DNA of 64,000 nucleotides from Calothrix sp. HK-06 (GTDB lineage Bacteria > Cyanobacteriota > Cyanobacteriia > Cyanobacteriales > Nostocaceae), in contig NZ_MRCD01000017.1 of the NCBI RefSeq assembly GCF_001904745.1, positions 1 to 64,000 of the forward strand. Direction: 5' to 3'. Positions 1 to 64,000 of this stretch are shown here, one piece after another. Each line of letters starts with the position of its first letter. Within the stretch, counting starts at the first letter, position 1. Made by a program: the position numbers and the translations under genes. The notes under the pieces are model-generated. The model was not told where the DNA came from and searched no databases. It was given only the letters and a program-made list of their open reading frames with translations.

Positions 1-1
1 A

Positions 2-69
2 AGAAACCGGGCTTCTGTACGAAAAATCAACGTTTTATAGCAAAATTTTTGTCAAGAAGCCCGGTTTCT
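2..69. repeat. Dispersed hairpin repeat, copy 1
   Basis: Perfect 15-bp inverted repeat: AGAAACCGGGCTTCT at 2-16 and its complement at 55-69, with a 38-bp spacer. It belongs to the same AGAAACCCGGTTTCT family as the copies near 48459 and 57923. No gene is seen before the transporter start at 211. Confidence 0.8.
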
Positions 70-210
70 AGGCCTGGTGCAAGATGTGAGCTACTTGAAC
101 GATAGACGAAGAGACGGAAGTACCTAAAATTAATGACATAGATCACTAGGTAGATAAAGTTTGTTGCAAAATTTGCTACTGTTATCTCTGTTCACTATTA
201 AGTGACTGTC

Positions 211-1119
211 ATGAGTAGTCAAACAGCGCGCTCCTACGCCTTTGTATCAATTGCAGCAGCATGTGTTACTATTGCCTTGAAGTTTGGAGCTTACAAACTA
301 ACACGGTCAGTGGGACTGCTTTCCGATGCGATTGAATCATGTGTAAATCTAGTCGCCGCGCTGGTAGCACTAGTAGCTCTAACGTATGCAGCCAAACCAG
401 CCGACGCAGAACACACATTTGGACATTCTAAAGCTGAATACTTTTCTAGCGGCGCCGAGGGTGTGTTAATTTTAGTGGCAGCTATTAGCATCGGCTTTGA
501 AGCGTGGAAACGTTTGCTTCATCCAGAACAGATTACTCAGGTAGGATTAGGATTGGTACTTTCCTTAGCTGCAACCCTAGTAAACGGTGTTGTCGCTTTT
601 ATTTTGCTGCGAGCAGGGCGCCGACTACGTTCGATTACACTGAGGGCAGATGCTCATCATTTATTTACAGATGTGTGGACTTCAGGTGGTGTAGTACTTG
701 GAATCTTTTTGGTTAAAGCAACAGGCTGGTTAGTACTTGACCCCATTATTGCACTAGTAGTAGCAGTAAATATTGTTTGGGCAGGACTTCGTTTGTTGCG
801 AGAAACAGGTTCCGGGTTACTAGATGCAGCTTTGCCCAAGGAAGATATGGACGTAATTAAAAGCATCCTTGACAAATATGAACGCCAAGGCATCCAGTTT
901 CATGCTTTACGGACTCGCTTGGCAGGAACGCGACGCTTTGTTGAGTTCCATGTTTTAGTGCCTGGAGCTTGGACTGTGTTACAAGGACATGATTTATGCG
1001 AAGCAATTGAGCTTGCCATTATTCAAGCACTACCGGGAACCAATGTTACAACTCATCTAGAACCAAAAGAAGACCCTGCTTCTTGGAATGATCACGAATT
1101 GGATCGGGTCTCTACCTAG
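211..1119 (+). CDS. Cation diffusion facilitator family transporter
   Basis: Inner-membrane divalent metal efflux protein of the CDF (ZitB/FieF) family, 302 residues, expected to exchange Zn2+, Fe2+ or a similar cation for protons. The first helices carry the transport-site motif LLSDAIES, with the DxxxD-type partner ADAHHLFTD in helix 5. A hydrophobic six-helix region (about residues 10-210) is followed by a soluble C-terminal domain with FVEFHVLVPG and a final HLEP, typical of the cytoplasmic CDF domain. The ATG at 211 is preferred to an in-frame GTG at 202. It is cargo of the inferred nifD element. Metal specificity cannot be read from the sequence. Confidence 0.9.
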   Translation: MSSQTARSYAFVSIAAACVTIALKFGAYKLTRSVGLLSDAIESCVNLVAALVALVALTYAAKPADAEHTFGHSKAEYFSSGAEGVLILVAAISIGFEAWKRLLHPEQITQVGLGLVLSLAATLVNGVVAFILLRAGRRLRSITLRADAHHLFTDVWTSGGVVLGIFLVKATGWLVLDPIIALVVAVNIVWAGLRLLRETGSGLLDAALPKEDMDVIKSILDKYERQGIQFHALRTRLAGTRRFVEFHVLVPGAWTVLQGHDLCEAIELAIIQALPGTNVTTHLEPKEDPASWNDHELDRVST

Positions 1120-1140
1120 ACAAATTAACAATCTGACCAT

Positions 1141-1320
1141 ACATAAACCGTTGATATAAGCCAACTAAAGAAAGCTGTGCTAATTCCACGACTGCCATAG
1201 TCTTCCTGCACAAATAACTCATTGATCGAATGGCACATCTGAGCCAAACTCATTGCTCCAAAAGAATACTCGGATGGCATACCCGACTAGCTCACCATCG
1301 GTTTCAAATAGGGTATTTTT
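1141..1320 (-). pseudogene. GNAT acetyltransferase remnant
   Basis: Two reading frames on the minus strand together resemble the core of a GNAT N-acetyltransferase: ETDGELVGYAIRVFFW in one frame, then INELFVQEDYGSRGISTAFF in another. The second matches the acetyl-CoA binding motif region (xxYRGKGIG type). A frameshift separates them, no start codon is evident and the N-terminus is missing, so this is a decayed fragment. Confidence 0.5.
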
Positions 1321-1377
1321 TTATTCGGAATTCCCTAAATGTTCTGTAATAACTACCAAGTTTTACGTTTGGTCGCT

Positions 1378-2301
1378 TTAAGATGGGTTGTAGGGCGAGT
1401 AATCAAGCAATTCCCACTCAAACGATTGTGGTAAACTTGTTTGCAACCACTTTTCAACAGCTAAATTCCAGTAACGTTGAGTACCACCCGTTTCATGCGT
1501 TGAGTCGTCTAACTCCCACAAAATTTCTGGGCGCCCAATTAATTGCAAACTTCGACCGCGCTCAAAATCCAAGAAAACTAAACCTGCGTGGGGATTTTCA
1601 ACAAAATTCCCCAAAGTGTTAAACATACCATTGCCTGCATAATCGGGAATTCTAAGAGTACTATCATCTAAAACTCTAATAAAACCAGGATTACCACCTC
1701 GGTGCGATGCATCAACTCCACGATTTTGATGTGCGCTGGCAACAAAAAACATGTCAGCAGTAGCAATAAAAGCTCGTTGAATAGGTTCCAACGTTCGTCC
1801 AGTTCGTGGTTCTTCCAAGCTATGAAGAGTTCCTTGGTTGCGAGTCATATGGCGCCGGGTTATAAACTTCGGGCAATTTGGATAAGATTCGGCGACATCC
1901 ACATATAACCTTTCTTTTGATTGGTGAGTTACTTTACCATTGATGCGAAAACGGCGCCGAGTTGCAAGTTCAATCACTAACATGCCAATTTGCGAATTAC
2001 GCTCAATATTTGTCCAAAAGGGGTCTTGCCAATTGGGAGCAGCAATGCCCAAGTCAAACTCAACAGTGCGTTGATTTACTGCGGTCATAAAGCCTGGAGA
2101 GCCAAACATAACCGAAGCCCAAACGTTTTGCTCATCATCCACACTGCCTAACACGACCATTGGTTGCTGTTCGATAAACGCCAGGGCGCCACTCATAATT
2201 GTGTCAGCAATTATACGTCCGTTGCGTTCTGCAATTTCTGACTCACCAAAGCGCTGTTGCACCAACCGCTCACCATCATGGAAAGGATTAGCAATTAACA
2301 T
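1378..2301 (-). CDS. Pyridoxamine 5'-phosphate oxidase-like FMN-binding protein
   Basis: Protein of about 307 residues of the split-barrel, flavin-binding superfamily. Typical segments are LGSVDDEQNVWASVMFGSPG near the N-terminus and DYAGNGMFNTLGN followed by AGLVFLDFERGRSLQLIGRP near residue 250, the usual order of the FMN-binding barrel strands. The ATG at 2301 follows GGAGG at good spacing and is preferred to the TTG at 2319. Family members are oxidoreductases or flavin/heme binders of varied function; the substrate here is unknown. It is transcribed divergently from the downstream TetR gene across a 500-bp spacer containing operator-like sites, so regulation by that TetR is possible. Confidence 0.8.
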   Translation of the reverse strand: MLIANPFHDGERLVQQRFGESEIAERNGRIIADTIMSGALAFIEQQPMVVLGSVDDEQNVWASVMFGSPGFMTAVNQRTVEFDLGIAAPNWQDPFWTNIERNSQIGMLVIELATRRRFRINGKVTHQSKERLYVDVAESYPNCPKFITRRHMTRNQGTLHSLEEPRTGRTLEPIQRAFIATADMFFVASAHQNRGVDASHRGGNPGFIRVLDDSTLRIPDYAGNGMFNTLGNFVENPHAGLVFLDFERGRSLQLIGRPEILWELDDSTHETGGTQRYWNLAVEKWLQTSLPQSFEWELLDYSPYNPS

Positions 2302-2342
2302 TGATATTGCCTCCGTCAATCAATTTTGGATTTTGGATTGTC

Positions 2343-2405
2343 GTAGGGGCGGGTTTACAGATATCCTAAAACTGAACTTAAAATCTGAGTGAACCCGCCC
2401 TTACT
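2343..2405. repeat. Short inverted repeat
   Basis: Arms GTAGGGGCGGGTT (2343-2355) and AACCCGCCCTTAC (2393-2405) pair with one mismatch. This is a common style of cyanobacterial intergenic hairpin. It lies directly upstream of the FMN-binding protein gene. Confidence 0.6.
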
Positions 2406-2408
2406 AAA

Positions 2409-2590
2409 ACGTCAGGACGTGATAACCGTCCGCAATCAAATTCCGTAGACTGGGCAACCTAGTTGTACCTGGTACAGCATTATCTTTAATCAGGTCAAAA
2501 CCCGATTTCACCGCCGAATCGGTGGCGCCGAAAACATCCGCACAACCACATGATACACCTGCAACGTTGTTTTTAATTGCCCCCTTATTT
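2409..2590 (-). pseudogene. C-terminal gene remnant (possibly DsrE-like)
   Basis: An open frame without a start codon encodes a protein-like tail: NVAGVSCGCADVFGATDS, then PSLRNLIADGYHVLTF and a stop. A stop codon lies just upstream in frame. The Cys-containing segment and the final VLTF vaguely recall the DsrE/F fold, but this assignment is weak. It is probably the end of a gene truncated by rearrangement. Confidence 0.35.
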
Positions 2591-2603
2591 TAAATCAACT
2601 TTA

Positions 2604-2780
2604 CAGAACGTTCGGTACAATATGAAGACACAACAAAAATATTCCAATAAATAAATTACCCATCTTGTGGGATAGGTGTCCCGCCCGTCCTTTAATTTCT
2701 GCTTTATTTAATTTCTGCTTTAACTCTTGCTATTTTGTACCGAACATTCGATACAGTAAACTATACCGAACGTTTGGTAC
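2604..2780. promoter_or_regulatory. Three operator-like palindromes upstream of tetR
   Basis: Three related sites share the core GAACGTTCGGTAC/ACCGAACGTT: 2604-2618, 2737-2754 (GTACCGAACATTCGATAC) and 2763-2780 (ATACCGAACGTTTGGTAC). The last ends 30 bp before the tetR start. Repeated imperfect palindromes next to a TetR gene are the usual layout of an autoregulated operator. Confidence 0.65.
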
Positions 2781-2809
2781 AATGTCAATAGGTAAAACAA
2801 AAAAATCAA

Positions 2810-3358
2810 ATGGATAAAATTGAAGCATCGCGAAGGTTAGTAAATGTGTTTCGCCAGTACGGTTACGAAGGTGCAACTTTATCCCGCATCTCAAAAGCAA
2901 CGGGGTTAGGTCGTGCAAGTCTTTACCATCACTTTCCCAATGGAAAACAAGGGATGGCAGAAGCGGTGTTAGAGTATGTAAACCAGTGGTTTAATGAAAC
3001 AGTTCTCAATCCTCTGCGCGTTGGGGGTGAACCATTAGAACGTATTCAGGCAATGAGTTCTAGTCTTAAACAGTTTTACAATTGTGGGCAAGATGCGTGT
3101 TTATTAGCGGTGTTTAGCCTTGGCGAGTCAAATGATTTATTTCACAAGCAGGTAAGTCAAGCACTAAATGCTTGGATTGATAGTTTAGCGCAGGTATTAA
3201 AAGAAACAGGGTTGTCTGAAACAGAGGCACGTCAACAAGCAGAAGATGCTGTCATGCAAATTGAAGGCGCCTTAGTTTTAACGCGGGGACTAGATAGCAC
3301 GGCGCCATTTGAAAGGGTGTTACAGGAACTTCCAAATCGGCTTTTACAAATTATTTAG
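2810..3358 (+). CDS. TetR/AcrR family transcriptional regulator
   Basis: 182 residues with an N-terminal helix-turn-helix: GYEGATLSRISKATGLGRAS followed by LYHHFPNGKQGM, the recognition-helix signature of TetR proteins of the LmrA/YxaF type. The C-terminal ligand domain is unassigned. Three operator-like palindromes lie upstream, suggesting autorepression and possibly control of the divergent FMN-binding protein. The ATG at 2810 is the only sensible start. Confidence 0.88.
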   Translation: MDKIEASRRLVNVFRQYGYEGATLSRISKATGLGRASLYHHFPNGKQGMAEAVLEYVNQWFNETVLNPLRVGGEPLERIQAMSSSLKQFYNCGQDACLLAVFSLGESNDLFHKQVSQALNAWIDSLAQVLKETGLSETEARQQAEDAVMQIEGALVLTRGLDSTAPFERVLQELPNRLLQII

Positions 3359-3389
3359 ATAAAACGTTAGTGCGCGTTCCAAATTACAA

Positions 3390-3421
3390 AAATCTGCACT
3401 AATTTTAGTCAGTGCAGATTT
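3390..3421. terminator. Bidirectional hairpin terminator
   Basis: Arms AAATCTGCACT (3390-3400) and AGTGCAGATTT (3411-3421) form a perfect 11-bp stem with A/T-rich ends between the convergent tetR gene and the exported small protein gene. Confidence 0.7.
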
Positions 3422-3445
3422 AGAGATTGAATCGGATGTTAACTA

Positions 3446-3796
3446 TTACTGTTCGGCATTAGCACTTCTTTCAGCAGTGTCAGGGTATACTGAGCCGAAA
3501 TCTTTTACGGCTTCTGCGGTTTGTTTGCCTATTCTTTGAAGTCTTTCACCAGGAGCATCTTCGGTTTCACGAGCTTCCTTATTCCAATCCCCTGTTGTTT
3601 TTGGTCTTTGGGAATCGTCTTGATGTACCAAGTCGTCAATCTTGTTGGTTAGAGCTTTGTTACTACCATGTTCAGGAGCGACGTTTGTTGTCAGTAGTAA
3701 AAACCCAACTAGAGCAACAGCTAAAAAACGCTTTACTTGGAATTGTTTAAGCACGTTACTGATGTGAGAGATTGTGCTTGAAATTAAATTCGTCAT
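3446..3796 (-). CDS. Small exported or membrane-anchored hypothetical protein
   Basis: 116 residues. A hydrophobic stretch FLAVALVGFLLLTTNVA at about residues 24-40 is a signal peptide or single anchor. The rest is polar and charged (TNKIDDLVHQDDSQRPKTTG, then ERLQRIGKQTAEAVKDFGSV). This organisation resembles small cyanobacterial exported proteins sometimes annotated as low-temperature or stress induced, but the family was not confirmed. The ATG at 3796 is clear. Function unknown. Confidence 0.65.
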   Translation of the reverse strand: MTNLISSTISHISNVLKQFQVKRFLAVALVGFLLLTTNVAPEHGSNKALTNKIDDLVHQDDSQRPKTTGDWNKEARETEDAPGERLQRIGKQTAEAVKDFGSVYPDTAERSANAEQ

Positions 3797-4077
3797 GACT
3801 TGACTCCGTTAGTTCATTCTTAATACTTTTTCAGATTAGTTGTAAAAAGGTAATCATTCCTCTAGCAGAAGTCATAACTTGGTTAAGGAGTGATTGTAAC
3901 TTTCTTCCAAATCCTATGCATCTTACGATATCAAGAGGGCATTATTAGGTAAAATGTCAATACCACCCAGTGCTGATAGTGGTGAGGAAAGCGACTCAGA
4001 AGGTGTCTTGCTCTTGCTCGATTGTAGCGTAAAGGCGATCTAGGTCTGTCAAGATTGATACATCCCCTTGAACAGCC

Positions 4078-4272
4078 ATGACATTCTTACCAATCTTCTG
4101 CTCTGACCCCCACTGGCGACAATTAGTTTTGTTTCACGAGTACTTTGGCGGTGATACTGCTACAGGTTTAGGCGCCAGTTACCAAACTGGATGGACAGCG
4201 TTAATTGCAAGGTTGTTAGAGGATATTGTAAGAAAAGTTCAACGTCGGCTTCTAGTTAAAAATAAAACTTAA
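4078..4272 (+). pseudogene. C-terminal remnant of an MGH1-like glucosidase
   Basis: A 64-residue frame contains [19 protein letters not shown] followed by [20 protein letters not shown]. This closely matches the extreme C-terminus of GH63/MGH1-type glucosidases, in which a DPHWRD...FHEYFHGD...GASHQTGW block ends the (alpha/alpha)6 catalytic domain. The other roughly 800 residues are absent, so this is a truncated relic. It overlaps the end of the convergent amidotransferase gene by 4 bp. Confidence 0.55.
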
Positions 4273-5039
4273 AGAACCGGATTTGCTACGGAACACCTGC
4301 GTGAAGCGCGTTTGTTTTGATTTTTAATTTTTCTAACACGCGCAGTTTCAACTAAAGCTTCAAAAATACGAAACTGGTGTGGGTTATCAATTGCAAGTTC
4401 CGGATGCCATTGCACTCCAATAACCCAAGGGTGATATTCGTATTCTATAGCTTCAACTACACCATCAATGGCACGTGCGGCAAGGCGCCATCCAGTAGGT
4501 AAAGTACGTATTGATTGGTGGTGCATTGAAACAACTTCCACAGTTGTTGCTTCCATAATTGAGGCAAGATGACTTTGAGGGTTAATAGCAACTTGGTGTT
4601 TAACGGTTTCTTCGGAATCCCCTGTATGCGCTACCAATTTACCAAACTCCAATGGAATATGAGAGATAAGACTGGCACCACTTGCTACTGCCATGACAGC
4701 AAGTCCTCGGCAAATACCTAGGATGGGGATATCACTGCTCAAAGCTTGATTAAAAAGTTTTAATTCAAAAGCATCGCGAGTGCTGTCAACAGAAGAAATA
4801 GCTGGATGATACTCGCCATTATAAGTTGCTGGGTCTAAATCGCCACCACCAGAAAAAATTAAACCATCCACAACCTCTAAAATTGCATCACTTTCTTCTG
4901 GTTGACCAGGGGGTAATAAGATAGGCAAACCGCCACAACGACGTATTGCTTGTACAAATGTATTCTTTACGTGATACTGACCATCTTCATTTTGATTAAA
5001 TGTAGTAATACCGATAGTAGGTTTTGTCGATTTGTTCAT
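4269..5039 (-). CDS. Class I glutamine amidotransferase-like hydrolase (peptidase C26, PuuD type)
   Basis: About 256 residues. The nucleophile elbow GICRG (Cys) and the catalytic His-Glu pair in GVQWHPE mark a class I glutaminase fold; [14 protein letters not shown] and [12 protein letters not shown] are typical of gamma-glutamyl-gamma-aminobutyrate hydrolases (PuuD). The likely reaction is hydrolysis of a gamma-glutamyl amide in the cytosol. The start was set at the ATG at 5039 ([12 protein letters not shown]); an upstream in-frame extension to 5117 is not conserved-looking. The C-terminal tail after [10 protein letters not shown] is basic and probably extended. Confidence 0.85.
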
Positions 5040-5369
5040 AGAGTTAACTCTTAAGCAAGCTACATATAGCTTGACAAACAAAAATGACAACAATATGTCA
5101 AACTTATGTTTACGCACACTTAATATATCTTTGCATTATCTAAGTGAATATACTGAAGACTCTAATGTAATGCAAAGTTATTATTACCGATGTCTAAATA
5201 TAAAAATAAATCATCATGTGTGCTTAAAAAAAGCTGAATTTTTAAAACAATAAAGATTTTTCCAATTAAGTATTTTCTTTAGGCAATTATAAAATAAATA
5301 TAAAAACACAACTTAACAAATCTTAAGTATAATATTATACTTATGCAGAATTAGAAAAAGGGGTCTATC
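5040..5369. other. AT-rich intergenic region
   Basis: About 330 bp between divergent genes, very A/T rich. It must hold the promoters of the amidotransferase and the diguanylate cyclase. An AAAAAGGGG stretch precedes the cyclase start. No repeat, RNA gene or coding remnant was recognised. Confidence 0.5.
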
Positions 5370-6959
5370 ATGACAAAAGTAACTTTGAGAAAGATTACGA
5401 ATCTTAAAAAAGCCAGAACAATCGCTTCTCGCTATCCGAAATCAATTGTCAAAGTTTCATATGCCATTATGATTATGGTTTTCATTTCACTTGCGGGTTT
5501 GGGAATTGCACAGTTATATGGGCAAGAATTAGAAGAAAAGCAACAAGACATAAATGTGAAAGCAGTTGATGTTGATGCATTGCTTAAAACTACGTTGAAC
5601 AATGCGATAGTACTACGTTCTCAAGCCGAATATTTGGGAAATCAAGGTCAGTCCGAGATGAGTTTGTCACTTGCACCCCTTTTACCTACAATTTATAAGC
5701 AGTTGCCAACAGAGGCAAGAATTTATTACACTTCGATTGCTGGTACGCTTGATGTAATTTATCCAGCGATACCACCAATGACTCGTAAAGAAAATGTAGA
5801 AACCTTTCAAAAAGCGATTCATCAAGAATTTATTACATCTGGAATAAAAAATAATCCTAGTCGTAAAGCTTATTTTACTAATCCTTATCAAGATATTTTG
5901 GGTAAGAAGCTAATAGTTACAGCTAGTAGTCCTGTTTATCAAGGAAATAACCATCTTGGAAATATTGGCATAGATTTTCCTTTAGAAAGCTTAAATCGTT
6001 TTGTTAAAAAGCTTGGCGGTAGAAGTGCGATGATTTTGACAAGCGAAGGAAAAGTATTGAGTCATCCCAACTTACAACCTCGCTATTTGAAGCCTGCTGA
6101 GTATTTTATTTCAGATTTTAGCGTTCGAGCAAAGTTACTCAAATTATTAAAAACTGGAAATAAGGGTCAAATTACTATCAATGGATATTTAATAACATAT
6201 CAAAAATTAAACAATGCACCTTGGATGATTGTTAACATTACACACAGAAAAATTTTGGTTAAAGATATTATTAAAAAACAGTTACCAATAATTTTAGGAG
6301 TCATACTTGGTATGACTATCGTTTTATTAATAAGTCTAAGAATTATAAATCAAGTATTTACACAATGTCAAAAAGCGCGTATGGTAGCAGAACTTGCAAA
6401 CGAAAAATTACAAAAAGCATTAACTGAACTAGAACGGATTGCATCAACTGATACACTAACAGGCGCCTGGAACCGTCTTTATTTTGAGGAGATAGTGTCT
6501 GGTGAGATAGAACGTCTTTTACGCCACAATCAATTATTATCACTTTTAATATTAGACATCGACCATTTCAAAAGCATCAATGACAACTATGGACATCCAA
6601 TTGGTGATTGTGTACTAGCAGGGTTAGCTCATTTGTTAAAGGAGAATATTCGTACATCGGATGTTTTGACTCGTTGGGGAGGTGAGGAATTTGTAATTCT
6701 TACTCCCTCAACCTCTATTGCAGAAGCTTACGAATTGGCAGAAAGACTACGTTTGGTTATTGCGAAACATAGTTTTCCAGAAGTTAGAAATATTACAGCC
6801 AGTTTTGGCATTGCCCAGTTTGAAACTGCCGAAACTTTATACAGTTGTTTTAAACGGGCTGATGATGCATTATATCACGCTAAAAAAAGCGGCAGAAATA
6901 CTGTGGTTGCGGCGCCTTCCATAAGGAGCGTATATCAATTAAAGCAGCTTGCAGGTTGA
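5370..6959 (+). CDS. Membrane diguanylate cyclase with Cache-type sensor (GGDEF)
   Basis: 529 residues. A transmembrane helix at about 28-50 is followed by an extracytoplasmic Cache-like sensor region (about 51-300, including YYTSIAGTLDVIYPAIPP and IVTASSPVYQGNNHLGNIGI), a second helix at about 304-330, a short coiled coil, and a GGDEF domain from DTLTGAWNR (about 360). The active site is GGEEF near residue 436. RTSD ten residues before it is an RxxD inhibitory site, so product inhibition is expected. The role is c-di-GMP synthesis in response to a small extracellular ligand. It is the cargo gene nearest the nifD junction. Confidence 0.92.
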   Translation: MTKVTLRKITNLKKARTIASRYPKSIVKVSYAIMIMVFISLAGLGIAQLYGQELEEKQQDINVKAVDVDALLKTTLNNAIVLRSQAEYLGNQGQSEMSLSLAPLLPTIYKQLPTEARIYYTSIAGTLDVIYPAIPPMTRKENVETFQKAIHQEFITSGIKNNPSRKAYFTNPYQDILGKKLIVTASSPVYQGNNHLGNIGIDFPLESLNRFVKKLGGRSAMILTSEGKVLSHPNLQPRYLKPAEYFISDFSVRAKLLKLLKTGNKGQITINGYLITYQKLNNAPWMIVNITHRKILVKDIIKKQLPIILGVILGMTIVLLISLRIINQVFTQCQKARMVAELANEKLQKALTELERIASTDTLTGAWNRLYFEEIVSGEIERLLRHNQLLSLLILDIDHFKSINDNYGHPIGDCVLAGLAHLLKENIRTSDVLTRWGGEEFVILTPSTSIAEAYELAERLRLVIAKHSFPEVRNITASFGIAQFETAETLYSCFKRADDALYHAKKSGRNTVVAAPSIRSVYQLKQLAG

Positions 6960-7188
6960 ATTTTTACTATTTAATCTAAAAAATATAGTTAAAAAATGTA
7001 TTTAAATTGACTATTTTACTAGTGGTGCCTCTAATAGATAAATTCTAGAAGCTATATATAGTAGGCTTTGTGGAGTGTAAGCTTGTCGAAGTTGATTATT
7101 ATTGGCGCCTGAGTATAATTGGATTTAGGCTAAAAAATATCTTTGAAAAGCTTTAACATAAAAAAAGCTTGGCGCCTGTTGGCTTTTA

Positions 7189-8565
7189 TTACCTATAATC
7201 AAGCTCGGAGTAATCCCAGGAGTGCATTTGTCTGAAAGGTAAGCCCATCTTTTGGAAAACATACTTCTCTTTAATACCAGAAGCAATCAAGTCAGGTTTC
7301 TTAGCCTTAACAAACTCCTCGAACTCATAGGCAGTTACGTCATCATAGATGATGGTCGCATTGTCGATGTAGTGAGTAGTACGTTTGTAGTCATCGTTGT
7401 GTGCAAACTCGTAACCAGTACCAACTACCTTGATACCGACATCTTCAAATGCAGGAACAACGTGACGAGGACGTAGACCACCAACATAAAGCATTACGGT
7501 GTTGCCTTCGAGACGAGGACGGTACTTCTTAAGAACTGCGTCCATGACAGGTTGATACTTAGCGATAACTTTTTCAGCATTAGCTTGAATTTTGTCATCG
7601 AACTTAGCAGCAATTTCACGAAGCGATGCAGCAATTTTGGTAGGACCAAAGAAATTAAATTCCATCCAAGGCAATCCGTATGATTCCTCTAAACTACGGC
7701 AGATGTAGTTCATTGAGCGGTAGCAGTGGATTAAAACTAACTTAGCAGCAGGTCCTTGAATAAGTTCGTTAATGGTACCATCCCCAGACCACTGTGCCAC
7801 AACGCGCAATCCCATTTCTTCGAGTAACATCCGGCTGGCCCAAGCGTCACCACCGATGTTATAATCTCCGATTAATGCAACGTCGTAAGGACCGGGTTCA
7901 AAGTCAAGTTTGTTTTCTTTCTTAGCTTTGTCAAAGTGAGGGAATACCCAGTCACGGATAGCGTCGTTAGCAATGTGGTGTCCTAGAGATTGTGACACAC
8001 CACGGAAACCTTCACAGCGTAAAGGAATTACTGGTTTACCGATTTCTTTCGAGGTTTTCTTCGCTACAGCTTCGATGTCATCCCCGATAAGACCGATAGG
8101 ACATTCAGATTGAATCGAAATACCTTTGTTGAGGGGGAAGAGTTCTTCGATTTCGTGAATGATTTTGGTGAGTTTTTTGTCACCACCAAATACGATGTCA
8201 CGTTCTTGGAAGTCGGAGGTAAAGTGCATGGTACCGAAAGCATCGACACCTGTTTTACCAACATAGTAGTTACGACGACCAGACCATGACCAGTAACCGC
8301 AACCAACAGGACCATGACTGATATGAATCATGTCTTTGATTGGTCCCCATACCACCCCTTTAGAACCTGCGTAAGCACATCCACGCGCGGTCATTACACC
8401 AGGAACCGACTTAATGTTAGACTTAACGCCGCAATCAGACTTGCCTTCTTCGTGTACGTTAAGGTGTTTAGCGCGTTTTTTCTTAGATTTCTCAGGGTAA
8501 GCTTCGAGAACTTCCTCGATAAGCTTCTGCTGTTCCTCTACTAAATTCTTGTCAGGAGGTGTCAT
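7189..8565 (-). CDS. nifD: Nitrogenase MoFe protein alpha chain, 5' part (interrupted)
   Basis: 458 codons, of which about the first 452 are true NifD. Conserved P-cluster and cofactor regions are present: [31 protein letters not shown], the FeMo-co Cys in [19 protein letters not shown], and the FeMo-co His in RQMHSWDYS. Immediately after WDYS the sequence changes to ELDYR and a stop, where normal NifD continues with about 40 more residues. The switch coincides with the nifD element repeat at 7206-7216. In vegetative cells the product would be a truncated, probably inactive chain; excision would restore it. It is the last nif gene visible, 140 bp after nifH. Confidence 0.95.
7206..7216 (-). 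repeat. nifD element attachment repeat (11 bp)
   Basis: Reads GGATTACTCCG on the minus strand within the codons for W-D-Y-S. It is identical to the recombination repeat used by XisA in Anabaena. Only one copy is in the window. Confidence 0.9.
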
Positions 8566-8705
8566 ATTTAGCCTCGGCTATTTGTAATTGTTAGATGTGG
8601 AGATAAGTGCGTTTTTTGGAGAGGGGGGAAAAGGGGAAGGGGAAAGGGGGAGAACTTATCTTCCTTTTCTTCCTTATTTCCTTTTCTCCTTTTTTAGATT
8701 GTCAG

Positions 8706-9200
<495 letters not shown>

Positions 9201-9262
9201 TTACCACAAAAAGCAATATGATGCTTAAACCTTGAGTTGGCAAGTCATTAGCTCTGGTTTAT

Positions 9263-9469
9263 CTAAAGTGCTTCAGCTTTACAGGAAAGTCTTAATGCTT
9301 CCCAAGTCCGCGCATTTACAGTACCAGTCGCAGGTAAGTCTTGCTGCTGTTGAAAGCGAATCACCGCCAGTTTGCTAGCTTCTCTAAAGTAACCTGAAGG
9401 ACGAATTTTGAGGTAGCCTAAATCGTATAAACGCTGCTGTAGGTCTCGCGCCCTCGTCTTGGCAGTCAA
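9263..9469 (-). pseudogene. Peptidoglycan-binding domain fragment
   Basis: 68 codons from a TTG: LQQRLYDLGYLKIRPSGYF then LAVIRFQQQQDLPATGTVNA, RTWEAL. This is one PG_binding_1 repeat, normally an accessory domain of cell-wall hydrolases. No catalytic domain or ATG is present. Its upstream edge abuts the truncated subtilase frame at about 9455, so both were probably cut by the same rearrangement. Confidence 0.6.
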
Positions 9470-11369
9470 CCCGGATTTAACTCGAAACGAGGTGCTTCAG
9501 TTTATGCGTGACACCTGCGATCAGGTGGGTGGTGTCGTCTATGACTCTAACGGACATAATGATAATTATGGTTTTGGTCGAATAAATGCTGCAAGAAGTG
9601 TTTGCGAAGCTGCATTACTCGTCGAGTTAACAACACCAAGTATAAATTTTAACGATATACCATCGGGTGAGACGACTGTTCGAGCAGTGGTGTTCTCGGT
9701 ACGTTCTTGTCGTGCAGTGCAGTTGCAAATCGTTTCCGGACCAACAACACTGACAGGCGCCGCGAACAGCTTTGGTACACCGATTGGTACATCTGTTAGC
9801 TTAGGAACAACTACCGAGATTACACCTCGCACAGCCCGCATCTGGATTTCTTACACCGCAACAAATAACGGTGATACTGCGACAGGAACTGTTACAATTC
9901 GTTGCACTCAAACCGCTCAAAAATGGACAATTCCAATTACAGCCAACACAATTAGCCGTCCCAAGGCAGCAGTTGTTATGGTACTCGATAAATCGGGTAG
10001 CATGGATTTTGATGGTGGTGATGGTCGTAAAAGAATCCAAATACTCAAAGACGCGGCGCCAGTGTTTGCGGAAGTTATCCAACCAGATAATGCACTTGGC
10101 ATCGTCAGCTTTGACCAAGATGCTTACGATGTGATGCCCATTACCCCCGCAGGTCTAGAAACATTTGGTGCTGGTCGGATAAATGCCAAAGCTGCAATTT
10201 CCGCTCATACTCCCAACCCCAGTGGTACAACGAGTATCGGTGATGGAGTTGACCTTGCTCACCAACAACTACAACCAATTAGTGGCTATGATGTCAAAGC
10301 GATGATTGTCCTAACTGATGGACAAGAAAATACTCCAAAATATATTGCCGACATCATGTCCGAGATTAACGAACGAGTGTTTGCAATAGGTTTGGGAACA
10401 GCAGAGCAAATTAACCCTGTTGCCCTGACAGCGCTGACGAATGGTACAGGTGGTTATTTACTGTTAACTGGAATTTTGGATACTGACGACTACTTCCGAC
10501 TCAGTAAGTACTACTTGCAAATTCTCGCTGGTGTCACCAATACCGAGATTGTTTTAGACCCAGAAGGATGGTTGTATCCAGATCAAGTACATCGGATTCC
10601 CTTGCAGTTAAACGAAGCTGATATCAATAGCGACATTATTTTGCTGACACCAAACCCACGCGAGATTCGCTTCCATTTGGAAACGCCCAACGGAGACATC
10701 ATCGACCCAACGACTGTTAATCCAAGTGTTAAGTATGTAGTCGGTGATGGTGTTAGTTACTACCGGATTAACTTGCCAGTCGCAGTTGCAAGTGGCGCCG
10801 CGCATTCTGGTACATGGTACGCAGTACTATCACACCAGGATATTGTGATTCCTGTCTCACAAGCGACTACTCAAAAACAGGGCATCCGCTACAGCCTCAA
10901 CGTGCATTCGTACTCCAACCTGCGTATGCGGACTAGTTTGTCACAAAACAGCTACCAACCAGGAGCAGAAATTACGCTGCGGGCAGTTTTAAGCGAATAC
11001 GATTTACCTGTAGAGTCACGAGCAACAGTACGAGCATTGTTAGAACGTCCAGACAATACAGAGACTACCCTCAGCTTCACAGAAGTCGAACCTGGTGTAT
11101 TTGAAACTAAGACAATGGCGCCTGTTCCAGGTATTTACCGTTTGAGAACACTCGCAAATGGTCGAACTTTACGCGGGCGCGCTTTTACTCGCGAACAGTC
11201 ATTAACTGCTGCGGTATGGAAAGGTGGAGACGAACCACTGCCTACTAGTAAGGGTGATACTTCTGAATGCTGTCAGCGTTCGTTACAACTGCATAAATTA
11301 CAACTTTGGCTATTAGCCTTGTTGGTGTTTATCTCTGTTATGATCTCGCTGTTGATGCTAATCAAATAA
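9459..11369 (+). pseudogene. Truncated subtilisin-like protease with VWA domain
   Basis: 636-codon frame opening at a TTG in mid-domain. The first 50 residues (LAVNPDLTRNEVLQFMRDT, GHNDNYGFGRINAARSV) are the C-terminal end of a subtilase (S8) catalytic domain; the Asp, His and Ser catalytic parts are missing. A beta-rich region follows, then a von Willebrand A domain with MIDAS motif DKSGSM (about residues 175-350), a further beta domain and a C-terminal anchor helix WLLALLVFISVMISLLMLIK. It has lost its 5' end and its signal peptide, so it is unlikely to be made in functional form, although the VWA frame itself is still open. Confidence 0.75.
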
Positions 11370-11378
11370 GAACATGCT

Positions 11379-11416
11379 TGTAGTGAGCGATGTCTTCGCG
11401 CGCATTGCTCACTACA
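11379..11416. repeat. Dispersed hairpin repeat
   Basis: TGTAGTGAGC (11379-11388) and GCTCACTACA (11407-11416) form a perfect 10-bp stem just after the VWA frame. Similar GTAGTGAGC...GCTCACTAC hairpins are common intergenic repeats in filamentous cyanobacteria. Confidence 0.6.
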
Positions 11417-11460
11417 AACTACAAATAAGGTAATGGTCTAGCGAAGCGGTAGTAAGGTAT

Positions 11461-12071
11461 CAGTATCTCCAATTTTAGCTAATCTGGGTCAAGTGGGTTT
11501 TGCCGACCAAGTATTAGATGCAGATGGTAAAATTCGTCGTGCCTTGCTTTCAGTGCGAGGCGCCAATGGTAAAGTAAACTTGAGCTTAAGTTTGCACAGT
11601 AAATTATTTGGTTCTGTAGAACAAATGCCTGGAGTACTTATCCACGCAAATATTACCAGTCAAATTGTCAAGGCAGCAATATCTGGTAAAGGAATAATAC
11701 GAACTTGCGCTCAAATATGTGAACCAAATAAATATCAGATACTTTACTACAATATTTCCAATAGTTTAGAGCAACCATCAGATATTAAAGTATCTAATTG
11801 GCAAGCGCAAATTACATGGTCATTAACTGCAAAAGAATATATTTCTGTTATGGCTGTTTACAATGAATTAATATTTATGATGTATTAACATGAGGTTCAT
11901 GCTATTAGTCAACAAGGTCAGATTGAAACAATTTATTCTGTACCTGATGGTTTTTATTGTGGTGGAATTGATACCCTTGGAGCAATTGATAATTATGCAG
12001 CAAGTCTGATTATAGCTTGCAGTTCTTGGAACGAGCCGAAACAAACACAGATTTTAGTATACCAGATTTAG
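11461..12071 (+). pseudogene. CHASE2 sensor fragment fused to unknown tail
   Basis: From about 11461 the frame reads GQVGFADQVLDADGKIRRAL, then QMPGVLIHANITSQIVKAAI. These are hallmark segments of CHASE2 extracellular sensor domains found in cyanobacterial kinases and cyclases. After SGKG the sequence no longer fits CHASE2. An in-frame TAA occurs at 11886, after which the same frame continues (HAISQQGQIETIYSVPDGF to ILVYQI) to a stop at 12071. The N-terminus, membrane helices and output domain are absent. It appears to be a chimera of two gene fragments. Confidence 0.55.
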
Positions 12072-12404
12072 CGTCAGATAGTGTTCTAGTATTTTACATG
12101 TATAAGGTGAGAGAAAGTATAAAGGCGCCAATAGACACCGCGCGTGAAAGTTAGCTATTAAAGAAGAGTATATTTTAACATTGTTTTATTTCAATAGTAA
12201 TTCTCTTAAGCAAATCATCTTCATATTGCCCCTATATAGGAATTTCCTTATCATCGACTTGTTAGTAAAAATTTAAACTATTGTTTGGTCAGACTTACTT
12301 AACAAAGAAGCAAATGTATTTGAGCTATTTACGTCTCAGTTCCCTACTAACAGAAATTTTTCAGCAAGTAACTAACCTAAAAATAATTAGATCGATACAG
12401 AGCA

Positions 12405-12563
12405 ATGATAATTTCTAAAAAAGTAGCAGATATACTGTTGGCAGCAGCAGAGAGGTACTTGGCTTCTTTGCCAGAAGAAGAACGAAATCAAATTTTGAGT
12501 CGTGCGGTAAAGAACAGCAAGCAACCTGCCACTAAACAGCCCGCTTCCTCAACAACTTTATGA
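12405..12563 (+). CDS. Small hypothetical protein (52 aa)
   Basis: Frame from ATG: MIISKKVADILLAAAERYLA, then LPEEERNQILSRAVKNS and a Pro/Ser/Thr tail. A helical, charged N-terminal half makes a real peptide plausible, but no ribosome binding site is obvious and no family was recognised. An 18-bp stretch of it recurs near 16105. Could be a fragment. Confidence 0.35.
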   Translation: MIISKKVADILLAAAERYLASLPEEERNQILSRAVKNSKQPATKQPASSTTL

Positions 12564-12587
12564 AAAGTAAACATGCAATTTATATTA

Positions 12588-12890
12588 GTTCTATCCTGAT
12601 GCATCCCCAGTAACTATGAATACGTATATGGTAGATGCACCCTAATAACGACGGCGCCTTTTATTATTTATGATTGGCGCCTTTTTATTTGTCAGCAGAA
12701 GTTCTTGTATTTCATGCTTCGGAAGCTTCTCTAATTCGGCAGTTTTTCCGTTGGATGACAGTAACCGTCGGAAATCGTACCAATTAAATTTTGTATTAGT
12801 TTTATCCTGATACGTCTCTAGTAACTATGGATACTTATATGGTAGATGCACCCTGATAATGACGGCGCCTTTTATAGTTTATAATTGGCG
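12588..12890 (+). repeat. About 100-bp direct repeat, two copies
   Basis: 12588-12690 and 12799-12890 share a long imperfect match: ATCCTGATGCATC / ATCCTGATACGTC, then AGTAACTATG, ATATGGTAGATGCACCCT and GACGGCGCCTTTTAT. The second copy runs into the left arm of the long inverted repeat around the transposase. A related segment ends the right arm near 14730-14765. Confidence 0.7.
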
Positions 12891-13095
12891 CAGGGCAAAC
12901 GCATCTTAAACTAGCTTCAGGTAAGGAATAGCGGTCAAAGTATAACACAATTTTTGATTTCAACTATTTATGATTATACAATTATTTAACTAAATACTAG
13001 TTAAATCAATCAGTTATCAAATAATATTAATATACTAATAACAACTCAAGAATCGTGCGATGAATATGGCTTCGTCATATCCGAGCCACTGGCGC
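12842..13095 (+). repeat. Long inverted repeat, left arm
   Basis: About 250 bp whose complement reappears at 14438-14765 with gaps and point changes. Matching landmarks are CTAGCTTCAGGTAAGGAATA, GCGGTCAAAG, CAGTTATCAAATAATATTA and GCTTCGTCATATCCGAGCCA. The pair brackets the ISAs1-type pseudogene and would form a foldback structure. Confidence 0.75.
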
Positions 13096-13150
13096 CGAAA
13101 AAATATGGATACGTTATGGTAGTGTCTAAAAAGATAGCCAGGGTGTAAAC

Positions 13151-14351
13151 ATGACTTATTTAACAATGGAACCTAAAAAGAAGCGAGCAATAGCTGATTT
13201 TTTTGAAAATATCCAAGACCCTAGAATTGAACGTACTAAGCAACATAAACTTATAGATATAATTACAATTGCGATTTGTGCAGTAATTTGTGGAGCCGAA
13301 ACATGGATAGCAATAGAAACTTATGGTAAAGCGAAGAAAGAATGGTTAAAACAGTTCTTAGAGTTACAAAACGGTATACCTTCTCATGATACTTTTGCAA
13401 GATTATTTGCGAGAATTAATCCTAAAGAATTTCAACAATGTTTTTTAGAATGGATAAAATCAGTCGCACAAATAATTAACGGCGAGGTAATTGCAATTGA
13501 TGGAAAAAATTTAAAACGTTCATATAACAAAAAATCATCAAAGCGTGCAATTAATATGATTAGTGCTTGGGCTGTAAGTAACAGATTAGTGATGGGACAA
13601 TTAAAAGTCAATGATAAATCAAATGAAATAGCGAAAAGTTTGCGCGTCCGGGTTTCCCGGCGCAAAACTTTTCAAGACACTGCAATTCCGGAACTTATAA
13701 ATGTATTAGATATTTCTGGTTGTATTGTCACTATAGACGCTATAGGCTGTCAGAAAGAAATAGTTAAAACAATTGTTCAAAAAGAGGGAGATTATGTAGT
13801 TGCGCTTAAATCAAATCAAGGAAATCTACATCGAAATGTAGAAAACTTATTTAAAGAAGCTATTTCCAAACGATGTCAAGGCTTTAAGGCGAGTAGTTAT
13901 AGTACTCGCGAGTTTGGTTATGGGCGTGAATAAATACGTAACTATCTAATGCTAACAGATATTTTTAAGCATATTGAAGATAACGAAAAATGGGAAAATT
14001 TTCAAAGTATTGGGATGGTTGAATCAGTAAGAATAGTAAATGGAGAAACAACGGTTGAAACACGCTATTATATAACTAGTCTCGGTTTAGATGCGAAAAA
14101 ATTTGGAAATTCACTTCGTAGCCATTGGAGCATCGAGAACTCATTACACGCTTGTGTTAGATGTTGCATTTCACGAAGATTACTGCCGTATACGTAAAGA
14201 TAATGCACCGCAAAATTTTGCGATTCTTCGCCATATTGCAGTTAATCTTTTAGGAAAAGATAAAAGTAAGAAATTTGGGATAAAGAATAAGCAGTTTTTG
14301 GCTTCAATGAATAATGAATACCTTGCTCAAGTTTTAGGATTGAATTTATAG
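13151..14351 (+). pseudogene. ISAs1-family transposase, inactivated
   Basis: The frame starts MTYLTMEPKKKRAIADFFEN and shows ISAs1 hallmarks: PSHDTFARLFARI, AIDGKNLKRSY (catalytic Asp), GCIVTIDAIGCQ (second Asp), SHWSIENSLH (Glu) and VLDVAFHEDYCRIRK. Three lesions are visible. A 48-bp palindromic insertion lies in frame at 13631-13678, an in-frame TAA follows GYGRE at 13931, and a +1 frameshift falls between IENSLH and LVLDVAF at about 14145. Full-length relatives are about 370 residues. The IS ends were not resolved; long inverted repeats lie outside the gene. Confidence 0.88.
13631..13678. repeat. 48-bp palindromic mini-element inserted in transposase
   Basis: Arms GAAAAGTTTGCGC (13633-13645) and GCGCAAAACTTTTC (13660-13673), with inner stem CCGGG TTT CCCGG. 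Removing exactly 48 bp restores the expected reading KSNEI-TAIPEL. It adds 16 residues (AKSLRVRVSRRKTFQD) without shifting frame. It resembles the very small mobile repeats described in Nostoc and Anabaena. Confidence 0.8.
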
Positions 14352-14437
14352 CTATCTAATTCTTTTTAATTTTGAATCAACTCTTGATTCTACTAATTAT
14401 AATAACAATAGCTTAATATTTATAATTGTAGTCAATG

Positions 14438-14765
14438 GGCGCCAATGGCTCGGATATGGCGAAGCCATATCCATCGCGCGATTTTTGAGTTGTTATTAGT
14501 ATATTAATATTATTTGGGAGTGTTAGTTAATATTATTTTATTTGAGAGTGTTAGTTAATATTATTTGAGAGTGTTGGTTCATATTATTTGATAACTGATT
14601 AATTTAACTAGTATATAGTTAAATAATTTTATAATCATAAATAGCTTAAACAAGAAATTGTGTTATGGTTTGACCGCTATTCCTTACCTGAAGCTAGTTT
14701 AAGATGCGTTTGCCCTGCCCTGATAACAGGGTGCGCCTTTTATCGTTAATTGATTGGTGCATCTA
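14438..14765 (+). repeat. Long inverted repeat, right arm, with tandem repeats
   Basis: Complement of 12842-13095 with extra DNA. Inside it a unit of about 22-32 bp (GAGTGTTAGTTAATATTATTT) is repeated three times at about 14517-14590, which explains most of the length difference between the arms. Confidence 0.75.
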
Positions 14766-14877
14766 CGATATTGCAAAAGCTTTACTTAAGTGATTACCAA
14801 CCAGTTTTCTATTTTTAGGTTTTGAGCAACAGTACTATAAATGTCCTTAGAGGTAACTCTGCTGGATATAACAAAAT

Positions 14878-14912
14878 AAAAAATCCCAGTTTCTTAAAAA
14901 ACTGAGATTCTG
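14878..14912 (-). terminator. Terminator of the xisF-xisH-xisI group
   Basis: On the minus strand AATCTCAGTTT, a short loop, then AAACTGGGATT followed by TTTTTATTTT: a classic stem with a T-run, 47 bp after the xisI stop codon. Confidence 0.75.
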
Positions 14913-14958
14913 AATTTTCATGAATTATTTAAGATAACTGCCAAAATTTTCTTCTTTA

Positions 14959-15294
14959 TTAACTAACTGCAAAACCATCAAACTGCCGCATAAACGGCGA
15001 GTGATATGCCAACACAATGTCGTCTTTTGCAACTCCTAGCCTTACAAACTCATCTGCAAATCCAATTTCAGTGCCATCATGCTGTATCCAAATCTTGCTA
15101 TCTTTAATATCAATATGTACAGAACACCCATAAATTCGACGCTCGTCTTTCCATCCTGCACTAACAACTTGATAGTGATCTCGTTCTAAATCAAAAACAG
15201 GCATCACTTCAATTTCACCTGATGAGAATTTATAGCTTGCATATTCTTCTAGAACTTGTTTTACTAACTCTCTGTATTTCTCTACTCTTTCCAT
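14959..15294 (-). CDS. xisI: XisI-like element excision controlling factor
   Basis: 111 residues, matching the XisI family throughout: KYRELVKQVLEEYASYK at the N-terminus, YQVVSAGWKDERRIYGCSVH, IKDSKIWIQHDGTEIGFADE and the C-terminal VLAYHSPFMRQFDGFAVS. In Anabaena, XisI with XisH is required for, and restricts, excision of the fdxN element by XisF in heterocysts. Here it overlaps xisH by 13 bp and lies in the nifH element, so it probably controls that recombination. Its biochemical activity is not known. XisI-like genes also occur widely outside such elements. Confidence 0.92.
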   Translation of the reverse strand: MERVEKYRELVKQVLEEYASYKFSSGEIEVMPVFDLERDHYQVVSAGWKDERRIYGCSVHIDIKDSKIWIQHDGTEIGFADEFVRLGVAKDDIVLAYHSPFMRQFDGFAVS

Positions 15295-15698
15295 TCTACA
15301 ATGACCTCCTGCTTGGGATCATAAATCAAAAGTTTTATGCTATATTTATTTACCATTCTTTGCACAAAGCGTTTTTCAAAAAAGCTTTTATAAGCCTGCT
15401 TTGGCACAGCTAAATACAAAATTCGTTCTGGTTGATCGAGTTCCAAGGCTTCCTGATAGTTGAGGAATTGTCCCAAAGCTGTATGAAAAGTTGAAATGGC
15501 TGATGCTTGGAGGAAGGTTTTAATTTCTACAGCAATTTTTTCTCCTGACCTTTCTGCCGCCAGCAGTTGCTCTGCTCCCAAATCAATCAGCAGTTCGACT
15601 TCCTCAACTAGAAGGCGCAACGGATCATTCGTAATTGTCCAACCGTCTTTTTCGAGCGCTCGCCTAACCGCGTCATGAAATGCATCTCTCGCAGACAT
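15282..15698 (-). CDS. xisH: XisH-like element excision controlling factor
   Basis: 138 residues of the XisH family, a PD-(D/E)XK-nuclease-like fold: DAFHDAVRRALEKDGWTIT at the start, DLGAEQLLAAERSGEKIAVE with IKTF as the E-x-K motif, FHTALGQFLNYQEALEL, and LYLAVPKQAYKSFF. In Anabaena XisH acts with XisI and XisF in fdxN element excision. The order here, recombinase then xisH then xisI, all on the nif strand, supports one excision module for the nifH element. Whether the nuclease-like site is active is unknown. Confidence 0.93.
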   Translation of the reverse strand: MSARDAFHDAVRRALEKDGWTITNDPLRLLVEEVELLIDLGAEQLLAAERSGEKIAVEIKTFLQASAISTFHTALGQFLNYQEALELDQPERILYLAVPKQAYKSFFEKRFVQRMVNKYSIKLLIYDPKQEVIVEWKE

Positions 15699-16113
15699 AG
15701 TGATTGAATGTGCAACCGGACGGCTAAAACTTGGCCACTACTATTATATAACGTAAACGACAACATCTGTCTATTTTCTTATCTTCTCTGTACCACATCA
15801 CTATTGGGAATGGCGCCCCTTGCCTGTAACAGGCAGGGATTAGAGTTCCACAAAATGAATAATTTAATTTTTGGAAACACCTGGAGCGCCAGTCGAGTAG
15901 AAGGTGTTGACAAATTAGGCATACCATGTATAAGTAGGCTCTGTGAATTCCTCAAAGCTTTATACAACCACTACAGTTTGATGGTTTAAAAGAGGCGCCA
16001 TTCTAGAATGAGGGAACAATAATTTAAGTTTTACAGAGAATCTTGCTTTGTTGGGTCTCGTTCCTCGACACCAACCTACAAATAATCAAAACCTACGCAG
16101 TATTAGAACGAAA
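15699..16113. other. Spacer between xisF and xisH with a dispersed repeat
   Basis: 415 bp without a convincing gene. At about 15829-15880 it contains AACAGGCAGGGATTAGAG, TTCCACAAAATG and AATAATTTAATTTTTGGAAA, which resembles 46428-46477 on the chromosome side. At 16105 it shares an 18-bp match with the small frame at 12405. A promoter for xisHI could lie here. Confidence 0.5.
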
Positions 16114-17523
16114 TCAAATTTTAAGCAGCACGCTGAATAATTGTGTTCGCTCTGTTACCGAACAAACTAATTCCTCAACTAGTTCGTGAAAAATGGCAGT
16201 TAGTTCTTCCCTTGTAACTATCTCCCAAAACCCCTCGCTCATCGCAATGCTACGTAATACCTGGTTTCTACTGGCATCTGCTACTATATCAAGCTCTGAG
16301 GTTTTGATTAAGGCTTCTAATTTTTGCTCTTTTATTTTAATAGTGCTGTGAAAGTCGGGGTCATTTAGTTGTTTTAGTTTTAAGATTTGTTGTTGTAACT
16401 CTAATATCTCGGCTGGTACTACTTCTGTGGTAACGATAGGCATATTATCAGCTATACTGTCAGCCTTTTGTTTTAATGCTTGAATTGCAGCATCAATGGC
16501 GCCTTCTAACCGAAAATAAGTTCGTACATCACATTTTTTAGGTTGACGCGGTTTTGGATAGGCGCCTGGACACTTTAGGTGTTCGTAGGTTTTACCATTG
16601 ATTTTTGTAGACCGTTTCTCCATTGTCGAACCACACTTGGCACATTTACACAACCCTACTAATGGGTTTGTAACATATTTACGCCTCCCACATGGATGCG
16701 TTGCCAAAATTTGAATTATTTGTTGATGTTGTGCAATCGATATAATTCCTTCATGGTCTGACTGTATTGTTATTTTTTTCTCTGAGTTGAACGGGTAGTA
16801 GCAAACCATCCCACATAATTGAGGATTTTCCAGCCATCGACGGAATGAAGACACATCTCTAGGAAAATCCTCAAACTTAAATTTACCAACCCGCTCTAAA
16901 CCATATTTATCTGTTAGTTTTCTAATAGTTTTCGATAATTCTCCCGACTCTATGAACATTTCAACGCATTCACGTGCAACCGCAGCATGTGTTTTATCTG
17001 TATTTCTATATTGTTTATTATTCGGTATAACACTATCGCCATCTTTAACAAAACCGAATATTGCTTGGTAAATCTTTCTTTTCTCTTGAAAATATCGATG
17101 TCCTTGCGTCGCGTTATATTTATTTTTATCTCGAACCTGTGCAGACATCGCAGCTAATATCCGACTGGTAAATAACCCCTCTGGGGTCTCTAAGTCCAAA
17201 CTTCCACCATCAAGAAATACCAACTCAACACCAAACTCCTGTAATTCCTGGCGCGCAACCTCCCATCCTAGAGCCGAGCGCGTAAATCTATCAAAACATG
17301 GCACGATGATTTTATCAACCTGACGCGACCGTACCAATTCTAATACTCGGTTATATCCTTTGCGCTTCTCGCTGGCGCCTGATTCTATATCCCAATGGAT
17401 TTGTTCATCGGTCAACCCATATTGTTTTAATCGGTCAATATAACGCTCCAACCCGTGACCCTCTGTATGCTGTCTTTGGGTGGAAACTCGACAATAGCCC
17501 AATGCTCTCGATAAATCGCGCAT
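16114..17523 (-). CDS. Large serine site-specific recombinase (XisF-like)
   Basis: About 469 residues. The resolvase domain starts ALGYCRVSTQRQ with the nucleophilic Ser; VDKIIVPCFDRFTRSALGWE and LDLETPEGLFTSRILAAMSA complete the catalytic core. A recombinase domain follows (FRRWLENPQLCGMVCYYPF), then a zinc ribbon CKCAKCGSTMEKRS...CPGAYPKPRQPKKC and a coiled-coil C-terminus, the XisF/phiC31-type layout. The start was set at the ATG at 17523; a TTG at 17550 would overlap the truncated nifH stop. It lies 20 bp after that stop on the same strand, so transcription from the nif operon may reach it. It presumably excises the nifH element. The nearest named relative is XisF of the fdxN element. Confidence 0.92.
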   Translation of the reverse strand: MRDLSRALGYCRVSTQRQHTEGHGLERYIDRLKQYGLTDEQIHWDIESGASEKRKGYNRVLELVRSRQVDKIIVPCFDRFTRSALGWEVARQELQEFGVELVFLDGGSLDLETPEGLFTSRILAAMSAQVRDKNKYNATQGHRYFQEKRKIYQAIFGFVKDGDSVIPNNKQYRNTDKTHAAVARECVEMFIESGELSKTIRKLTDKYGLERVGKFKFEDFPRDVSSFRRWLENPQLCGMVCYYPFNSEKKITIQSDHEGIISIAQHQQIIQILATHPCGRRKYVTNPLVGLCKCAKCGSTMEKRSTKINGKTYEHLKCPGAYPKPRQPKKCDVRTYFRLEGAIDAAIQALKQKADSIADNMPIVTTEVVPAEILELQQQILKLKQLNDPDFHSTIKIKEQKLEALIKTSELDIVADASRNQVLRSIAMSEGFWEIVTREELTAIFHELVEELVCSVTERTQLFSVLLKI

Positions 17524-17543
17524 AAATACTGTAATAACACGAT

Positions 17544-17996
<453 letters not shown>

Positions 17997-18172
17997 TTAA
18001 TCTCCTGCAATTGGTTGATTATATGGGTCTTTGAGGTTTACGGAGCGCATCTGTAGGTAATGGTGCGAACCGGGACGATGAACGTTGCCTTTTTATTACG
18101 GTGGCGGACGTTCAACCGCTTTTCGAGAATTTGAGTAGGACATGGTATTAGGTACGTGGAGTATTATTGTTT

Positions 18173-19090
18173 TTAATTTCTTGTTGGCGAACCGACTGAT
18201 TCAACAACTATATTAGGACTAATTCTTTCGCGTAAGCGCGCTTCGATGGCTATTTTTAGGGTCGCTGTGCTGCTAGAACATGAACCACAGGCGCCTTGGA
18301 GTAATACTTTAACGATATCGCCATCTACATCGTAGAGTTCAACATCTCCGCCATCAGCGATGAGAACGGGGCGAACTTCTTCATCTAAAACTTTTTGAAT
18401 AAGTGCTATTTTTTGTACGTTAGTCAGTGCGCGAGGCGCCGATTGAATAACGGGAATCACTGAGCTACTAGTAATATTTACTGCTGTCGCGGTGAAAGCT
18501 TTCTCTCTAACTTCTTGAATTATATCATCGATGTTTGCCAGACAGGAACCGCATCCGCCACCAGCTTTGACATAATTTGTTACATCCTCAGCACTGGTTA
18601 AATTGTTTTCTAAAATCACACGGCGAATCTTGTTCTCGGTTATACCGAAGCAACTACAAATTAAGGCGCCTTCGTCATCATCTTCATGAACATCGCGCTC
18701 GATGCCACGATAATTATAAATGGCTGCTTCGAGTGCTTCTTGTCCCATAACTGAGCAGTGCATCTTAGCTTCGGGTAAACCACCCAAGTAATCAGCTATT
18801 TGCTTGTTTGTGACTTTTAAAGCATTATCTAAAGTTAAACCTTTTACTAGTTCTACCAATGCTTCTGATGATGCTATTGCACTGGTACAACCAAATGTTT
18901 GAAATCGTGCATCAAGAATTTTATCGTCTTCTACATCTATTTTAAGGTGTAATCTTAAGGCATCGCCGCAAGCAATACTGCCTACTTCACCTGTTGAAAT
19001 TTTAATCCCTGCTTCGCCTTGGTCTTCTAATACGCCTTGATTTTTGGGATTATAGAACAAATCCAGTACTTTATCGGTGTATTCCCACAT
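18173..19090 (-). CDS. nifU: Fe-S cluster scaffold protein for nitrogenase
   Basis: 305 residues with all three NifU domains: an N-terminal IscU-like domain (SIACGDALRLHLKI, FGCTSAIASSEALVELVKG, MHCSVMGQEALEAAIYNYRG), a central [2Fe-2S] domain (ICSCFGITENKIRR, GGGCGSC) and a C-terminal Nfu domain with GACGSCSSSTATLK. It assembles [4Fe-4S] clusters with sulfur from NifS and hands them to NifH and other nitrogenase proteins. The start is the ATG at 19090 (MWEYTDKVLDLF); the open frame extends to 19198 but that part is repeat DNA. It sits between nifS and nifH as in other heterocystous strains. Confidence 0.97.
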   Translation of the reverse strand: MWEYTDKVLDLFYNPKNQGVLEDQGEAGIKISTGEVGSIACGDALRLHLKIDVEDDKILDARFQTFGCTSAIASSEALVELVKGLTLDNALKVTNKQIADYLGGLPEAKMHCSVMGQEALEAAIYNYRGIERDVHEDDDEGALICSCFGITENKIRRVILENNLTSAEDVTNYVKAGGGCGSCLANIDDIIQEVREKAFTATAVNITSSSVIPVIQSAPRALTNVQKIALIQKVLDEEVRPVLIADGGDVELYDVDGDIVKVLLQGACGSCSSSTATLKIAIEARLRERISPNIVVESVGSPTRN

Positions 19091-19129
19091 AGTTTTAAGA
19101 GAGTGATGAGTTGGGAGTGATGAGTCATA

Positions 19130-19201
19130 AGCTTTGAGCCAGTGCGTGACGCTATTAAATGGTTGCTTCGTTTTTAGGTTATTAATAGCGCCACGCACCC
19201 T
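19130..19201. repeat. Dispersed hairpin repeat overlapping nifS stop, copy A
   Basis: Contains GTGCGTGACGCTATTAAA, TTGCTTCGTTTTTAG and TTAATAGCGCCACGCACCCT; the two ends are inverted. A close relative lies at 31127-31193. The last bases CCCTACTT include the nifS stop codon. Confidence 0.75.
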
Positions 19202-20408
19202 ACTTGATTGCTAAGGTTTTTTCGTGTTCTTGTAACCAAGCTGCTTTGTCGTCTGTGAATGGAGACAGTGCGCGTAAGCGTTCAATGATGGCGGGTAATA
19301 CTGCAATAACTGCGTCTATTTCATCTTCTGTAGTGTAACGACACAAGCTAAAGCGAATTGAGCCGTGTAAAATTGTGTAGGGTAAACCCATTGAGCGCAG
19401 TACGTGGGAAGGTTCGAGTGAACCGGAACTACAAGCTGAACCAGAGGATGCACAAATACCGTATTGGTTCAAACCGAATAAAATTGCTTCACCTTCGATA
19501 TATTTGAAACCAATGTTAGTTGTGTTGGGTAAACGTTCAGAACCTCCACCGTTAACTTCGCAGTCAGGAATTTTAGAAAGTATTGCTTGCTCTAATTTAT
19601 CGCGCAATATTCTTTCACGCTTGGTTGCTTCTTCGAGGTGCATTAATTCCAACTCAGCAGCTTTTCCTAATGCGATAATTCCCGGTACATTTGGTGTTCC
19701 TGAACGGCGCCCGCGTTCTTGTCCTCCACCTATTAGCATTGGACGGAAGCGTGTACCGCGTCTTACATACAGCGCACCAACTCCTTTAGGAGCATGAATT
19801 TTGTGACCTGACATGGTAAGCATGTCAATGGTGCTAGTTTTCATGTCGAGCGGTATTTTGCCTACTGCTTGCACTGCATCAACATGAAATAAGGCGCCGC
19901 ATTCTTTGACTCGTAACCCAATTTGCTCGATGGGGAAAATAACACCTGTTTCGTTGTTTGCGTACATTATCGATACAAGAGCAGTATTACCTGTTAACGA
20001 AGCTTCAAGTTCGTTTAAATCTAACTGTCCTTGACCATTAACCGATAAATAAGTAACTGTATAACCTTGGTTTTCTAACTGCTTACATAAAGCTAAAACT
20101 GCTGGGTGTTCTACCTGAGTTGTTACTATATGACGCTTATCGGGTTGAGCCAAGAGTGCTGCCTTGATTGCCGCATTATCTCCTTCGGTACCACCACTTG
20201 TAAAAATAATTTCTGATTCGTTGGCGCCAAGCAAGGCAGCCATTTGTTCACGCGCTTTATTAACTGCTTTCCCAACTTGCCCACCAAAGCTATGCATCGA
20301 GGAAGGGTTGCCGTAATAGTCAGTAAAGTAGGGCAACATCGCTTCAACAACTTCAGGGTCTACTTTTGTAGTAGCATTATTATCTAAGTAAATACAATCT
20401 TTCTTCAT
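19200..20408 (-). CDS. nifS: Cysteine desulfurase for nitrogenase maturation
   Basis: 402 residues of the class V aminotransferase-like, PLP-dependent NifS family. Visible motifs are YLDNNATTKVDPEVVEAM at the N-terminus, TSGGTEGDNAAI, HVDAVQAVGKIPLD, the PLP lysine in SGHKIHAPKG, and the catalytic Cys loop SSGSACSSGSLEPSHVL. It removes sulfur from L-cysteine and passes a persulfide to NifU. The start is the ATG at 20408 (MKKDCIYLDNN); a TTG three codons upstream is less likely. It is followed within 110 bp by nifU; the spacer is a dispersed repeat. Confidence 0.97.
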   Translation of the reverse strand: MKKDCIYLDNNATTKVDPEVVEAMLPYFTDYYGNPSSMHSFGGQVGKAVNKAREQMAALLGANESEIIFTSGGTEGDNAAIKAALLAQPDKRHIVTTQVEHPAVLALCKQLENQGYTVTYLSVNGQGQLDLNELEASLTGNTALVSIMYANNETGVIFPIEQIGLRVKECGALFHVDAVQAVGKIPLDMKTSTIDMLTMSGHKIHAPKGVGALYVRRGTRFRPMLIGGGQERGRRSGTPNVPGIIALGKAAELELMHLEEATKRERILRDKLEQAILSKIPDCEVNGGGSERLPNTTNIGFKYIEGEAILFGLNQYGICASSGSACSSGSLEPSHVLRSMGLPYTILHGSIRFSLCRYTTEDEIDAVIAVLPAIIERLRALSPFTDDKAAWLQEHEKTLAIK

Positions 20409-20458
20409 CGCTTTCAATTATTAATAGTGAATGGGTAATAGCTGTTGGACATAGTTGG

Positions 20459-20520
20459 TAGTTGATAGTTAATAGCTTTATAGAGCCGCCACTAGCTATT
20501 AACTATTAGCTACGAACTAT
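20459..20520. repeat. Heptamer-type repeat hairpin between fdxN and nifS
   Basis: GTTGATAGTTAATAGCT and AGCTATTAACTATTAGCTAC form an inverted pair made of 7-bp units (TAGTTAA, TAGCTAT). It is typical of STRR-like DNA in filamentous cyanobacteria. Confidence 0.65.
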
Positions 20521-20534
20521 TCGTTACAAACCAT

Positions 20535-20882
20535 TTATGCTGCTTGCGAAGAACGTTTCTTTTCTAATTGCTCTGAGAATTTTTGGGAGTAAGATGCAAA
20601 CCAGGTTTCCCAATAGTCTTGATTTTTGTTGGTCAATTTATCCATGCACTTTTTATAAGTGTCAAACCAACATTCCCAGTAATTAGTAGCTTGCTTAACA
20701 CAACCATCGCAGGTGGGACATCCCGCTACACATTGAGGAACTGTGTAAAGAGTATCAACACAACCATTGCAAAGATTAGGGTCTATTGTCCGCTGACCAT
20801 CTATTATTGAAATGGCGCTTGTAGGACAAACGGGGAGACACAAGTCGCAGGAAATACACTTAGAGGTAATCTTGTAAGACAT
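20535..20882 (-). CDS. fdxN: Nif-associated bacterial-type ferredoxin
   Basis: 115 residues. Two [4Fe-4S] motifs are visible: CISCDLCLPVCP near the N-terminus, and the split second motif CNGC...CVAGCPTCDGC. The C-terminal half is rich in Trp and charged residues (YWECWFDTYKKCMDK, YWETWFASYSQKF), as in cyanobacterial FdxN. It probably donates electrons in nitrogenase cofactor assembly with NifB. The gene is intact: no fdxN element is present here although XisF, XisH and XisI homologues are encoded 3 kb away in the nifH element. It lies between nifB and nifS, 109 bp after nifB. Confidence 0.95.
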   Translation of the reverse strand: MSYKITSKCISCDLCLPVCPTSAISIIDGQRTIDPNLCNGCVDTLYTVPQCVAGCPTCDGCVKQATNYWECWFDTYKKCMDKLTNKNQDYWETWFASYSQKFSEQLEKKRSSQAA

Positions 20883-20907
20883 TTTAGATGCTCCTCCTAA
20901 TTTTTAT

Positions 20908-20996
20908 TAGTTAGAAGTTAGGAGTATTGAGTTAGGAGTTGTAAATTAATGATCTAGAAGTCGATAACTTATAACTCATAACTCATAACTCTTAAC
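20908..20996. repeat. Heptamer-type repeats between nifB and fdxN
   Basis: Runs of AGTTAGGAGT on one side and ATAACTCATAACTCATAACTC on the other, partly inverted. It occupies nearly the whole intergenic gap and reaches the nifB stop codon. Confidence 0.65.
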
Positions 20997-22431
20997 TTTC
21001 TTGGGTAAATTCTTGATGAAATTCTAAAGCAACCTTCTCAATCACATCGTATGATTCAACAACTTGAATACCAGCGTTATGTAGTTTTTCTTTAGGTGAT
21101 TCGCCAATTTTGGAAACTAATACAGCTTTGCAATCAGAAATTGCTTCGATAATATTGTCCATAGTTGCTTTTTCACCGTATCCACCTTGACAGAAGTGGT
21201 CTACTTTGCGATGACCTACATACTTAACTTCGCTGCCATCAACTTCGTAAACTTGGAATTCTTTCGCGTGACCAAAATGTTGATTAACTAAACCGCCACC
21301 TTTTGTAGCAACTGCAACAAGAACTTTTGTTCTTTCCTTAACGGCACCAGCATTCGATGCTTTATCGAGAGTAATTTGTTCTTTAGCTGCTTTAAGTTCG
21401 GCTCTAAATTTCTCGATGCCTTCTTGCACTTGTTGACGATTTACTAGGTCGTATTCAGGCGCCTCTTCCATGAATTTATCCTTAGTAAATTCTTGGCTGC
21501 GATCTTCGCCCAATAATCCTACCGCATCTGCACGACATTGACGACAGTGGCGCATCATTTTCATGTTACCAGAGCAATTGTCCTGTACTGTCTTCAACTC
21601 AGTACTAGTTGGACCACGCTGTCCGGTTAAACCGAAGTGAGTTCCATGTTCGGGTGCAGAAATCAAAGGCATAATGTTATGCAAAAATGCACCGTTTTGA
21701 CGAATCATCTTATTAACTTCAACAAGATGTTGGTCGTTAATACCCGGAATCATTACCGAGTTGACTTTACAAAGAATATCTGCTTCTTTCAGTGCTTGTA
21801 AACCTTCTAACTGTTTCTCTAAAAGAATTTTAGCACCTTCAACACCCTTGTAGCGTTTCCGTTTGTAGTGAACCCAAGAATAAATTTGGGCGCCGATTTC
21901 AGGGTCTACAGTATTAAGGGTAATTGTAACGTGGTCAATATTTAATTGTTTGATTCTATCAATATATTCAGGAAGCATCAAACCATTAGTTGACAAACAA
22001 AGCTTAATATCAGGTGCCTTGTCAGCTATCAACTCAAAGGTGCGAAAAGTCTTCTCTGGGTTTGCCAATGGGTCACCAGGCCCAGCAATTCCCAATACAG
22101 TCATTTGTGGAATTTTACTCGCAACTACCAGTACTTTATGTGCTGCTTCTTCAGGGGTTAGTAATTCACTAACTACACCAGGACGGCTTTCGTTAGCACA
22201 GTCATATTTTCTGTTACAGTAATTGCATTGTATATTGCAGGCAGGCGCCACAGCAACGTGCATCCGAGCATAATGGTGATGCGCTTCTTCGCTGTAGCAA
22301 GGATGCTTGGCAATGCGCTCCTTAATGCTTTCTTCCATTTCTATAGACGCGCTGTTACCTGTGCATCCACAACCGCTCTTATTTGATGTGGTTGTTTTAA
22401 CTTCCGCTAACCCAGTAGATTGTAGTGTCAT
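20992..22431 (-). CDS. nifB: FeMo-cofactor biosynthesis radical SAM protein
   Basis: 479 residues. The radical-SAM motif [14 protein letters not shown] is near residue 70, followed by the SAM-binding [13 protein letters not shown] and other NifB signatures ([34 protein letters not shown]). The C-terminal part ([20 protein letters not shown] to the end) is a NifX/NafY-like cofactor-binding domain. It makes NifB-co, the 8Fe-9S-C precursor of FeMo-co. The start is taken as the ATG at 22431 (MTLQSTGL); an in-frame start at 22455 would add eight residues. It is the first gene of the nif operon visible. Confidence 0.96.
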
Positions 22432-23439
22432 TATATAAGGTAATGTTGGGTACATAGGTCGGCGCCTTCAGGGAGATGAAACAAAATAAAAGAAGTCGCG
22501 TCTGAAGCTCACATTATCCTGTTGAAGCTAGTACCCAAAGGTGGGTAAGTTTCTTCTTCAGGTTGTAAACCCTTGTAATGGGCGTCGGTGTGTGTCAACG
22601 CGCGTTAATGCGGGTGAATTATAGTTATGTTGTGTTCAGCCGCGACTTCCAGTCCACAGGGGCATGGTGCTATCTCATCCCTCCACTCACTTGGGGCGCC
22701 TGCCACTTAACCAAATCTATTTATTAAGTTCGATTGCTTGGTGGCGCTCTTTGTGATTGGCGATATAAGTTTTATATCAGCCACCTTTAATGAGGGGGAA
22801 TATGCCTTCTGGATAAGAGTTATTGGATTTATTAAGTTTTGTACTCAAATCTCAAAACTTATATACATCAATGCTTAAGAGATTTTAAAATTTTTTTTTC
22901 GGGAACAGGTACTAGTATTTCCGGGTGAAGCCACGAGTATTTATGGTATGTGGGATATGTATTGTTGTACTCACCTGTAAGCCTTACGCCGTAAGGATAT
23001 GAAGCCTATTTTTAAGTTTCGTAAACTGAGTGTATTGTACTCGTTAGGAGTCTATATACTAAGGATGCAACCGTCTAAAGTTAGAGTTTCAAGTTGTAAA
23101 GAGTCGCTCTACACTTTCATAATCATTCAGTTATGTAACCAACATATCATTTATTTTCTGCAAAAAAATATAGTTTATATTTTCTTAATATTTTAATTTT
23201 TAATGTGTAGTTATATTGCGATTGCATGTCACAGTAAGGATTTCGCCCAGAAATACCAATCAGATAATTGATAAGAGTTCTTGACAAGATAAATTTTTGT
23301 TTGCATTGAACTGAACTAGCAGGTGTAAGCGAAGGATGCCCACCCCACAAGAAAAATTTAGTTCAAAAATTATATTCACGAACAGTTTAGATTTGCCCAA
23401 ACGCTACCTTAACATGTAATAGCGTCACTATCTCATCTT
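22432..23439. promoter_or_regulatory. Upstream region of the nif operon
   Basis: About 1 kb without a convincing gene between nifB and a divergent small frame. It presumably contains the heterocyst-specific nifB promoter. Features seen: a T9 run near 22885, the perfect 15-bp palindrome CCTTACGCCGTAAGG at 22982-22996, and AT-rich DNA near 23140-23210. I could not identify a certain NtcA or CnfR site by eye. Confidence 0.5.
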
Positions 23440-23703
23440 ATGGATTTAAATGTACTATTTTTGCTTTTGGGGTTAATACTCGGATATTTGCTTTCTGGTT
23501 CTAAAGGCAGCCTAATTCAACTTAATGTGTATGTAAATTTGAACTTCAGCGACAACTTCAATAACAACGGTAATAATAGCGGTAATAACAGCGAGAACTT
23601 TAGTAATAACGGCAACAATAACGGGAACGATAACTTAAGCAACAACAAAGGTAACAAAGATAACTTAATGAATTACAATGACGACAATAATGATAACTAT
23701 TAA
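23440..23703 (+). CDS. Small membrane-anchored Asn-rich protein
   Basis: 87 residues. The N-terminus MDLNVLFLLLGLILGYLLSG is a single hydrophobic anchor. The remainder is extremely rich in Asn, Gly, Ser and Asp (NNNGNNSGNNSENF, NNKGNKDNLMNYNDDN). The low-complexity tail could be an expanded repeat. No family is recognised; it may be expressed, as the frame is clean and starts at ATG, but this is uncertain. Confidence 0.45.
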   Translation: MDLNVLFLLLGLILGYLLSGSKGSLIQLNVYVNLNFSDNFNNNGNNSGNNSENFSNNGNNNGNDNLSNNKGNKDNLMNYNDDNNDNY

Positions 23704-23873
23704 CGTTTATAAGGTTGTGCTGGTGCTGATGCCTTCTTAACTGAGCCTTTATTCAAAAGCAGTATAAAGAAATTGTAAAAAAATTGCTAAACTTAGCCAT
23801 TGTTATTGTCAAACTCGTCTAAACAAAGCAAGTTCTAAAGTAGGGACTTTAAAAGGGCTAGGGGTGAAAGCGT

Positions 23874-25061
23874 ATGAAGATATTGGTGTTAAGTTGGGAG
23901 TTTCCACCGCGCATAGTTGGGGGTATTGCGCGTCATGTAAGTGAACTTTACCCAGAGTTGGTAAAGTTGGGACATGAAATATACTTAATGACTCCTGAGT
24001 TTGGCAATGCTCCCTTGTACGAAATTGTAGAGGGTATTCAAGTTCACCGTGTACCCGTGGCGCCTGGGAATGATTTTTTCCATTGGGTGGTTAATATGAA
24101 CCATAGCATGGGACTACATGGGGGTAAACTGATAGCAGAAGAAGGTAAGTTCGATTTAATCCACGCTCATGACTGGCTGGTTGGAGATGCAGCTATTGCA
24201 CTCAAGCACACTTTCAAAGTACCCCTCGTTGTCACTATTCACGCTACCGAGTGTGGGCGCCATAATGGCATTCACACAGATATCCAGCATTATATTAACG
24301 GTAAAGAGGGACTATTAGCTTTTAACGCATGGCGAATAATTGTTTGCAGCGACTATATGCAGCGTGAAGTTGAGCGCGCATTACATAGTCCGTGGGATAA
24401 AATAGACGTAATTTACAACGGCATACGTCCAGAAAAGAAAGCTCACCACCAAGACTTTCACGCACAAGATTTTCGTCGTTTCTTTGCTGAAGATGAAGAA
24501 AAAATCGTTTACTACGTTGGTCGCATGACCTATGAAAAGGGTGTATCCGTATTACTAAATGCAGCGCCTAAAGTTCTTGCCGAAATGGGGGGGAACGTCA
24601 AATTTGTAATTATTGGTGGTGGAAATACAGATAATCTCAAAAAACAAGCTTGGGATTTAGGTATTTGGCATAAATGCTATTTCACAGGATTTATGTCAGA
24701 TGATTACTTAGATAAATTTCAAACAGTCGCCGACTGTGCCGTATTTCCTAGTTTATATGAACCCTTTGGTATTGTTGCATTAGAGAGCTTTGCCTCACGT
24801 GTTCCAGTTGTAGTATCAGATACAGGTGGTTTACCAGAAGTGGTTCAACATACTAAAACAGGCATTGTAACTTATACAAATATTCCAGATTCTTTGGCTT
24901 GGGGCATTTTAGAAGTCTTAAAAAATCCAGGCTATCGACAATGGTTAATAGATAACGCCTACGAAGATTTAGGGCGCCGCTTTAATTGGGCTAAACTTGC
25001 ACTTTCTACCGAAGACGTTTACACAAGGGTAGTCAAAGAAAGACAGCAAATAACTTGGTGA
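23874..25061 (+). CDS. Glycosyltransferase family 4 protein
   Basis: 395 residues, GT-B fold. The N-terminal domain opens MKILVLSWEFPPRIVGGIAR, with the nucleotide-sugar and acceptor loop GGIARH and FDLIHAHDW. The C-terminal domain shows VYYVGRMTYEKGV, VIIGGG and the donor-binding E-x7-E motif in SLYEPFGIVALESFA. It closely resembles cyanobacterial GlgA-like or sucrose-synthase-like GT4 enzymes, but the exact donor and acceptor cannot be assigned. A GGGGTGAAAG stretch precedes the ATG. It stands alone, so it gives no pathway context. Confidence 0.9.
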   Translation: MKILVLSWEFPPRIVGGIARHVSELYPELVKLGHEIYLMTPEFGNAPLYEIVEGIQVHRVPVAPGNDFFHWVVNMNHSMGLHGGKLIAEEGKFDLIHAHDWLVGDAAIALKHTFKVPLVVTIHATECGRHNGIHTDIQHYINGKEGLLAFNAWRIIVCSDYMQREVERALHSPWDKIDVIYNGIRPEKKAHHQDFHAQDFRRFFAEDEEKIVYYVGRMTYEKGVSVLLNAAPKVLAEMGGNVKFVIIGGGNTDNLKKQAWDLGIWHKCYFTGFMSDDYLDKFQTVADCAVFPSLYEPFGIVALESFASRVPVVVSDTGGLPEVVQHTKTGIVTYTNIPDSLAWGILEVLKNPGYRQWLIDNAYEDLGRRFNWAKLALSTEDVYTRVVKERQQITW

Positions 25062-25063
25062 GT

Positions 25064-25150
25064 TAAAAGTGCTGAGTGCTAAGGAACGGAGTTAAAATTT
25101 AGAAAGCGCGAGTGGGGAGCGAGGATTTAATACTTAGCACTCAGCACTCA
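25064..25150. repeat. Heptamer repeat hairpin
   Basis: AGTGCTGAGTGCT on the left and AGCACTCAGCACTCATAACT on the right, made of the 7-bp unit CAGCACT. The same unit is inserted in the cobD-like gene at 33313-33384. Confidence 0.7.
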
Positions 25151-25153
25151 TAA

Positions 25154-25369
25154 CTATTTAAAAGCTTCAAGTTGCTCTAGACGCAGCCAAATGTTTGGTG
25201 TAGGGACTTTTCCAAACTTAACAAAAGCATAATCACCTTTGATATCAACGATTTCACCTTCACTATTAAACAGATAGGAAGGGAAACGAGTATCGCTAGC
25301 TTGTGCCTCAAGGCTGTTTTCAAGCTTATCGCGAACAACGCGAACCATATCTCCTCTTTTGACTGCCAT
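25154..25369 (-). CDS. ndhO: NAD(P)H-quinone oxidoreductase subunit O
   Basis: 71 residues: [19 protein letters not shown] at the start, then [20 protein letters not shown] and [12 protein letters not shown]. This matches NdhO, a small cytoplasmic-side subunit of the photosynthetic NDH-1 complex used in cyclic electron flow and CO2 uptake. The ATG at 25369 gives the family's usual length; a longer frame reaching 25483 is repeat-derived and rejected. It stands as a single gene. Confidence 0.93.
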
Positions 25370-25750
25370 GATAGTTCCTATAAGCGCGTACAGTATTCCA
25401 CTAAGGATTGTAACTTGCGCGCTCGTTTTTGCGGTTATAAAGATAATTTTCTTACCACAGAGGCACAAAGTACACAAAGGCACCGATTTTAAAATTAATG
25501 CTTACGTCAATATTGTTACTTATTTTTTTAAATTTTAAGTATTATTCTCCTCCGGAGACACTCCGTGAACGCAAAAAATGCGCTATTTTACAGGATGAAT
25601 CTCTATAATTATTATGATTTGGATACATTTAGGGCACAGTGTGCTGTTTGATGAGTAGCTATAGCGCCAATCTCTCTTCTCTGTGTCTATGTGGTAAAAA
25701 TAATTTCATGCACTGCACAGTTCGTATGCCTGTGCTACAAGAACGATAGG
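25370..25750. other. Intergenic region without recognised gene
   Basis: About 380 bp. It contains a CACAGAGGCACAAAG-type dispersed stretch near 25456 and a related CTCTGTGTC segment near 25680. No coding, RNA or terminator signal was recognised. Confidence 0.4.
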
Positions 25751-26593
25751 TTACTTTTGACATTCGGCACAAAAATGGCTGGAGCGTCCTGCTAAACGAG
25801 TTCGTTGGATAGGAGTAGTGCATACTTTACATGGTTGTGCTGCACGATTATAAACCCATGCTTCACCACCGTAGTTTCCGTTAACACCCGCTACATTTAA
25901 GAAATTACTAAAAGTTGTACCACCAGCTTCAATACTTTTTGTCAAAACCTGAATAATAGCTGGGTGCAATTTCTCGATTTGTGCGAGTTTTAAATCAGTA
26001 CACAGTGTTTCTGGACGAATGCCACTCAAAAATAATGCTTCATCGGCGTAAATATTTCCTAGTCCTGCGATTATTGATTGGTCGAGTAATGCTGTTTTTA
26101 TCGGGCGCCGACAAGTTTTAAGCTTACCAGCCAAATACGCCACTGTAAATTCAGGTGAGAAAGGGTCAGCAGCAAGCTTTGCCAAACCTGTAATTACCTT
26201 TTCAACTTCAACTTCAGGTTCTACCCACCACATTTGACCAAAAGTACGCTGGTCTACAAAGCGCAATTCATAGTCGTTTTCAAAAAATATCCGCACGCGC
26301 GTATGTTTGTGCAACGCAGTATCGCGATTTAACCATAATAATTGACCCGTCATTCGTAAATGCACTCCCAGGTATGAGGGGGAAGATACAGGAGATAAAT
26401 TCGCTAGGAGATATTTTCCATAACGGCGCCAAGTTGTAATATTCGTTTTGCTTATACCTTCTATAAATTTTTCAACTGAATCAGGATGAGCGACGGTACG
26501 ATGTAACAGTACATCTCCACCAATTATTTTTTGATTTAAGGTCAATTGATTTAAACCGCGTCGTACTGTCTCAACTTCTGGTAATTCTGGCAT
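25751..26593 (-). CDS. mutM: Formamidopyrimidine-DNA glycosylase
   Basis: 280 residues. The N-terminus MPELPEVETVRRGL supplies the catalytic Pro (after Met removal) and Glu. GVHLRMTGQLLW is the conserved strand, QSIIAGLGNIYADEALF the helix-two-turn-helix, and the C-terminal zinc finger is CKVCTTPIQRTRLAGRSSHF followed by CAEC. It excises oxidised purines such as 8-oxoguanine and nicks the abasic site. Length and motifs are normal; no sign of damage. Confidence 0.97.
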   Translation of the reverse strand: MPELPEVETVRRGLNQLTLNQKIIGGDVLLHRTVAHPDSVEKFIEGISKTNITTWRRYGKYLLANLSPVSSPSYLGVHLRMTGQLLWLNRDTALHKHTRVRIFFENDYELRFVDQRTFGQMWWVEPEVEVEKVITGLAKLAADPFSPEFTVAYLAGKLKTCRRPIKTALLDQSIIAGLGNIYADEALFLSGIRPETLCTDLKLAQIEKLHPAIIQVLTKSIEAGGTTFSNFLNVAGVNGNYGGEAWVYNRAAQPCKVCTTPIQRTRLAGRSSHFCAECQK

Positions 26594-26755
26594 TGTTATC
26601 GGGAAGGAATAAACGAGTATTAAATTTAATCTAGTAAAAAAATTAATGGGGAGACTTGAAGACGGGAAAAGCCAAGGGAACTCTTCTACATCATCTTTGT
26701 CTCCCCATTTAGGTAATTAAATTATCTCACAATCGTACTTGAGTTATTTTGACGC

Positions 26756-26974
26756 TTAAGCGCCTGGTTTGGGCTTGGCTTTAGGCGCCTCTGTCTCGAG
26801 CAACTCGTCTTGGGCAAAGTTATTCGTGTTGATACCAGCGTAGTTAACTTTATCAAAACGAACGATAACAGGGTATTTAATACCGCTTTGGTCAATTGAC
26901 GCTACGGTTCCTACATCTTGGTACCAGTAGGACTCGGGGCGAAGAACACGCACTTTAGAACCACGTTGAACCAT
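26756..26974 (-). CDS. psaE: Photosystem I reaction center subunit IV
   Basis: 72 residues: [56 protein letters not shown], then a Lys/Pro/Ala tail. This is the SH3-like PsaE subunit on the stromal (cytoplasmic) side of photosystem I, which supports ferredoxin docking and cyclic electron flow. The C-terminal tail contains the repeat palindrome GGCGCC in its coding sequence. Single gene. Confidence 0.97.
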
Positions 26975-27196
26975 AAGTTTTTCCCTTTTGATTATGAATT
27001 GTCAAATATCAGGGTCTGATGTCTACACTTTACAACTAGCAAGGGACGCATTGTTAGATTGTTAAGTTATTTGAAAAAATGACTGTTGAGAATGCAAAAA
27101 ACAGACTATTTCAAAAAAGGTGTGTCCTCCTCCTTGACAATGCACTCGTTATCGAATAACTTTTTTGGTCACAAAGGAAAAAATATTTAGGAGTAC

Positions 27197-27781
27197 TTAT
27201 GCCCTAGTCAAGACGAATACACTACCCTCGTTACCACGACCAATCCGTAAATCGTTGTCTATGTAAGTAATATCGAGCCATCCTTGTTGGTTGGTGCTGT
27301 TGATTGGGAAGTCAATAGCGGTAAACTTTTTACCACTCTCGATTTGTTGGATATACGATGAAGGAGACTTAAAGTCGATTAAACGGCTTAATCCAAGTAT
27401 CGAACGCTCGAATTTTACTTGGACGCGCTTTGATGAGACAGGTTCAAAGGAAGCGACGACACTGATAATTCCTTCTAAGTATGGCAATCCGTAAACTGAT
27501 GCTATGTTGTATACACTGTTGGTGTTGACGCGGATACATTGATATATTTGACCTAATTTATATAAAGGTAGCCGATCAATGTTTAACAATCCCTTACTTG
27601 TGGTGTATAGTAGTCGCCAATCGCCATCAAGCATTTCACTTGCCTCAAGTGGACGCGGTGTTGGGTTCTGGTCTTCTAGATTCGCAACCGCAGCTAAAAT
27701 TGCTTGCTTGTCCAGTTCGGTCGCTAATAAACCTCGATTTGTGGACGCAATAACGTTTAGAAGTTGAGTTTTTACTAGCAT
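27197..27781 (-). CDS. PAP/fibrillin family protein
   Basis: 194 residues. Characteristic segments are MLDGDWRLLYTTSKGLL, VYNIASVYGLPYLEGIISVV, RVQVKFERSILGLSRLI and the C-terminal WLDITYIDNDLRIGRGNEGS, VFVLTRA. Members are lipocalin-like lipid-associated proteins of thylakoids and plastoglobules. In cyanobacteria they are linked to photoprotection, but a specific ligand is not known. It has its own promoter region and no operon partner. Confidence 0.9.
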   Translation of the reverse strand: MLVKTQLLNVIASTNRGLLATELDKQAILAAVANLEDQNPTPRPLEASEMLDGDWRLLYTTSKGLLNIDRLPLYKLGQIYQCIRVNTNSVYNIASVYGLPYLEGIISVVASFEPVSSKRVQVKFERSILGLSRLIDFKSPSSYIQQIESGKKFTAIDFPINSTNQQGWLDITYIDNDLRIGRGNEGSVFVLTRA

Positions 27782-28017
27782 CGTTTTTTACCTCAAATGC
27801 AGGTCAGTAAATAGTCATTATTGAAAAGAAAAAAGCCCCAATGTGTACTGCCATACCAAAAACTCGATATTCCACCAAGATTTTCCTACGGATATTAAAT
27901 AATATTTTTTTTGACGGATTTTCTTGGAAAAGAGTTGAATGAATAACTAAAATCTCTTGTATCAAGTGATAGACTCTTATTGTCCAGCTACGTTACTTAC
28001 TTTGTGTCTTTGTCGAT

Positions 28018-28260
28018 ATGCTTAATTCTCCATTACGTGAAGCTCCCCGCAACCAACGTGCAGCTGTAATTCCATTAAAGCAAGAAACATCACTTTTAGA
28101 CTGGTTACAAGCTAGTGGGCGCCTTATCGCTCGCGCAGAGCAAGAACCAGACTTTGGCGATGATGGTGAAGAAGAAATATCAGAGTTTTTGGGTGGTGAT
28201 GATGGTATTGGTTACGATGACGACGATATGGACGATGATGTCGATATTGATGAGCCGTAA
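28018..28260 (+). CDS. DUF3134 family protein
   Basis: 80 residues: MLNSPLREAPRNQRAAVIPL, then ETSLLDWLQASGRLIARAE, then a highly acidic tail (GDDGIGYDDDDMDDDVDID). This matches the small cyanobacterial DUF3134 family, of unknown function. The acidic tail suggests interaction with a basic partner, but that is only an inference. Confidence 0.8.
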   Translation: MLNSPLREAPRNQRAAVIPLKQETSLLDWLQASGRLIARAEQEPDFGDDGEEEISEFLGGDDGIGYDDDDMDDDVDIDEP

Positions 28261-28377
28261 GCAAAGCCAACTATATCCTTAAGACAGAGGACTTGTGGCA
28301 AGCATAGTCCCTATTAATAAATAAGCTTATTCATTAAGCTAAATCTTAAAAAGAGTGTGGAGTGAAGGGAAACTTAC

Positions 28378-29478
28378 GTGGACGCAAAATTATCTCCTAA
28401 CCAAGGGTTGAATATTACTGGTATCGGTTTAGTCTCGTTACTAGGTGTGGGGCTGGGTGTGGCAGCACTAATATTGGATGTGATGGCAGGTCGTCTACCT
28501 TGGCTTGCAACATCATTAACGATGCCACTTCTACTGTGTGCGTTAATTTCTGCCGCAGTCGGTTATTGGGTGGTACCCTGGCTCTCTGCCCTCAAAGCTG
28601 GGCAAGTGATTCGTGAAGATGGTCCACAAGCTCATCTCAAGAAAGCTGGCACTCCAACAATGGGCGGTATCTTTTTTATTCCTGTTGCCGCAATTGTTGC
28701 TTGTGTATGGTCTGGTTTTGACCGTCAAGTCCTCGCCGTTTCTGCATTGACATTAAGCTACGGTTTCATTGGTTGGCTCGACGACTGGCAAATTCTTCGT
28801 CGCAAGTCCAACAAAGGTATTTCACCAAAGACTAAACTAGCGCTGCAAGTTGGATTCGCAGCACTATTTTGTCTGTGGTTAATGTATAGTCAACCTTCTA
28901 GCATTACAAGTATAGCGTTTCCTTTGGGTTTTTCTCTACCCCTTGGATTATTATTTTGGCCCTTCGCAGGATTTGTGTTGGTCGCCGAAAGTAACGCAAC
29001 CAATTTAACTGACGGAATTGATGGTTTAGCTGGAGGTACGGTAGCTATCGCGATGCTCGCTTTAGGCGCCTTAACTGCTCCAACTTCACCCGAATTAATG
29101 ATTTTTTGTGCCAGCATCAGTGGAAGCTGTCTAGGTTTCTTAGCGCATAACCGCAACCCTGCCCGCGTATTTATGGGAGACACAGGTTCCCTCGCGTTGG
29201 GTGGTGCATTAGGAGCAGTCGCATTACTTACAAATAGTCTCGCAGCATTATTTATCTTAAGTGGCATATTCTTTGTTGAAACCTTGTCTGTAATGGCACA
29301 AGTTGGTTACTACAAAGCCACTAAAGGTCCCGACGGTAAAGGCAAACGTCTCTTCAAAATGGCGCCGTTACATCACCATCTCGAACTTTCTGGATGGTCT
29401 GAATTGCAAGTTGTTGCAGTCTTTTATATAATTGGCGCCATTTTAGCAGTATGCGGTTTCACAATCGGCAAATTTTAA
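28378..29478 (+). CDS. mraY: Phospho-N-acetylmuramoyl-pentapeptide transferase
   Basis: 366 residues, polytopic. Family motifs are AGTPTMGGIF, LDDWQILRRKSNKGISPK (catalytic Asp pair), NATNLTDGIDGLAGGT, RVFMGDTGSLALGG and the histidine cluster PLHHHLELSGW. It transfers phospho-MurNAc-pentapeptide to undecaprenyl phosphate, giving lipid I on the inner face of the cytoplasmic membrane. The start is GTG at 28378. It is followed by a strong terminator, so it is not part of a division/cell-wall cluster here. Confidence 0.97.
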   Translation: MDAKLSPNQGLNITGIGLVSLLGVGLGVAALILDVMAGRLPWLATSLTMPLLLCALISAAVGYWVVPWLSALKAGQVIREDGPQAHLKKAGTPTMGGIFFIPVAAIVACVWSGFDRQVLAVSALTLSYGFIGWLDDWQILRRKSNKGISPKTKLALQVGFAALFCLWLMYSQPSSITSIAFPLGFSLPLGLLFWPFAGFVLVAESNATNLTDGIDGLAGGTVAIAMLALGALTAPTSPELMIFCASISGSCLGFLAHNRNPARVFMGDTGSLALGGALGAVALLTNSLAALFILSGIFFVETLSVMAQVGYYKATKGPDGKGKRLFKMAPLHHHLELSGWSELQVVAVFYIIGAILAVCGFTIGKF

Positions 29479-29512
29479 TAAACATGAAATAAAGTTTTCG
29501 ACAAGACACTTC

Positions 29513-29545
29513 AGCCTCCTCTTAATTGAGGGGGCTTTTTTTATT
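29513..29545 (+). terminator. Terminator after mraY
   Basis: AGCCTCCTC, loop TTAATT, GAGGGGGCT followed by TTTTTTATTTTT. Intrinsic terminator 35 bp after the stop codon. Confidence 0.85.
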
Positions 29546-29746
29546 TTTAACTTTTTATCACCCAACCTTTAATTAATCACAAATTTATCAATCCACCTGG
29601 TAACTACTTAAAAACAATATATTATATGTATTAATTTTGACACTAATTTGACAATATCTCGCTTAGAATTTCAGTGAAGTTGGGGTGTAATTAATGAATA
29701 TGATTTTATATCTACTAATTAGTATCTACCAATATATTTATAAACA

Positions 29747-30453
29747 ATGCAAAGTTTAAAGTGCTTAATTTTTGCAATACAAAACCCATTTGGATTAGCT
29801 TTTAAAGTAACTCGCAAAGGAGTAAAAGAAGAAAGTAAAAATTATAACTTAAACCATACATATCCCTTGTTGCTGGGAATTGTGTTAATGGTTCTTTCTT
29901 TATGCTTACACTTAATTGGTTATCGTGTAGGAATTTGGCAAACAGCAGTATCTAGCGAATTTGGATTGATGTTTCTCCTACTGATATATAACATCATAAT
30001 TATGGGAATAGCTTTTTAGCAGGTATCGACCAACCCGAACGTCGCGCAATGGATAGATTCCCATTACGAACTACATGTAAAATGGGAGCAGGAGAGCATA
30101 CTTTCATCGGATATACAAATAATATCTCAGAAAGTGGCGCCAGTATCACACTTGCAAATGATGAATACGTTCCATTTGATACACAATCTGCCAAAATTGA
30201 GTTTACCGAACAAAATTTATGTATCGAAGGTAAAATATTACGTATAAATTCTACTAAAAAGCGAAATAAGAAACAATACAATATTATTATTGAATTTACC
30301 AATGTAAGTTTAGAACAGAACCGTGCATTGGTTGAAATGCTTTACTGCGATATGACTTGGTGGAAAAAGGCAAAAAGACCAAGTGGAGTTGATGTATTTA
30401 TCGAAATGATGAGTTCGCTTTTTGGTCTACGTTCACTCATGACAAAATATTAG
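29747..30453 (+). pseudogene. Cellulose synthase-like (BcsA) C-terminal remnant with PilZ domain
   Basis: Two frames, 29747-30019 and 30049-30453, become one if a single base is changed in the T5 run near 30016: FLAGIDQPERRAMDRFPLR then links them. The first part (NPFGLAFKVTRKGVKEESK plus two hydrophobic helices) is the end of a GT2 cellulose-synthase-like membrane domain. The second is a PilZ domain with a degenerate c-di-GMP motif (PERRAMDRF, then NNISESGASITL). The catalytic glycosyltransferase domain is absent upstream. It is a truncated, frameshifted relic, unless the frameshift is a sequencing error. Confidence 0.7.
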
Positions 30454-30461
30454 GCAACGCA

Positions 30462-30608
30462 TACAACGGATGTAACGGATGAGTTGTTGGTTATAAACTT
30501 ATTCTCGCACATTTGAGACAGATGTGCTACAGCTTATCAAATTTAATAATATGAACTACTAGTTATTTAAAATCGACTATCCGTTACATCCGTTTATCAT
30601 CCGTTGCC
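30462..30608. repeat. ACGGATGTA-type hairpin repeat at the 3' end of moaB
   Basis: ACAACGGATGTAACGGATGA on the left and ATCCGTTACATCCGTTTATC on the right. A close copy is at 63091-63170 and includes the same following bases CATCCGTTGCCAAT, which here are the last codons of moaB. Confidence 0.75.
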
Positions 30609-31100
30609 AATTTGTCCAACCAGATGAACAATTTCTGGTAATATCAATTTTTCCATTGCTAAACGCACTGCATTACTCGAACCAGGAACTGAAAAAATTA
30701 CCTTACCTTGATAAGTACCAGCAGTAGCACGCGATGCTATTGCGCGTGAACCAATTTCTTGATAGCTCAAATATCTAAATATTTCCCCAAAACCGGGTAA
30801 AATTTTCTCTAGTAGTTTTTCGACTGCATCATAGGTTGTATCTCTCGGTGCAATTCCTGTTCCACCATTTAATATAATTACATCAACGTCCGTTCGTTCT
30901 TTTAATTTTTCTATTTCTGTTTGAATTAAAGTGGGTTCGTCTTTAATTATTGCGTATGCGGTGACGGTATGATTGGCGCCTTCGAGTAATTGATGAATTA
31001 ATTGTCCGCTTTTATCGCTTTCGATAGTGCGTGTGTCGCTGACGGTGATGACGGCACAGTTTATTGTTGTAGGTGTGTCGGGATGAGGATGATTTGCCAT
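30597..31100 (-). CDS. moaB: Molybdenum cofactor biosynthesis protein B
   Basis: 167 residues. Motifs of the MogA/MoaB fold: AVITVSDTRTIESDKSGQLI at the N-terminus, DVIILNGGTGIAPRDTTYDA (molybdopterin-binding loop) and VIFSVPGSSNAVRLAMEKLI. Members adenylylate or bind molybdopterin before molybdenum insertion, which fits an organism relying on Mo nitrogenase and nitrate reductase, although it is not linked to the nif genes. The last residues IGNG are encoded within a dispersed repeat edge. Confidence 0.93.
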   Translation of the reverse strand: MANHPHPDTPTTINCAVITVSDTRTIESDKSGQLIHQLLEGANHTVTAYAIIKDEPTLIQTEIEKLKERTDVDVIILNGGTGIAPRDTTYDAVEKLLEKILPGFGEIFRYLSYQEIGSRAIASRATAGTYQGKVIFSVPGSSNAVRLAMEKLILPEIVHLVGQIGNG

Positions 31101-31126
31101 TATAAGGGTTATTGAGAATTCTTCGT

Positions 31127-31193
31127 TTGGTGCGTGGCGCTACGAGACTATTTGCTTCGTTTTAAGATGTTGGTGGCGCCACGCACCCTACTT
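31127..31193. repeat. Dispersed hairpin repeat overlapping psb28 stop, copy B
   Basis: GTGCGTGGCGCTACGAGA, TTGCTTCGTTTTAAG, GGTGGCGCCACGCACCCTAC. Related to 19130-19201 and, like it, ends at the stop codon of the neighbouring minus-strand gene. Confidence 0.75.
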
Positions 31194-31527
31194 AAGATTT
31201 TCCAAATTCTAGGCCGTTGTCTTCGGCGTAGCGCTCCATAAACCGCATGAAACGGTCCCACTCGTCAGGTGACCTCATGATGTAGACTGCTTCGAGTGCT
31301 TCTGGTTTTCCATTGATGAATTTGCCTTTGACTTCGCGAGTGATTATTTCACCCTCTTCATCAATCATGTACATCCCGGTAATATCTTCGGTATTGCCAC
31401 TGCCCAGTGCGTTTGGATTTTGAAAAATAAACGTCGCGGTTCCGCTCTCACCAGAGCGCGAGCGTGTCAAACGTATATCTGGGATAACTTCTTCATTGAC
31501 ACCTCTAGAAAATTGAATCTTAGCCAT
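31192..31527 (-). CDS. psb28: Photosystem II reaction center protein Psb28
   Basis: 111 residues: [52 protein letters not shown], then [20 protein letters not shown]. These match Psb28, a soluble factor that binds PSII assembly intermediates on the cytoplasmic side and aids chlorophyll-protein assembly. Length is normal. Between moaB and dtd, all on the minus strand but with long spacers, so probably separate transcripts. Confidence 0.95.
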
Positions 31528-31596
31528 GATTAAGTAATGTTAAAGTAGCGTGATACCTAAATTAAGATTCTCTCATCATTTAGTACCAACAGTTCA

Positions 31597-32052
31597 TTAC
31601 TGCCCGAATTCTTTCTCAAGTATCAAAGTGACGGGGCCATCATTTTCTATACTGACCTGCATCATTGCTCCAAATTGCCCTGTTTCTACTTGCAACCCGC
31701 TTGCGCGCAGTTTTTCGACAAATCGATTGTATAAGTCAGAAGCTATAGAAGGCGCCGCGCTCCGGTCAAAAGAAGGCCGCCGACCTTTGCGACAATCTCC
31801 ATAAAGAGTAAATTGACTAACAACCAATAATTCCCCATTAATTTCTTGTATCGATTTTTGCCATCTGTCTCCACCTTCATCATCAGGAAATACCCTTAAT
31901 TCCAAACATTTACGTGCCATCCATTCTAGTTCAGCATCAGTATCTGTATCAGCTATACCAACAAGTACATTTAAACCCCGCCCAATTTTACCAATAATTT
32001 CACTATTAACTGTTACCTGTGATGATTCAACTCGCTGGATAATCACGCGCAT
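31597..32052 (-). CDS. dtd: D-aminoacyl-tRNA deacylase
   Basis: 151 residues. Signature segments are [36 protein letters not shown] and the C-terminal [18 protein letters not shown]. It hydrolyses D-amino acids from mischarged tRNAs, using the cross-subunit Gly-Pro (here GPVT) and SQFTL motifs. Full length with a clear ATG. Confidence 0.96.
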
Positions 32053-32606
32053 AGTACTGAAAAACTACTAAAAGATATGATTTGGTGTAATTTAATTTAA
32101 TTAATAATTATCATTCAATCGGGACTTAATGATAATTCTTTTTTATAATATGGTATTTGTGCTATTTGATACAGCAGTAGAAGAGATTTGAATATGAGTA
32201 ATTTTTTCTTCTTGGCTGGTGTGGTTTACTGATGAGCGTTGCCGATGCTTCCAAAAAAACCGTAACATTTCTTTACATTCTAGTACACTAGCCAACCTTG
32301 TTTTTTTTGCGGATCAGGGTATTTACTAGGTATTTTTTCCTACTTTTGGGGTGGTTTTTAGTAAAACACACCCCTTTTTTGAAGAAAAATCCTGAAATCT
32401 ATATAAATTAATGGTTTCATCTGTTCACTTCTGTCGTATAAACCTTAGAATGATTCATTGAAAAGTCGAGCCAACAGGAGTTGCAGCAATTTTAAGCAAA
32501 AATACTCCTTTTGGTAGACTTTGTAAATCTCTTAACAGAGATTTAAGTGAATTCTGATCAGGGTGTGTCTGTTACACAATCCCAAGTAAACCTCAAGGAG
32601 TTTGAC
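32053..32606. other. Long intergenic region upstream of the HU gene
   Basis: About 550 bp, AT rich, with C/T and T runs (CCTTGTTTTTTTTGCGG near 32297). It must carry the HU promoter and a long leader. An ORF extension of HU upstream to 32547 is rejected because CAAGGAG at 32594 positions the ATG at 32607. No RNA gene recognised. Confidence 0.45.
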
Positions 32607-32891
32607 ATGAACAAGGGCGAATTAGTAGATGCAGTAGCAGAGAAAGCTAGCGTTACCAAGAAGCAAGCGGATGCAGTCCTTACTGCGGCGCTAGAGACTA
32701 TTATCGAAGCGGTTTCTTCGGGCGATAAGGTTACACTAGTTGGATTTGGCTCATTTGAGTCACGCGAACGTAAAGCCCGCGAAGGGCGTAACCCGAAAAC
32801 CAATGAGAAAATGGAAATACCTGCTACCAAGGTTCCTGCTTTCTCTGCTGGTAAGCTATTTAGAGAAAAAGTGGCGCCCCCAAAAGCTTAG
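32607..32891 (+). CDS. HU-family DNA-binding protein
   Basis: 94 residues: MNKGELVDAVAEKASVTKKQ, VTLVGFGSFESRERKAREGR, NPKTNEKMEIPATKVPAFSA, GKLFREKV. The conserved arm Arg-Asn-Pro (GRNPKT) that bends DNA is intact. It is a histone-like nucleoid protein acting as a dimer; in Anabaena HU (HanA) is needed for heterocyst formation. AAGGAG lies 7 bp before the ATG. It is followed closely by the cobD-like gene on the same strand, though functional linkage is not expected. Confidence 0.96.
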   Translation: MNKGELVDAVAEKASVTKKQADAVLTAALETIIEAVSSGDKVTLVGFGSFESRERKAREGRNPKTNEKMEIPATKVPAFSAGKLFREKVAPPKA

Positions 32892-32917
32892 TTAGTTTTG
32901 AGTGGAGTAAATTATCG

Positions 32918-34006
32918 ATGGGGAAACCTGCACATGGAGGAAATTTAGTTTGGGCATCGGCGCTGGCTGGTTGTCCTCCTAGTGCTATTCTGGATTTTTC
33001 TGCCAGTATCAGTCCGCTGGGACCACCGGAGAGTGTATTGAAGGCAATACAGTCCCAGCTAAGTCATTTACGGCACTATCCAGACCCCAGTTACAGTGAT
33101 TTGAGTTTAGCGCTCAGTCACTTTCATAATCTACCTTCTGAATGGATTCTGCCGGGTAACGGCTCGGCGGAATTACTTAGTTTAGTCGGCAGAGAGTTAT
33201 CAGAATTTGAAACAACTACCTTAATAACTCCAGCCTTTGGCGACTATTACCGCGCGTTAGCTGCTTATAACGCCAAAGTGTTGGAGTTCCCTTTAATTAG
33301 TGGTGAGTGGAAAGTGCTGAGTGCTGAGTTTTTAGAAAGACTCAGCACTCAGCACTCAGCACTCAGCACTCATTACTCAGCACTTCTTATTAACAATCCT
33401 CACAACCCCACAGGGGTAATATTTTCACGGGAAGATATTTTGCCCTGTTTAAACAAATTTGCTTTGGTGGTAATAGATGAAGCGTTTATGGACTTTTTAC
33501 CACTAGACCAACAACAAAGCCTTATATCGGTTGTGCAGGATTATTCAAACTTAGTAATTCTAAGGTCGCTGACTAAGTTCTATAGCATACCCGGTTTGCG
33601 ATTGGGTTATGCCATAGCACATCCTGACCGTTTACAGCGCTATAGGACTTGGCGTGACCCTTGGAGTGTTAATACTTTAGCGTCTGCTGCTGGGGTAGCT
33701 GCACTCTCTGATACAGAGTTTCAAGCTAGTACTTGTTCATGGCTACCCAAAGCGCGCAAAGAACTATTTGAGGGTTTATCTCAAATTCCAGGTTTACAAC
33801 CGCTTCCAAGTGCCGCTAACTTCTTACTAGTCCAGTCCGAACATTCTTGCGTGGAGCTACAACATCGATTACTTAAAAACCATCAAGTTTTCATTCGCGA
33901 CTGTCAGAGCTTTCCTCAGCTTGGAGACCGATTTTTTAGAGTCGCTGTTCGTACAGAATTAGATAACAAGCGGTTATTAACTGCATTGCAAAGCGTTTTA
34001 TTATAA
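32918..34006 (+). CDS. cobD: Threonine-phosphate decarboxylase-like aminotransferase (CobD type)
   Basis: 362 residues of the PLP fold type I family. HGGNLVWASALAGCPPSAIL, DFSASISPLGPP and HYPDPSYSDL are typical of CobD. The aldimine lysine lies in ILRSLTKFYSIPGLRLGYA and LLINNPHNPTG binds the cofactor. The expected reaction yields (R)-1-amino-2-propanol phosphate for the cobalamin nucleotide loop; histidinol-phosphate aminotransferase is the alternative. About 25 residues (KVLSAEFLERLSTQHSALST and following) are encoded by an in-frame heptamer repeat insertion at 33313-33384, in a surface region before LLINNP. Start at ATG 32918. Confidence 0.85.
   Translation: MGKPAHGGNLVWASALAGCPPSAILDFSASISPLGPPESVLKAIQSQLSHLRHYPDPSYSDLSLALSHFHNLPSEWILPGNGSAELLSLVGRELSEFETTTLITPAFGDYYRALAAYNAKVLEFPLISGEWKVLSAEFLERLSTQHSALSTHYSALLINNPHNPTGVIFSREDILPCLNKFALVVIDEAFMDFLPLDQQQSLISVVQDYSNLVILRSLTKFYSIPGLRLGYAIAHPDRLQRYRTWRDPWSVNTLASAAGVAALSDTEFQASTCSWLPKARKELFEGLSQIPGLQPLPSAANFLLVQSEHSCVELQHRLLKNHQVFIRDCQSFPQLGDRFFRVAVRTELDNKRLLTALQSVLL
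33313..33384. repeat. Heptamer (CAGCACT) repeat inserted within the cobD-like gene
   Basis: Left AGTGCTGAGTGCTGAG (33313-33328); right arm six consecutive heptamers, CAGCACT x4, CATTACT, CAGCACT (33343-33384). The two sides are inverted, with TTTTTAGAAAGA between. The reading frame of the host gene is preserved. Confidence 0.85.
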
Positions 34007-34039
34007 TTTTAGCCACGCGAATTTAATTCTCTGAAGAAT

Positions 34040-35443
34040 GTGATTGAATACGATATTGTTATTATTGGCGGTAGTAAGTCAGGACGTTATGCAGCATATG
34101 CGGCTATTCAGTTAGGCGCCAAAGTGGCACTTGTTGAGCCAGAAAATAGTTCCGAATTATTATATTCCAGTGCCCTGAACCATATAGCTTGTGAATATCG
34201 TCCTATTGTGTCTAAAATGGCGCCAAGTGAATCTATAGATTGGGAAACAGCAATGTTATGGGCACTTGGAGTAGAATCTCAAATTGGCGCCTATAACGAG
34301 CTTGCACTAATAGCAGCACAAGGTGTTGACGTTATTGTTGGTAGCGGTCAATTTCAAAACAACCCACATCTAGCGTTTTTTGTCAATGACCGTTTATTAG
34401 TAGGACGGACTTATTTGTTAGCTACTGGTTCACATTACTTGGCACCAGATATAGAAGGATTACACAAAACAGGCTTTTTAACGCTTGGAAATATAAGTCT
34501 TTCTCTTGAAGATAAGCCTAATAATTGGGTAATTTTAGGTGGTGTACCCCAAAGTATTGAGCTTGCACAAGCTGCTTCGCGTTTAAATTGCAACGTAACG
34601 TTAATTGTTGAGGGTTCCAAAATTATCTCACACGTTGACTCCGAAGTCGTTCAGCTACTTGAAGCACAGTTAGAAGCTTCGGGTGTACGTATATTAAAAC
34701 AAACTAAAGTTACACAAGTTTTATCTATTGATGGCAAAAAGTGGTTACAAGCAGGTGATAAAGCCATTGAAACTGACGAAATAATTGTGGCAACACAAAC
34801 ACCGAATATAGAATCACTCAATTTAGCGGCAGTTGGAATTAAATGGCATAAAAATCGCTTGCTTGTGAATTCAAAACTGCAAACTACAAATAATCGTATT
34901 TATGCTTGTGGAGATGTTATTGGTGGATATACGCTTACTAATTTAGCAAATTATGAAGTTAATATTGCTTTAAGAAATGCTTTATTTTTCCCGACAAGAA
35001 AAGTTGATTATCAGTATGTTCCTTGGGGAATAGCAACTCAACCTCCTTTAGCGCATGTCGGAATTACTGAATCACAAGCACAGCAATTATATAATTTTGA
35101 TGAAATAATAGTTTTACGACAATATTTTAAGTCGTTGCCATTAGCCAAAATTAATGATGAAACTACAGGTGTTTGTAAAATAATTACTCTAAAAAACGGC
35201 GAAATTGTAGGAGCTTCAATATTTGGATTAAATGCGGGAGAATTAATAAATATAATTTCATTAGCAATCAATCAAAAAATTAAAATTTATAATTTTCACA
35301 AAATAGCACTTGCTTACCCAAGTGTAGGAGAAATTATATTACAAGCCGCACGCGATTGGAATAAAACCAAACTAGATAAAAGTAACGCACTACAAGAATT
35401 ACTAGAAGACTTTTTCCAGTTTCGTCGCAATTGGAATTTGTAG
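34040..35443 (+). CDS. Disulfide-reductase-family flavoprotein lacking the redox cysteine pair
   Basis: 467 residues with the fold of dihydrolipoamide dehydrogenase or mercuric reductase: FAD site YDIVIIGGSKSGRYAAYAAI, LLATGSHYLAPDIEGLHKTG, NAD(P) site NNWVILGGVPQSIELAQAAS, second FAD motif NRIYACGDVIGGY, and a dimerisation domain. The usual CxxxxC disulfide is replaced (SALNHIACEYRPIVSK has a single Cys), and the C-terminal catalytic His is a Tyr (LAYPSVGE instead of xHPTxxE). It therefore cannot perform the standard disulfide chemistry; it may be an NAD(P)H oxidase or other flavin enzyme. GTG start at 34040. The stop codon lies in an inverted repeat. Confidence 0.85.
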   Translation: MIEYDIVIIGGSKSGRYAAYAAIQLGAKVALVEPENSSELLYSSALNHIACEYRPIVSKMAPSESIDWETAMLWALGVESQIGAYNELALIAAQGVDVIVGSGQFQNNPHLAFFVNDRLLVGRTYLLATGSHYLAPDIEGLHKTGFLTLGNISLSLEDKPNNWVILGGVPQSIELAQAASRLNCNVTLIVEGSKIISHVDSEVVQLLEAQLEASGVRILKQTKVTQVLSIDGKKWLQAGDKAIETDEIIVATQTPNIESLNLAAVGIKWHKNRLLVNSKLQTTNNRIYACGDVIGGYTLTNLANYEVNIALRNALFFPTRKVDYQYVPWGIATQPPLAHVGITESQAQQLYNFDEIIVLRQYFKSLPLAKINDETTGVCKIITLKNGEIVGASIFGLNAGELINIISLAINQKIKIYNFHKIALAYPSVGEIILQAARDWNKTKLDKSNALQELLEDFFQFRRNWNL

Positions 35444-35492
35444 AGACGCGTAATCCGAAGGATTTCCCGAAGGGATTTATCGCGTCTCTACA
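35439..35492. terminator. Hairpin repeat between convergent genes
   Basis: TGTAGAGACGCG (35439-35450) and CGCGTCTCTACA (35481-35492) form a perfect 12-bp stem; an inner TTTCCCGAAGGGA also pairs. This is a familiar repeat family in filamentous cyanobacteria and may terminate both convergent genes. Confidence 0.65.
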
Positions 35493-35505
35493 TTCATATT
35501 TATAT

Positions 35506-37206
35506 TTACGGTTTTTTATTCTTTCCTTCTAAAAACGAAACGCTACCAATCCCTTGTAAAATTCCACGTCCAATTAAACCTATACCGCGTCCTACTACTT
35601 GCGTTAAAACAAATACTACACCGCTACCTAGAAAAGATAACAATGATTGTAACCGAGGCGCCACGGCATCACGAAATTCTAGCATTAAAGTTACAAATAG
35701 TGGAATACCTCTAAGTTGCGTCAGTTCATTACGTCTCGAAGCGTATATCGAAGTTTTGGCAATGCCACGCGGTGCAAAAACAAATATTTCATAACGACTT
35801 TCAAATATTGCCTGTGGTTCCTTATAATAATTTCTAAGACGATATTTCCACGACAAGTTATTTCTAAACCTTTCGATTTCTCTAGTTGAAATATATTGAC
35901 GATCATAATAATCTTTTTTAATTGACTCAACATCAGCTAATCGATTTAACAACGGCTGAATAACACTGTTAGCTACTTGAATAATTATATTTTCTAAAAT
36001 CATTAATGCATTCGCTCTAGCTTCTGTACTATCAGCCGAATATATTGCATTATCAATATACCAATCATTCTGAAAAATTAAATATGATAAAAATTCGCTA
36101 AATAATGGTATATAATTCAAAATTTCCGATTGAACAGCATCAGTATCTTGGAGTAATAAATTAACTATTTCTACATAATTACCATCAACGCGAATGCGCG
36201 TAAATTTGCCAAAAAACTCAGCGGTCGCTGTTTGCCACAAATCACGTAAAATAATATGCTTGAATTCTTGTAATTGATTAATCTCGACTTGAGAATTTCT
36301 GAGTTCGTCTAAAACTTCGGCTAGTTTTTGCAAAATTAAGTACAGTAACTCACGTTTTTTGTCAACACGTAAAATATCTATTTCTAAGGCAACATCAGTA
36401 ACATTGTGTAATGACAACTGAAACTGCGACACACAAGAAGCAAATAAATCTGATTGTAGCGACCGAGGACTAGATAACTGCGGCGCCTCCTGAACTAAAA
36501 CGTTGGATGGTTCAATAATATTAGTAGAAATAGTAGAAGGCGTTTCAACTCGTTCTTGTTGGGGCGATACTGACAATAAATGATTTAACAACCATCGTGC
36601 GGTCTGTAGTTCGCGAACTTTGCCAGCTAAAACCGCGCGCTCAAGTGTCGGTATTCCCGGAACTCCCAATTCTCTTCTGATTTGTCTCAGGTTGGCTTGA
36701 ATATAATTGTTACCCGACAATCTGAGATTATTGATAAATCTTGCTGTGCGTTTAGTAAGGGGGGGTGAGTAGACATTCTCTTGATAGTCTGTGGCGATAT
36801 TTCGAGAAAGCCAATAAACACCACCAGTTGTAACGGTATTAATAGCTGTTACCAATTCTGAAATGGGGGCGCCTTTAGCGCAATAACCTTCAACCCCGAT
36901 TTGTGCTGTAACCGCTAGCTGTTGCAATGGTTGTGAGCTTAGTAGCAAAATTGGTAAATCTGGATACTGGGCTTTTAACTGCCTACATAACTGATTAACG
37001 GTGGAGTAATGAGCTAATTCCAAAATAACCAAATCAAGTGTATGGTTGGGTTGCATCAATGAAACTAGTTGCAGCGCTTCTACATCAGTTTGAGCTTCCC
37101 CAACTATTTCTAAGCTCGCTTCAGCTTCCAACGCTACCCGCAGTCCTAATCTAAAAATTGGGTCGGGGTCAACTAAGAGTATTCTGATAGCGTTGGTTGT
37201 GGTCAT
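35506..37206 (-). CDS. DUF3685 (Ycf55-like) protein with receiver domain
   Basis: About 566 residues. The N-terminal 130 residues form a receiver domain (RILLVDPDPIFRLGLRVALE, ILLLSSQP, GYCAKGAPISELVTAIN). The phospho-accepting Asp is replaced: DLVILELAHYS has Glu where Asp is expected, so it is probably a constitutive or non-phosphorylated pseudo-receiver. A Ycf55/DUF3685 region follows (about 290-500), then a hydrophobic C-terminus (LLSFLGSGVVFVLTQVVGRG) suggesting membrane association. The role is unknown; Ycf55 is also encoded in red-algal plastids. Start set at the ATG at 37206. Confidence 0.8.
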   Translation of the reverse strand: MTTTNAIRILLVDPDPIFRLGLRVALEAEASLEIVGEAQTDVEALQLVSLMQPNHTLDLVILELAHYSTVNQLCRQLKAQYPDLPILLLSSQPLQQLAVTAQIGVEGYCAKGAPISELVTAINTVTTGGVYWLSRNIATDYQENVYSPPLTKRTARFINNLRLSGNNYIQANLRQIRRELGVPGIPTLERAVLAGKVRELQTARWLLNHLLSVSPQQERVETPSTISTNIIEPSNVLVQEAPQLSSPRSLQSDLFASCVSQFQLSLHNVTDVALEIDILRVDKKRELLYLILQKLAEVLDELRNSQVEINQLQEFKHIILRDLWQTATAEFFGKFTRIRVDGNYVEIVNLLLQDTDAVQSEILNYIPLFSEFLSYLIFQNDWYIDNAIYSADSTEARANALMILENIIIQVANSVIQPLLNRLADVESIKKDYYDRQYISTREIERFRNNLSWKYRLRNYYKEPQAIFESRYEIFVFAPRGIAKTSIYASRRNELTQLRGIPLFVTLMLEFRDAVAPRLQSLLSFLGSGVVFVLTQVVGRGIGLIGRGILQGIGSVSFLEGKNKKP

Positions 37207-37283
37207 ACTAGTCAAATGCACAATTCCCGATTAGAGATTAAATGAAGCATAATTAAATTTGAAGGCTATTTACTGAGTTAAAA

Positions 37284-40265
37284 ATGAACTTAAGTATTCG
37301 CCATTGGCTGGCGAGCAAATTTATCAAAAATAACTACAGAGAAGCACTTAACCCAAGTTCCATCTCTGGAATATCCCTACGTATTATCAATGAGATTGAA
37401 GATAAAAGTTTAACTTTTTTTGACATATGTAGTCTAGCAGAAATACTTGAGTTGCCTATAAGGTTAGCGTGTCTTGAAATTCCTGTAATTATTCAACTAA
37501 CCCAAAGTCTACTATCCAACAGTAGTCAAAAAAAACCGTTGAAGCGGAATGAGGGAACGTGGCAGGGATTTCAAATTGCGTATCTACTAGCTCTATTACA
37601 AATTTTAGAGCAGGAGATTCATTTAAAAAAGCCCTGGTTAAACCGAGCAATGTTTTGGTCGGACGTAGAAACTTGCTTTCCTCTTACTGATGGGATGTTA
37701 CAAGCTTTGCTGAAAACGCTTCAAGGAGTCAAATTAACTGATACTCAAGCAGAACAAGCGCTCTTATTAATGGCTGACTCCTTTTTAGTGCAGCAAATGA
37801 ATAGTGCGACTGTAGCTTGGTTAAAAGCAAACGGCGCCGAGGAAACCGAAGCCAAATTAATGGTACAGCGATTATCACACGCACTACCAGGACATTTACT
37901 CGAAGTAATTGCCCAAAATGCTGCTGGTTTGGCACAACTACAAAAATTTGTGCGGTTGCAGGTAAATTATACAAGTGGCACAAGCGCTAATTCACATGTT
38001 GTGTCAGGCGCCACCAATACAGATAAATCACTCACCGTCCACAGGTCAAAAATAGACTTACACTGCGAGCAATACCGTGCTAGCTTAATCAAATTTTTAG
38101 CTGAACCCCTATTTTTAGAATCATTTTCACTTAAAGATATATATGTACCACCCAAAGGATTAGTATTTGATACAAATAGCCAATACGAACCTAAAACAGT
38201 TCAGCTAGTTGATTTAACAACATGGTTACTACAAGAACTCGAAAATTCGGGTGATATCACTTTTATTGAAGCCGAAGCAGGTTATGGAAAGACGAGCTTT
38301 TGCCAAATGCTTGCCGCAAAAATGGCTCAAGAAATTTACCCAAGCTGGATGCCTATACTGATAAAATTACGTGATGTTTCTGAATGCAATAGTTTTATTG
38401 AAACTCTTTGCTCTGCACTTCCAGAAGATTTATCTATCCACCTGGCACAATGGTTGAAACATGAATATCCAAGATGTTTAATAATCCTCGATGGTTTCGA
38501 TGAACTACCCTTCACAACAAATAAAATATTAAAAACAAAGTTTATCAACCAACTACTTAACTTCCAGTCGCAGTCGCAGCACAAAGTTGTTTTAACTTCG
38601 CGACCAATCGATTTAACTGATATTACAGATGAGACAACACCATTGCGACGCATTAAAATGCAACCGCTTGAGCAGGAGCAACTGCGAATTTGGTTTCAAA
38701 ATTGGATTGCTGTACAGTCGGCGCCAATTGCTCAAAACTTCTTCATGTTCTTAAAGCAAGCGGGGTTATTTTCGGGTAAATCAAAGTTACCTGAATTAGC
38801 AGCGCTAGTACGTCAACCCTTAATGCTATATTTACTAGGTATTTTATACCGAGATGGATTACTAGAAGATGACATTATCGAACTAGCTTCTTCACGGCAA
38901 AACGGTGGCGCCTTTGTAATGTGGGAAATTTATCAGCGTCTCAACCGTTGGTTATTGGGATATCCTTTAATAGGTGGAATAAAACCGATATTAATACGTG
39001 AAGGAACAGCCCATATTCACCGCACCCAAGATGCCATCATAAATCTTCTACAAAACCATCATCCCAAAGATGTACATACGCGGATGCTATCCCAGGCATT
39101 AAAAATATTGCATTCGCAACAGGATATAGAATCAGAAGCATCAGACATTTTGCCCGCATTTTATTTTGATAACTATACCCCAAACAAAATCAAATTCTCT
39201 CATCCAAAACTAGGTGAATTATTATGTGCCGATGCAATTGCTACACAGCTAAAATTACTTACTCAACGTCAGCGTAATGATTACGGCGAATCAAACTTTA
39301 TAATCGACAATCATACAAGTATTGCACAGCACGTTTATAACCTACTAGGATATGGAATTATCAGTTCTAAAATAGGAGAATTAGTAATCGAAGCATTACG
39401 CCAATGTGAACTCAAAGATATATTCGCAGTATTATGTGACCGTTTACTAATCGTCTGGCATGGCTACTGCCAAGGTCGTTGGCTTGATGAATTTGTAGTA
39501 CACAACGCTCGAAATTATTATAAAGATTTACAAAACCCGCTCAACGTTGAACAAATTAACGCCGCAGTCGGGCTAAATTTATTTTTCTTGCTTTGCGACT
39601 GTCACCGCATGTCCAAGCGTATATTTAGCCCCTGCCATAACCCCCAAGTATTAGCACAATTAATTTCTAGAACAAATATTTTGGCACCACATGCATTTAG
39701 TGAGCGAGCAAATCGTAAAACTTTTACAGCTTTAAACCTATCAAATGCTGACCTGACCCAAGTTACTCTAACAGGAGTTTCTCTAGAAGGAGCAAACTTA
39801 ACAAACGCCAAACTAACAGGCGCCAACCTAGCTTCTTCAAACCTAAGCAGCGCCGATCTAACAGGTGCCGATCTTACAGGCGCCAACCTAGAACGTGCCA
39901 ACTTAACCAATACAAACTTATCAGTAGCCAATTTAGAGCGTGCGAACTTAACAGGCACAAGGTTAACATCAACAGTCCTGACAAATGCCTGCTTATATAA
40001 CGCCATACTATCGGAACTAGATAAAGAAGCGGTTAGTTTACAGGGAGCAATGTTCGCACCCGAAGAATACCGTGCGCTCAAAAAAATATTAGCGCATCAA
40101 TCACAGTTAGAAGGTTCTTATACTTCCGACTCAACCACAGGCACAAACATTTGGTTAAACAATACACCAGAAATAGGAATGATTGAAAGCGTTGAAGGAG
40201 AAATGCTACCAGAAGATTTATATGAAGACGAAGTAGATGACGAAACCTTCATTGGAACTTACTAA
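37284..40265 (+). CDS. NACHT-type STAND NTPase with C-terminal pentapeptide repeats
   Basis: 993 residues. The N-terminal 300 residues are helical and unassigned. A NACHT-like NTPase follows: Walker A FIEAEAGYGKTSFCQML at about 327-343, Walker B CLIILDGFDELPF at about 395-407, then KVVLTSRPIDLTD (sensor-like) and a winged-helix-like region. A pentapeptide-repeat solenoid occupies about 812-910 (ALNLSNADLTQVTL, TGANLASSNLSSADLTGADL), then an acidic tail. STAND NTPases of this kind act as ligand-triggered switches; several bacterial NACHT proteins defend against phage. Here the trigger and effector are unknown and no defence genes are adjacent. It is divergent from the DUF3685 gene. Confidence 0.88.
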   Translation: MNLSIRHWLASKFIKNNYREALNPSSISGISLRIINEIEDKSLTFFDICSLAEILELPIRLACLEIPVIIQLTQSLLSNSSQKKPLKRNEGTWQGFQIAYLLALLQILEQEIHLKKPWLNRAMFWSDVETCFPLTDGMLQALLKTLQGVKLTDTQAEQALLLMADSFLVQQMNSATVAWLKANGAEETEAKLMVQRLSHALPGHLLEVIAQNAAGLAQLQKFVRLQVNYTSGTSANSHVVSGATNTDKSLTVHRSKIDLHCEQYRASLIKFLAEPLFLESFSLKDIYVPPKGLVFDTNSQYEPKTVQLVDLTTWLLQELENSGDITFIEAEAGYGKTSFCQMLAAKMAQEIYPSWMPILIKLRDVSECNSFIETLCSALPEDLSIHLAQWLKHEYPRCLIILDGFDELPFTTNKILKTKFINQLLNFQSQSQHKVVLTSRPIDLTDITDETTPLRRIKMQPLEQEQLRIWFQNWIAVQSAPIAQNFFMFLKQAGLFSGKSKLPELAALVRQPLMLYLLGILYRDGLLEDDIIELASSRQNGGAFVMWEIYQRLNRWLLGYPLIGGIKPILIREGTAHIHRTQDAIINLLQNHHPKDVHTRMLSQALKILHSQQDIESEASDILPAFYFDNYTPNKIKFSHPKLGELLCADAIATQLKLLTQRQRNDYGESNFIIDNHTSIAQHVYNLLGYGIISSKIGELVIEALRQCELKDIFAVLCDRLLIVWHGYCQGRWLDEFVVHNARNYYKDLQNPLNVEQINAAVGLNLFFLLCDCHRMSKRIFSPCHNPQVLAQLISRTNILAPHAFSERANRKTFTALNLSNADLTQVTLTGVSLEGANLTNAKLTGANLASSNLSSADLTGADLTGANLERANLTNTNLSVANLERANLTGTRLTSTVLTNACLYNAILSELDKEAVSLQGAMFAPEEYRALKKILAHQSQLEGSYTSDSTTGTNIWLNNTPEIGMIESVEGEMLPEDLYEDEVDDETFIGTY

Positions 40266-40293
40266 AACTGGAACTTATTAAAACTGCGAGCAA

Positions 40294-40367
40294 TGTCATT
40301 CTGAGCGTAGCGAAGAATCTCAATAATTCCGATACTTAAGAGATGCTTCACTGCGTTCAGCATGACA
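40294..40367. repeat. Dispersed hairpin repeat
   Basis: TGTCATTCTGAGCGTAGCGA and TTCACTGCGTTCAGCATGACA are inverted, with AGAATCTC and GAGATGC inside also pairing. It lies between two convergent genes and belongs to a widespread dispersed family. Confidence 0.7.
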
Positions 40368-40383
40368 AACATAGGCGCTTCCG

Positions 40384-40833
40384 CTAACCTTGTGTATTGC
40401 GGTAGCCAACGAAGTTAATACTGTAATCAGTAATTTTAACTCCAGTTTGTTCTTCGATTTGACGAATTAAATCTTGGGGGAGTTCGACATGGACATCAAG
40501 AATTTGGTTCGTATCCAAACAGTTGACGTGACTGTGAGAATCACTAATATTACCGTAAAGGCGCCCGTCGCAGCGTTCAATACACTCGATGATACCCTGT
40601 GAAGAAAGAGCTTCTAAGTTTTGATACACAGAAGTATGACCGATATCTTTGCCTTGTTGGTTGAGACGGTCGTAAATTTCTCGTGCTGATAGGTGTTCTT
40701 GCGCTTGCCACAACAGTTCGAGTATAAAACGACGTTGACGGCTAACGCGCATACCCAGGTCTTGACACCGTTCAAGCGCGTCTTCAAGGGAGCGAATAGG
40801 TTTTGATGTTATCGATGTCACTGGATTTTGCAT
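40384..40833 (-). CDS. Fur-family regulator, PerR/FurC-like
   Basis: 149 residues. The DNA-binding domain MRVSRQRRFILELLWQAQEH, LSAREIYDRLNQQG, GHTSVYQNLEALSSQGII is normal Fur. The regulatory metal site residues H and D lie in SDSHSHVNCLDTNQILDVHV. The two CxxC zinc motifs of Fur and Zur are absent. The sequence is most like the peroxide regulator PerR (FurC) of Anabaena. It would repress peroxide-defence genes until metal-catalysed oxidation. No target gene is adjacent. Confidence 0.85.
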   Translation of the reverse strand: MQNPVTSITSKPIRSLEDALERCQDLGMRVSRQRRFILELLWQAQEHLSAREIYDRLNQQGKDIGHTSVYQNLEALSSQGIIECIERCDGRLYGNISDSHSHVNCLDTNQILDVHVELPQDLIRQIEEQTGVKITDYSINFVGYRNTQG

Positions 40834-41064
40834 ATGCGAGTTTGTTAATGGAATAATTGTGCAGCAGGAGTGTTTTGTTATATATGCAACTATTGTGCAA
40901 CTAATATCACGTTTATTGCTACCTGTACTTCAAGATGTCGTGACACATGAAATTACAGATACAGATTTGTTTCCTTTGAACATCGAGTACGATAAGTTAT
41001 TTCATTAAATTCTAATTCATACTCATTACAACTTTAGCTTAAAAACCATAAAATCGTCTATCAA

Positions 41065-42021
41065 ATGCAAACACTTTTACTGATTGCCACGACAACATAC
41101 CATGCTTTGATGTGTTGCTTAGAGGATAAAAAGTCGGCGCCAGGTCAAATCGTGAATATTGGTTGTTGTAAATTACACATCTATAGCAAAGGTGAAGGCA
41201 GTCCCACAGTAGTCATCGACCACAGTCTTGGAGGTATCGAAGGTTATTTTTTAATCGACGAATTAGCGAAAATAACAAGGGTTTGCGTATACGACCGTGC
41301 GGGGTTTGGGTGGAGTGATATAAGTTGGCGCCCACGCACCAGCAAAAACATAGTCACAGAGCTAGATTTACTACTTACAAAAGCTAACATTCAACCACCG
41401 TATATTCTCGTAGGTAATTCATTTGGAAGTTATAACGTGCGACTTTATCGAGAGCGATTTCCCGAAAAAGTAGCAGGGATAGTGCTTACCGACGGGTTAC
41501 ATGAATCTAACATGTTAAAAATGCAGTTTGACCTACAAGCGTTAAAATACTTCTTCGCTTCAGGGTTTGTAATGTCGGTTATAGGCGCCACGCTAGGTAT
41601 AGTTAGAATATGTAAATTATGCGGAATATTTAGATTACTCAAACCAGAACTAGGCAACTTTACTCATGAAACGCGCGAACAAGTAATGCATTCATTTTGC
41701 CGTCCCAAACACTGGTTAACAATGGCGAGAGAAATTTTAAACTTAGATACAAGTAGTAAACAACTAAGAATAGCAAATAACTTTGGCACCTTACCAATAA
41801 TTAGTATCAAAGCCAACAGTTTCTTCAAACCAGCACTTTGGACTAACTTTATCCCACTAAAAAGTGCCAACAAACTACGCGACTCAATGCACGAAGAAAT
41901 CATGAAACTATCCACAAACTGCACTCAACTTCAAACAAACAACAGCGGTCACTTCATATGGATAGACGAACCACAAATAATCACAACAGCAGTAAAAATG
42001 ATTATCGAAAACCTTCAATAA
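41065..42021 (+). CDS. Alpha/beta hydrolase
   Basis: 318 residues. The nucleophile elbow is ILVGNSFGSYNVRLY (GxSxG), the oxyanion region IDHSLGGIEGYF, the Tyr/Asp strand RVCVYDRAGFGWSD, and the candidate catalytic His is in NNSGHFIWIDEPQ. A hydrophobic start, MQTLLLIATTTYHALMCCLE, may be a weak signal or anchor. Substrate unknown; related cyanobacterial enzymes act on esters or lipids. It follows the perR-like gene divergently. Confidence 0.85.
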   Translation: MQTLLLIATTTYHALMCCLEDKKSAPGQIVNIGCCKLHIYSKGEGSPTVVIDHSLGGIEGYFLIDELAKITRVCVYDRAGFGWSDISWRPRTSKNIVTELDLLLTKANIQPPYILVGNSFGSYNVRLYRERFPEKVAGIVLTDGLHESNMLKMQFDLQALKYFFASGFVMSVIGATLGIVRICKLCGIFRLLKPELGNFTHETREQVMHSFCRPKHWLTMAREILNLDTSSKQLRIANNFGTLPIISIKANSFFKPALWTNFIPLKSANKLRDSMHEEIMKLSTNCTQLQTNNSGHFIWIDEPQIITTAVKMIIENLQ

Positions 42022-42188
42022 ACTTAACAATCTCCCAAAATCAACATCTTATAAAATACATCTCTTGTGGATCAGGCATCCTGCCTGTTGATTTATATTC
42101 ATTTATGTTCATTTATATCCATGTGTGCTTCTTTTTATCACTGCATGTTACACTTGTAGTAAATGTAGTTAAGCAAAGTGATTATTTT

Positions 42189-42674
42189 ATGTCAGACGAT
42201 TGGCATCTTACCGTCTACAGCCGTAAAAAGCAAATGGTGTTAGGCATACTAGCTAAGAGAATATTAGAGACTTCACCAGAATGGGCTGCAGAATATAGGT
42301 ATAACATCCTCTCACATGATATATTGCCAAATCCTCCATACCTTCTATTTGCTTTTCCTTGTAGGCTATACTTATGGAAAAACTCGGATGCATCAGTCGA
42401 TAATATACTGCCAAATTATAATATTGACGCTTATCCTATTTTGAAACCATATTCTGATAAAATAAATGTTGAATTAGAACATATTTATTGCAATACTACC
42501 TTTGAATTTATAGTCGAATCTTGGCTTGGAAAAATCATGGATATAAAAGAATCACCATCAAATTTAGATACATCCGAACAATGGTTAATAGAATCTGGAC
42601 TTTACACAGCAATCAAAGGAGGAAAATTTGCCACTCAGTTATGGCGTGAATATCGTGAAGATATAGATTATTAA
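42189..42674 (+). CDS. Hypothetical protein, PD-(D/E)XK-like family, paralog 1
   Basis: 161 residues from the ATG at 42189; a longer frame back to 41958 overlaps the hydrolase and is rejected. Key segments are DWHLTVYSRKKQMVLGILAK, SPEWAAEYRYNILSHDILP, PYLLFAFPCRLYLWKNSD and EQWLIESGLYTAIKGGKF. It is clearly homologous to the frameshifted gene at 42779. In the paralog the strand reads QLVLAAEVKAGL, the E-x-K signature of a PD-(D/E)XK fold; here it has become VLGILAK, so this copy is probably catalytically dead. Possibly an antitoxin-like or accessory partner of the PIN protein downstream; this is inference. Confidence 0.6.
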   Translation: MSDDWHLTVYSRKKQMVLGILAKRILETSPEWAAEYRYNILSHDILPNPPYLLFAFPCRLYLWKNSDASVDNILPNYNIDAYPILKPYSDKINVELEHIYCNTTFEFIVESWLGKIMDIKESPSNLDTSEQWLIESGLYTAIKGGKFATQLWREYREDIDY

Positions 42675-42778
42675 AATCATTTGGATGAACATCGCTTATA
42701 GTTCTTAGTTACAGTTTAGCAAAACCGCATAAAATTTATTATAATAGAAACTAATTCCTTTACACCAACTTTGTTATT

Positions 42779-43234
42779 ATGTCAGACTGGGATATTAGTA
42801 TTTACAATAGTTATAATCAACTGGTCTTAGCAGCAGAAGTTAAAGCTGGGTTAAACGCACCATTAGAATGGGCAGCAGAGTTTAGGCGTAATATATTTTC
42901 GCACGGACTTTACGCTCCAATGCCGTATTTCATGTTTATTTTTCCAGACAAAATATATATGTGGAAAGACCCCAGCACATCAGATAAAATCACACTACCT
43001 GATTACACTATAGATGCTTATCCTCTTTTTGCTAATTACTATGAGAGAGCTGGTATTGACCCTAGTCAAGTAGAACGTTCAAGCTTGGAATTTATTGCAT
43101 CTACATTGGTTGGGAAGAATTATTAATTTCTCTAACTCACCCGATGATTTAGATGAATATCACCAATGGATGATTGAATCAGGACTGTACAATGCTATTT
43201 CAGGAGGACATCTTTCACTCGAGGCAGTTGCGTG
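42779..43234 (+). pseudogene. PD-(D/E)XK-like family, paralog 2 (frameshifted)
   Basis: The first frame (42779-43126) reads DWDISIYNSYNQLVLAAEVK (E-x-K), PLEWAAEFRRNIFSHGLYAP, PYFMFIFPDKIYMWKD, and ends after TLVGKNY. A one-base shift at about 43108 joins it to WLGRIINFSNSPDDLDEYHQ, WMIESGLYNAISGGHLSLEA and a stop at 43234. This restores the C-terminus of paralog 1. It overlaps the GTG start of the PIN gene (43232) by 3 bp, an arrangement typical of coupled toxin-antitoxin genes. The frameshift could be real decay, programmed, or a sequencing error. Confidence 0.65.
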
Positions 43235-43837
43235 AAAATTTATGTTGAAACGAATTTTGTTTTTGAAATCGTTTTCGAGCAAGAACAATTTGCTAGTTGT
43301 GAACAAATATTACAACTTATTGAAGCTGGTCGTATACAGCTTATAGTTCCTGCTTACAGTTTAGCAGAACCGCATGAAAAATTGATTCGTCAAGCAAGAA
43401 AACGGATAGAAATACAACAAGCAATTGATACGGAGCTAAAACAATTACTACGCACAGCATCTTATCAAACCCGTTTTAATAGTACAGACAATGTTTCAAA
43501 TTTACTACTCCAAAGCATTCAGGATGAAAAGCATCGTTTTAGTCAATATCGTGATAGGTTTTTAAAATGCGCGGAAATAATCCCAATGAATGCGGATGTA
43601 ATGCGTGATGCTGCGACAAATGAAGTTGCCCTTAAATTTCAACCCCAAGATGCAATTATATATGCATCGGTTATGTTTCACTTACGCCAAAACCCACCTC
43701 AAATAGCTTGTTTTATCAATCGAAATGCAAGAGATTTTCATAATCCTATTACCAATAATGATTTAAACAGATTTAATTGCAGGATGATACCAAGTTTTGA
43801 TGACGGTTACAACTTTATCCAATCGCGAATACGATAA
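43232..43837 (+). CDS. PIN-domain protein
   Basis: 201 residues. N-terminal YVETNFVFEIVFEQEQF, mid-region acidic residues, QPQDAIIYASVMFHL and FINRNARDFHNP match the PIN fold of single-strand-RNA nucleases. The usual first Asp is a Glu (VETN for VDTN). The start is GTG at 43232, overlapping the upstream frameshifted gene by 3 bp, so translation is probably coupled. In that context it is a candidate toxin of an unrecognised toxin-antitoxin pair, with the PD-(D/E)XK-like protein as partner. Confidence 0.75.
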   Translation: MKIYVETNFVFEIVFEQEQFASCEQILQLIEAGRIQLIVPAYSLAEPHEKLIRQARKRIEIQQAIDTELKQLLRTASYQTRFNSTDNVSNLLLQSIQDEKHRFSQYRDRFLKCAEIIPMNADVMRDAATNEVALKFQPQDAIIYASVMFHLRQNPPQIACFINRNARDFHNPITNNDLNRFNCRMIPSFDDGYNFIQSRIR

Positions 43838-43948
43838 TTTTAAGTCAAAATAACTTGTCCCAACCGCTTCATAATTTGCAACACTTCCCCTAATTCATGG
43901 CGCCTCAGAAACAACGAAAAAGTTCTTGACACTTAAACTTTTAATTTG

Positions 43949-44353
43949 TTAGTCATCCCTTGTGTAGATACCTTCTGCTATCAAATATAGTGTAAATACT
44001 AGTATACATGCACCAGCGATTGCATCCAACCAAATTAGCGTATGCATTTTGAAAGAAAATGGTACTTTGGCAGGAAAGAAATAATGTCCTGGACTAAAGG
44101 CGCCTGTTACAGAGTAAATTGCAATACTAAGGTAGGCAAGCCAGAAAACTCGGTTTATGTATAAAAAATATCCGCTTATCCCTATTATTGTCAAAATGAC
44201 CCAGGCTACCCAAACGTCTTGTTGAGTAAGCCAAATAGGGGCAGAGTAGTGTTCAAAATCAAGAAAGTTATCAGTGTAGTGAAATGCTGTAATTACTATA
44301 TTAATTACCAGCAAAATCAGTAACCACTTCTGATGCTGTTGTATTTTATCCAT
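43949..44353 (-). CDS. Small polytopic membrane protein
   Basis: About 134 residues from the ATG at 44353 (MDKIQQHQKW). Four hydrophobic segments: LLILLVINIVITAFHYTDNF, VWVAWVILTIIGISGYFLY, VFWLAYLSIAIYSVTGAF and LIWLDAIAGACILVFTLYL. HYTDN and PGHYFF might bind metal, but no family is recognised. It lies 105 bp downstream of the AraC regulator gene on the same strand and may be in its operon. Confidence 0.65.
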   Translation of the reverse strand: MDKIQQHQKWLLILLVINIVITAFHYTDNFLDFEHYSAPIWLTQQDVWVAWVILTIIGISGYFLYINRVFWLAYLSIAIYSVTGAFSPGHYFFPAKVPFSFKMHTLIWLDAIAGACILVFTLYLIAEGIYTRDD

Positions 44354-44458
44354 GTTTATTTCCTTTTGACAGCAAAAACTCGACATGCTGCCTACAATAC
44401 ACAAGCAAGAAAACTATGTCTTGGTAATTCTATGGAAAATTTGTCAAATCTTACGATT

Positions 44459-45355
44459 TTAAATTTGGTTTCGATATTGTTTTGGAGTTACTCCAACATG
44501 TTGACGAAAAAGTTTAGTTAAACGACTTTGGTCAAACAATCCTACATTCTGAGCAACTTTGGCAATACTAAGGTTTGATTTTGCCAAGAGATGCTTTGCT
44601 GTTTTGATACGGTAGTTGATTATATATTGATAAGGTGTGGCGCCTGTTGATTGTTTAAAAAGTTGCACAAAATAATTTGGACTTAGCTGTACAAGTGCTG
44701 CAAGTTCAGCTAGACTCAAATCACGATTGAAATATGTATGAATATAATCTAATACAGACTGTAACTTAGATAGAGACAACCCGCACGTAGGAAGGCGCCA
44801 TACGGTCTTAGTAGTAGCGTAATATTTAATTAGGTGAACGCTTAAAAGTGTAATTGCAGATTCAATGTATAGATTATTACTAATGTTATCTTCTTCAAGT
44901 TCAGCTTTAAGTGCCAGACCAATACCATAGATAAGTGAATCATCAATTGCGAATTGTGGCGCCAGTTCAGTAGTGTGGATGTTTAATTCCTCATTGACAA
45001 AATATTTTAGCATTTGTGGAGAAATACAAAGCTGAACAAACTCAGCTTCATTACTCCAAGAAATTGTTTGAGGAATAGTTGCCGGATGAATACCAATCTT
45101 GCCAAAACTGTAAGTACCTTCAAGCAATCGTCCTTCTAAATGCCGTGTGCCTTGTATAGGTTGACCTGTATAAATCATAATACTATGCTGTGCAAACGAT
45201 AATTCAGGTGTTTTCCAAGATGGTTGACGGTGATGAGCTAGATAAATTTGATTCCACCCCTTTGTAGCACTGGAAATAGTGGGAGCGACAGGAAGCGCAT
45301 TCAAGAGCGTTCGTTCTTGAGTGACATCAACAGCAACAGGATAGCTATCTGACAT
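44459..45355 (-). CDS. AraC family transcriptional regulator
   Basis: 298 residues. The C-terminal 100 residues are an AraC DNA-binding domain with two HTH motifs: RDLSLAELAALVQLSPNYFV, QLFKQSTGATPYQYIINYRI, then NLSIAKVAQNVGLFDQSRLT and KLFRQHVGVTPKQYRN. The N-terminal half is a cupin-like ligand domain (GIHPATIPQTISWSNEAEFV). ATG at 45355 (MSDSYPVAVDV). The small membrane gene downstream on the same strand could be a target. Confidence 0.9.
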   Translation of the reverse strand: MSDSYPVAVDVTQERTLLNALPVAPTISSATKGWNQIYLAHHRQPSWKTPELSFAQHSIMIYTGQPIQGTRHLEGRLLEGTYSFGKIGIHPATIPQTISWSNEAEFVQLCISPQMLKYFVNEELNIHTTELAPQFAIDDSLIYGIGLALKAELEEDNISNNLYIESAITLLSVHLIKYYATTKTVWRLPTCGLSLSKLQSVLDYIHTYFNRDLSLAELAALVQLSPNYFVQLFKQSTGATPYQYIINYRIKTAKHLLAKSNLSIAKVAQNVGLFDQSRLTKLFRQHVGVTPKQYRNQI

Positions 45356-45436
45356 AGTTAGGATTTGCCTATGAGGAGTTAGAAACAAAGAATATAAGCT
45401 GATATATTGTAACTAGAACTTGTTTAAGCTAATTTT

Positions 45437-45748
45437 ATGCCTATTTGTTCAAGATGGAGTACAGGGTTTGATGCAAGTTCATCTAACTGCCCTAATTGCG
45501 GTACTGTATGGAACGCAAACGCTAAGAGTCGGAGTAACCGAACAATCTGGCGAAAAATGACAACTTATTCACTAATAGTTGGAATGATTGTTTCATTTTT
45601 AAGCTTTATTGCTAACTTTTTTGTTGGCTGGTACTTTATTTTTAATAACAACGTATTTCAAGGATTCTTAATTATTTTTATAGGAATGCCACTTTCATTT
45701 GCACAACTAACAGTATTTTACTTTGTCTTACAAAAACTTGATTCATAA
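45437..45748 (+). CDS. Zinc-ribbon plus membrane-helix hypothetical protein
   Basis: 103 residues. The N-terminus has CSRWSTGFDASSSNCPNCGT, reminiscent of a small zinc ribbon, although the first CxxC is CSRW so metal binding is doubtful. Two transmembrane helices follow (YSLIVGMIVSFLSFIANFFV; GFLIIFIGMPLSFAQLTVFY). Function unknown; the gene is divergent from the araC gene. Confidence 0.55.
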   Translation: MPICSRWSTGFDASSSNCPNCGTVWNANAKSRSNRTIWRKMTTYSLIVGMIVSFLSFIANFFVGWYFIFNNNVFQGFLIIFIGMPLSFAQLTVFYFVLQKLDS

Positions 45749-45850
45749 AAATAATTCCTTCCCTCTCTTTGCGCCCTTTGCGTCCTTTGTGGTTCGTTAA
45801 ATAAACCTAGTTTTTATCAAAAATGTACGAAAGCCATAAATAAAATTATA

Positions 45851-46387
45851 ATGTGCGACCGAAAGCTTTTAATATTAGACCTTGATGAAACACTTATCTA
45901 CGCGACAGAAACACCCCTTGCACGCGAAGCTGATTTTATTGTTGAACCATATTATGTTTATAGGCGCCCACATTTAGGACAATTTCTTAACACCTGTTTA
46001 AATTGGTTTGATGTTGCTGTATGGACTTCCTCTACTAAAGATTATGCAGTAGAAATTGTTGCTGCTATATTTGAAAATCTTAATTCTTTGGCTTTCTTAT
46101 GGGCTAGCGAACGCTGTACAATTACTTACGACTATGAGCTACTCGTACATTATTCACGTAAAAGGCTGAAAAAGGTTAAACGTAAAGGCTACGCTCTAGA
46201 ATCTATTATCGCCGTAGATGACACCCCGCAAAAATGGAGTCAAAGTTACGGTAATTTAGTCCAGGTTAAACCCTTTGAAGGTGATGAAACGGATGACGAG
46301 TTGCCCCGTTTGCTGGTTTATCTGGATAAATTAAGGAACGAGAAGAATATACGTGCGGTTGAAAAAAGGTCTTGGCGATATATGTAG
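45851..46387 (+). CDS. NIF/FCP1-type HAD phosphatase
   Basis: 178 residues. HAD motif I LLILDLDETLIYATE (DxDxT), motif II VAVWTSSTKDYA, motif III region KRLKKVKRKGY and IIAVDDTPQKWSQSYGN (DD). This is the catalytic domain of CTD-like small phosphatases of the NLI-interacting family. Bacterial members are mostly of unknown substrate. The YRRPHLGQFL cap segment is typical. No neighbour gives a pathway. Confidence 0.85.
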   Translation: MCDRKLLILDLDETLIYATETPLAREADFIVEPYYVYRRPHLGQFLNTCLNWFDVAVWTSSTKDYAVEIVAAIFENLNSLAFLWASERCTITYDYELLVHYSRKRLKKVKRKGYALESIIAVDDTPQKWSQSYGNLVQVKPFEGDETDDELPRLLVYLDKLRNEKNIRAVEKRSWRYM

Positions 46388-46575
46388 AGTTGTGGAGCAG
46401 GTGTCCTCACCTGCCCCCGCATCTGGAACAGGCAAGGATGCCTATTCCACAAGAGGATTAATTTAATTTTTGGGAATATAAATATTTCTTTAAAATACCC
46501 CTTGACTACAGGATACTACGTCATGTAGTATAAAACCTTCGGAAGCTTACCACTCACACAGTAAAAGTGTGCATC

Positions 46576-48396
46576 ATGGCAACCTTAAAAGATGTTATCG
46601 GTTATTTTCGCCCGTACTGGAAGTTTAGTATTTTTAGTATTGTGGCATCTAGTGTTTACGAAGTTATTGATTTAGTAGTACCGTATGCGATAGGTCAAAT
46701 TTTGAATGTACTGTCTAATCAACCGTTAGACAAACCCCTTACAGGATTAATTACATATTTTGCGAACATTACCAATTCTCCGGTAGATAAACCTCTAACT
46801 TTAGGTATATTACTTGGAATGATTTTCTTGGTTACAGTTGTGCGGGCGCCGACACAACCCTGGTTAACTTTATGGTTCCACTGGGATATTGCGTTGAGAG
46901 CTAGACGAGACCAGTCAAAGAGTGCAATAGCAAAAATTCTCACTTTACCCTTAGAATATTACGATGAAAACAACCCTGGACGTATAGCCGGAAGGGTTGC
47001 GCGCGGAGTGTCGAACCATACTTGGACTTATCCTGAAATAGCAGGACAAATGATTCCCAAGCTGGTACGAGTCTTGGGAATTTTTGTTTTTATTCTGTTT
47101 GTTGAATGGCGAATAGCTGTTTTGTATTTAATCTCGTTTGTAGTGATATTAGGATATACGCTAAAAGATTTACGGCGCCTAATTTGGCACGAAGAACGGT
47201 TAGATAAATATATGGAAGACACCGAAAGTCGGACTTCCGAAATTATCAGCAATATCAAAACAGTCAAAGCATTTGCTACCGAACCGGAAGAACTCAAGCG
47301 TCAAGAAACCCGCTTAAACCGTGAGTTTAGAGTTGTAGACGACCGTATTCACAAAGGTTACGTTGTACTAAATACTACGCAGCGCACAATGATTCAATTT
47401 TGCGTATTTGTAGTATTTGGTATGACCCTAGCTGCAACAGTAGTGGGACATATATCGCTTGGTCACTTCATCATGGTTTATACTCTAGCTAGCATGGCTT
47501 ATGCTGAGTTAGAGCCAATAAGTAACCTAGCAGAAATATTTTCCCGTCGTATTAGTTCAATGCTGCGGTTCCACGAGTTTCTTCAAGAACCATCAAGTGT
47601 TGATTCTAATCACATATTAGAGGCTAAGAGACAACCAAATACACCATACAGCTTTACAGGAAAAGTTGAGCTTGCGGGTGTAAGCTTTGGTTACGAAGAA
47701 AATCGTCGCGTATTACACGACATTAATCTATTAATTAAACCGTATGAAACTGTAGCGTTAGTAGGACGTTCAGGTTCAGGTAAATCAACACTGGTTAAAT
47801 TACTACTGCGTTACTTTGACAATTACGAAGGTAAAATTCTAATCGACGGTGAAGACATTCGCAACTTGGATGTTAGTAAATATCGGCGCCGTTTGGCAAT
47901 AGTTCACCAAGAAGTAGACGTGTTTAACGGTACGGTACTCGATAACTTACGTTATGGTAGACCAGAAGTAACCTTTGAACAAGTCGAAGAAGCCAGTCGT
48001 ATTGCACGTTTAGACGAAGTAATCAAAATTCTTCCTAATGGATACTACACCGTAGTTGGAGAACGCGGAGTCAGACTTTCGGGAGGACAACGGCAAAGAC
48101 TGGGTATTGCCCGTGCTTTACTCGTTGAACCCGACGTATTGATATTTGACGAAGCAACATCCAGCTTAGACTACGAATCTGAACGCGCAATTCAATTAGC
48201 AATGCGTTCTTTACAAGGAACCCGCACCACAATTGTAATTGCTCACCGTTTAAGTACAGTCAGGGAGGCAGATAAAATAGTTGTACTTGACCAAGGCAAA
48301 ATTATCGAAGTAGGTAGTCACGAAGAATTACTGCGTCATGGTGGTATTTACCACAGATTACACGCACTCCAAGAAACTGGGGAATTGTTAACTTAA
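46576..48396 (+). CDS. ABC exporter half-transporter (permease-ATPase fusion)
   Basis: 606 residues. The N-terminal six-helix domain spans about 20-310; the ATPase has Walker A VGRSGSGKSTLVKL, Q-loop IVHQEVDVFN, signature LSGGQRQRLGIARAL, Walker B VLIFDEATSSLD and the H-loop IVIAHRL. It is an ABCB/MsbA-like exporter working as a homodimer; drug, lipid or peptide cargo cannot be decided. ATG at 46576 preferred over GTG at 46567. A 17-bp palindrome-like TACTAC...GTAGTA at 46512-46530 precedes it. Confidence 0.92.
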   Translation: MATLKDVIGYFRPYWKFSIFSIVASSVYEVIDLVVPYAIGQILNVLSNQPLDKPLTGLITYFANITNSPVDKPLTLGILLGMIFLVTVVRAPTQPWLTLWFHWDIALRARRDQSKSAIAKILTLPLEYYDENNPGRIAGRVARGVSNHTWTYPEIAGQMIPKLVRVLGIFVFILFVEWRIAVLYLISFVVILGYTLKDLRRLIWHEERLDKYMEDTESRTSEIISNIKTVKAFATEPEELKRQETRLNREFRVVDDRIHKGYVVLNTTQRTMIQFCVFVVFGMTLAATVVGHISLGHFIMVYTLASMAYAELEPISNLAEIFSRRISSMLRFHEFLQEPSSVDSNHILEAKRQPNTPYSFTGKVELAGVSFGYEENRRVLHDINLLIKPYETVALVGRSGSGKSTLVKLLLRYFDNYEGKILIDGEDIRNLDVSKYRRRLAIVHQEVDVFNGTVLDNLRYGRPEVTFEQVEEASRIARLDEVIKILPNGYYTVVGERGVRLSGGQRQRLGIARALLVEPDVLIFDEATSSLDYESERAIQLAMRSLQGTRTTIVIAHRLSTVREADKIVVLDQGKIIEVGSHEELLRHGGIYHRLHALQETGELLT

Positions 48397-48458
48397 ACCT
48401 TACCCTGATTGATCCTCTCTAACCCCCCCGCGCTCTCAGGGGGGAACAAGATGTACAA

Positions 48459-48523
48459 AAAACCGGGTTTATTGTTCACGCTCACACGAAGATTGTCAGT
48501 GCAAACAAACAGAAACCCGGTTT
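48459..48523. repeat. Dispersed hairpin repeat, copy 2
   Basis: AAACCGGGTTT (48460-48470) and AAACCCGGTTT (48513-48523) are inverted, the same family as 2-69 and 57923-57988. The surrounding 48397-48777 contains only this and a CCCCCCC/GGGGGG-type repeat. Confidence 0.75.
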
Positions 48524-48777
48524 ATCGCCATTAACGAGTAGTTTAAAAAAAACTTATAGGCACGGTTCTTTTAGCTTGAGCTATAAGAATTAAGCTTTGA
48601 GCGGACTCTATACACATAGGGAGAGCGGGGAGAGGGACTTGAGGCAATTTTGTTCGATTTAGTTAAGATTTGGGAATAATAAATCTGACAGATAAACCTT
48701 ACCCTTGATCTAGCACTGCTAAAAGAGGCATGAGTTTTAAATAGCAAAAGCTCTACTAATTACGGCTAATCATCTTT

Positions 48778-49278
48778 ATGCTCAACGATGTATCTGTAGC
48801 TTCGAGATTCAACTACCCCGTTCACACTACGCTTTATATTGGTTCAGTTTCTAAGATAAAAAAAACTGTTTTACATCCTGGGGTCAAGAACGAACTACAA
48901 AATGCAGAACGAGATATTGATGATGAGGAATATGAATCATTGTCAAGGAGAATTAAGCTAGACCCAACAAAATATATTGATGCAATTGAATATGAAGCCG
49001 CACTTGTTTATGCGCCAGAAAACTTGTTAGAACCCAATGTTAAATTTATAAGAGTTACTTGTGACTGTTATTTATGTGGGGAAGAAGAAGTTTTAGAGCA
49101 ACTATATACAATGACAACAAAGCTGAAATTTTTTGTATCTGTCATTGCGTTAGTAGAGGGAAATAATTACGAAAGACGAGTTATTAGTAAACCAGGGTAT
49201 GGTCAATTCCATATTTCTGATATTCGGATTGTAGACCAAGACAAAGAATTAGAGAGATTTAGTGAAATTCTAGCTTAA
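48778..49278 (+). CDS. Hypothetical protein
   Basis: 166 residues, no family recognised. Charged and acidic: KNELQNAERDIDDEEYESLS, RRIKLDPTKYIDAIEYEAAL; a Cys pair in VTCDCYLCGEEEVLEQLYTM could bind metal. No signal peptide or membrane helix. The frame begins at an ATG and has normal codon use, so it is probably real. Neighbours give no clue. Confidence 0.6.
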   Translation: MLNDVSVASRFNYPVHTTLYIGSVSKIKKTVLHPGVKNELQNAERDIDDEEYESLSRRIKLDPTKYIDAIEYEAALVYAPENLLEPNVKFIRVTCDCYLCGEEEVLEQLYTMTTKLKFFVSVIALVEGNNYERRVISKPGYGQFHISDIRIVDQDKELERFSEILA

Positions 49279-49537
49279 AGAATGTTTTGAAGAGCTAAGA
49301 AGGAATAACTTGTCTCAAGCTGAGTGCAGTGAGGCTTGGGAGTAAAAGACAAAACTAGGGTTATAACCGCATACACCAGAAGCTGCCCTTTAGTCCTCCT
49401 GCTCCGCTTTACACTGCACTCCTCATGACATTCCAAGATACTTTTAAAATATTCTCTTAGAAATTTACAGTAGCTATTAGTTGGGTATAAATTTTGTGCA
49501 GCGACATTATAGGAAATTGCAAAACTTAACAGGTTAA

Positions 49538-49900
49538 CTACGGAGAGGACAAATTATCGAGCAAATCATCCAATTCAGCAAGCGATGTCTTTACACAAGC
49601 ACGAACTCCTTTCCAATCATGTTCTGATAAATGTCCTATAACTACCATATTAGCTGAACGTGGCAAAGTGACTATAAAACTACGAAAAACAGACGCAACC
49701 CGTAAACCAGCGCTCTGCCAATTTTGAAGTACGTAGTCAGTAGCGCCCAAATCTGTTGTTTGGGTAGTAATTAGTCCAATTATTACATCAGGACGATTTT
49801 GATGATAAGTAGTTGATGACAAAACCACAGCAGGACGACGTTTAACACCTGTAACCCCTGGAAAATCTACCGTAACAACATCACCAGAATTAAACGTCAC
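49538..49900 (-). CDS. MazF/PemK-type toxin
   Basis: 120 residues: NSGDVVTVDFPGVTGVKRRP, AVVLSSTTYHQNRPDVIIGL, ITTQ. This is the typical beta-barrel toxin of the PemK/MazF family, a sequence-specific mRNA endoribonuclease. It begins with GTG 2 bp after the stop of the antitoxin gene, so the two genes are coupled. Confidence 0.85.
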   Translation of the reverse strand: MTFNSGDVVTVDFPGVTGVKRRPAVVLSSTTYHQNRPDVIIGLITTQTTDLGATDYVLQNWQSAGLRVASVFRSFIVTLPRSANMVVIGHLSEHDWKGVRACVKTSLAELDDLLDNLSSP

Positions 49901-49902
49901 AA

Positions 49903-50121
49903 CTACATATCCTCGCTTTCAGGAAAAATCGTTGCAGCGTATTGGAGAGAAAAGTCTGTTACATCAATTACGTCTTGCTCACTCCAGCTATCACTTTGAT
50001 CAATTACAGACAGATTTTGGTCAACTAAATCGTTAAGAATAAGATTTGCTAAACGCAGTCGCTCAGTCGGTGGTAAAGTGCGAAGAATATGTGTATAAAT
50101 TTCTTGAGCAGTTGTTGTCAT
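49903..50121 (-). CDS. Antitoxin of the MazF pair
   Basis: 72 residues: AQEIYTHILRTLPPTERLRL, ANLILNDLVDQN then an acidic region. Its length, position and coupling to the MazF-like gene support an antitoxin; the DNA-binding fold is not certain. The ATG at 50121 is clear. Confidence 0.75.
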   Translation of the reverse strand: MTTTAQEIYTHILRTLPPTERLRLANLILNDLVDQNLSVIDQSDSWSEQDVIDVTDFSLQYAATIFPESEDM

Positions 50122-50137
50122 GGTAAAACCTCCTACT

Positions 50138-50223
50138 TCTCATTTTATTGTAGTTATTGAAAAAGGTTCTACTAGTTATGGTGCCTATGTGCCTAATTTA
50201 CCTGGATGTATAGCTGTTGGTCT
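50138..50223 (+). pseudogene. HicB antitoxin N-terminal remnant
   Basis: The frame reads FIVVIEKGSTSYGAYVPNLP, then GCIAVG, which is the conserved N-terminal HicB motif (VxIEK...YxAYxPDLPGC). It lacks a start and is cut at about 50223, where the truncated DMT transporter frame begins on the other strand. Confidence 0.7.
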
Positions 50224-50564
50224 TTTAACGACACGGATGCTACAACTGTACCGAAGAGTGGTGTTGTTGCGTTCAAAATAGAAGTAAAATCAGCAGGTAA
50301 CAGCGTTGACGCAAATACAAATAATACAAACGGTATTGCGGAATTTATGCATCCAACAATTAGTAATTTTCTGGCATTAGAACGGATTTCATTTAGAAGA
50401 CCAAGACGTGCTGTAAATAACAGTAGTACCAAACCAGCAATTAAAACGCGCGCTTCAATTAACCAAACTGGCCCCAAAACAGGCGCCGCAATCCGTAAAA
50501 ATAGAAAAGAACCACCCCAAAGTGCAGATAACAACAAAAGCTCGAATATATCTGTAACTCGCAT
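50193..50564 (-). pseudogene. DMT (EamA) transporter, N-terminal part only
   Basis: About 123 residues from ATG 50564: TDIFELLLLSALWGGSFLFL, PVWLIEARVLIAGLVLLLF, ILNATTPLFGTVVAS. This is the first EamA half of a drug/metabolite transporter (family proteins are about 290 residues with ten helices). After FGTVVASVSLK it runs into HicB-like DNA and stops. It follows ada at 11 bp and may be read as an operon with it, but as built it is truncated. Confidence 0.8.
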
Positions 50565-50575
50565 AAAGACTTTTA

Positions 50576-51616
50576 TTATACCAATCCCTTTTTTTCCAGT
50601 TCCAATAATTTCTGCTTTCTCTCCAACCCCCACTCATACCCACCCAAACTGCCATCGCTTCGTAAAACACGGTGACATGGGATAATTAATGCTACAGGAT
50701 TGGCGCCACATGCACTTCCTACCGCACGTACAGCATTTGTGCCAACTTCGCGCGCGATATCTTGATAAGTGCGTGTTTCTCCGTAAGGTATTTTTTGTAA
50801 AGCTTGCCAAACTTGAATTTGAAATGCAGTTCCACGAATATCTAAAGGTAAATCCAAATGCGGTTGTTCAGCTGCAATAAACGAAAGTATTGCTTGTATC
50901 CATTCTTGATGTGCAGTATCATCGCGCTGAATTTCTGCTTTTGTGAATTCTGCTTGCAACAAAAGTTCTAATTTTTCAGCATCATCTCCTAACTTGACTG
51001 CACAAATACCTTTCTCTGTCATCGCGACTAGTAAATAACCAAGTGTTCCGGAGATAACTGTATAACTAATAAACATTCCTTTACCATCGTGTTGATAATT
51101 TTTAGGTGTCATTCCTAACTTTGAATTGACTTGTTCGTATACACAGCTACTCGACGTATAACCAGCTTCGTATAATGCGTTTGTCACATTTACACCCTCT
51201 TTTAATTCAGCTTTGAAGCGTTGTAACCTCTGCGCTTCTGCATATTGTTTCGGAGTAACACCTACAATACGCTTAAAAGTACGTTGCAAATGATACGGGC
51301 TTATACTAAAATGCTGGGCTAATTTTTCAAGCGTTGGTGAGTTATCTAATTGCGTTGTGAGAAAATTACAAATTTGCTGTACTAACTCTATATGTGGTTG
51401 TGCAACAAAACTTTCATTAGGATGACAGCGTTTACATGCACGGAAACCAGAACTTTCTGCTGAATAACAATTTGAGAAGAATATTATATTCTCGCGTTTG
51501 GGTAAACGCGCGCAGCATGAAGGACGACAATATATTTTAGTTGAACGGGCGCCGTAAACAAATACACCATCATATTGTTGATTCTTTTCTACAACTGCCT
51601 GCCAGTATTCATCCAT
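50576..51616 (-). CDS. ada: Bifunctional Ada DNA repair protein and regulator
   Basis: 346 residues. N-terminal Ada domain with zinc and methyl-acceptor cysteines (KIYCRPSCCARLP, CKRC), a central AraC HTH (LEKLAQHFSISPYHLQRTFK), and a C-terminal O6-methylguanine transferase with the active site IPCHRVLRSDGSLGGYEWGL. It repairs methylphosphotriesters and O6-methylguanine and, when methylated, activates its own gene in relatives. Its 3' end runs closely into the truncated DMT gene. Confidence 0.93.
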   Translation of the reverse strand: MDEYWQAVVEKNQQYDGVFVYGARSTKIYCRPSCCARLPKRENIIFFSNCYSAESSGFRACKRCHPNESFVAQPHIELVQQICNFLTTQLDNSPTLEKLAQHFSISPYHLQRTFKRIVGVTPKQYAEAQRLQRFKAELKEGVNVTNALYEAGYTSSSCVYEQVNSKLGMTPKNYQHDGKGMFISYTVISGTLGYLLVAMTEKGICAVKLGDDAEKLELLLQAEFTKAEIQRDDTAHQEWIQAILSFIAAEQPHLDLPLDIRGTAFQIQVWQALQKIPYGETRTYQDIAREVGTNAVRAVGSACGANPVALIIPCHRVLRSDGSLGGYEWGLERKQKLLELEKKGLV

Positions 51617-51969
51617 TAGCGTCCCCCCTCACCTGAGTCTGTTACTGTATTGAGAGTAACTAACAGTTGGTAAAATTCGCTATCGGATTCTTGCGCTCAA
51701 TATTAAGCAGGTGAATTGAGATTAGTCTAATAATAAAAATATTCGCGACTAAAAAGTAATAAAAGCAACATTCAATTTAAGTCCTATTACAGAGGACTTG
51801 GGCTATTAACATGGGACTTAGAGTCCCAATTGCGGGTATGAACGTAGTCATATGTACGATATGTTTTTTAAGAGTTAATAGATTAATGTTGGGTTTCCCT
51901 ACGGGACACTTCGTGAACGCTACGCTACACCCAACCTACAATGACAAGATATTTTGAGGTGCTGATACA
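51617..51969. other. Intergenic region with a dispersed repeat
   Basis: About 350 bp. At 51889-51941 it contains TGTTGGGTTTCCCT, CTACGCTACACCCAACCTAC, a familiar cyanobacterial repeat. At 51797-51833 GGACTTGGGC and GGGACTTAGAGTCCC recur. No gene recognised. Confidence 0.5.
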
Positions 51970-52587
51970 ATGGGTTTTTATCAAAAGCGAATTCTTCCTT
52001 ATCTTCTCGATTGGTCATTATCTGCTCCCATAATTGGTAGATATCGTCAGGAAGTTTTAGCTTCAGTGAGTGGGGAAGTATTAGAAATTGGTTTTGGAAC
52101 GGGTTTAAATCTTTCTTACTATCCAGATGATATTTACAAGATTGTTACGGTAGACCCAAACCCAGGTGTTCATGTACTAGCGCAAAAGCGTATCAAAGCT
52201 TCTTCTATCACCGTAGAGCATCAGATATTAAGTGGTGAAAATCTACCAATGCCAGATAACTCATTCGACAATGTTGTTAGTACATTTACACTGTGCAGCA
52301 TCGCGAATGTAGAGCAAGCACTTAGAGAAGTTTACCGTGTACTTAAACCAGGGGGAGGGTTTCATTTCCTTGAACATGGATTGAGTCGAGAACCAAAAGT
52401 GCAGGTGTGGCAAAACCGTTTGACACCGTTACAGAAAATTATCGGTGATGGCTGTCATTTCAATCGCAATATTCGCCAACTTGTTGAGACTCAGTTCCAA
52501 AATGTCCACTTGGAAGAGTTTTATCTCGAAGATGTCCCCAAGGTTTCAGGATATTTGTATAAAGGCGTTGGATATAAAGCTATATGA
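51970..52587 (+). CDS. Class I SAM-dependent methyltransferase
   Basis: 205 residues. Motif I VLEIGFGTGLNLSYYPDD, acidic loop TVDPNPG, motif post-I ENLPMPDNSFDNVVSTFTLC, VLKPGGGFHFLEHGL. This arrangement resembles METTL7/UbiE-like methyltransferases. Substrate unknown. Single gene; no genomic context. Confidence 0.88.
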   Translation: MGFYQKRILPYLLDWSLSAPIIGRYRQEVLASVSGEVLEIGFGTGLNLSYYPDDIYKIVTVDPNPGVHVLAQKRIKASSITVEHQILSGENLPMPDNSFDNVVSTFTLCSIANVEQALREVYRVLKPGGGFHFLEHGLSREPKVQVWQNRLTPLQKIIGDGCHFNRNIRQLVETQFQNVHLEEFYLEDVPKVSGYLYKGVGYKAI

Positions 52588-52746
52588 CATAATCGAACGG
52601 GCATTTCTTGAGAATGGACGCTAGAATGGAGAACATTTGGCGCCATTCGCTCCTAGTGCAGATAGTCAAATAAAGTAGGATATTTCCGGATTACACTGCG
52701 AAGTATCCATATATATAGTAAAAAATACCTATATTAAAATTATAAA

Positions 52747-53469
52747 ATGTTAGTACGTAGACCTAAGAGAAAATCAGGGAAATTAGTTCTTTACTCAAAA
52801 CCCCAGCAGTACACGCAAATCAAAGCGGCAATTATTGCTGTTGCAGTTACAGGGATGACAGCAGTAACAGTACCAGCGTTTGCACTTGTTCAACCTGCAT
52901 TCGCACGCGAAGCTATTATGCTTGTACAGCGTTCTTTACAAAACGGTAATTCTAAACCAGAAACAAAACTTGATGTTTTGCTGCGGGAGTTGGCAAACTT
53001 GGAAGTTGAAAAGGCTACGTTAGATGTTAAACATACTTCTAGCAACGAAGCTATCGAAGAAATTGATGCGTCTATAGAAGCTCTACGAAACCGTATAGAT
53101 GAAATTATGCCAAAAAGCAATGCTGCTATAAGCAATGTAGTTACGGAAGCGCTTGTTTCTAAGATTGCTGCATTGGAAATTGAAAATTCCTTGCTCGAAG
53201 CATATCATACTCCATATGCTGAAGTTGTAGTATCTACAGAAAATCAGATTCGTAGACTATGGCGCCGAGTTGCTTCCATCACACCACAAAATCCTAAAGA
53301 AGTAATCAACCCAGTTGTTAGTGCTATTCTTGATACCGAAGTTGCTAACCTGAAAGCAAGACGCGCTTCGCTAGCAACTAGATATACACCCGATGATATC
53401 GGAGACTTATTGACAATAGATTTGCAGTTAGGCAGTTTGGCACAAAGGCAGGCATTTTATAATTCGTAG
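52747..53469 (+). CDS. Exported coiled-coil protein with three internal repeats
   Basis: 240 residues. A basic N-terminus and hydrophobic core AAIIAVAVTGMTAVTVPAFA form a signal peptide. The rest consists of three similar units of about 50 residues: LDVLLRELANLEVEKATLDV at 75-120, EALVSKIAALEIENSLLEAY at 130-178 and SAILDTEVANLKARRASLAT at 188-230. Each has a Leu/Ala-rich helix, a Y/HT(S/P) turn, and an I...RI.IxP end. Function is unknown; the units suggest an oligomeric surface or periplasmic helix bundle. Confidence 0.65.
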   Translation: MLVRRPKRKSGKLVLYSKPQQYTQIKAAIIAVAVTGMTAVTVPAFALVQPAFAREAIMLVQRSLQNGNSKPETKLDVLLRELANLEVEKATLDVKHTSSNEAIEEIDASIEALRNRIDEIMPKSNAAISNVVTEALVSKIAALEIENSLLEAYHTPYAEVVVSTENQIRRLWRRVASITPQNPKEVINPVVSAILDTEVANLKARRASLATRYTPDDIGDLLTIDLQLGSLAQRQAFYNS

Positions 53470-53719
53470 CAGAGTCAGCCCGTGCGTGAATTTCCCTCTT
53501 TAAGAGGGGTTTGCGTGCGGGTTAACAAAATAACATTATTTTTACGTCAATACTGCTAGGTTAATTACCGTCTAACCCTTCAATTTGAAATAATTGATGA
53601 AATATTGTAATCTTGCCGTAACGTTATTTGGCACCAAACGATAAATTATATACCATCAACCATCGTTGCTACTGAACCAACCGCATGTATAATTTGATGG
53701 TAAATCAAATTTTTTATAT

Positions 53720-56272
53720 GTGGCTATACACAAAATGAGTCGAAAGGGACTCAAGATAGCGATATTTTTATTGATACTCGTCTTAACTGCTGTTATTGTC
53801 TCACTACTTTATCCTCGACAACAGCAGATAGTTCAACGCGAAAGTAATTATGCTATTCACGCGCGGCAAGATTTTAACCAACCGAGTTTTTACCCGATTA
53901 CTCCAAATACATCTAATAAGTTATACCGACCGACAGGCGCCTGGGTAGGAAGATTAATTTTGCCTACATCACAGGAAGATAATACAGATTGGGTGTTAAT
54001 GGAAGTTGAACATGCGCCACAGAAAGCACAAAATTTAATTGGAAAGATTGTACGGTTGGAATGGAAAAATGATAAAGATGCTCTTTCTTATGTACAAGCT
54101 GTTGCGCGAGATGTAAATTTCACACCTGATACTATTAAAAGCCAAAAACAAGGTAATATCCACCCGTTTCGTTTAAATGGTGTGAAGAGTGTCTCTGTAT
54201 TACGTTCTTTAGCAGGCGCCCGTCCTCAAGATGATGTTATTGTTACTTTGGATGATGCGACGGTTGTTACTGAAGGTGTAGGAAGAGTAACTTTGCAAAT
54301 CGCGCGTGAGCCTGTTTTAACAACTGGTAGATTTTACGGTTTAGTCAAAATCATTGAGTCAACATCAAAATCTGATTCCCTATATCAAGTAGTACATTAT
54401 AACCCGGCATCAGGAAACTTTGATGGCACTGAAGGCGCCATTCGTATTCCTAAACAAGTTATAGACACACGTAATATACCCAGTTCAACACCGTTATTAA
54501 TTGAGAAATCACCAGTAGGTCAACAAGGGTGGTATATTTACGGAGCTAGAGATAGTAAAGGTATATTTACTGTTCAAGCGCTGGCACCACGTAGTTTATT
54601 CCAAATTCAGCCTGATAAATTAATTACTAACGAAAATATAGCGTTAGGCTATCTTAAAAACCAGCATTGGCAAAACACACCAGCGCAAAAAGGCAAAATT
54701 GACACAGTACTTTTAAATTTCGATGTATTAAAATCAACTTCAAGCCTCCCATACCAAGGCGGGTTAGTTGGATTTCAAAACTCTCCTGCTCTTCTTAATT
54801 CTCCTACTCCCTCCAACCCTTCACAAGGGGGGTTAGGGGAATACCAATGGCAAGAGAACGACAAAGCTATTGTTTTACATTTATTTGGTGGTATTGGTGG
54901 ACGTAAAAAAGAAGCGCTTGGTTTTCCTGCTACTATTACCGGACACTTTGCTTTTGGAATAGCACGAGTCATACGTGATAGTTTCACGTCAGAATTACGC
55001 TTCGATATTAAATATCATCAAATCTATGCCCACAACTCTGATGGAATTATTGCCGGAACTCATACATGGGTAGATTATATGGGTAATTTACAACGTGGTT
55101 GGATGTATACTCGCCCAGTTTCAGATATTATGATTAAATTCGACCCTGTTACAACAGATTATGATTTTGATAGCGTAAAAATATCACCATTAAACGAATT
55201 ACAGCGACAATTACAAATAATGATGGCACGTTACCGTGTTGGTGATGGTACTGGAGGCGCCACAGTATCCCCAGGAACTTCGTGCGGACAAGACTCTGCC
55301 CAAGCACTTTATGCAACAATTACTACAATTAAAAACCAAGTTTCTAATGCACCCCAAATTCAACAATGGTTTGATACACATCCAAACGACCCTCAAACTT
55401 TACGGTTTCGTCAACTAATATTACTCGGCGCCGAACTCGAAAAACAATTGGCGCCATTAGGTATAGTGCGTGCAGATTGGCGCAGCAGTACTAGTTTACT
55501 TGCTGGTACTGGAACTGGTGATAATCAGCCATTTAGAGATGGTAGCATCTGGGCAGGTTTAACGAGTTGGCGAACAATGATGCCTCGACAAATACACGAT
55601 GACCTTGCTCTTTTATTTTTAAAGCATGGCGGCAGTTTACAAGTATTGCGAACCAATCAAATTGGAGGATGGCAAGCTGATATTGCACCATTGGCGCCGA
55701 CAGTATTATTCGGTCAGATAAAAATACCTTATACAGAAATATCTCCACTAGGAATTTTACTCAATCGTGTATTAGCATCTTTAAAAATTCCTACACAACA
55801 AGATTGGTTAGTTCTAGGTACAACACTGTTAGTTTATAGTATTATTGCTCTTCCTATTGGATTGAGATCAGGATTTTTACAATTACAAATCTGGTCTGCT
55901 AACTATACAGATAAGTTTTTATTAATACTACGGTGCTTATTCCTCCCTGCCATCTCAGAAGAATTATTCTTTCGTGTCCTACTAATTCCTCACCCCATTG
56001 AAATTACAAATTGGTTGATTTGGGCACTGTGGGCATTACTAAGCTTAATATTATTCATTATTTATCATCCTCTGAATGCCAGCACCTTTTTCAAGCAAGC
56101 AAATAAAACGTTTTTTAATCGTGTATTTTTAAGTTTAGCTACATTATTAGGAATTGCTTGCACAATTGCGTATGTACTTACAGGCTCTTTATTTATTATA
56201 GTAATTATTCATTGGATTATAGTAGTTGTTTGGTTAATGGCTTTCGCAGGAATGGCAAAATTAAATACGTAG
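53720..56272 (+). CDS. Large membrane protein with C-terminal CPBP (CAAX-like) protease domain
   Basis: 850 residues. An N-terminal helix (residues 10-30) is followed by a long predicted extracytoplasmic region of beta-rich segments, then four or more helices from about 695. The CPBP motifs are AISEELFFRVLL (EExxxR, about 746-752), IIYHPLNAS and VIIHWIIVVVW. Such proteases process membrane or prenylated peptides. An in-frame repeat-derived insertion lies near residues 343-375 (see 54745). The ATG at 53720 is clear. It ends 88 bp before the convergent graspetide ligase gene; a role in that pathway is possible but unproven. Confidence 0.8.
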   Translation: MAIHKMSRKGLKIAIFLLILVLTAVIVSLLYPRQQQIVQRESNYAIHARQDFNQPSFYPITPNTSNKLYRPTGAWVGRLILPTSQEDNTDWVLMEVEHAPQKAQNLIGKIVRLEWKNDKDALSYVQAVARDVNFTPDTIKSQKQGNIHPFRLNGVKSVSVLRSLAGARPQDDVIVTLDDATVVTEGVGRVTLQIAREPVLTTGRFYGLVKIIESTSKSDSLYQVVHYNPASGNFDGTEGAIRIPKQVIDTRNIPSSTPLLIEKSPVGQQGWYIYGARDSKGIFTVQALAPRSLFQIQPDKLITNENIALGYLKNQHWQNTPAQKGKIDTVLLNFDVLKSTSSLPYQGGLVGFQNSPALLNSPTPSNPSQGGLGEYQWQENDKAIVLHLFGGIGGRKKEALGFPATITGHFAFGIARVIRDSFTSELRFDIKYHQIYAHNSDGIIAGTHTWVDYMGNLQRGWMYTRPVSDIMIKFDPVTTDYDFDSVKISPLNELQRQLQIMMARYRVGDGTGGATVSPGTSCGQDSAQALYATITTIKNQVSNAPQIQQWFDTHPNDPQTLRFRQLILLGAELEKQLAPLGIVRADWRSSTSLLAGTGTGDNQPFRDGSIWAGLTSWRTMMPRQIHDDLALLFLKHGGSLQVLRTNQIGGWQADIAPLAPTVLFGQIKIPYTEISPLGILLNRVLASLKIPTQQDWLVLGTTLLVYSIIALPIGLRSGFLQLQIWSANYTDKFLLILRCLFLPAISEELFFRVLLIPHPIEITNWLIWALWALLSLILFIIYHPLNASTFFKQANKTFFNRVFLSLATLLGIACTIAYVLTGSLFIIVIIHWIIVVVWLMAFAGMAKLNT
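54745..54848 (+). repeat. Repeat-derived in-frame insertion in the CPBP gene
   Basis: About 104 bp containing CAAGGCGGGTTAGTTGG and CAAGGGGGGTTAGGGGAATA around a C/T-rich stretch. It encodes PYQGGLVGFQ...PSQGGLGEYQ. It resembles the CCCTTATCAAGGGGGG repeats near 58680 and keeps the frame. Confidence 0.65.
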
Positions 56273-56360
56273 AACACAAAGAAATAATTAGATGTAGAAA
56301 CGTTACATGTAACGTCTCTTCTATGAAGATTTTATTACGTTTACTTTATCGAACGTGATA

Positions 56361-57260
56361 TTAATTCATTAATAATTGTACTAGCTGCTGAGTAATAGGA
56401 AAACCAGTTTGCTGCTCAAAATATATAAACATGGGACTAGGGTTCGCTTCTAAAAAGACATATTCTCCTGTTGGCGCCAATCTCCAATCAATTGCCGTCC
56501 ATTCCAGGTATAATGAGTCAACAATTTCTCGACACTTTTGTTGCAATTCCAAAGGTAACTCCACTGGTATTAATTCAGCATTTACATCTTCGCGAAAATC
56601 TAGTGATTTACTACGAATCTCCGAAGTATATACAGAATCACCAATTACATAACTACGAATATTAGTACCTGGTATATATTCTTGCAAAGTCACAGGAGAT
56701 ATACTCAAAGCTAAATCTAACCGTTTTGGTTCGAGTAATGATTCTGTTAATGTTTGAGTATGGGCGCCACCATAAACAGGTTTAAAAATAGCATTTTGAT
56801 GTGATGCAGCAAATTGTGTAACTTGTTCTGGGTCATTAGTAACTAAAGTTTCTGGAATTTTTATACCTAGTTGTTGAACAGTATATAGTTGTAAAGGCTT
56901 TTCTTTGTGAAATTGATAAGCTTCCCAAGAGTTTACCCATCGCGCGCAAGTAGCTTTCATAAAAGTTCGTAACAAGCTCATTGAATCATTAAATGCAATA
57001 GTTGAGGTATGGGATGCAACCAAAGGAACATTCACACTAGAAAAATTACGCCAGTAAACACTGTGAATATCCGATATGTTAAATTGATAGCGCTCTGACT
57101 TGAAAGTACCGAACTGTGTATTCGGCGCCCAAGACAAACGTAACTGAGTCGGAAATAAATCAGTATCTAAATAGTCTACAGTTGCTCCTGCTTCTGTGAG
57201 AGCATTCTCGATATGTACAGCATGGGCATCCAAGGAATTACCCAAAATTAAAATATTCAT
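56361..57260 (-). CDS. Graspetide ATP-grasp macrocyclase
   Basis: 299 residues from ATG 57260 (MNILILGNSLDAHAVHIENA), after AAAGGA on the coding strand. An N-terminal pre-ATP domain is followed by ATP-grasp elements: VTQFAASHQNAIFKPVYGGA (nucleotide-binding Lys and Gly loop), VTLQEYIPGTNIRSYVIGD, and the Mg-binding tail VFLEANPSPMFIYFEQQTG. These are the signatures of MvdD/PsnB-type ligases, which form ester bonds between Thr/Ser hydroxyls and Asp/Glu carboxylates of a precursor peptide. It is encoded 71 bp downstream of a repetitive (S/T)TxxxxEE precursor. An alternative reading as a general ATP-grasp enzyme is less likely because of this neighbour. Confidence 0.85.
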   Translation of the reverse strand: MNILILGNSLDAHAVHIENALTEAGATVDYLDTDLFPTQLRLSWAPNTQFGTFKSERYQFNISDIHSVYWRNFSSVNVPLVASHTSTIAFNDSMSLLRTFMKATCARWVNSWEAYQFHKEKPLQLYTVQQLGIKIPETLVTNDPEQVTQFAASHQNAIFKPVYGGAHTQTLTESLLEPKRLDLALSISPVTLQEYIPGTNIRSYVIGDSVYTSEIRSKSLDFREDVNAELIPVELPLELQQKCREIVDSLYLEWTAIDWRLAPTGEYVFLEANPSPMFIYFEQQTGFPITQQLVQLLMN

Positions 57261-57331
57261 TATATATAAATCCTTTAAATTACACAGTGTTAAGATTCCC
57301 AACTTTTTAAACAAGTCAGGAATCTAATTTT

Positions 57332-57730
57332 TTATCGGCGAATTATTGAACCTCCTTCCTCACCTACAGCTTGGGTAGTTACCCGACCTCCACCTTCTTC
57401 ACCTACAGCATAAGTAGTGACTTTGGTTCCACCTTCTTCACCCAAAGCTCTAGTGGTTACTTTACCTCCACCTTCTTCACCTACAGCATAGGTAGTTAAA
57501 ATATTTCCACCTTCTTCACCTACTGCGTAAGTAGTGACTTTGGTTCCACCTTCTTCACCTAATGCTCTGGTACTTACTTTACTTCCACCTTCTTCACCTA
57601 CTGCTTGTGTAGATACTGCATCATTAGAAGCTAAAGTCTTATCAACTTCTTTCGTATCAGCATATTGAACATGCACAATCATGCTTTCAAGCTTATGCAG
57701 TTCCATTTGGAATGGATGAACGTAATCCAT
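57332..57730 (-). CDS. Graspetide precursor, plesiocin-like, seven core repeats
   Basis: 132 residues from the ATG at 57730, with TAGGAG upstream. The leader is about 39 residues (MDYVHPFQMELHKLESMIVH and following). Residues 40-132 are seven consecutive 13-residue units of the form (S/T)TxA(V/L)GEEGGxxx, for example TTYAVGEEGGNIL and TTRALGEEGGTKV; two begin with ST. TTxxxxEE is the ring-forming motif of plesiocin-type graspetides, where the hydroxyls and the Glu carboxylates give two nested esters per repeat. The product would be a chain of seven bicyclic hairpins. An in-frame TTG at 57766 is rejected as a start. No transporter is adjacent. Confidence 0.85.
   Translation of the reverse strand: MDYVHPFQMELHKLESMIVHVQYADTKEVDKTLASNDAVSTQAVGEEGGSKVSTRALGEEGGTKVTTYAVGEEGGNILTTYAVGEEGGGKVTTRALGEEGGTKVTTYAVGEEGGGRVTTQAVGEEGGSIIRR
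57338..57613 (-). repeat. 39-bp tandem repeats (graspetide core)
   Basis: Seven copies of a 39-bp coding unit, clearest as CACCTTCTTCACCTA on the plus strand, each giving 13 residues. The repetition is coding: third positions vary and the (S/T)T and EE codons are kept. Confidence 0.9.
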
Positions 57731-57922
57731 ATATATATGTCTCCTAACATAAAATCTTTTTAACAACAGTAAATCAATTGAAATTTGACACAGTGTAAAC
57801 TTTGCTGCATTATTACACAGCAGATAAGGATAAGTACGTAAGTTTTAATTATTTATAACCCTTAATTACAGCACTTGATGTGTTTTTTATATACACAACG
57901 AAATATCCTGATTTCAGAAACC

Positions 57923-57988
57923 AGAAACCCGGTTTCTTTATTAAAATCTTGTAATAAAATAATGATTTTGCTTAGAAACCGGGTTTCT
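57923..57988. repeat. Dispersed hairpin repeat, copy 3
   Basis: AGAAACCCGGTTTCT (57923-57937) and AGAAACCGGGTTTCT (57974-57988), each itself palindromic. The second overlaps the end of the TetR gene and encodes its last residues KKPGF. Confidence 0.8.
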
Positions 57989-58628
57989 TCACACCAGCTA
58001 AGGTAAATGCAATTGCTTCTTGAATATGCTGTTCTAACATCGCTTTACTCAACAGGCGCCGACCTTGAGGATGTTGCTGAATGTTTCCGGCACCTATAAA
58101 GTAAAATAAACAAGTCCCCATGATGTTAATTGCTGCTTGAAAAGAATCGAGTTGTCGAAAGGCGCCACTTGCAACACCCCGGTCTAAAATAGCCATCAAA
58201 GTTTTATCTATATTTAGAGAGCTACTACGCTTATAGTATTTTCCCTGATTTTGCACTGCCTCATGAAACATTATCGTCGGCAGCTTAGGATTTTGCGACA
58301 CACATTCAAGTAATGCAACCAGAAATTTCTCTAAAGCGACTTCTGGCGCCAAATGCTCTAGCGAAGAATCTAATTGTTGAATAACATGTAGTAAATTCGC
58401 GTGCGAACGTTCTAAAACAGCCTGATACAACCCTTCTTTATCTTTGAAGTAGTAGTAAATCATCGACTTTGCCACACCAGTCTTTGCTGCAATTGCTTCT
58501 GTCCTTGCAGCAGTCAAACCATGAATAGCAAACTCCTCTTCTGCTGCTGCCAAAATTACAGCTTGAGTAGCTTCTGAATCTCGAACTTGCTTCGTATTTG
58601 ACTTATCTGGTTTTGCTGCACGTGGCAC
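57972..58628 (-). CDS. TetR family transcriptional regulator
   Basis: About 218 residues from the GTG at 58628 (VPRAAKPDKSN). HTH: AVILAAAEEEFAIHGLTAAR, TEAIAAKTGVAKSMIYYYFK, DKEGLYQAVLE. A longer frame to 58700 starts inside a CCCCCCTTATCAAGGGGGG repeat and is rejected; operator-like sites at 58649 and 58767 would then flank the promoter. Regulated gene: probably the divergent FAD monooxygenase. The C-terminal KKPGF is encoded by a dispersed repeat. Confidence 0.85.
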   Translation of the reverse strand: MPRAAKPDKSNTKQVRDSEATQAVILAAAEEEFAIHGLTAARTEAIAAKTGVAKSMIYYYFKDKEGLYQAVLERSHANLLHVIQQLDSSLEHLAPEVALEKFLVALLECVSQNPKLPTIMFHEAVQNQGKYYKRSSSLNIDKTLMAILDRGVASGAFRQLDSFQAAINIMGTCLFYFIGAGNIQQHPQGRRLLSKAMLEQHIQEAIAFTLAGVKKPGF

Positions 58629-58648
58629 AATTTTATAAAAATCAACAA

Positions 58649-58780
58649 ACTTGTCAGTCAGTATAACCTTTTTACGCTCCTCCAGTCCCCCCCTTATCAA
58701 GGGGGGTTAGGGGGGATCAAAATATTGACAAATTTGCCAAAAACTTGCTTTGATAAATAATAACAAACTGACAAGTCAGT
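58649..58780. promoter_or_regulatory. TetR operator-like sites between tetR and monooxygenase
   Basis: ACTTGTCAGTCAGT (58649-58662) and ACTGACAAGTCAGT (58767-58780), the latter palindromic as ACTGAC-AA-GTCAGT. They share the TGACTGACAAGT core found at many TetR operators. The second site lies 29 bp before the monooxygenase start. Confidence 0.7.
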
Positions 58781-58808
58781 CAACTAACTTGTAGAAAACC
58801 CTTATAAA

Positions 58809-59924
58809 ATGGTAAAAACTAAGAAAATAATCATTATTGGTGGTGGAATAGGTGGCGCCGCAACTGCGTTAGCACTAAACCGTGCAGGGTTCGATGTTAG
58901 CGTTTATGAGCGCGCACAAGAATTAAGAGAAGTAGGAGCAGGAATTGCACTATGGGCAAATGCCACTCACGTTCTCAACGAATTAGGTTTACTCGAAGAT
59001 GCAGTTCGTAATGGTTGTTTAACAACGCATTATCAATTCAATACCCAGGATGGCAAAGAGTTAGTCAACATATCTGTCGATAAGTTTGAGTTACCTGTTA
59101 TAGGTATTCATCGCGCGGACTTACACAAAATTTTATGGAGTCAGGTTACAAGTAAGTTTACTTTGGGACAAACATTCGAGCGATTAGAGCAAAATGGCGC
59201 CAAAGTAAGTGTTTATATGAAATCTGGGTTACACGATGAAGGTAATGCTTTAATTGGCGCCGATGGTTTAAAGTCACAAGTACGGGCAGCATTATTTGGT
59301 GAGAGTCCACCTATATACCGCAATTTTACTACATGGCGTGGTTTAACTAATTACATACCTAATCAATATCGTCCTGGTTATATTCATGAATTTCTCGGAC
59401 GTGGTAAAGGGTTTGGTTTTATGATGCTGGGTAACAATAGAATGTATTGGTATGCAGCAGCTAAGACGAAACAAGGACAGAAACATGAGTTAGAAGTAAT
59501 GTTTCAAGACTGGTTTCGCGCAATTTCGGAGTTAATAGCAGCTACCGATAAAGCAAGTATTATCCAAACAGATTTATATGACCGTGTACCATCACGACCT
59601 TGGGGGAAAGAAAATATGACTTTATTAGGTGATGCAGCGCATCCAATGTTACCGACATTAGGACAAGGAGCGTGTATGGCATTGGAAGATGCATTAGTTG
59701 TTGCCAAATGCTTACAAGAGTCAGATGATATAACTAAAGCTTTTGAGCAGTATGAGTTACAAAGATTTTCGCGCGTTAAATCAATTGTAGAGCAGTCATT
59801 ACGGTCTGGACGTATGGGTGAGTTAGAAAACCCTATTGCTGTGAAATTACGAAATCAGTTTATGAAGTTAATGGGGTCTGTGATTGCTGATAGCTTTACA
59901 AGTTTTCATTCATTTAGAGCATAA
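58809..59924 (+). CDS. FAD-dependent monooxygenase
   Basis: 371 residues of the p-hydroxybenzoate hydroxylase fold: IIIIGGGIGGAATALALNRA (FAD dinucleotide site), YERAQELREVGAGIALWANA, and the second FAD motif TLLGDAAHPMLPTLGQGACM, ALEDA. It probably hydroxylates an aromatic substrate with NAD(P)H; the substrate is unknown. It is divergent from a TetR gene with shared operator-like sites, an arrangement typical of an inducible detoxification gene. Confidence 0.9.
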   Translation: MVKTKKIIIIGGGIGGAATALALNRAGFDVSVYERAQELREVGAGIALWANATHVLNELGLLEDAVRNGCLTTHYQFNTQDGKELVNISVDKFELPVIGIHRADLHKILWSQVTSKFTLGQTFERLEQNGAKVSVYMKSGLHDEGNALIGADGLKSQVRAALFGESPPIYRNFTTWRGLTNYIPNQYRPGYIHEFLGRGKGFGFMMLGNNRMYWYAAAKTKQGQKHELEVMFQDWFRAISELIAATDKASIIQTDLYDRVPSRPWGKENMTLLGDAAHPMLPTLGQGACMALEDALVVAKCLQESDDITKAFEQYELQRFSRVKSIVEQSLRSGRMGELENPIAVKLRNQFMKLMGSVIADSFTSFHSFRA

Positions 59925-60003
59925 ACTATTACCCATATAGATTGCTTATCGTTGGACAACCAAACAACGTAATACTTCTTCTCTAATTTTTGCGCGCTTT
60001 TAT

Positions 60004-60567
60004 ATGCCTAAATTTCCGCCCAAAGACTATATTCAATCTACATCGTTTCCGAGTGAGATAACTTTACGTCCCATTGGTGTCGTGCATTCTCCCTACAAAG
60101 AGCGACATGGTACACCCAGACAGTCACAACTTCGCACTGTACCAGAAAATTATCAGCCTGCTATTGCCCAAATCGAACTTTTCCCCGATATTATACCCAC
60201 GATTGCACTTAAAGATATGGAAGGGTTTGAGCGAATTTGGATAATTTCATGGTTACATCTTAACTACCACTGGAACCCAACTGTGATTTTACCACGTGGA
60301 CCAAAAGTGAGACGCGGTACACTTGCCACGCGTGCTCCCCATCGTCCTAACCCTATTGGTTTATCAGCGCCTAAACTCCTCAAAATTGAAGGTTTGGTTT
60401 TGCACGTCGAAGGAATTGATTTACTCGACCAAACACCTGTTCTCGATATTAAACCTTATGTGCCTTACTGTGATGCTTTTCCAAACGCGCGCAGTGGTTA
60501 TGTTGATGACATGGAAGATGCCGCAATACAAGAAGAAGACATATTTGGCAATAATGGGCGCCCTTAA
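60004..60567 (+). CDS. trmO: tRNA (t6A37) N6-methyltransferase
   Basis: 187 residues, TsaA/TrmO family: RPIGVVHSPYKERHGTPRQS, GFERIWIISWLHLNYHW, GTLATRAPHRPNPIGLSAPK and VLDIKPYVPYCDAFPNARSG. It uses S-adenosylmethionine to methylate N6-threonylcarbamoyladenosine at position 37 of tRNAs. Full-length catalytic domain; the C-terminal domain seen in some homologues is absent. ATG at 60004. Confidence 0.93.
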   Translation: MPKFPPKDYIQSTSFPSEITLRPIGVVHSPYKERHGTPRQSQLRTVPENYQPAIAQIELFPDIIPTIALKDMEGFERIWIISWLHLNYHWNPTVILPRGPKVRRGTLATRAPHRPNPIGLSAPKLLKIEGLVLHVEGIDLLDQTPVLDIKPYVPYCDAFPNARSGYVDDMEDAAIQEEDIFGNNGRP

Positions 60568-60901
60568 ACTCCAACTATATATTGTTGCTTTTGATACTTT
60601 TTCTCAAGTGTCATAGGTTTGACACACGAAGTACACACTATCTTCACAACCTTTAAATATATTTGCTGCAACTGCTTAATATTTTGTAATATTAGCTATA
60701 GGTGTTACTCTATGGTGTTGAGTCGTATGTATTGTTTCTGATGTCAAATCGGGTATGTATTAGCTAGGCTATGAGCGGGTTGTTCTACGGAGCGTCGTAA
60801 AATACATCGAATGACTGGAAATTTACGGAAAGCTAATTGATTGAGATGGAGTAATCAATGAATTTCTATGAAATATTTTCTAGGTTAAGAGGAATCTTAC
60901 T
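60568..60901. other. Intergenic region upstream of carbonic anhydrase
   Basis: About 330 bp, no gene or clear repeat recognised. It contains the carbonic anhydrase promoter; AAGAGGA precedes its GTG start. Confidence 0.4.
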
Positions 60902-61576
60902 GTGCCAATAAAACGCATTATTGAAGGACTGAATGAGTTTCACGATACTTATTTCGTGTCCCACCGCGAAATGTTCGAGCAGTTGTCTCAAGGTCAATCC
61001 CCAGAAGTATTATTCATAACATGTTCTGATTCTCGTATCGACCCTTGTTTAATTACCCAAAGTCAACCTGGTGAATTATTTGTAGTTCGTAATATCGGTA
61101 ATATTATCCCTGCTTACGGCGCCTCGAATAGTGGAGAAGGCGCAGCTATTGAGTACGCAGTGGGTGCTTTAGGTATAAAAGATATAGTTATTTGTGGTCA
61201 CTCGCACTGTGGTGCAATGCGAGGATTATTGCAAATAGGTAATCTTACTCAACAGATGCCATTAGTCTACGACTGGTTAAAAAAACATGCAGAGTCAACT
61301 CGTCGTCTAGTTTTAGACAACTATGAAGGTTGTTCTAGTGAAAAACTCCTAAAAATCGCTATTGAGCAAAATGTGTTAACTCAAATTGAGAATCTGGAAA
61401 CATATCCGATAATCCGCTCTAAGCTTCATGGTGGTAAAGTCACTCTCCATGCTTGGATTTATGAAATCGAGACTGGGGAGGTTTTCGCTTACGATGGCAG
61501 CATCGGTCAGTTCAAGCCTTTAGAAAATCGTCCCTTCCCTGTAATGAACCCTCTAATTTGTGCCCACGCCGAATAA
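60902..61576 (+). CDS. Beta-carbonic anhydrase
   Basis: 224 residues from GTG 60902, preceded by AAGAGGA. Zinc ligands lie in FITCSDSRIDPCL (Cys, with the Asp-Arg dyad) and CGHSHCGAMRGLL (His, Cys); VVRNIGNIIPAYG is conserved. It interconverts CO2 and bicarbonate. Size and motifs fit cyanobacterial beta-CAs of the Cca family. Whether it is carboxysomal cannot be read from the gene; no carboxysome gene is nearby. Confidence 0.93.
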   Translation: MPIKRIIEGLNEFHDTYFVSHREMFEQLSQGQSPEVLFITCSDSRIDPCLITQSQPGELFVVRNIGNIIPAYGASNSGEGAAIEYAVGALGIKDIVICGHSHCGAMRGLLQIGNLTQQMPLVYDWLKKHAESTRRLVLDNYEGCSSEKLLKIAIEQNVLTQIENLETYPIIRSKLHGGKVTLHAWIYEIETGEVFAYDGSIGQFKPLENRPFPVMNPLICAHAE

Positions 61577-61742
61577 CTCCTACACAAATATATATACTTA
61601 AGTATTAAGTTAAGTACAATATTATGCTAATGGGCAAACAAAGTTATATTACCCATTGGCTATTATTTTTACAAAAATAAAATAGTATGTTCTACAATAG
61701 TAGCTACGATATTAGCTAACAATATAGAAGCAGTATATTATT

Positions 61743-63089
61743 ATGGCGTTGAAGTCTTCTTCGATGGCAAAAAGTACAGGCTCTTTACGCCATAAGATAA
61801 TAAACTTTTGGCGTTATTCCTTTGCATGGTTTACCGATACCCCAGAGCGCGCCTTAAACGATGCATATAAAGCAGCTACAATTATACGAGAAATCGAAAT
61901 TGAACAATTTAGCGGCAAGAAAATATCAAGAGAATCTGCCAATTATTCCATTAGTGTGATGAATTACTGGCAGTCAGCCTTAAGTAATAATTTAAATATT
62001 GTTAAATTTAGACTTGCTGAGTTTAGATTAAGTCGCTCATTGATAAAATTATCTAATCAAGAAATATTAGAAAAACTAAAGTATATTGACGAAATTGTCG
62101 CCAAGTATCTTCAAGATGATGAATTATTAGCATCTAGCGCAATTGTTCCAGTAGACACTACAAATATTACAAAGAATACTAATATTAATAACCAAGTATC
62201 ACAAATTGAGCGTCAACAAGTGATTCAACCACCCATCAAAGTGCAAACAGCGCAAGATAGGGATGTTGAAAGTATGCGCGTCAAGCCTGTTTCTCAAAAA
62301 AGCGGAATTTTACCACGGTCTATAGGGAGAACTTTTAATCGCCTAAAAGATGATTTTGCACCCGAAGCAGAAGAAAAATATGTACAGAATTTTAGAGTCT
62401 CACGAAGACGAACCCAAGCTTCGGTCAAATTTTTAGTAATGTTAGTAGTTATACCATTGATAACGCATTTACTAACTAAGCAGTTTTTAGTCAGTCCAAT
62501 AGTTGAGCGTACACGGGGTGAGCATAACCCTAATATATTTATCAATACCGAAATGGAAGATGAAGCGCTTAATGAACTAAAAATTTATGAACGTGGGCTA
62601 AAGTTTGAAAGCTTTATATTGAAGGCGCCGACTCTAAGTCCAGAAAAGATAGGAGAACAAGTCAAAGAAAAAGCCATCGAGATAGCAGAAGAATTTCGAC
62701 ATAAAAGCAACAATGCAGTTAGTAACGTCTTCGCTGATATGTTCTCACTCGTTGCCTTCGCAGTCGTAGTTGCTACCAGTAAGCGCGAAATTGTAATACT
62801 AAAAGCATTTATAGATGATGTAGTCTATGGCTTAAGTGATAGTGCAAAAGCATTCTTAATTATTCTATTTACCGATATATTTGTAGGTTTCCACTCTCCC
62901 CACGGTTGGGAAGTTCTATTAGAAGGAATGGCAGAACATTTAGGTCTACCTCCTAACCGTAGTGCCATATTCCTATTTATTGCTACCTTCCCTGTTGTAC
63001 TAGACACCATCTTTAAATACTGGATATTCCGCTACCTCAGTCGTCTGTCTCCTTCTGCATTGGCAACATTGAAAGAAATGAACGAATAA
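61743..63089 (+). CDS. pxcA: Proton extrusion protein PxcA (CemA-like)
   Basis: 448 residues. A soluble N-terminal part (about 1-220) is followed by the CemA domain: VKFLVMLVVIPLITHLLTKQ, the soluble loop EEFRHKSNNAVSNVFADMFS, AFLIILFTDIFVGFHSPHGW, and LGLPPNRSAIFLFIATFPVV up to the C-terminus. Members promote light-dependent proton release and inorganic carbon uptake across the cytoplasmic membrane. Neighbouring beta-CA may relate to carbon acquisition, but the gap and separate promoters argue against an operon. Confidence 0.93.
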   Translation: MALKSSSMAKSTGSLRHKIINFWRYSFAWFTDTPERALNDAYKAATIIREIEIEQFSGKKISRESANYSISVMNYWQSALSNNLNIVKFRLAEFRLSRSLIKLSNQEILEKLKYIDEIVAKYLQDDELLASSAIVPVDTTNITKNTNINNQVSQIERQQVIQPPIKVQTAQDRDVESMRVKPVSQKSGILPRSIGRTFNRLKDDFAPEAEEKYVQNFRVSRRRTQASVKFLVMLVVIPLITHLLTKQFLVSPIVERTRGEHNPNIFINTEMEDEALNELKIYERGLKFESFILKAPTLSPEKIGEQVKEKAIEIAEEFRHKSNNAVSNVFADMFSLVAFAVVVATSKREIVILKAFIDDVVYGLSDSAKAFLIILFTDIFVGFHSPHGWEVLLEGMAEHLGLPPNRSAIFLFIATFPVVLDTIFKYWIFRYLSRLSPSALATLKEMNE

Positions 63090-63090
63090 G

Positions 63091-63170
63091 CTTGTAACGG
63101 ATGTAACGGATGTAACGGATGATTTATTGGTTACATCCGTTACATCCGCTCATCATCCGTTGCCAATCTT
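63091..63170. repeat. ACGGATGTA-type hairpin repeat after pxcA
   Basis: ACGGATGTAACGGATGTAAC on one side and ATCCGTTACATCCG on the other, followed by CATCCGTTGCCAAT. It is the same repeat as at 30462-30608. The spacer from 63171 to 63454 has no other recognised feature. Confidence 0.75.
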
Positions 63171-63454
63171 CCCACCCACTAAGTTAATTGGCGCCGTTAC
63201 TAGTACTACTGGTTAAAGTAAACAGGTAGTACTGTTTGTGCTTTTAGCATTTATATATACTATTTAGTACAACTATTGATATAGCTTTGACGCAGCATTT
63301 ATCAAGGCTTTTACTACATAAATAATAAATTTTGTAAATGTTCTTCATCAAGATTTAGTTGGCAAATCAATAACTTCGATTAGAATGGGATTCTTACACT
63401 TTGAAGTATCAATTTCAATTTTTCGATTATAAGCAAGGCTGGCGCTTCGGTTAT

Positions 63455-64000
63455 ATGGTAACGATGAATGCATTAGATTTGGCTTTTACCCCGGCACTTG
63501 AGATGGCGGACTTAGTTCGTCGGCGCCAGGTATCGCCACTGGAGTTAGTAAAAATATACTTAGAACGCATTGAGCGTTTAAATCCTTTGCTCGGCAGTTA
63601 TTTTACAGTGACGGCAGAGCAAGCAATAGCTGATGCTGAAATTAAAACCGAAGCGTTAGTTAATGCGACTAATTTACCTCCATTTTTTGGTGTACCAATT
63701 TCAACTAAAGACCTCAACTCAGTTGCTGGTATACCCTGTACTTACGGAACTAAGGCGTTAATAAATAATATCCCCGAATATGATGATGTTGCTATCGCCA
63801 AGATTAAACAAGCTGGGTTCATTATTCTTGGTAAAACTGCTACGTCTGAGTTAGGTTCATTTCCTTACACCGAACCTACGGGTTTTCCTCCTTCACGTAA
63901 CCCGTGGAATCTTGAGTATACTCCTGGAGGGTCGAGTGGTGGCGCCGCTGCTGCTGTAGCTGCGGGGTTATCTCCAATTGCACAAGGTTCAGATGGAGGT
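63455..64000 (+). CDS. Amidase family protein, 5' part (window ends inside the gene)
   Basis: 182 codons to the window edge without a stop. LVRRRQVSPLELVKIYLERI, FGVPISTKDLNSVAGIPC (catalytic Lys in STKD), LGKTATSELGSFPYTEPTG and TPGGSSGGAAAAVAAGLSPI (Ser-rich signature with the catalytic Ser) identify the amidase signature family (GatA-like). Whether it is GatA or a general amidase cannot be told from this part. A second ATG at 63464 is an alternative start. Confidence 0.9.
   Translation, partial: MVTMNALDLAFTPALEMADLVRRRQVSPLELVKIYLERIERLNPLLGSYFTVTAEQAIADAEIKTEALVNATNLPPFFGVPISTKDLNSVAGIPCTYGTKALINNIPEYDDVAIAKIKQAGFIILGKTATSELGSFPYTEPTGFPPSRNPWNLEYTPGGSSGGAAAAVAAGLSPIAQGSDGG

Follow-up and report, generated by a model that had tools for sequence, protein, structure and literature searches.

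A predicted graspetide precursor with seven repeated cores and its ATP-grasp ligase in Calothrix sp. HK-06, and related loci in other genomes

A small, repeat-rich gene followed by the gene of an ATP-grasp ligase in Calothrix sp. HK-06 raises the question of whether two genes are sufficient for a graspetide and, if so, what a chain of seven cores would do. In this class, Glu or Asp is phosphorylated and then attacked by Ser, Thr or Lys (PMC13097080). We analysed a stretch of 64,000 nucleotides around the pair (hereafter the window), taken from a source genome of 9.99 Mb in 243 contigs. A first-pass annotation had described seven 13-residue (S/T)TxA(V/L)GEEGG units after a 39-residue leader, with an ATP-grasp ligase 71 bp downstream. 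All of these numbers hold, the precursor ending at 57332 and the ligase starting with the ATG at 57260, and the strand, which had been left unstated, is the minus strand (Table 1).

Table 1. Positions of the predicted precursor, its parts and the adjacent ligase in the window.
Feature	Position	Strand	Remark
Precursor peptide, leader plus seven cores	57332..57730	minus	132 aa; orthologous ORFs in relatives
Leader, 39 aa, opening MDYVHPFQMELHKLE	57614..57730	minus	HPF unchanged in all 15 precursors aligned
Seven 13-aa core-plus-linker units, (S/T)TxA(V/L)GEEGG plus three residues	57341..57613	minus	followed by RR and the stop
Precursor-ligase gap, 71 bp	57261..57331	minus	no terminator-like site in 56200-58000
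Graspetide-type ATP-grasp ligase (macrocyclase), 299 aa	56361..57260	minus	NCBIfam, Pfam, match to PsnB, AlphaFold/Foldseek

The precursor reading frame runs from an ATG at 57730, and its units begin at residues 40, 53, 66, 79, 92, 105 and 118. Units 1 to 4 read STQAVGEEGGSKV, STRALGEEGGTKV, TTYAVGEEGGNIL and TTYAVGEEGGGKV, and units 5 to 7 read TTRALGEEGGTKV, TTYAVGEEGGGRV and TTQAVGEEGGSII. All seven fit the TTxxxxEE core, with Ser as the first residue in units 1 and 2, and the third core position (x) runs Q, R, Y, Y, R, Y, Q along the array. Tandem Repeats Finder reported a period of 39 (6.8 copies, 74% matches) together with a period of 117 (87%). The array is not a chance pattern, because [ST]T....EE occurs seven times in the frames of the window (stop-to-stop, at least 100 aa, 19,021 aa in total), which is the number found in the array itself. 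It is also single-copy, other matches to the precursor in the source genome appearing only at E 0.03 or worse. The precursor matched no solved structure at E up to 1 and no NCBIfam or Pfam family above the cut-off; one relative's precursor gave weak, unrelated structural matches only, and a family search with 15 relatives' precursors returned a single match, to a thiazolyl peptide (E 0.0069). A promoter scan of 56200-58000 was uninformative, with two promoter-like sites, both on the plus strand and fewer than in shuffled sequences. By eye, a G/C-run palindrome-like stretch was seen at 58686-58718 and an inverted repeat around AAACCGGGTTTCTT at 57915-57990; these elements are possibly dispersed intergenic repeats.

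Based on its sequence matches and its predicted fold, the ligase can be placed in the graspetide-synthetase ATP-grasp family. The NCBIfam models TIGR04187 (3.7e-48), MvdD (4.7e-36) and MvdC (5.1e-33) all matched below their respective cut-offs (114.5 bits vs. 425 for MvdC, 124.6 vs. 475 for MvdD), and Pfam gave the MvdD pre-ATP-grasp domain and RimK above cut-off. Its best solved relative by sequence was PsnB, the plesiocin synthetase (7drm; 7.8e-26 for the ligase alone, 7.9e-39 with the family profile), followed by MdnC (5ig9; 2.9e-21 and 4.7e-36, respectively), and a Foldseek search with the AlphaFold model (pLDDT 85) placed MdnC (1.6e-26) marginally ahead of PsnB (8.3e-26). Residues K160, R202, D258, R260, E271 and N273, the catalytic residues among them, were invariant in all 19 aligned ligases, comprising that of the window and 18 sequences 55 to 94% identical to it. 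In trees, PsnB fell on the same side as the window family against MvdC/MvdD (80/84; 100/100 in a second tree) and outside the clade of the window ligase family (98/99; 97/96), on a long branch flagged by the program. Ligases of the MvdC and MvdD types are encoded on other contigs of the source genome (C123:623-1567 and C11:67-945), which therefore probably also makes a microviridin.

The TTxxxxEE motif defines the plesiocin group (group 2) of graspetides, and the core spacing of thuringinin is different from that in the window. Plesiocin (PsnA2/PsnB) shares its tandem TTxxxxEE repeats with the window array but has four units rather than seven and GDPSAG linkers (PMC12291112) where the window has GGxxx; the window leader has no GG ahead of the first core, and the two ligases are only about 28% identical. 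Microviridin (MvdC/MvdD, group 1) has the ATP-grasp fold and family in common with the window ligase and, as multi-core AMdnA illustrates, may hold several cores in one precursor (PMC5934393). The window locus nevertheless falls outside group 1: its precursor lacks the PFFARFL leader and the TxKxPSD core, one adjacent ligase stands where microviridins have a pair, and the MvdC and MvdD cut-offs are far from reached. Thuringinin would be alike in that a single ligase makes its repeated bicyclic units (PMC8939145, PMC12291112). Corallotide (group 15) and groups 34 and 35 of a 2026 survey likewise have large precursors in which motifs are repeated, although corallotide carries KxxxD isopeptides and hydroxylation, unlike the window core (PMC13097080). 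The leader motif Phhx(1,2)h, as given in Makarova 2022 (PMC8939145), is matched only in part (PFQM). One mark of the graspetide class, an adjacent precursor with a leader and conserved donor and acceptor residues, is present at the locus. The claim that no member with this core had been described stands for open-access titles and abstract openings, in which, among the matches listed, we found no description of this core, of these cyanobacterial arrays or of the fused forms; the loci may already sit in a numbered graspetide group of earlier surveys or their supplements.

The nearest named relatives, judged by the ligase, are Calothrix and Dulcicalothrix, and seven-unit arrays are kept in three other genomes of these genera. 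Besides the window's own, ten of 60 genomes searched had full-length ligase orthologues (at least 57% identity), while any ATP-grasp match at 1e-10 was present in 28 of the 60 (own included); four of the distant matches, when scanned with NCBIfam, were MvdC or MvdD. The species collection contributed 15 loci, 13 with full or nearly full-length and two with truncated ligases. Surroundings are conserved within the Calothrix-type genomes and likewise within Acaryochloris; between families the precursor-ligase pair is held in common and little else, except for one extra cluster that links Iningainema and Fischerella muscicola. The 15 aligned precursors divide by leader. In ten it is of the type M.HPF.L...GG; most of these carry few cores, and motifs of other kinds, TKAWFEQGG or TLTAVGPNESGESGG for instance, are frequent among them. 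The remaining five, with the window's among them, have the type M.Y(V/I)HPFQ(M/L)ELH(K/Q)LE and no GG before the first core. Behind the GG-less leader, Calothrix types have seven units, Iningainema tapete has one degenerate unit followed by six, and locus L015 has nine, with TT alternating with IT. The corresponding ligases form one clade (97/86, 8 rows; 100/99, 6 rows), which also takes in the ligase of Fischerella thermalis, whose array is split over two contigs.

Different kinds of damage in related genomes indicate repeated loss of the pair. At loci L051 and L053, in sister genomes, a deletion of ~0.9 to 1.0 kb, corresponding to window positions of about 57790-56885 and 57868-56870, takes out the precursor gene and the start of the ligase gene (about 125 to 130 codons); the two sets of boundaries lie close together, and there is an 8-base overlap at the L051 junction. 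Upstream of the ligase of Fischerella muscicola, all that was found is a leader-like stretch that runs into stops, and genome G024 holds a 60%-identical ligase fragment with three stops. Such damage and loss in close relatives mean that the locus is dispensable.

A dedicated transporter or protease beside the pair was considered and rejected: of six window proteins scanned, only an 850-aa neighbour (53720-56272) was protease-like (Rce1-like/CPBP). This gene is kept in all six Calothrix-type loci, and because these include the two with truncated ligases we interpret it as genus synteny and not as part of the cluster. The TetR-type gene at 57972-58634 and the FAD monooxygenase beyond it cluster only among the Calothrix-type loci (5 of 6). 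A predicted ABC-exporter-like ORF lies at 46567-48396, about 8 kb from the pair. Group 2 graspetides are described as showing high co-occurrence with an NHLM-type peptidase transporter (PMC13097080). This is a group tendency rather than a strict definition, and the window locus departs from it, with its GG-less leader and none of the 16 C39-peptidase matches of the source genome on its contig.

The array itself suggests how it grew and what has been held constant. Units 1-3 and 4-6 are identical at 98 of 117 bases and units 2-4 and 5-7 at 93 of 117, compared with 167 of 234 for neighbouring units; because blocks shifted by three units match better than neighbours do, the array probably grew by duplication of a three-unit block. 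Codons were then compared over the 21 (mutually dependent) unit pairs. At codons 2, 4 and 6-10 all 45 differences are synonymous, whereas codon 3 (x) has 2 synonymous and 16 amino-acid differences, the most amino-acid changes of the core. The respective figures are 5 and 10 for codon 1 (S/T), 1 and 10 for codon 5 (V/L), and 1 and 18, 1 and 14, and 6 and 11 for the three linker codons. The precursor of PCC 7103 is separated from that of the window by 14 synonymous and 10 amino-acid differences, the latter falling at position 3 (two), position 5 (one), in the leader (one) and in the linkers (six).

Further, core statistics were drawn from 68 ORFs, each with at least one strict core and with near-identical orthologues left in. 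When A4, a hydrophobic residue at position 5 and G9-G10 were fixed and positions 1-3 and 6-8 left free, 246 of 267 matches had both (S/T)T and EE (T2 in 260, E7 in 262 and E8 in 255), and position 3 held L 111, Q 39, M 25, K 25, E 22, Y 21 and R 13 times, among others. With the alternative anchor (A4, position 5 and G6 fixed), both motifs were present in 252 of 293 matches. A scaffold that is fixed apart from a free recognition residue would produce such a pattern, although positions 1 and 5 and the linkers are free too.

Cumulatively, the family of the ligase, the recurring linkage of precursor and ligase, the constraint on the motif and the match to PsnB bear out, at the level of sequence, the annotation's reading of a plesiocin-like graspetide. 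We consider it likely that the two genes make up a minimal graspetide cluster in which the leader, through its HPF motif, would dock on the ligase, and that the product would be a polyvalent serine-protease inhibitor. The ligase would phosphorylate both glutamates of each TTxAhGEE core and link them through nested esters, two per unit, to the hydroxyls of the two Thr/Ser residues, so that up to 14 waters would be lost (calculated monoisotopic mass 13730.76 for the untagged precursor with Met, 13478.61 when fully modified) and seven bicyclic hairpins would result, with flexible GGxxx linkers between them; the hairpin topology is taken by analogy from plesiocin. Residue x in the hairpin loop would set the target, and the chain Q, R, Y, Y, R, Y, Q would therefore combine trypsin-like (R) and chymotrypsin-like (Y) specificity in one molecule, which may be released or exported by factors encoded elsewhere. 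Bifunctionality has reportedly been introduced into plesiocin, going by the title of one study, and the native array, in which x is Q, R or Y, resembles a naturally occurring molecule of this sort. Precedents for the individual steps come from several papers: plesiocin is tetravalent and carries two esters in each repeat (PMC12291112), PsnB forms two lactones per repeat on PsnA2 (PMC9484694) and modifies the four repeats distributively (PMC5934393), and plesiocin inhibits serine proteases with a potency that rises with the number of cyclised motifs (PMC13097080).

How widely such arrays occur was seen by scanning genomic DNA for TTxA(F/L/I/M/V)GEEGG, with the pattern read backwards as control. 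Two partly overlapping samples were used. In the phylum-wide one, 20 of 386 genomes had the core pattern; in the one drawn from the order, 43 of 388 did. The reversed pattern was present in none of the rows of either scan. From match genomes, 34 regions were chosen and fetched (L096 and L097 having first been found via the ligase), and in 27 of them a graspetide-type ligase lies within about 1.8 kb of the precursor; the combination of GEEGG repeats and an adjacent ATP-grasp gene, for which the annotation had proposed a database search, does recur. The 27 include two contig-edge fragments (L130 and L132, the latter at only 23.9 bits) and one ligase split over two frames (L136). Of the seven regions that lack a ligase, L090, L093, L139 and L143 have the precursor on or close to the end of a contig, and L095 is a probable chance match. 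L142 (Fischerella thermalis) and L133 (G460) contain precursors with GG-type leaders and no ligase in the fetched region; these may be modified by a ligase encoded elsewhere. Across the family, precursors have 1 to 14 units, so the annotation's description of the array as longer than the few-repeat type is right against four-repeat plesiocin and fails within the family, where relatives reach 9 to 14 units and seven repeats are unexceptional.

Several of these precursors are long or joined to other domains. Locus L087 (5413-8132; G156:C96), which adjoins a ligase of the window family, encodes 587 aa comprising an HPF leader, Calx-beta domains (Pfam 2.5e-34) and seven TTLALGEEGG-type cores, and L106 is its contig-edge relative. 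L127 (5296-7079; G620:C101) has 14 cores, 12 strict and two TTLAYGEE, with GG mostly replaced by proline-rich linkers and with an N-terminal domain that has no HPF leader; its adjacent ligase is divergent (100 bits), and the same genome carries the 11-core locus L138. In L098, L099 and L119-L122, 7 to 11 cores are followed by a C-terminal domain; with L130-L132 and L138 added, the range is 6 to 11 strict cores before a conserved domain of ~180 residues. Four such proteins gave no Pfam match above cut-off, and the model of the domain (pLDDT 57.8) was too poor for a structure search. We do not claim RTX/type I secretion for it, the one indication being a lone sub-threshold Pfam match (E 0.025) among five proteins scanned, including L118, which is of a different build; ten neighbours scanned from several loci contained no secretion genes. 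In small genomes of another family (f42), loci L084, L085, L086, L091, L092 and L094 hold 1 to 12 strict cores (12 in L084, 7 in L085) beside a ligase of the wider family, several of the precursors being long, with helical-looking spacers and side motifs such as TYALGENGD. The photosynthetic reaction-centre family was absent from all nine distant genomes searched (f42 and f43) and present in G156 and in the source genome (G000). Carriage by viruses or plasmids was likewise rejected: no relatives were found in viral contigs, and all 69 matches in plasmid records were below 60% identity, the ten listed at 27-31%. The window locus is a variant within an already known class, of which the spread of the family and its protein-fused members are an interesting extension, the fused forms being more surprising than the seven-unit array.

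The same loci bear on other readings of the array. It is possible, though in our view unlikely, that the chain is modified as proposed and then cut after its EEGG sites, which would yield a cocktail of seven separate bicyclic peptides instead of one polyvalent molecule. The GG that closes every unit and the C39-type domains of the source genome are consistent with cutting, as is the description of class II microviridin precursors with several cores, with or without GG separation (PMC7823629). However, five of five Acaryochloris precursors end exactly in GEEGG with nothing after it, and since GG is kept where nothing follows, it looks like part of the hairpin; the linkers of L127 and the absence of a C39 match from the window's contig also argue against cutting.

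We give somewhat less credence still to the view that the modified array is no inhibitor but a polymer with a structural or binding role, such as a matrix or surface protein made stiff by its ester rings. Such a role would suit the relatives in which these cores adjoin Calx-beta domains or precede other C-terminal domains, and corallotide, a graspetide with five repeats, is described as collagen-like (PMC13097080). The window protein, however, has no extra domain, and its amino-acid variation falls mainly on the loop position of a core that is otherwise conserved, which is unexpected for a purely structural repeat; moreover, all graspetides characterised by 2022 were protease inhibitors according to Makarova 2022 (PMC8939145). 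We regard it as very improbable that the ligase has a different substrate and that the repeats simply form an acidic, metal-binding or disordered protein of an ordinary kind. Repeats rich in EEGG could bind cations; against this reading, however, the two genes stand side by side again and again in surroundings that are otherwise mostly different, and the window's leader type tracks a ligase clade.

With the polyvalent inhibitor retained as the preferred reading of the window locus, a wider proposal can be made, which we hold only tentatively. In a system spread over the phylum, one kind of ligase would write arrays of bicyclic-ester hairpins into whole proteins, and the window locus would be a stripped-down form of it. 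The arrays would exist as free chains, placed after Calx-beta domains, placed before a C-terminal domain or as 12- to 14-core proteins with helical-looking or proline-rich spacers, in cyanobacteria and in relatives without reaction-centre genes; they would diversify by unit duplication while the loop residue varies, and one polypeptide could thereby come to hold several inhibitor specificities.

Our findings suggest that the window peptide belongs to a widespread family of protease inhibitors built as chains, with some members forming part of larger proteins. As a two-gene system with a natural seven-unit array and differing loop residues, the Calothrix locus opens graspetide multivalency and mixed specificity to study without engineering. 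Its relatives suggest that graspetide chemistry may act on proteins of 300 to 600 residues, beyond small peptides. If this is true, graspetides on the scale of proteins would widen what counts as a RiPP product and raise the questions of how ester-laced proteins are exported and what they target.
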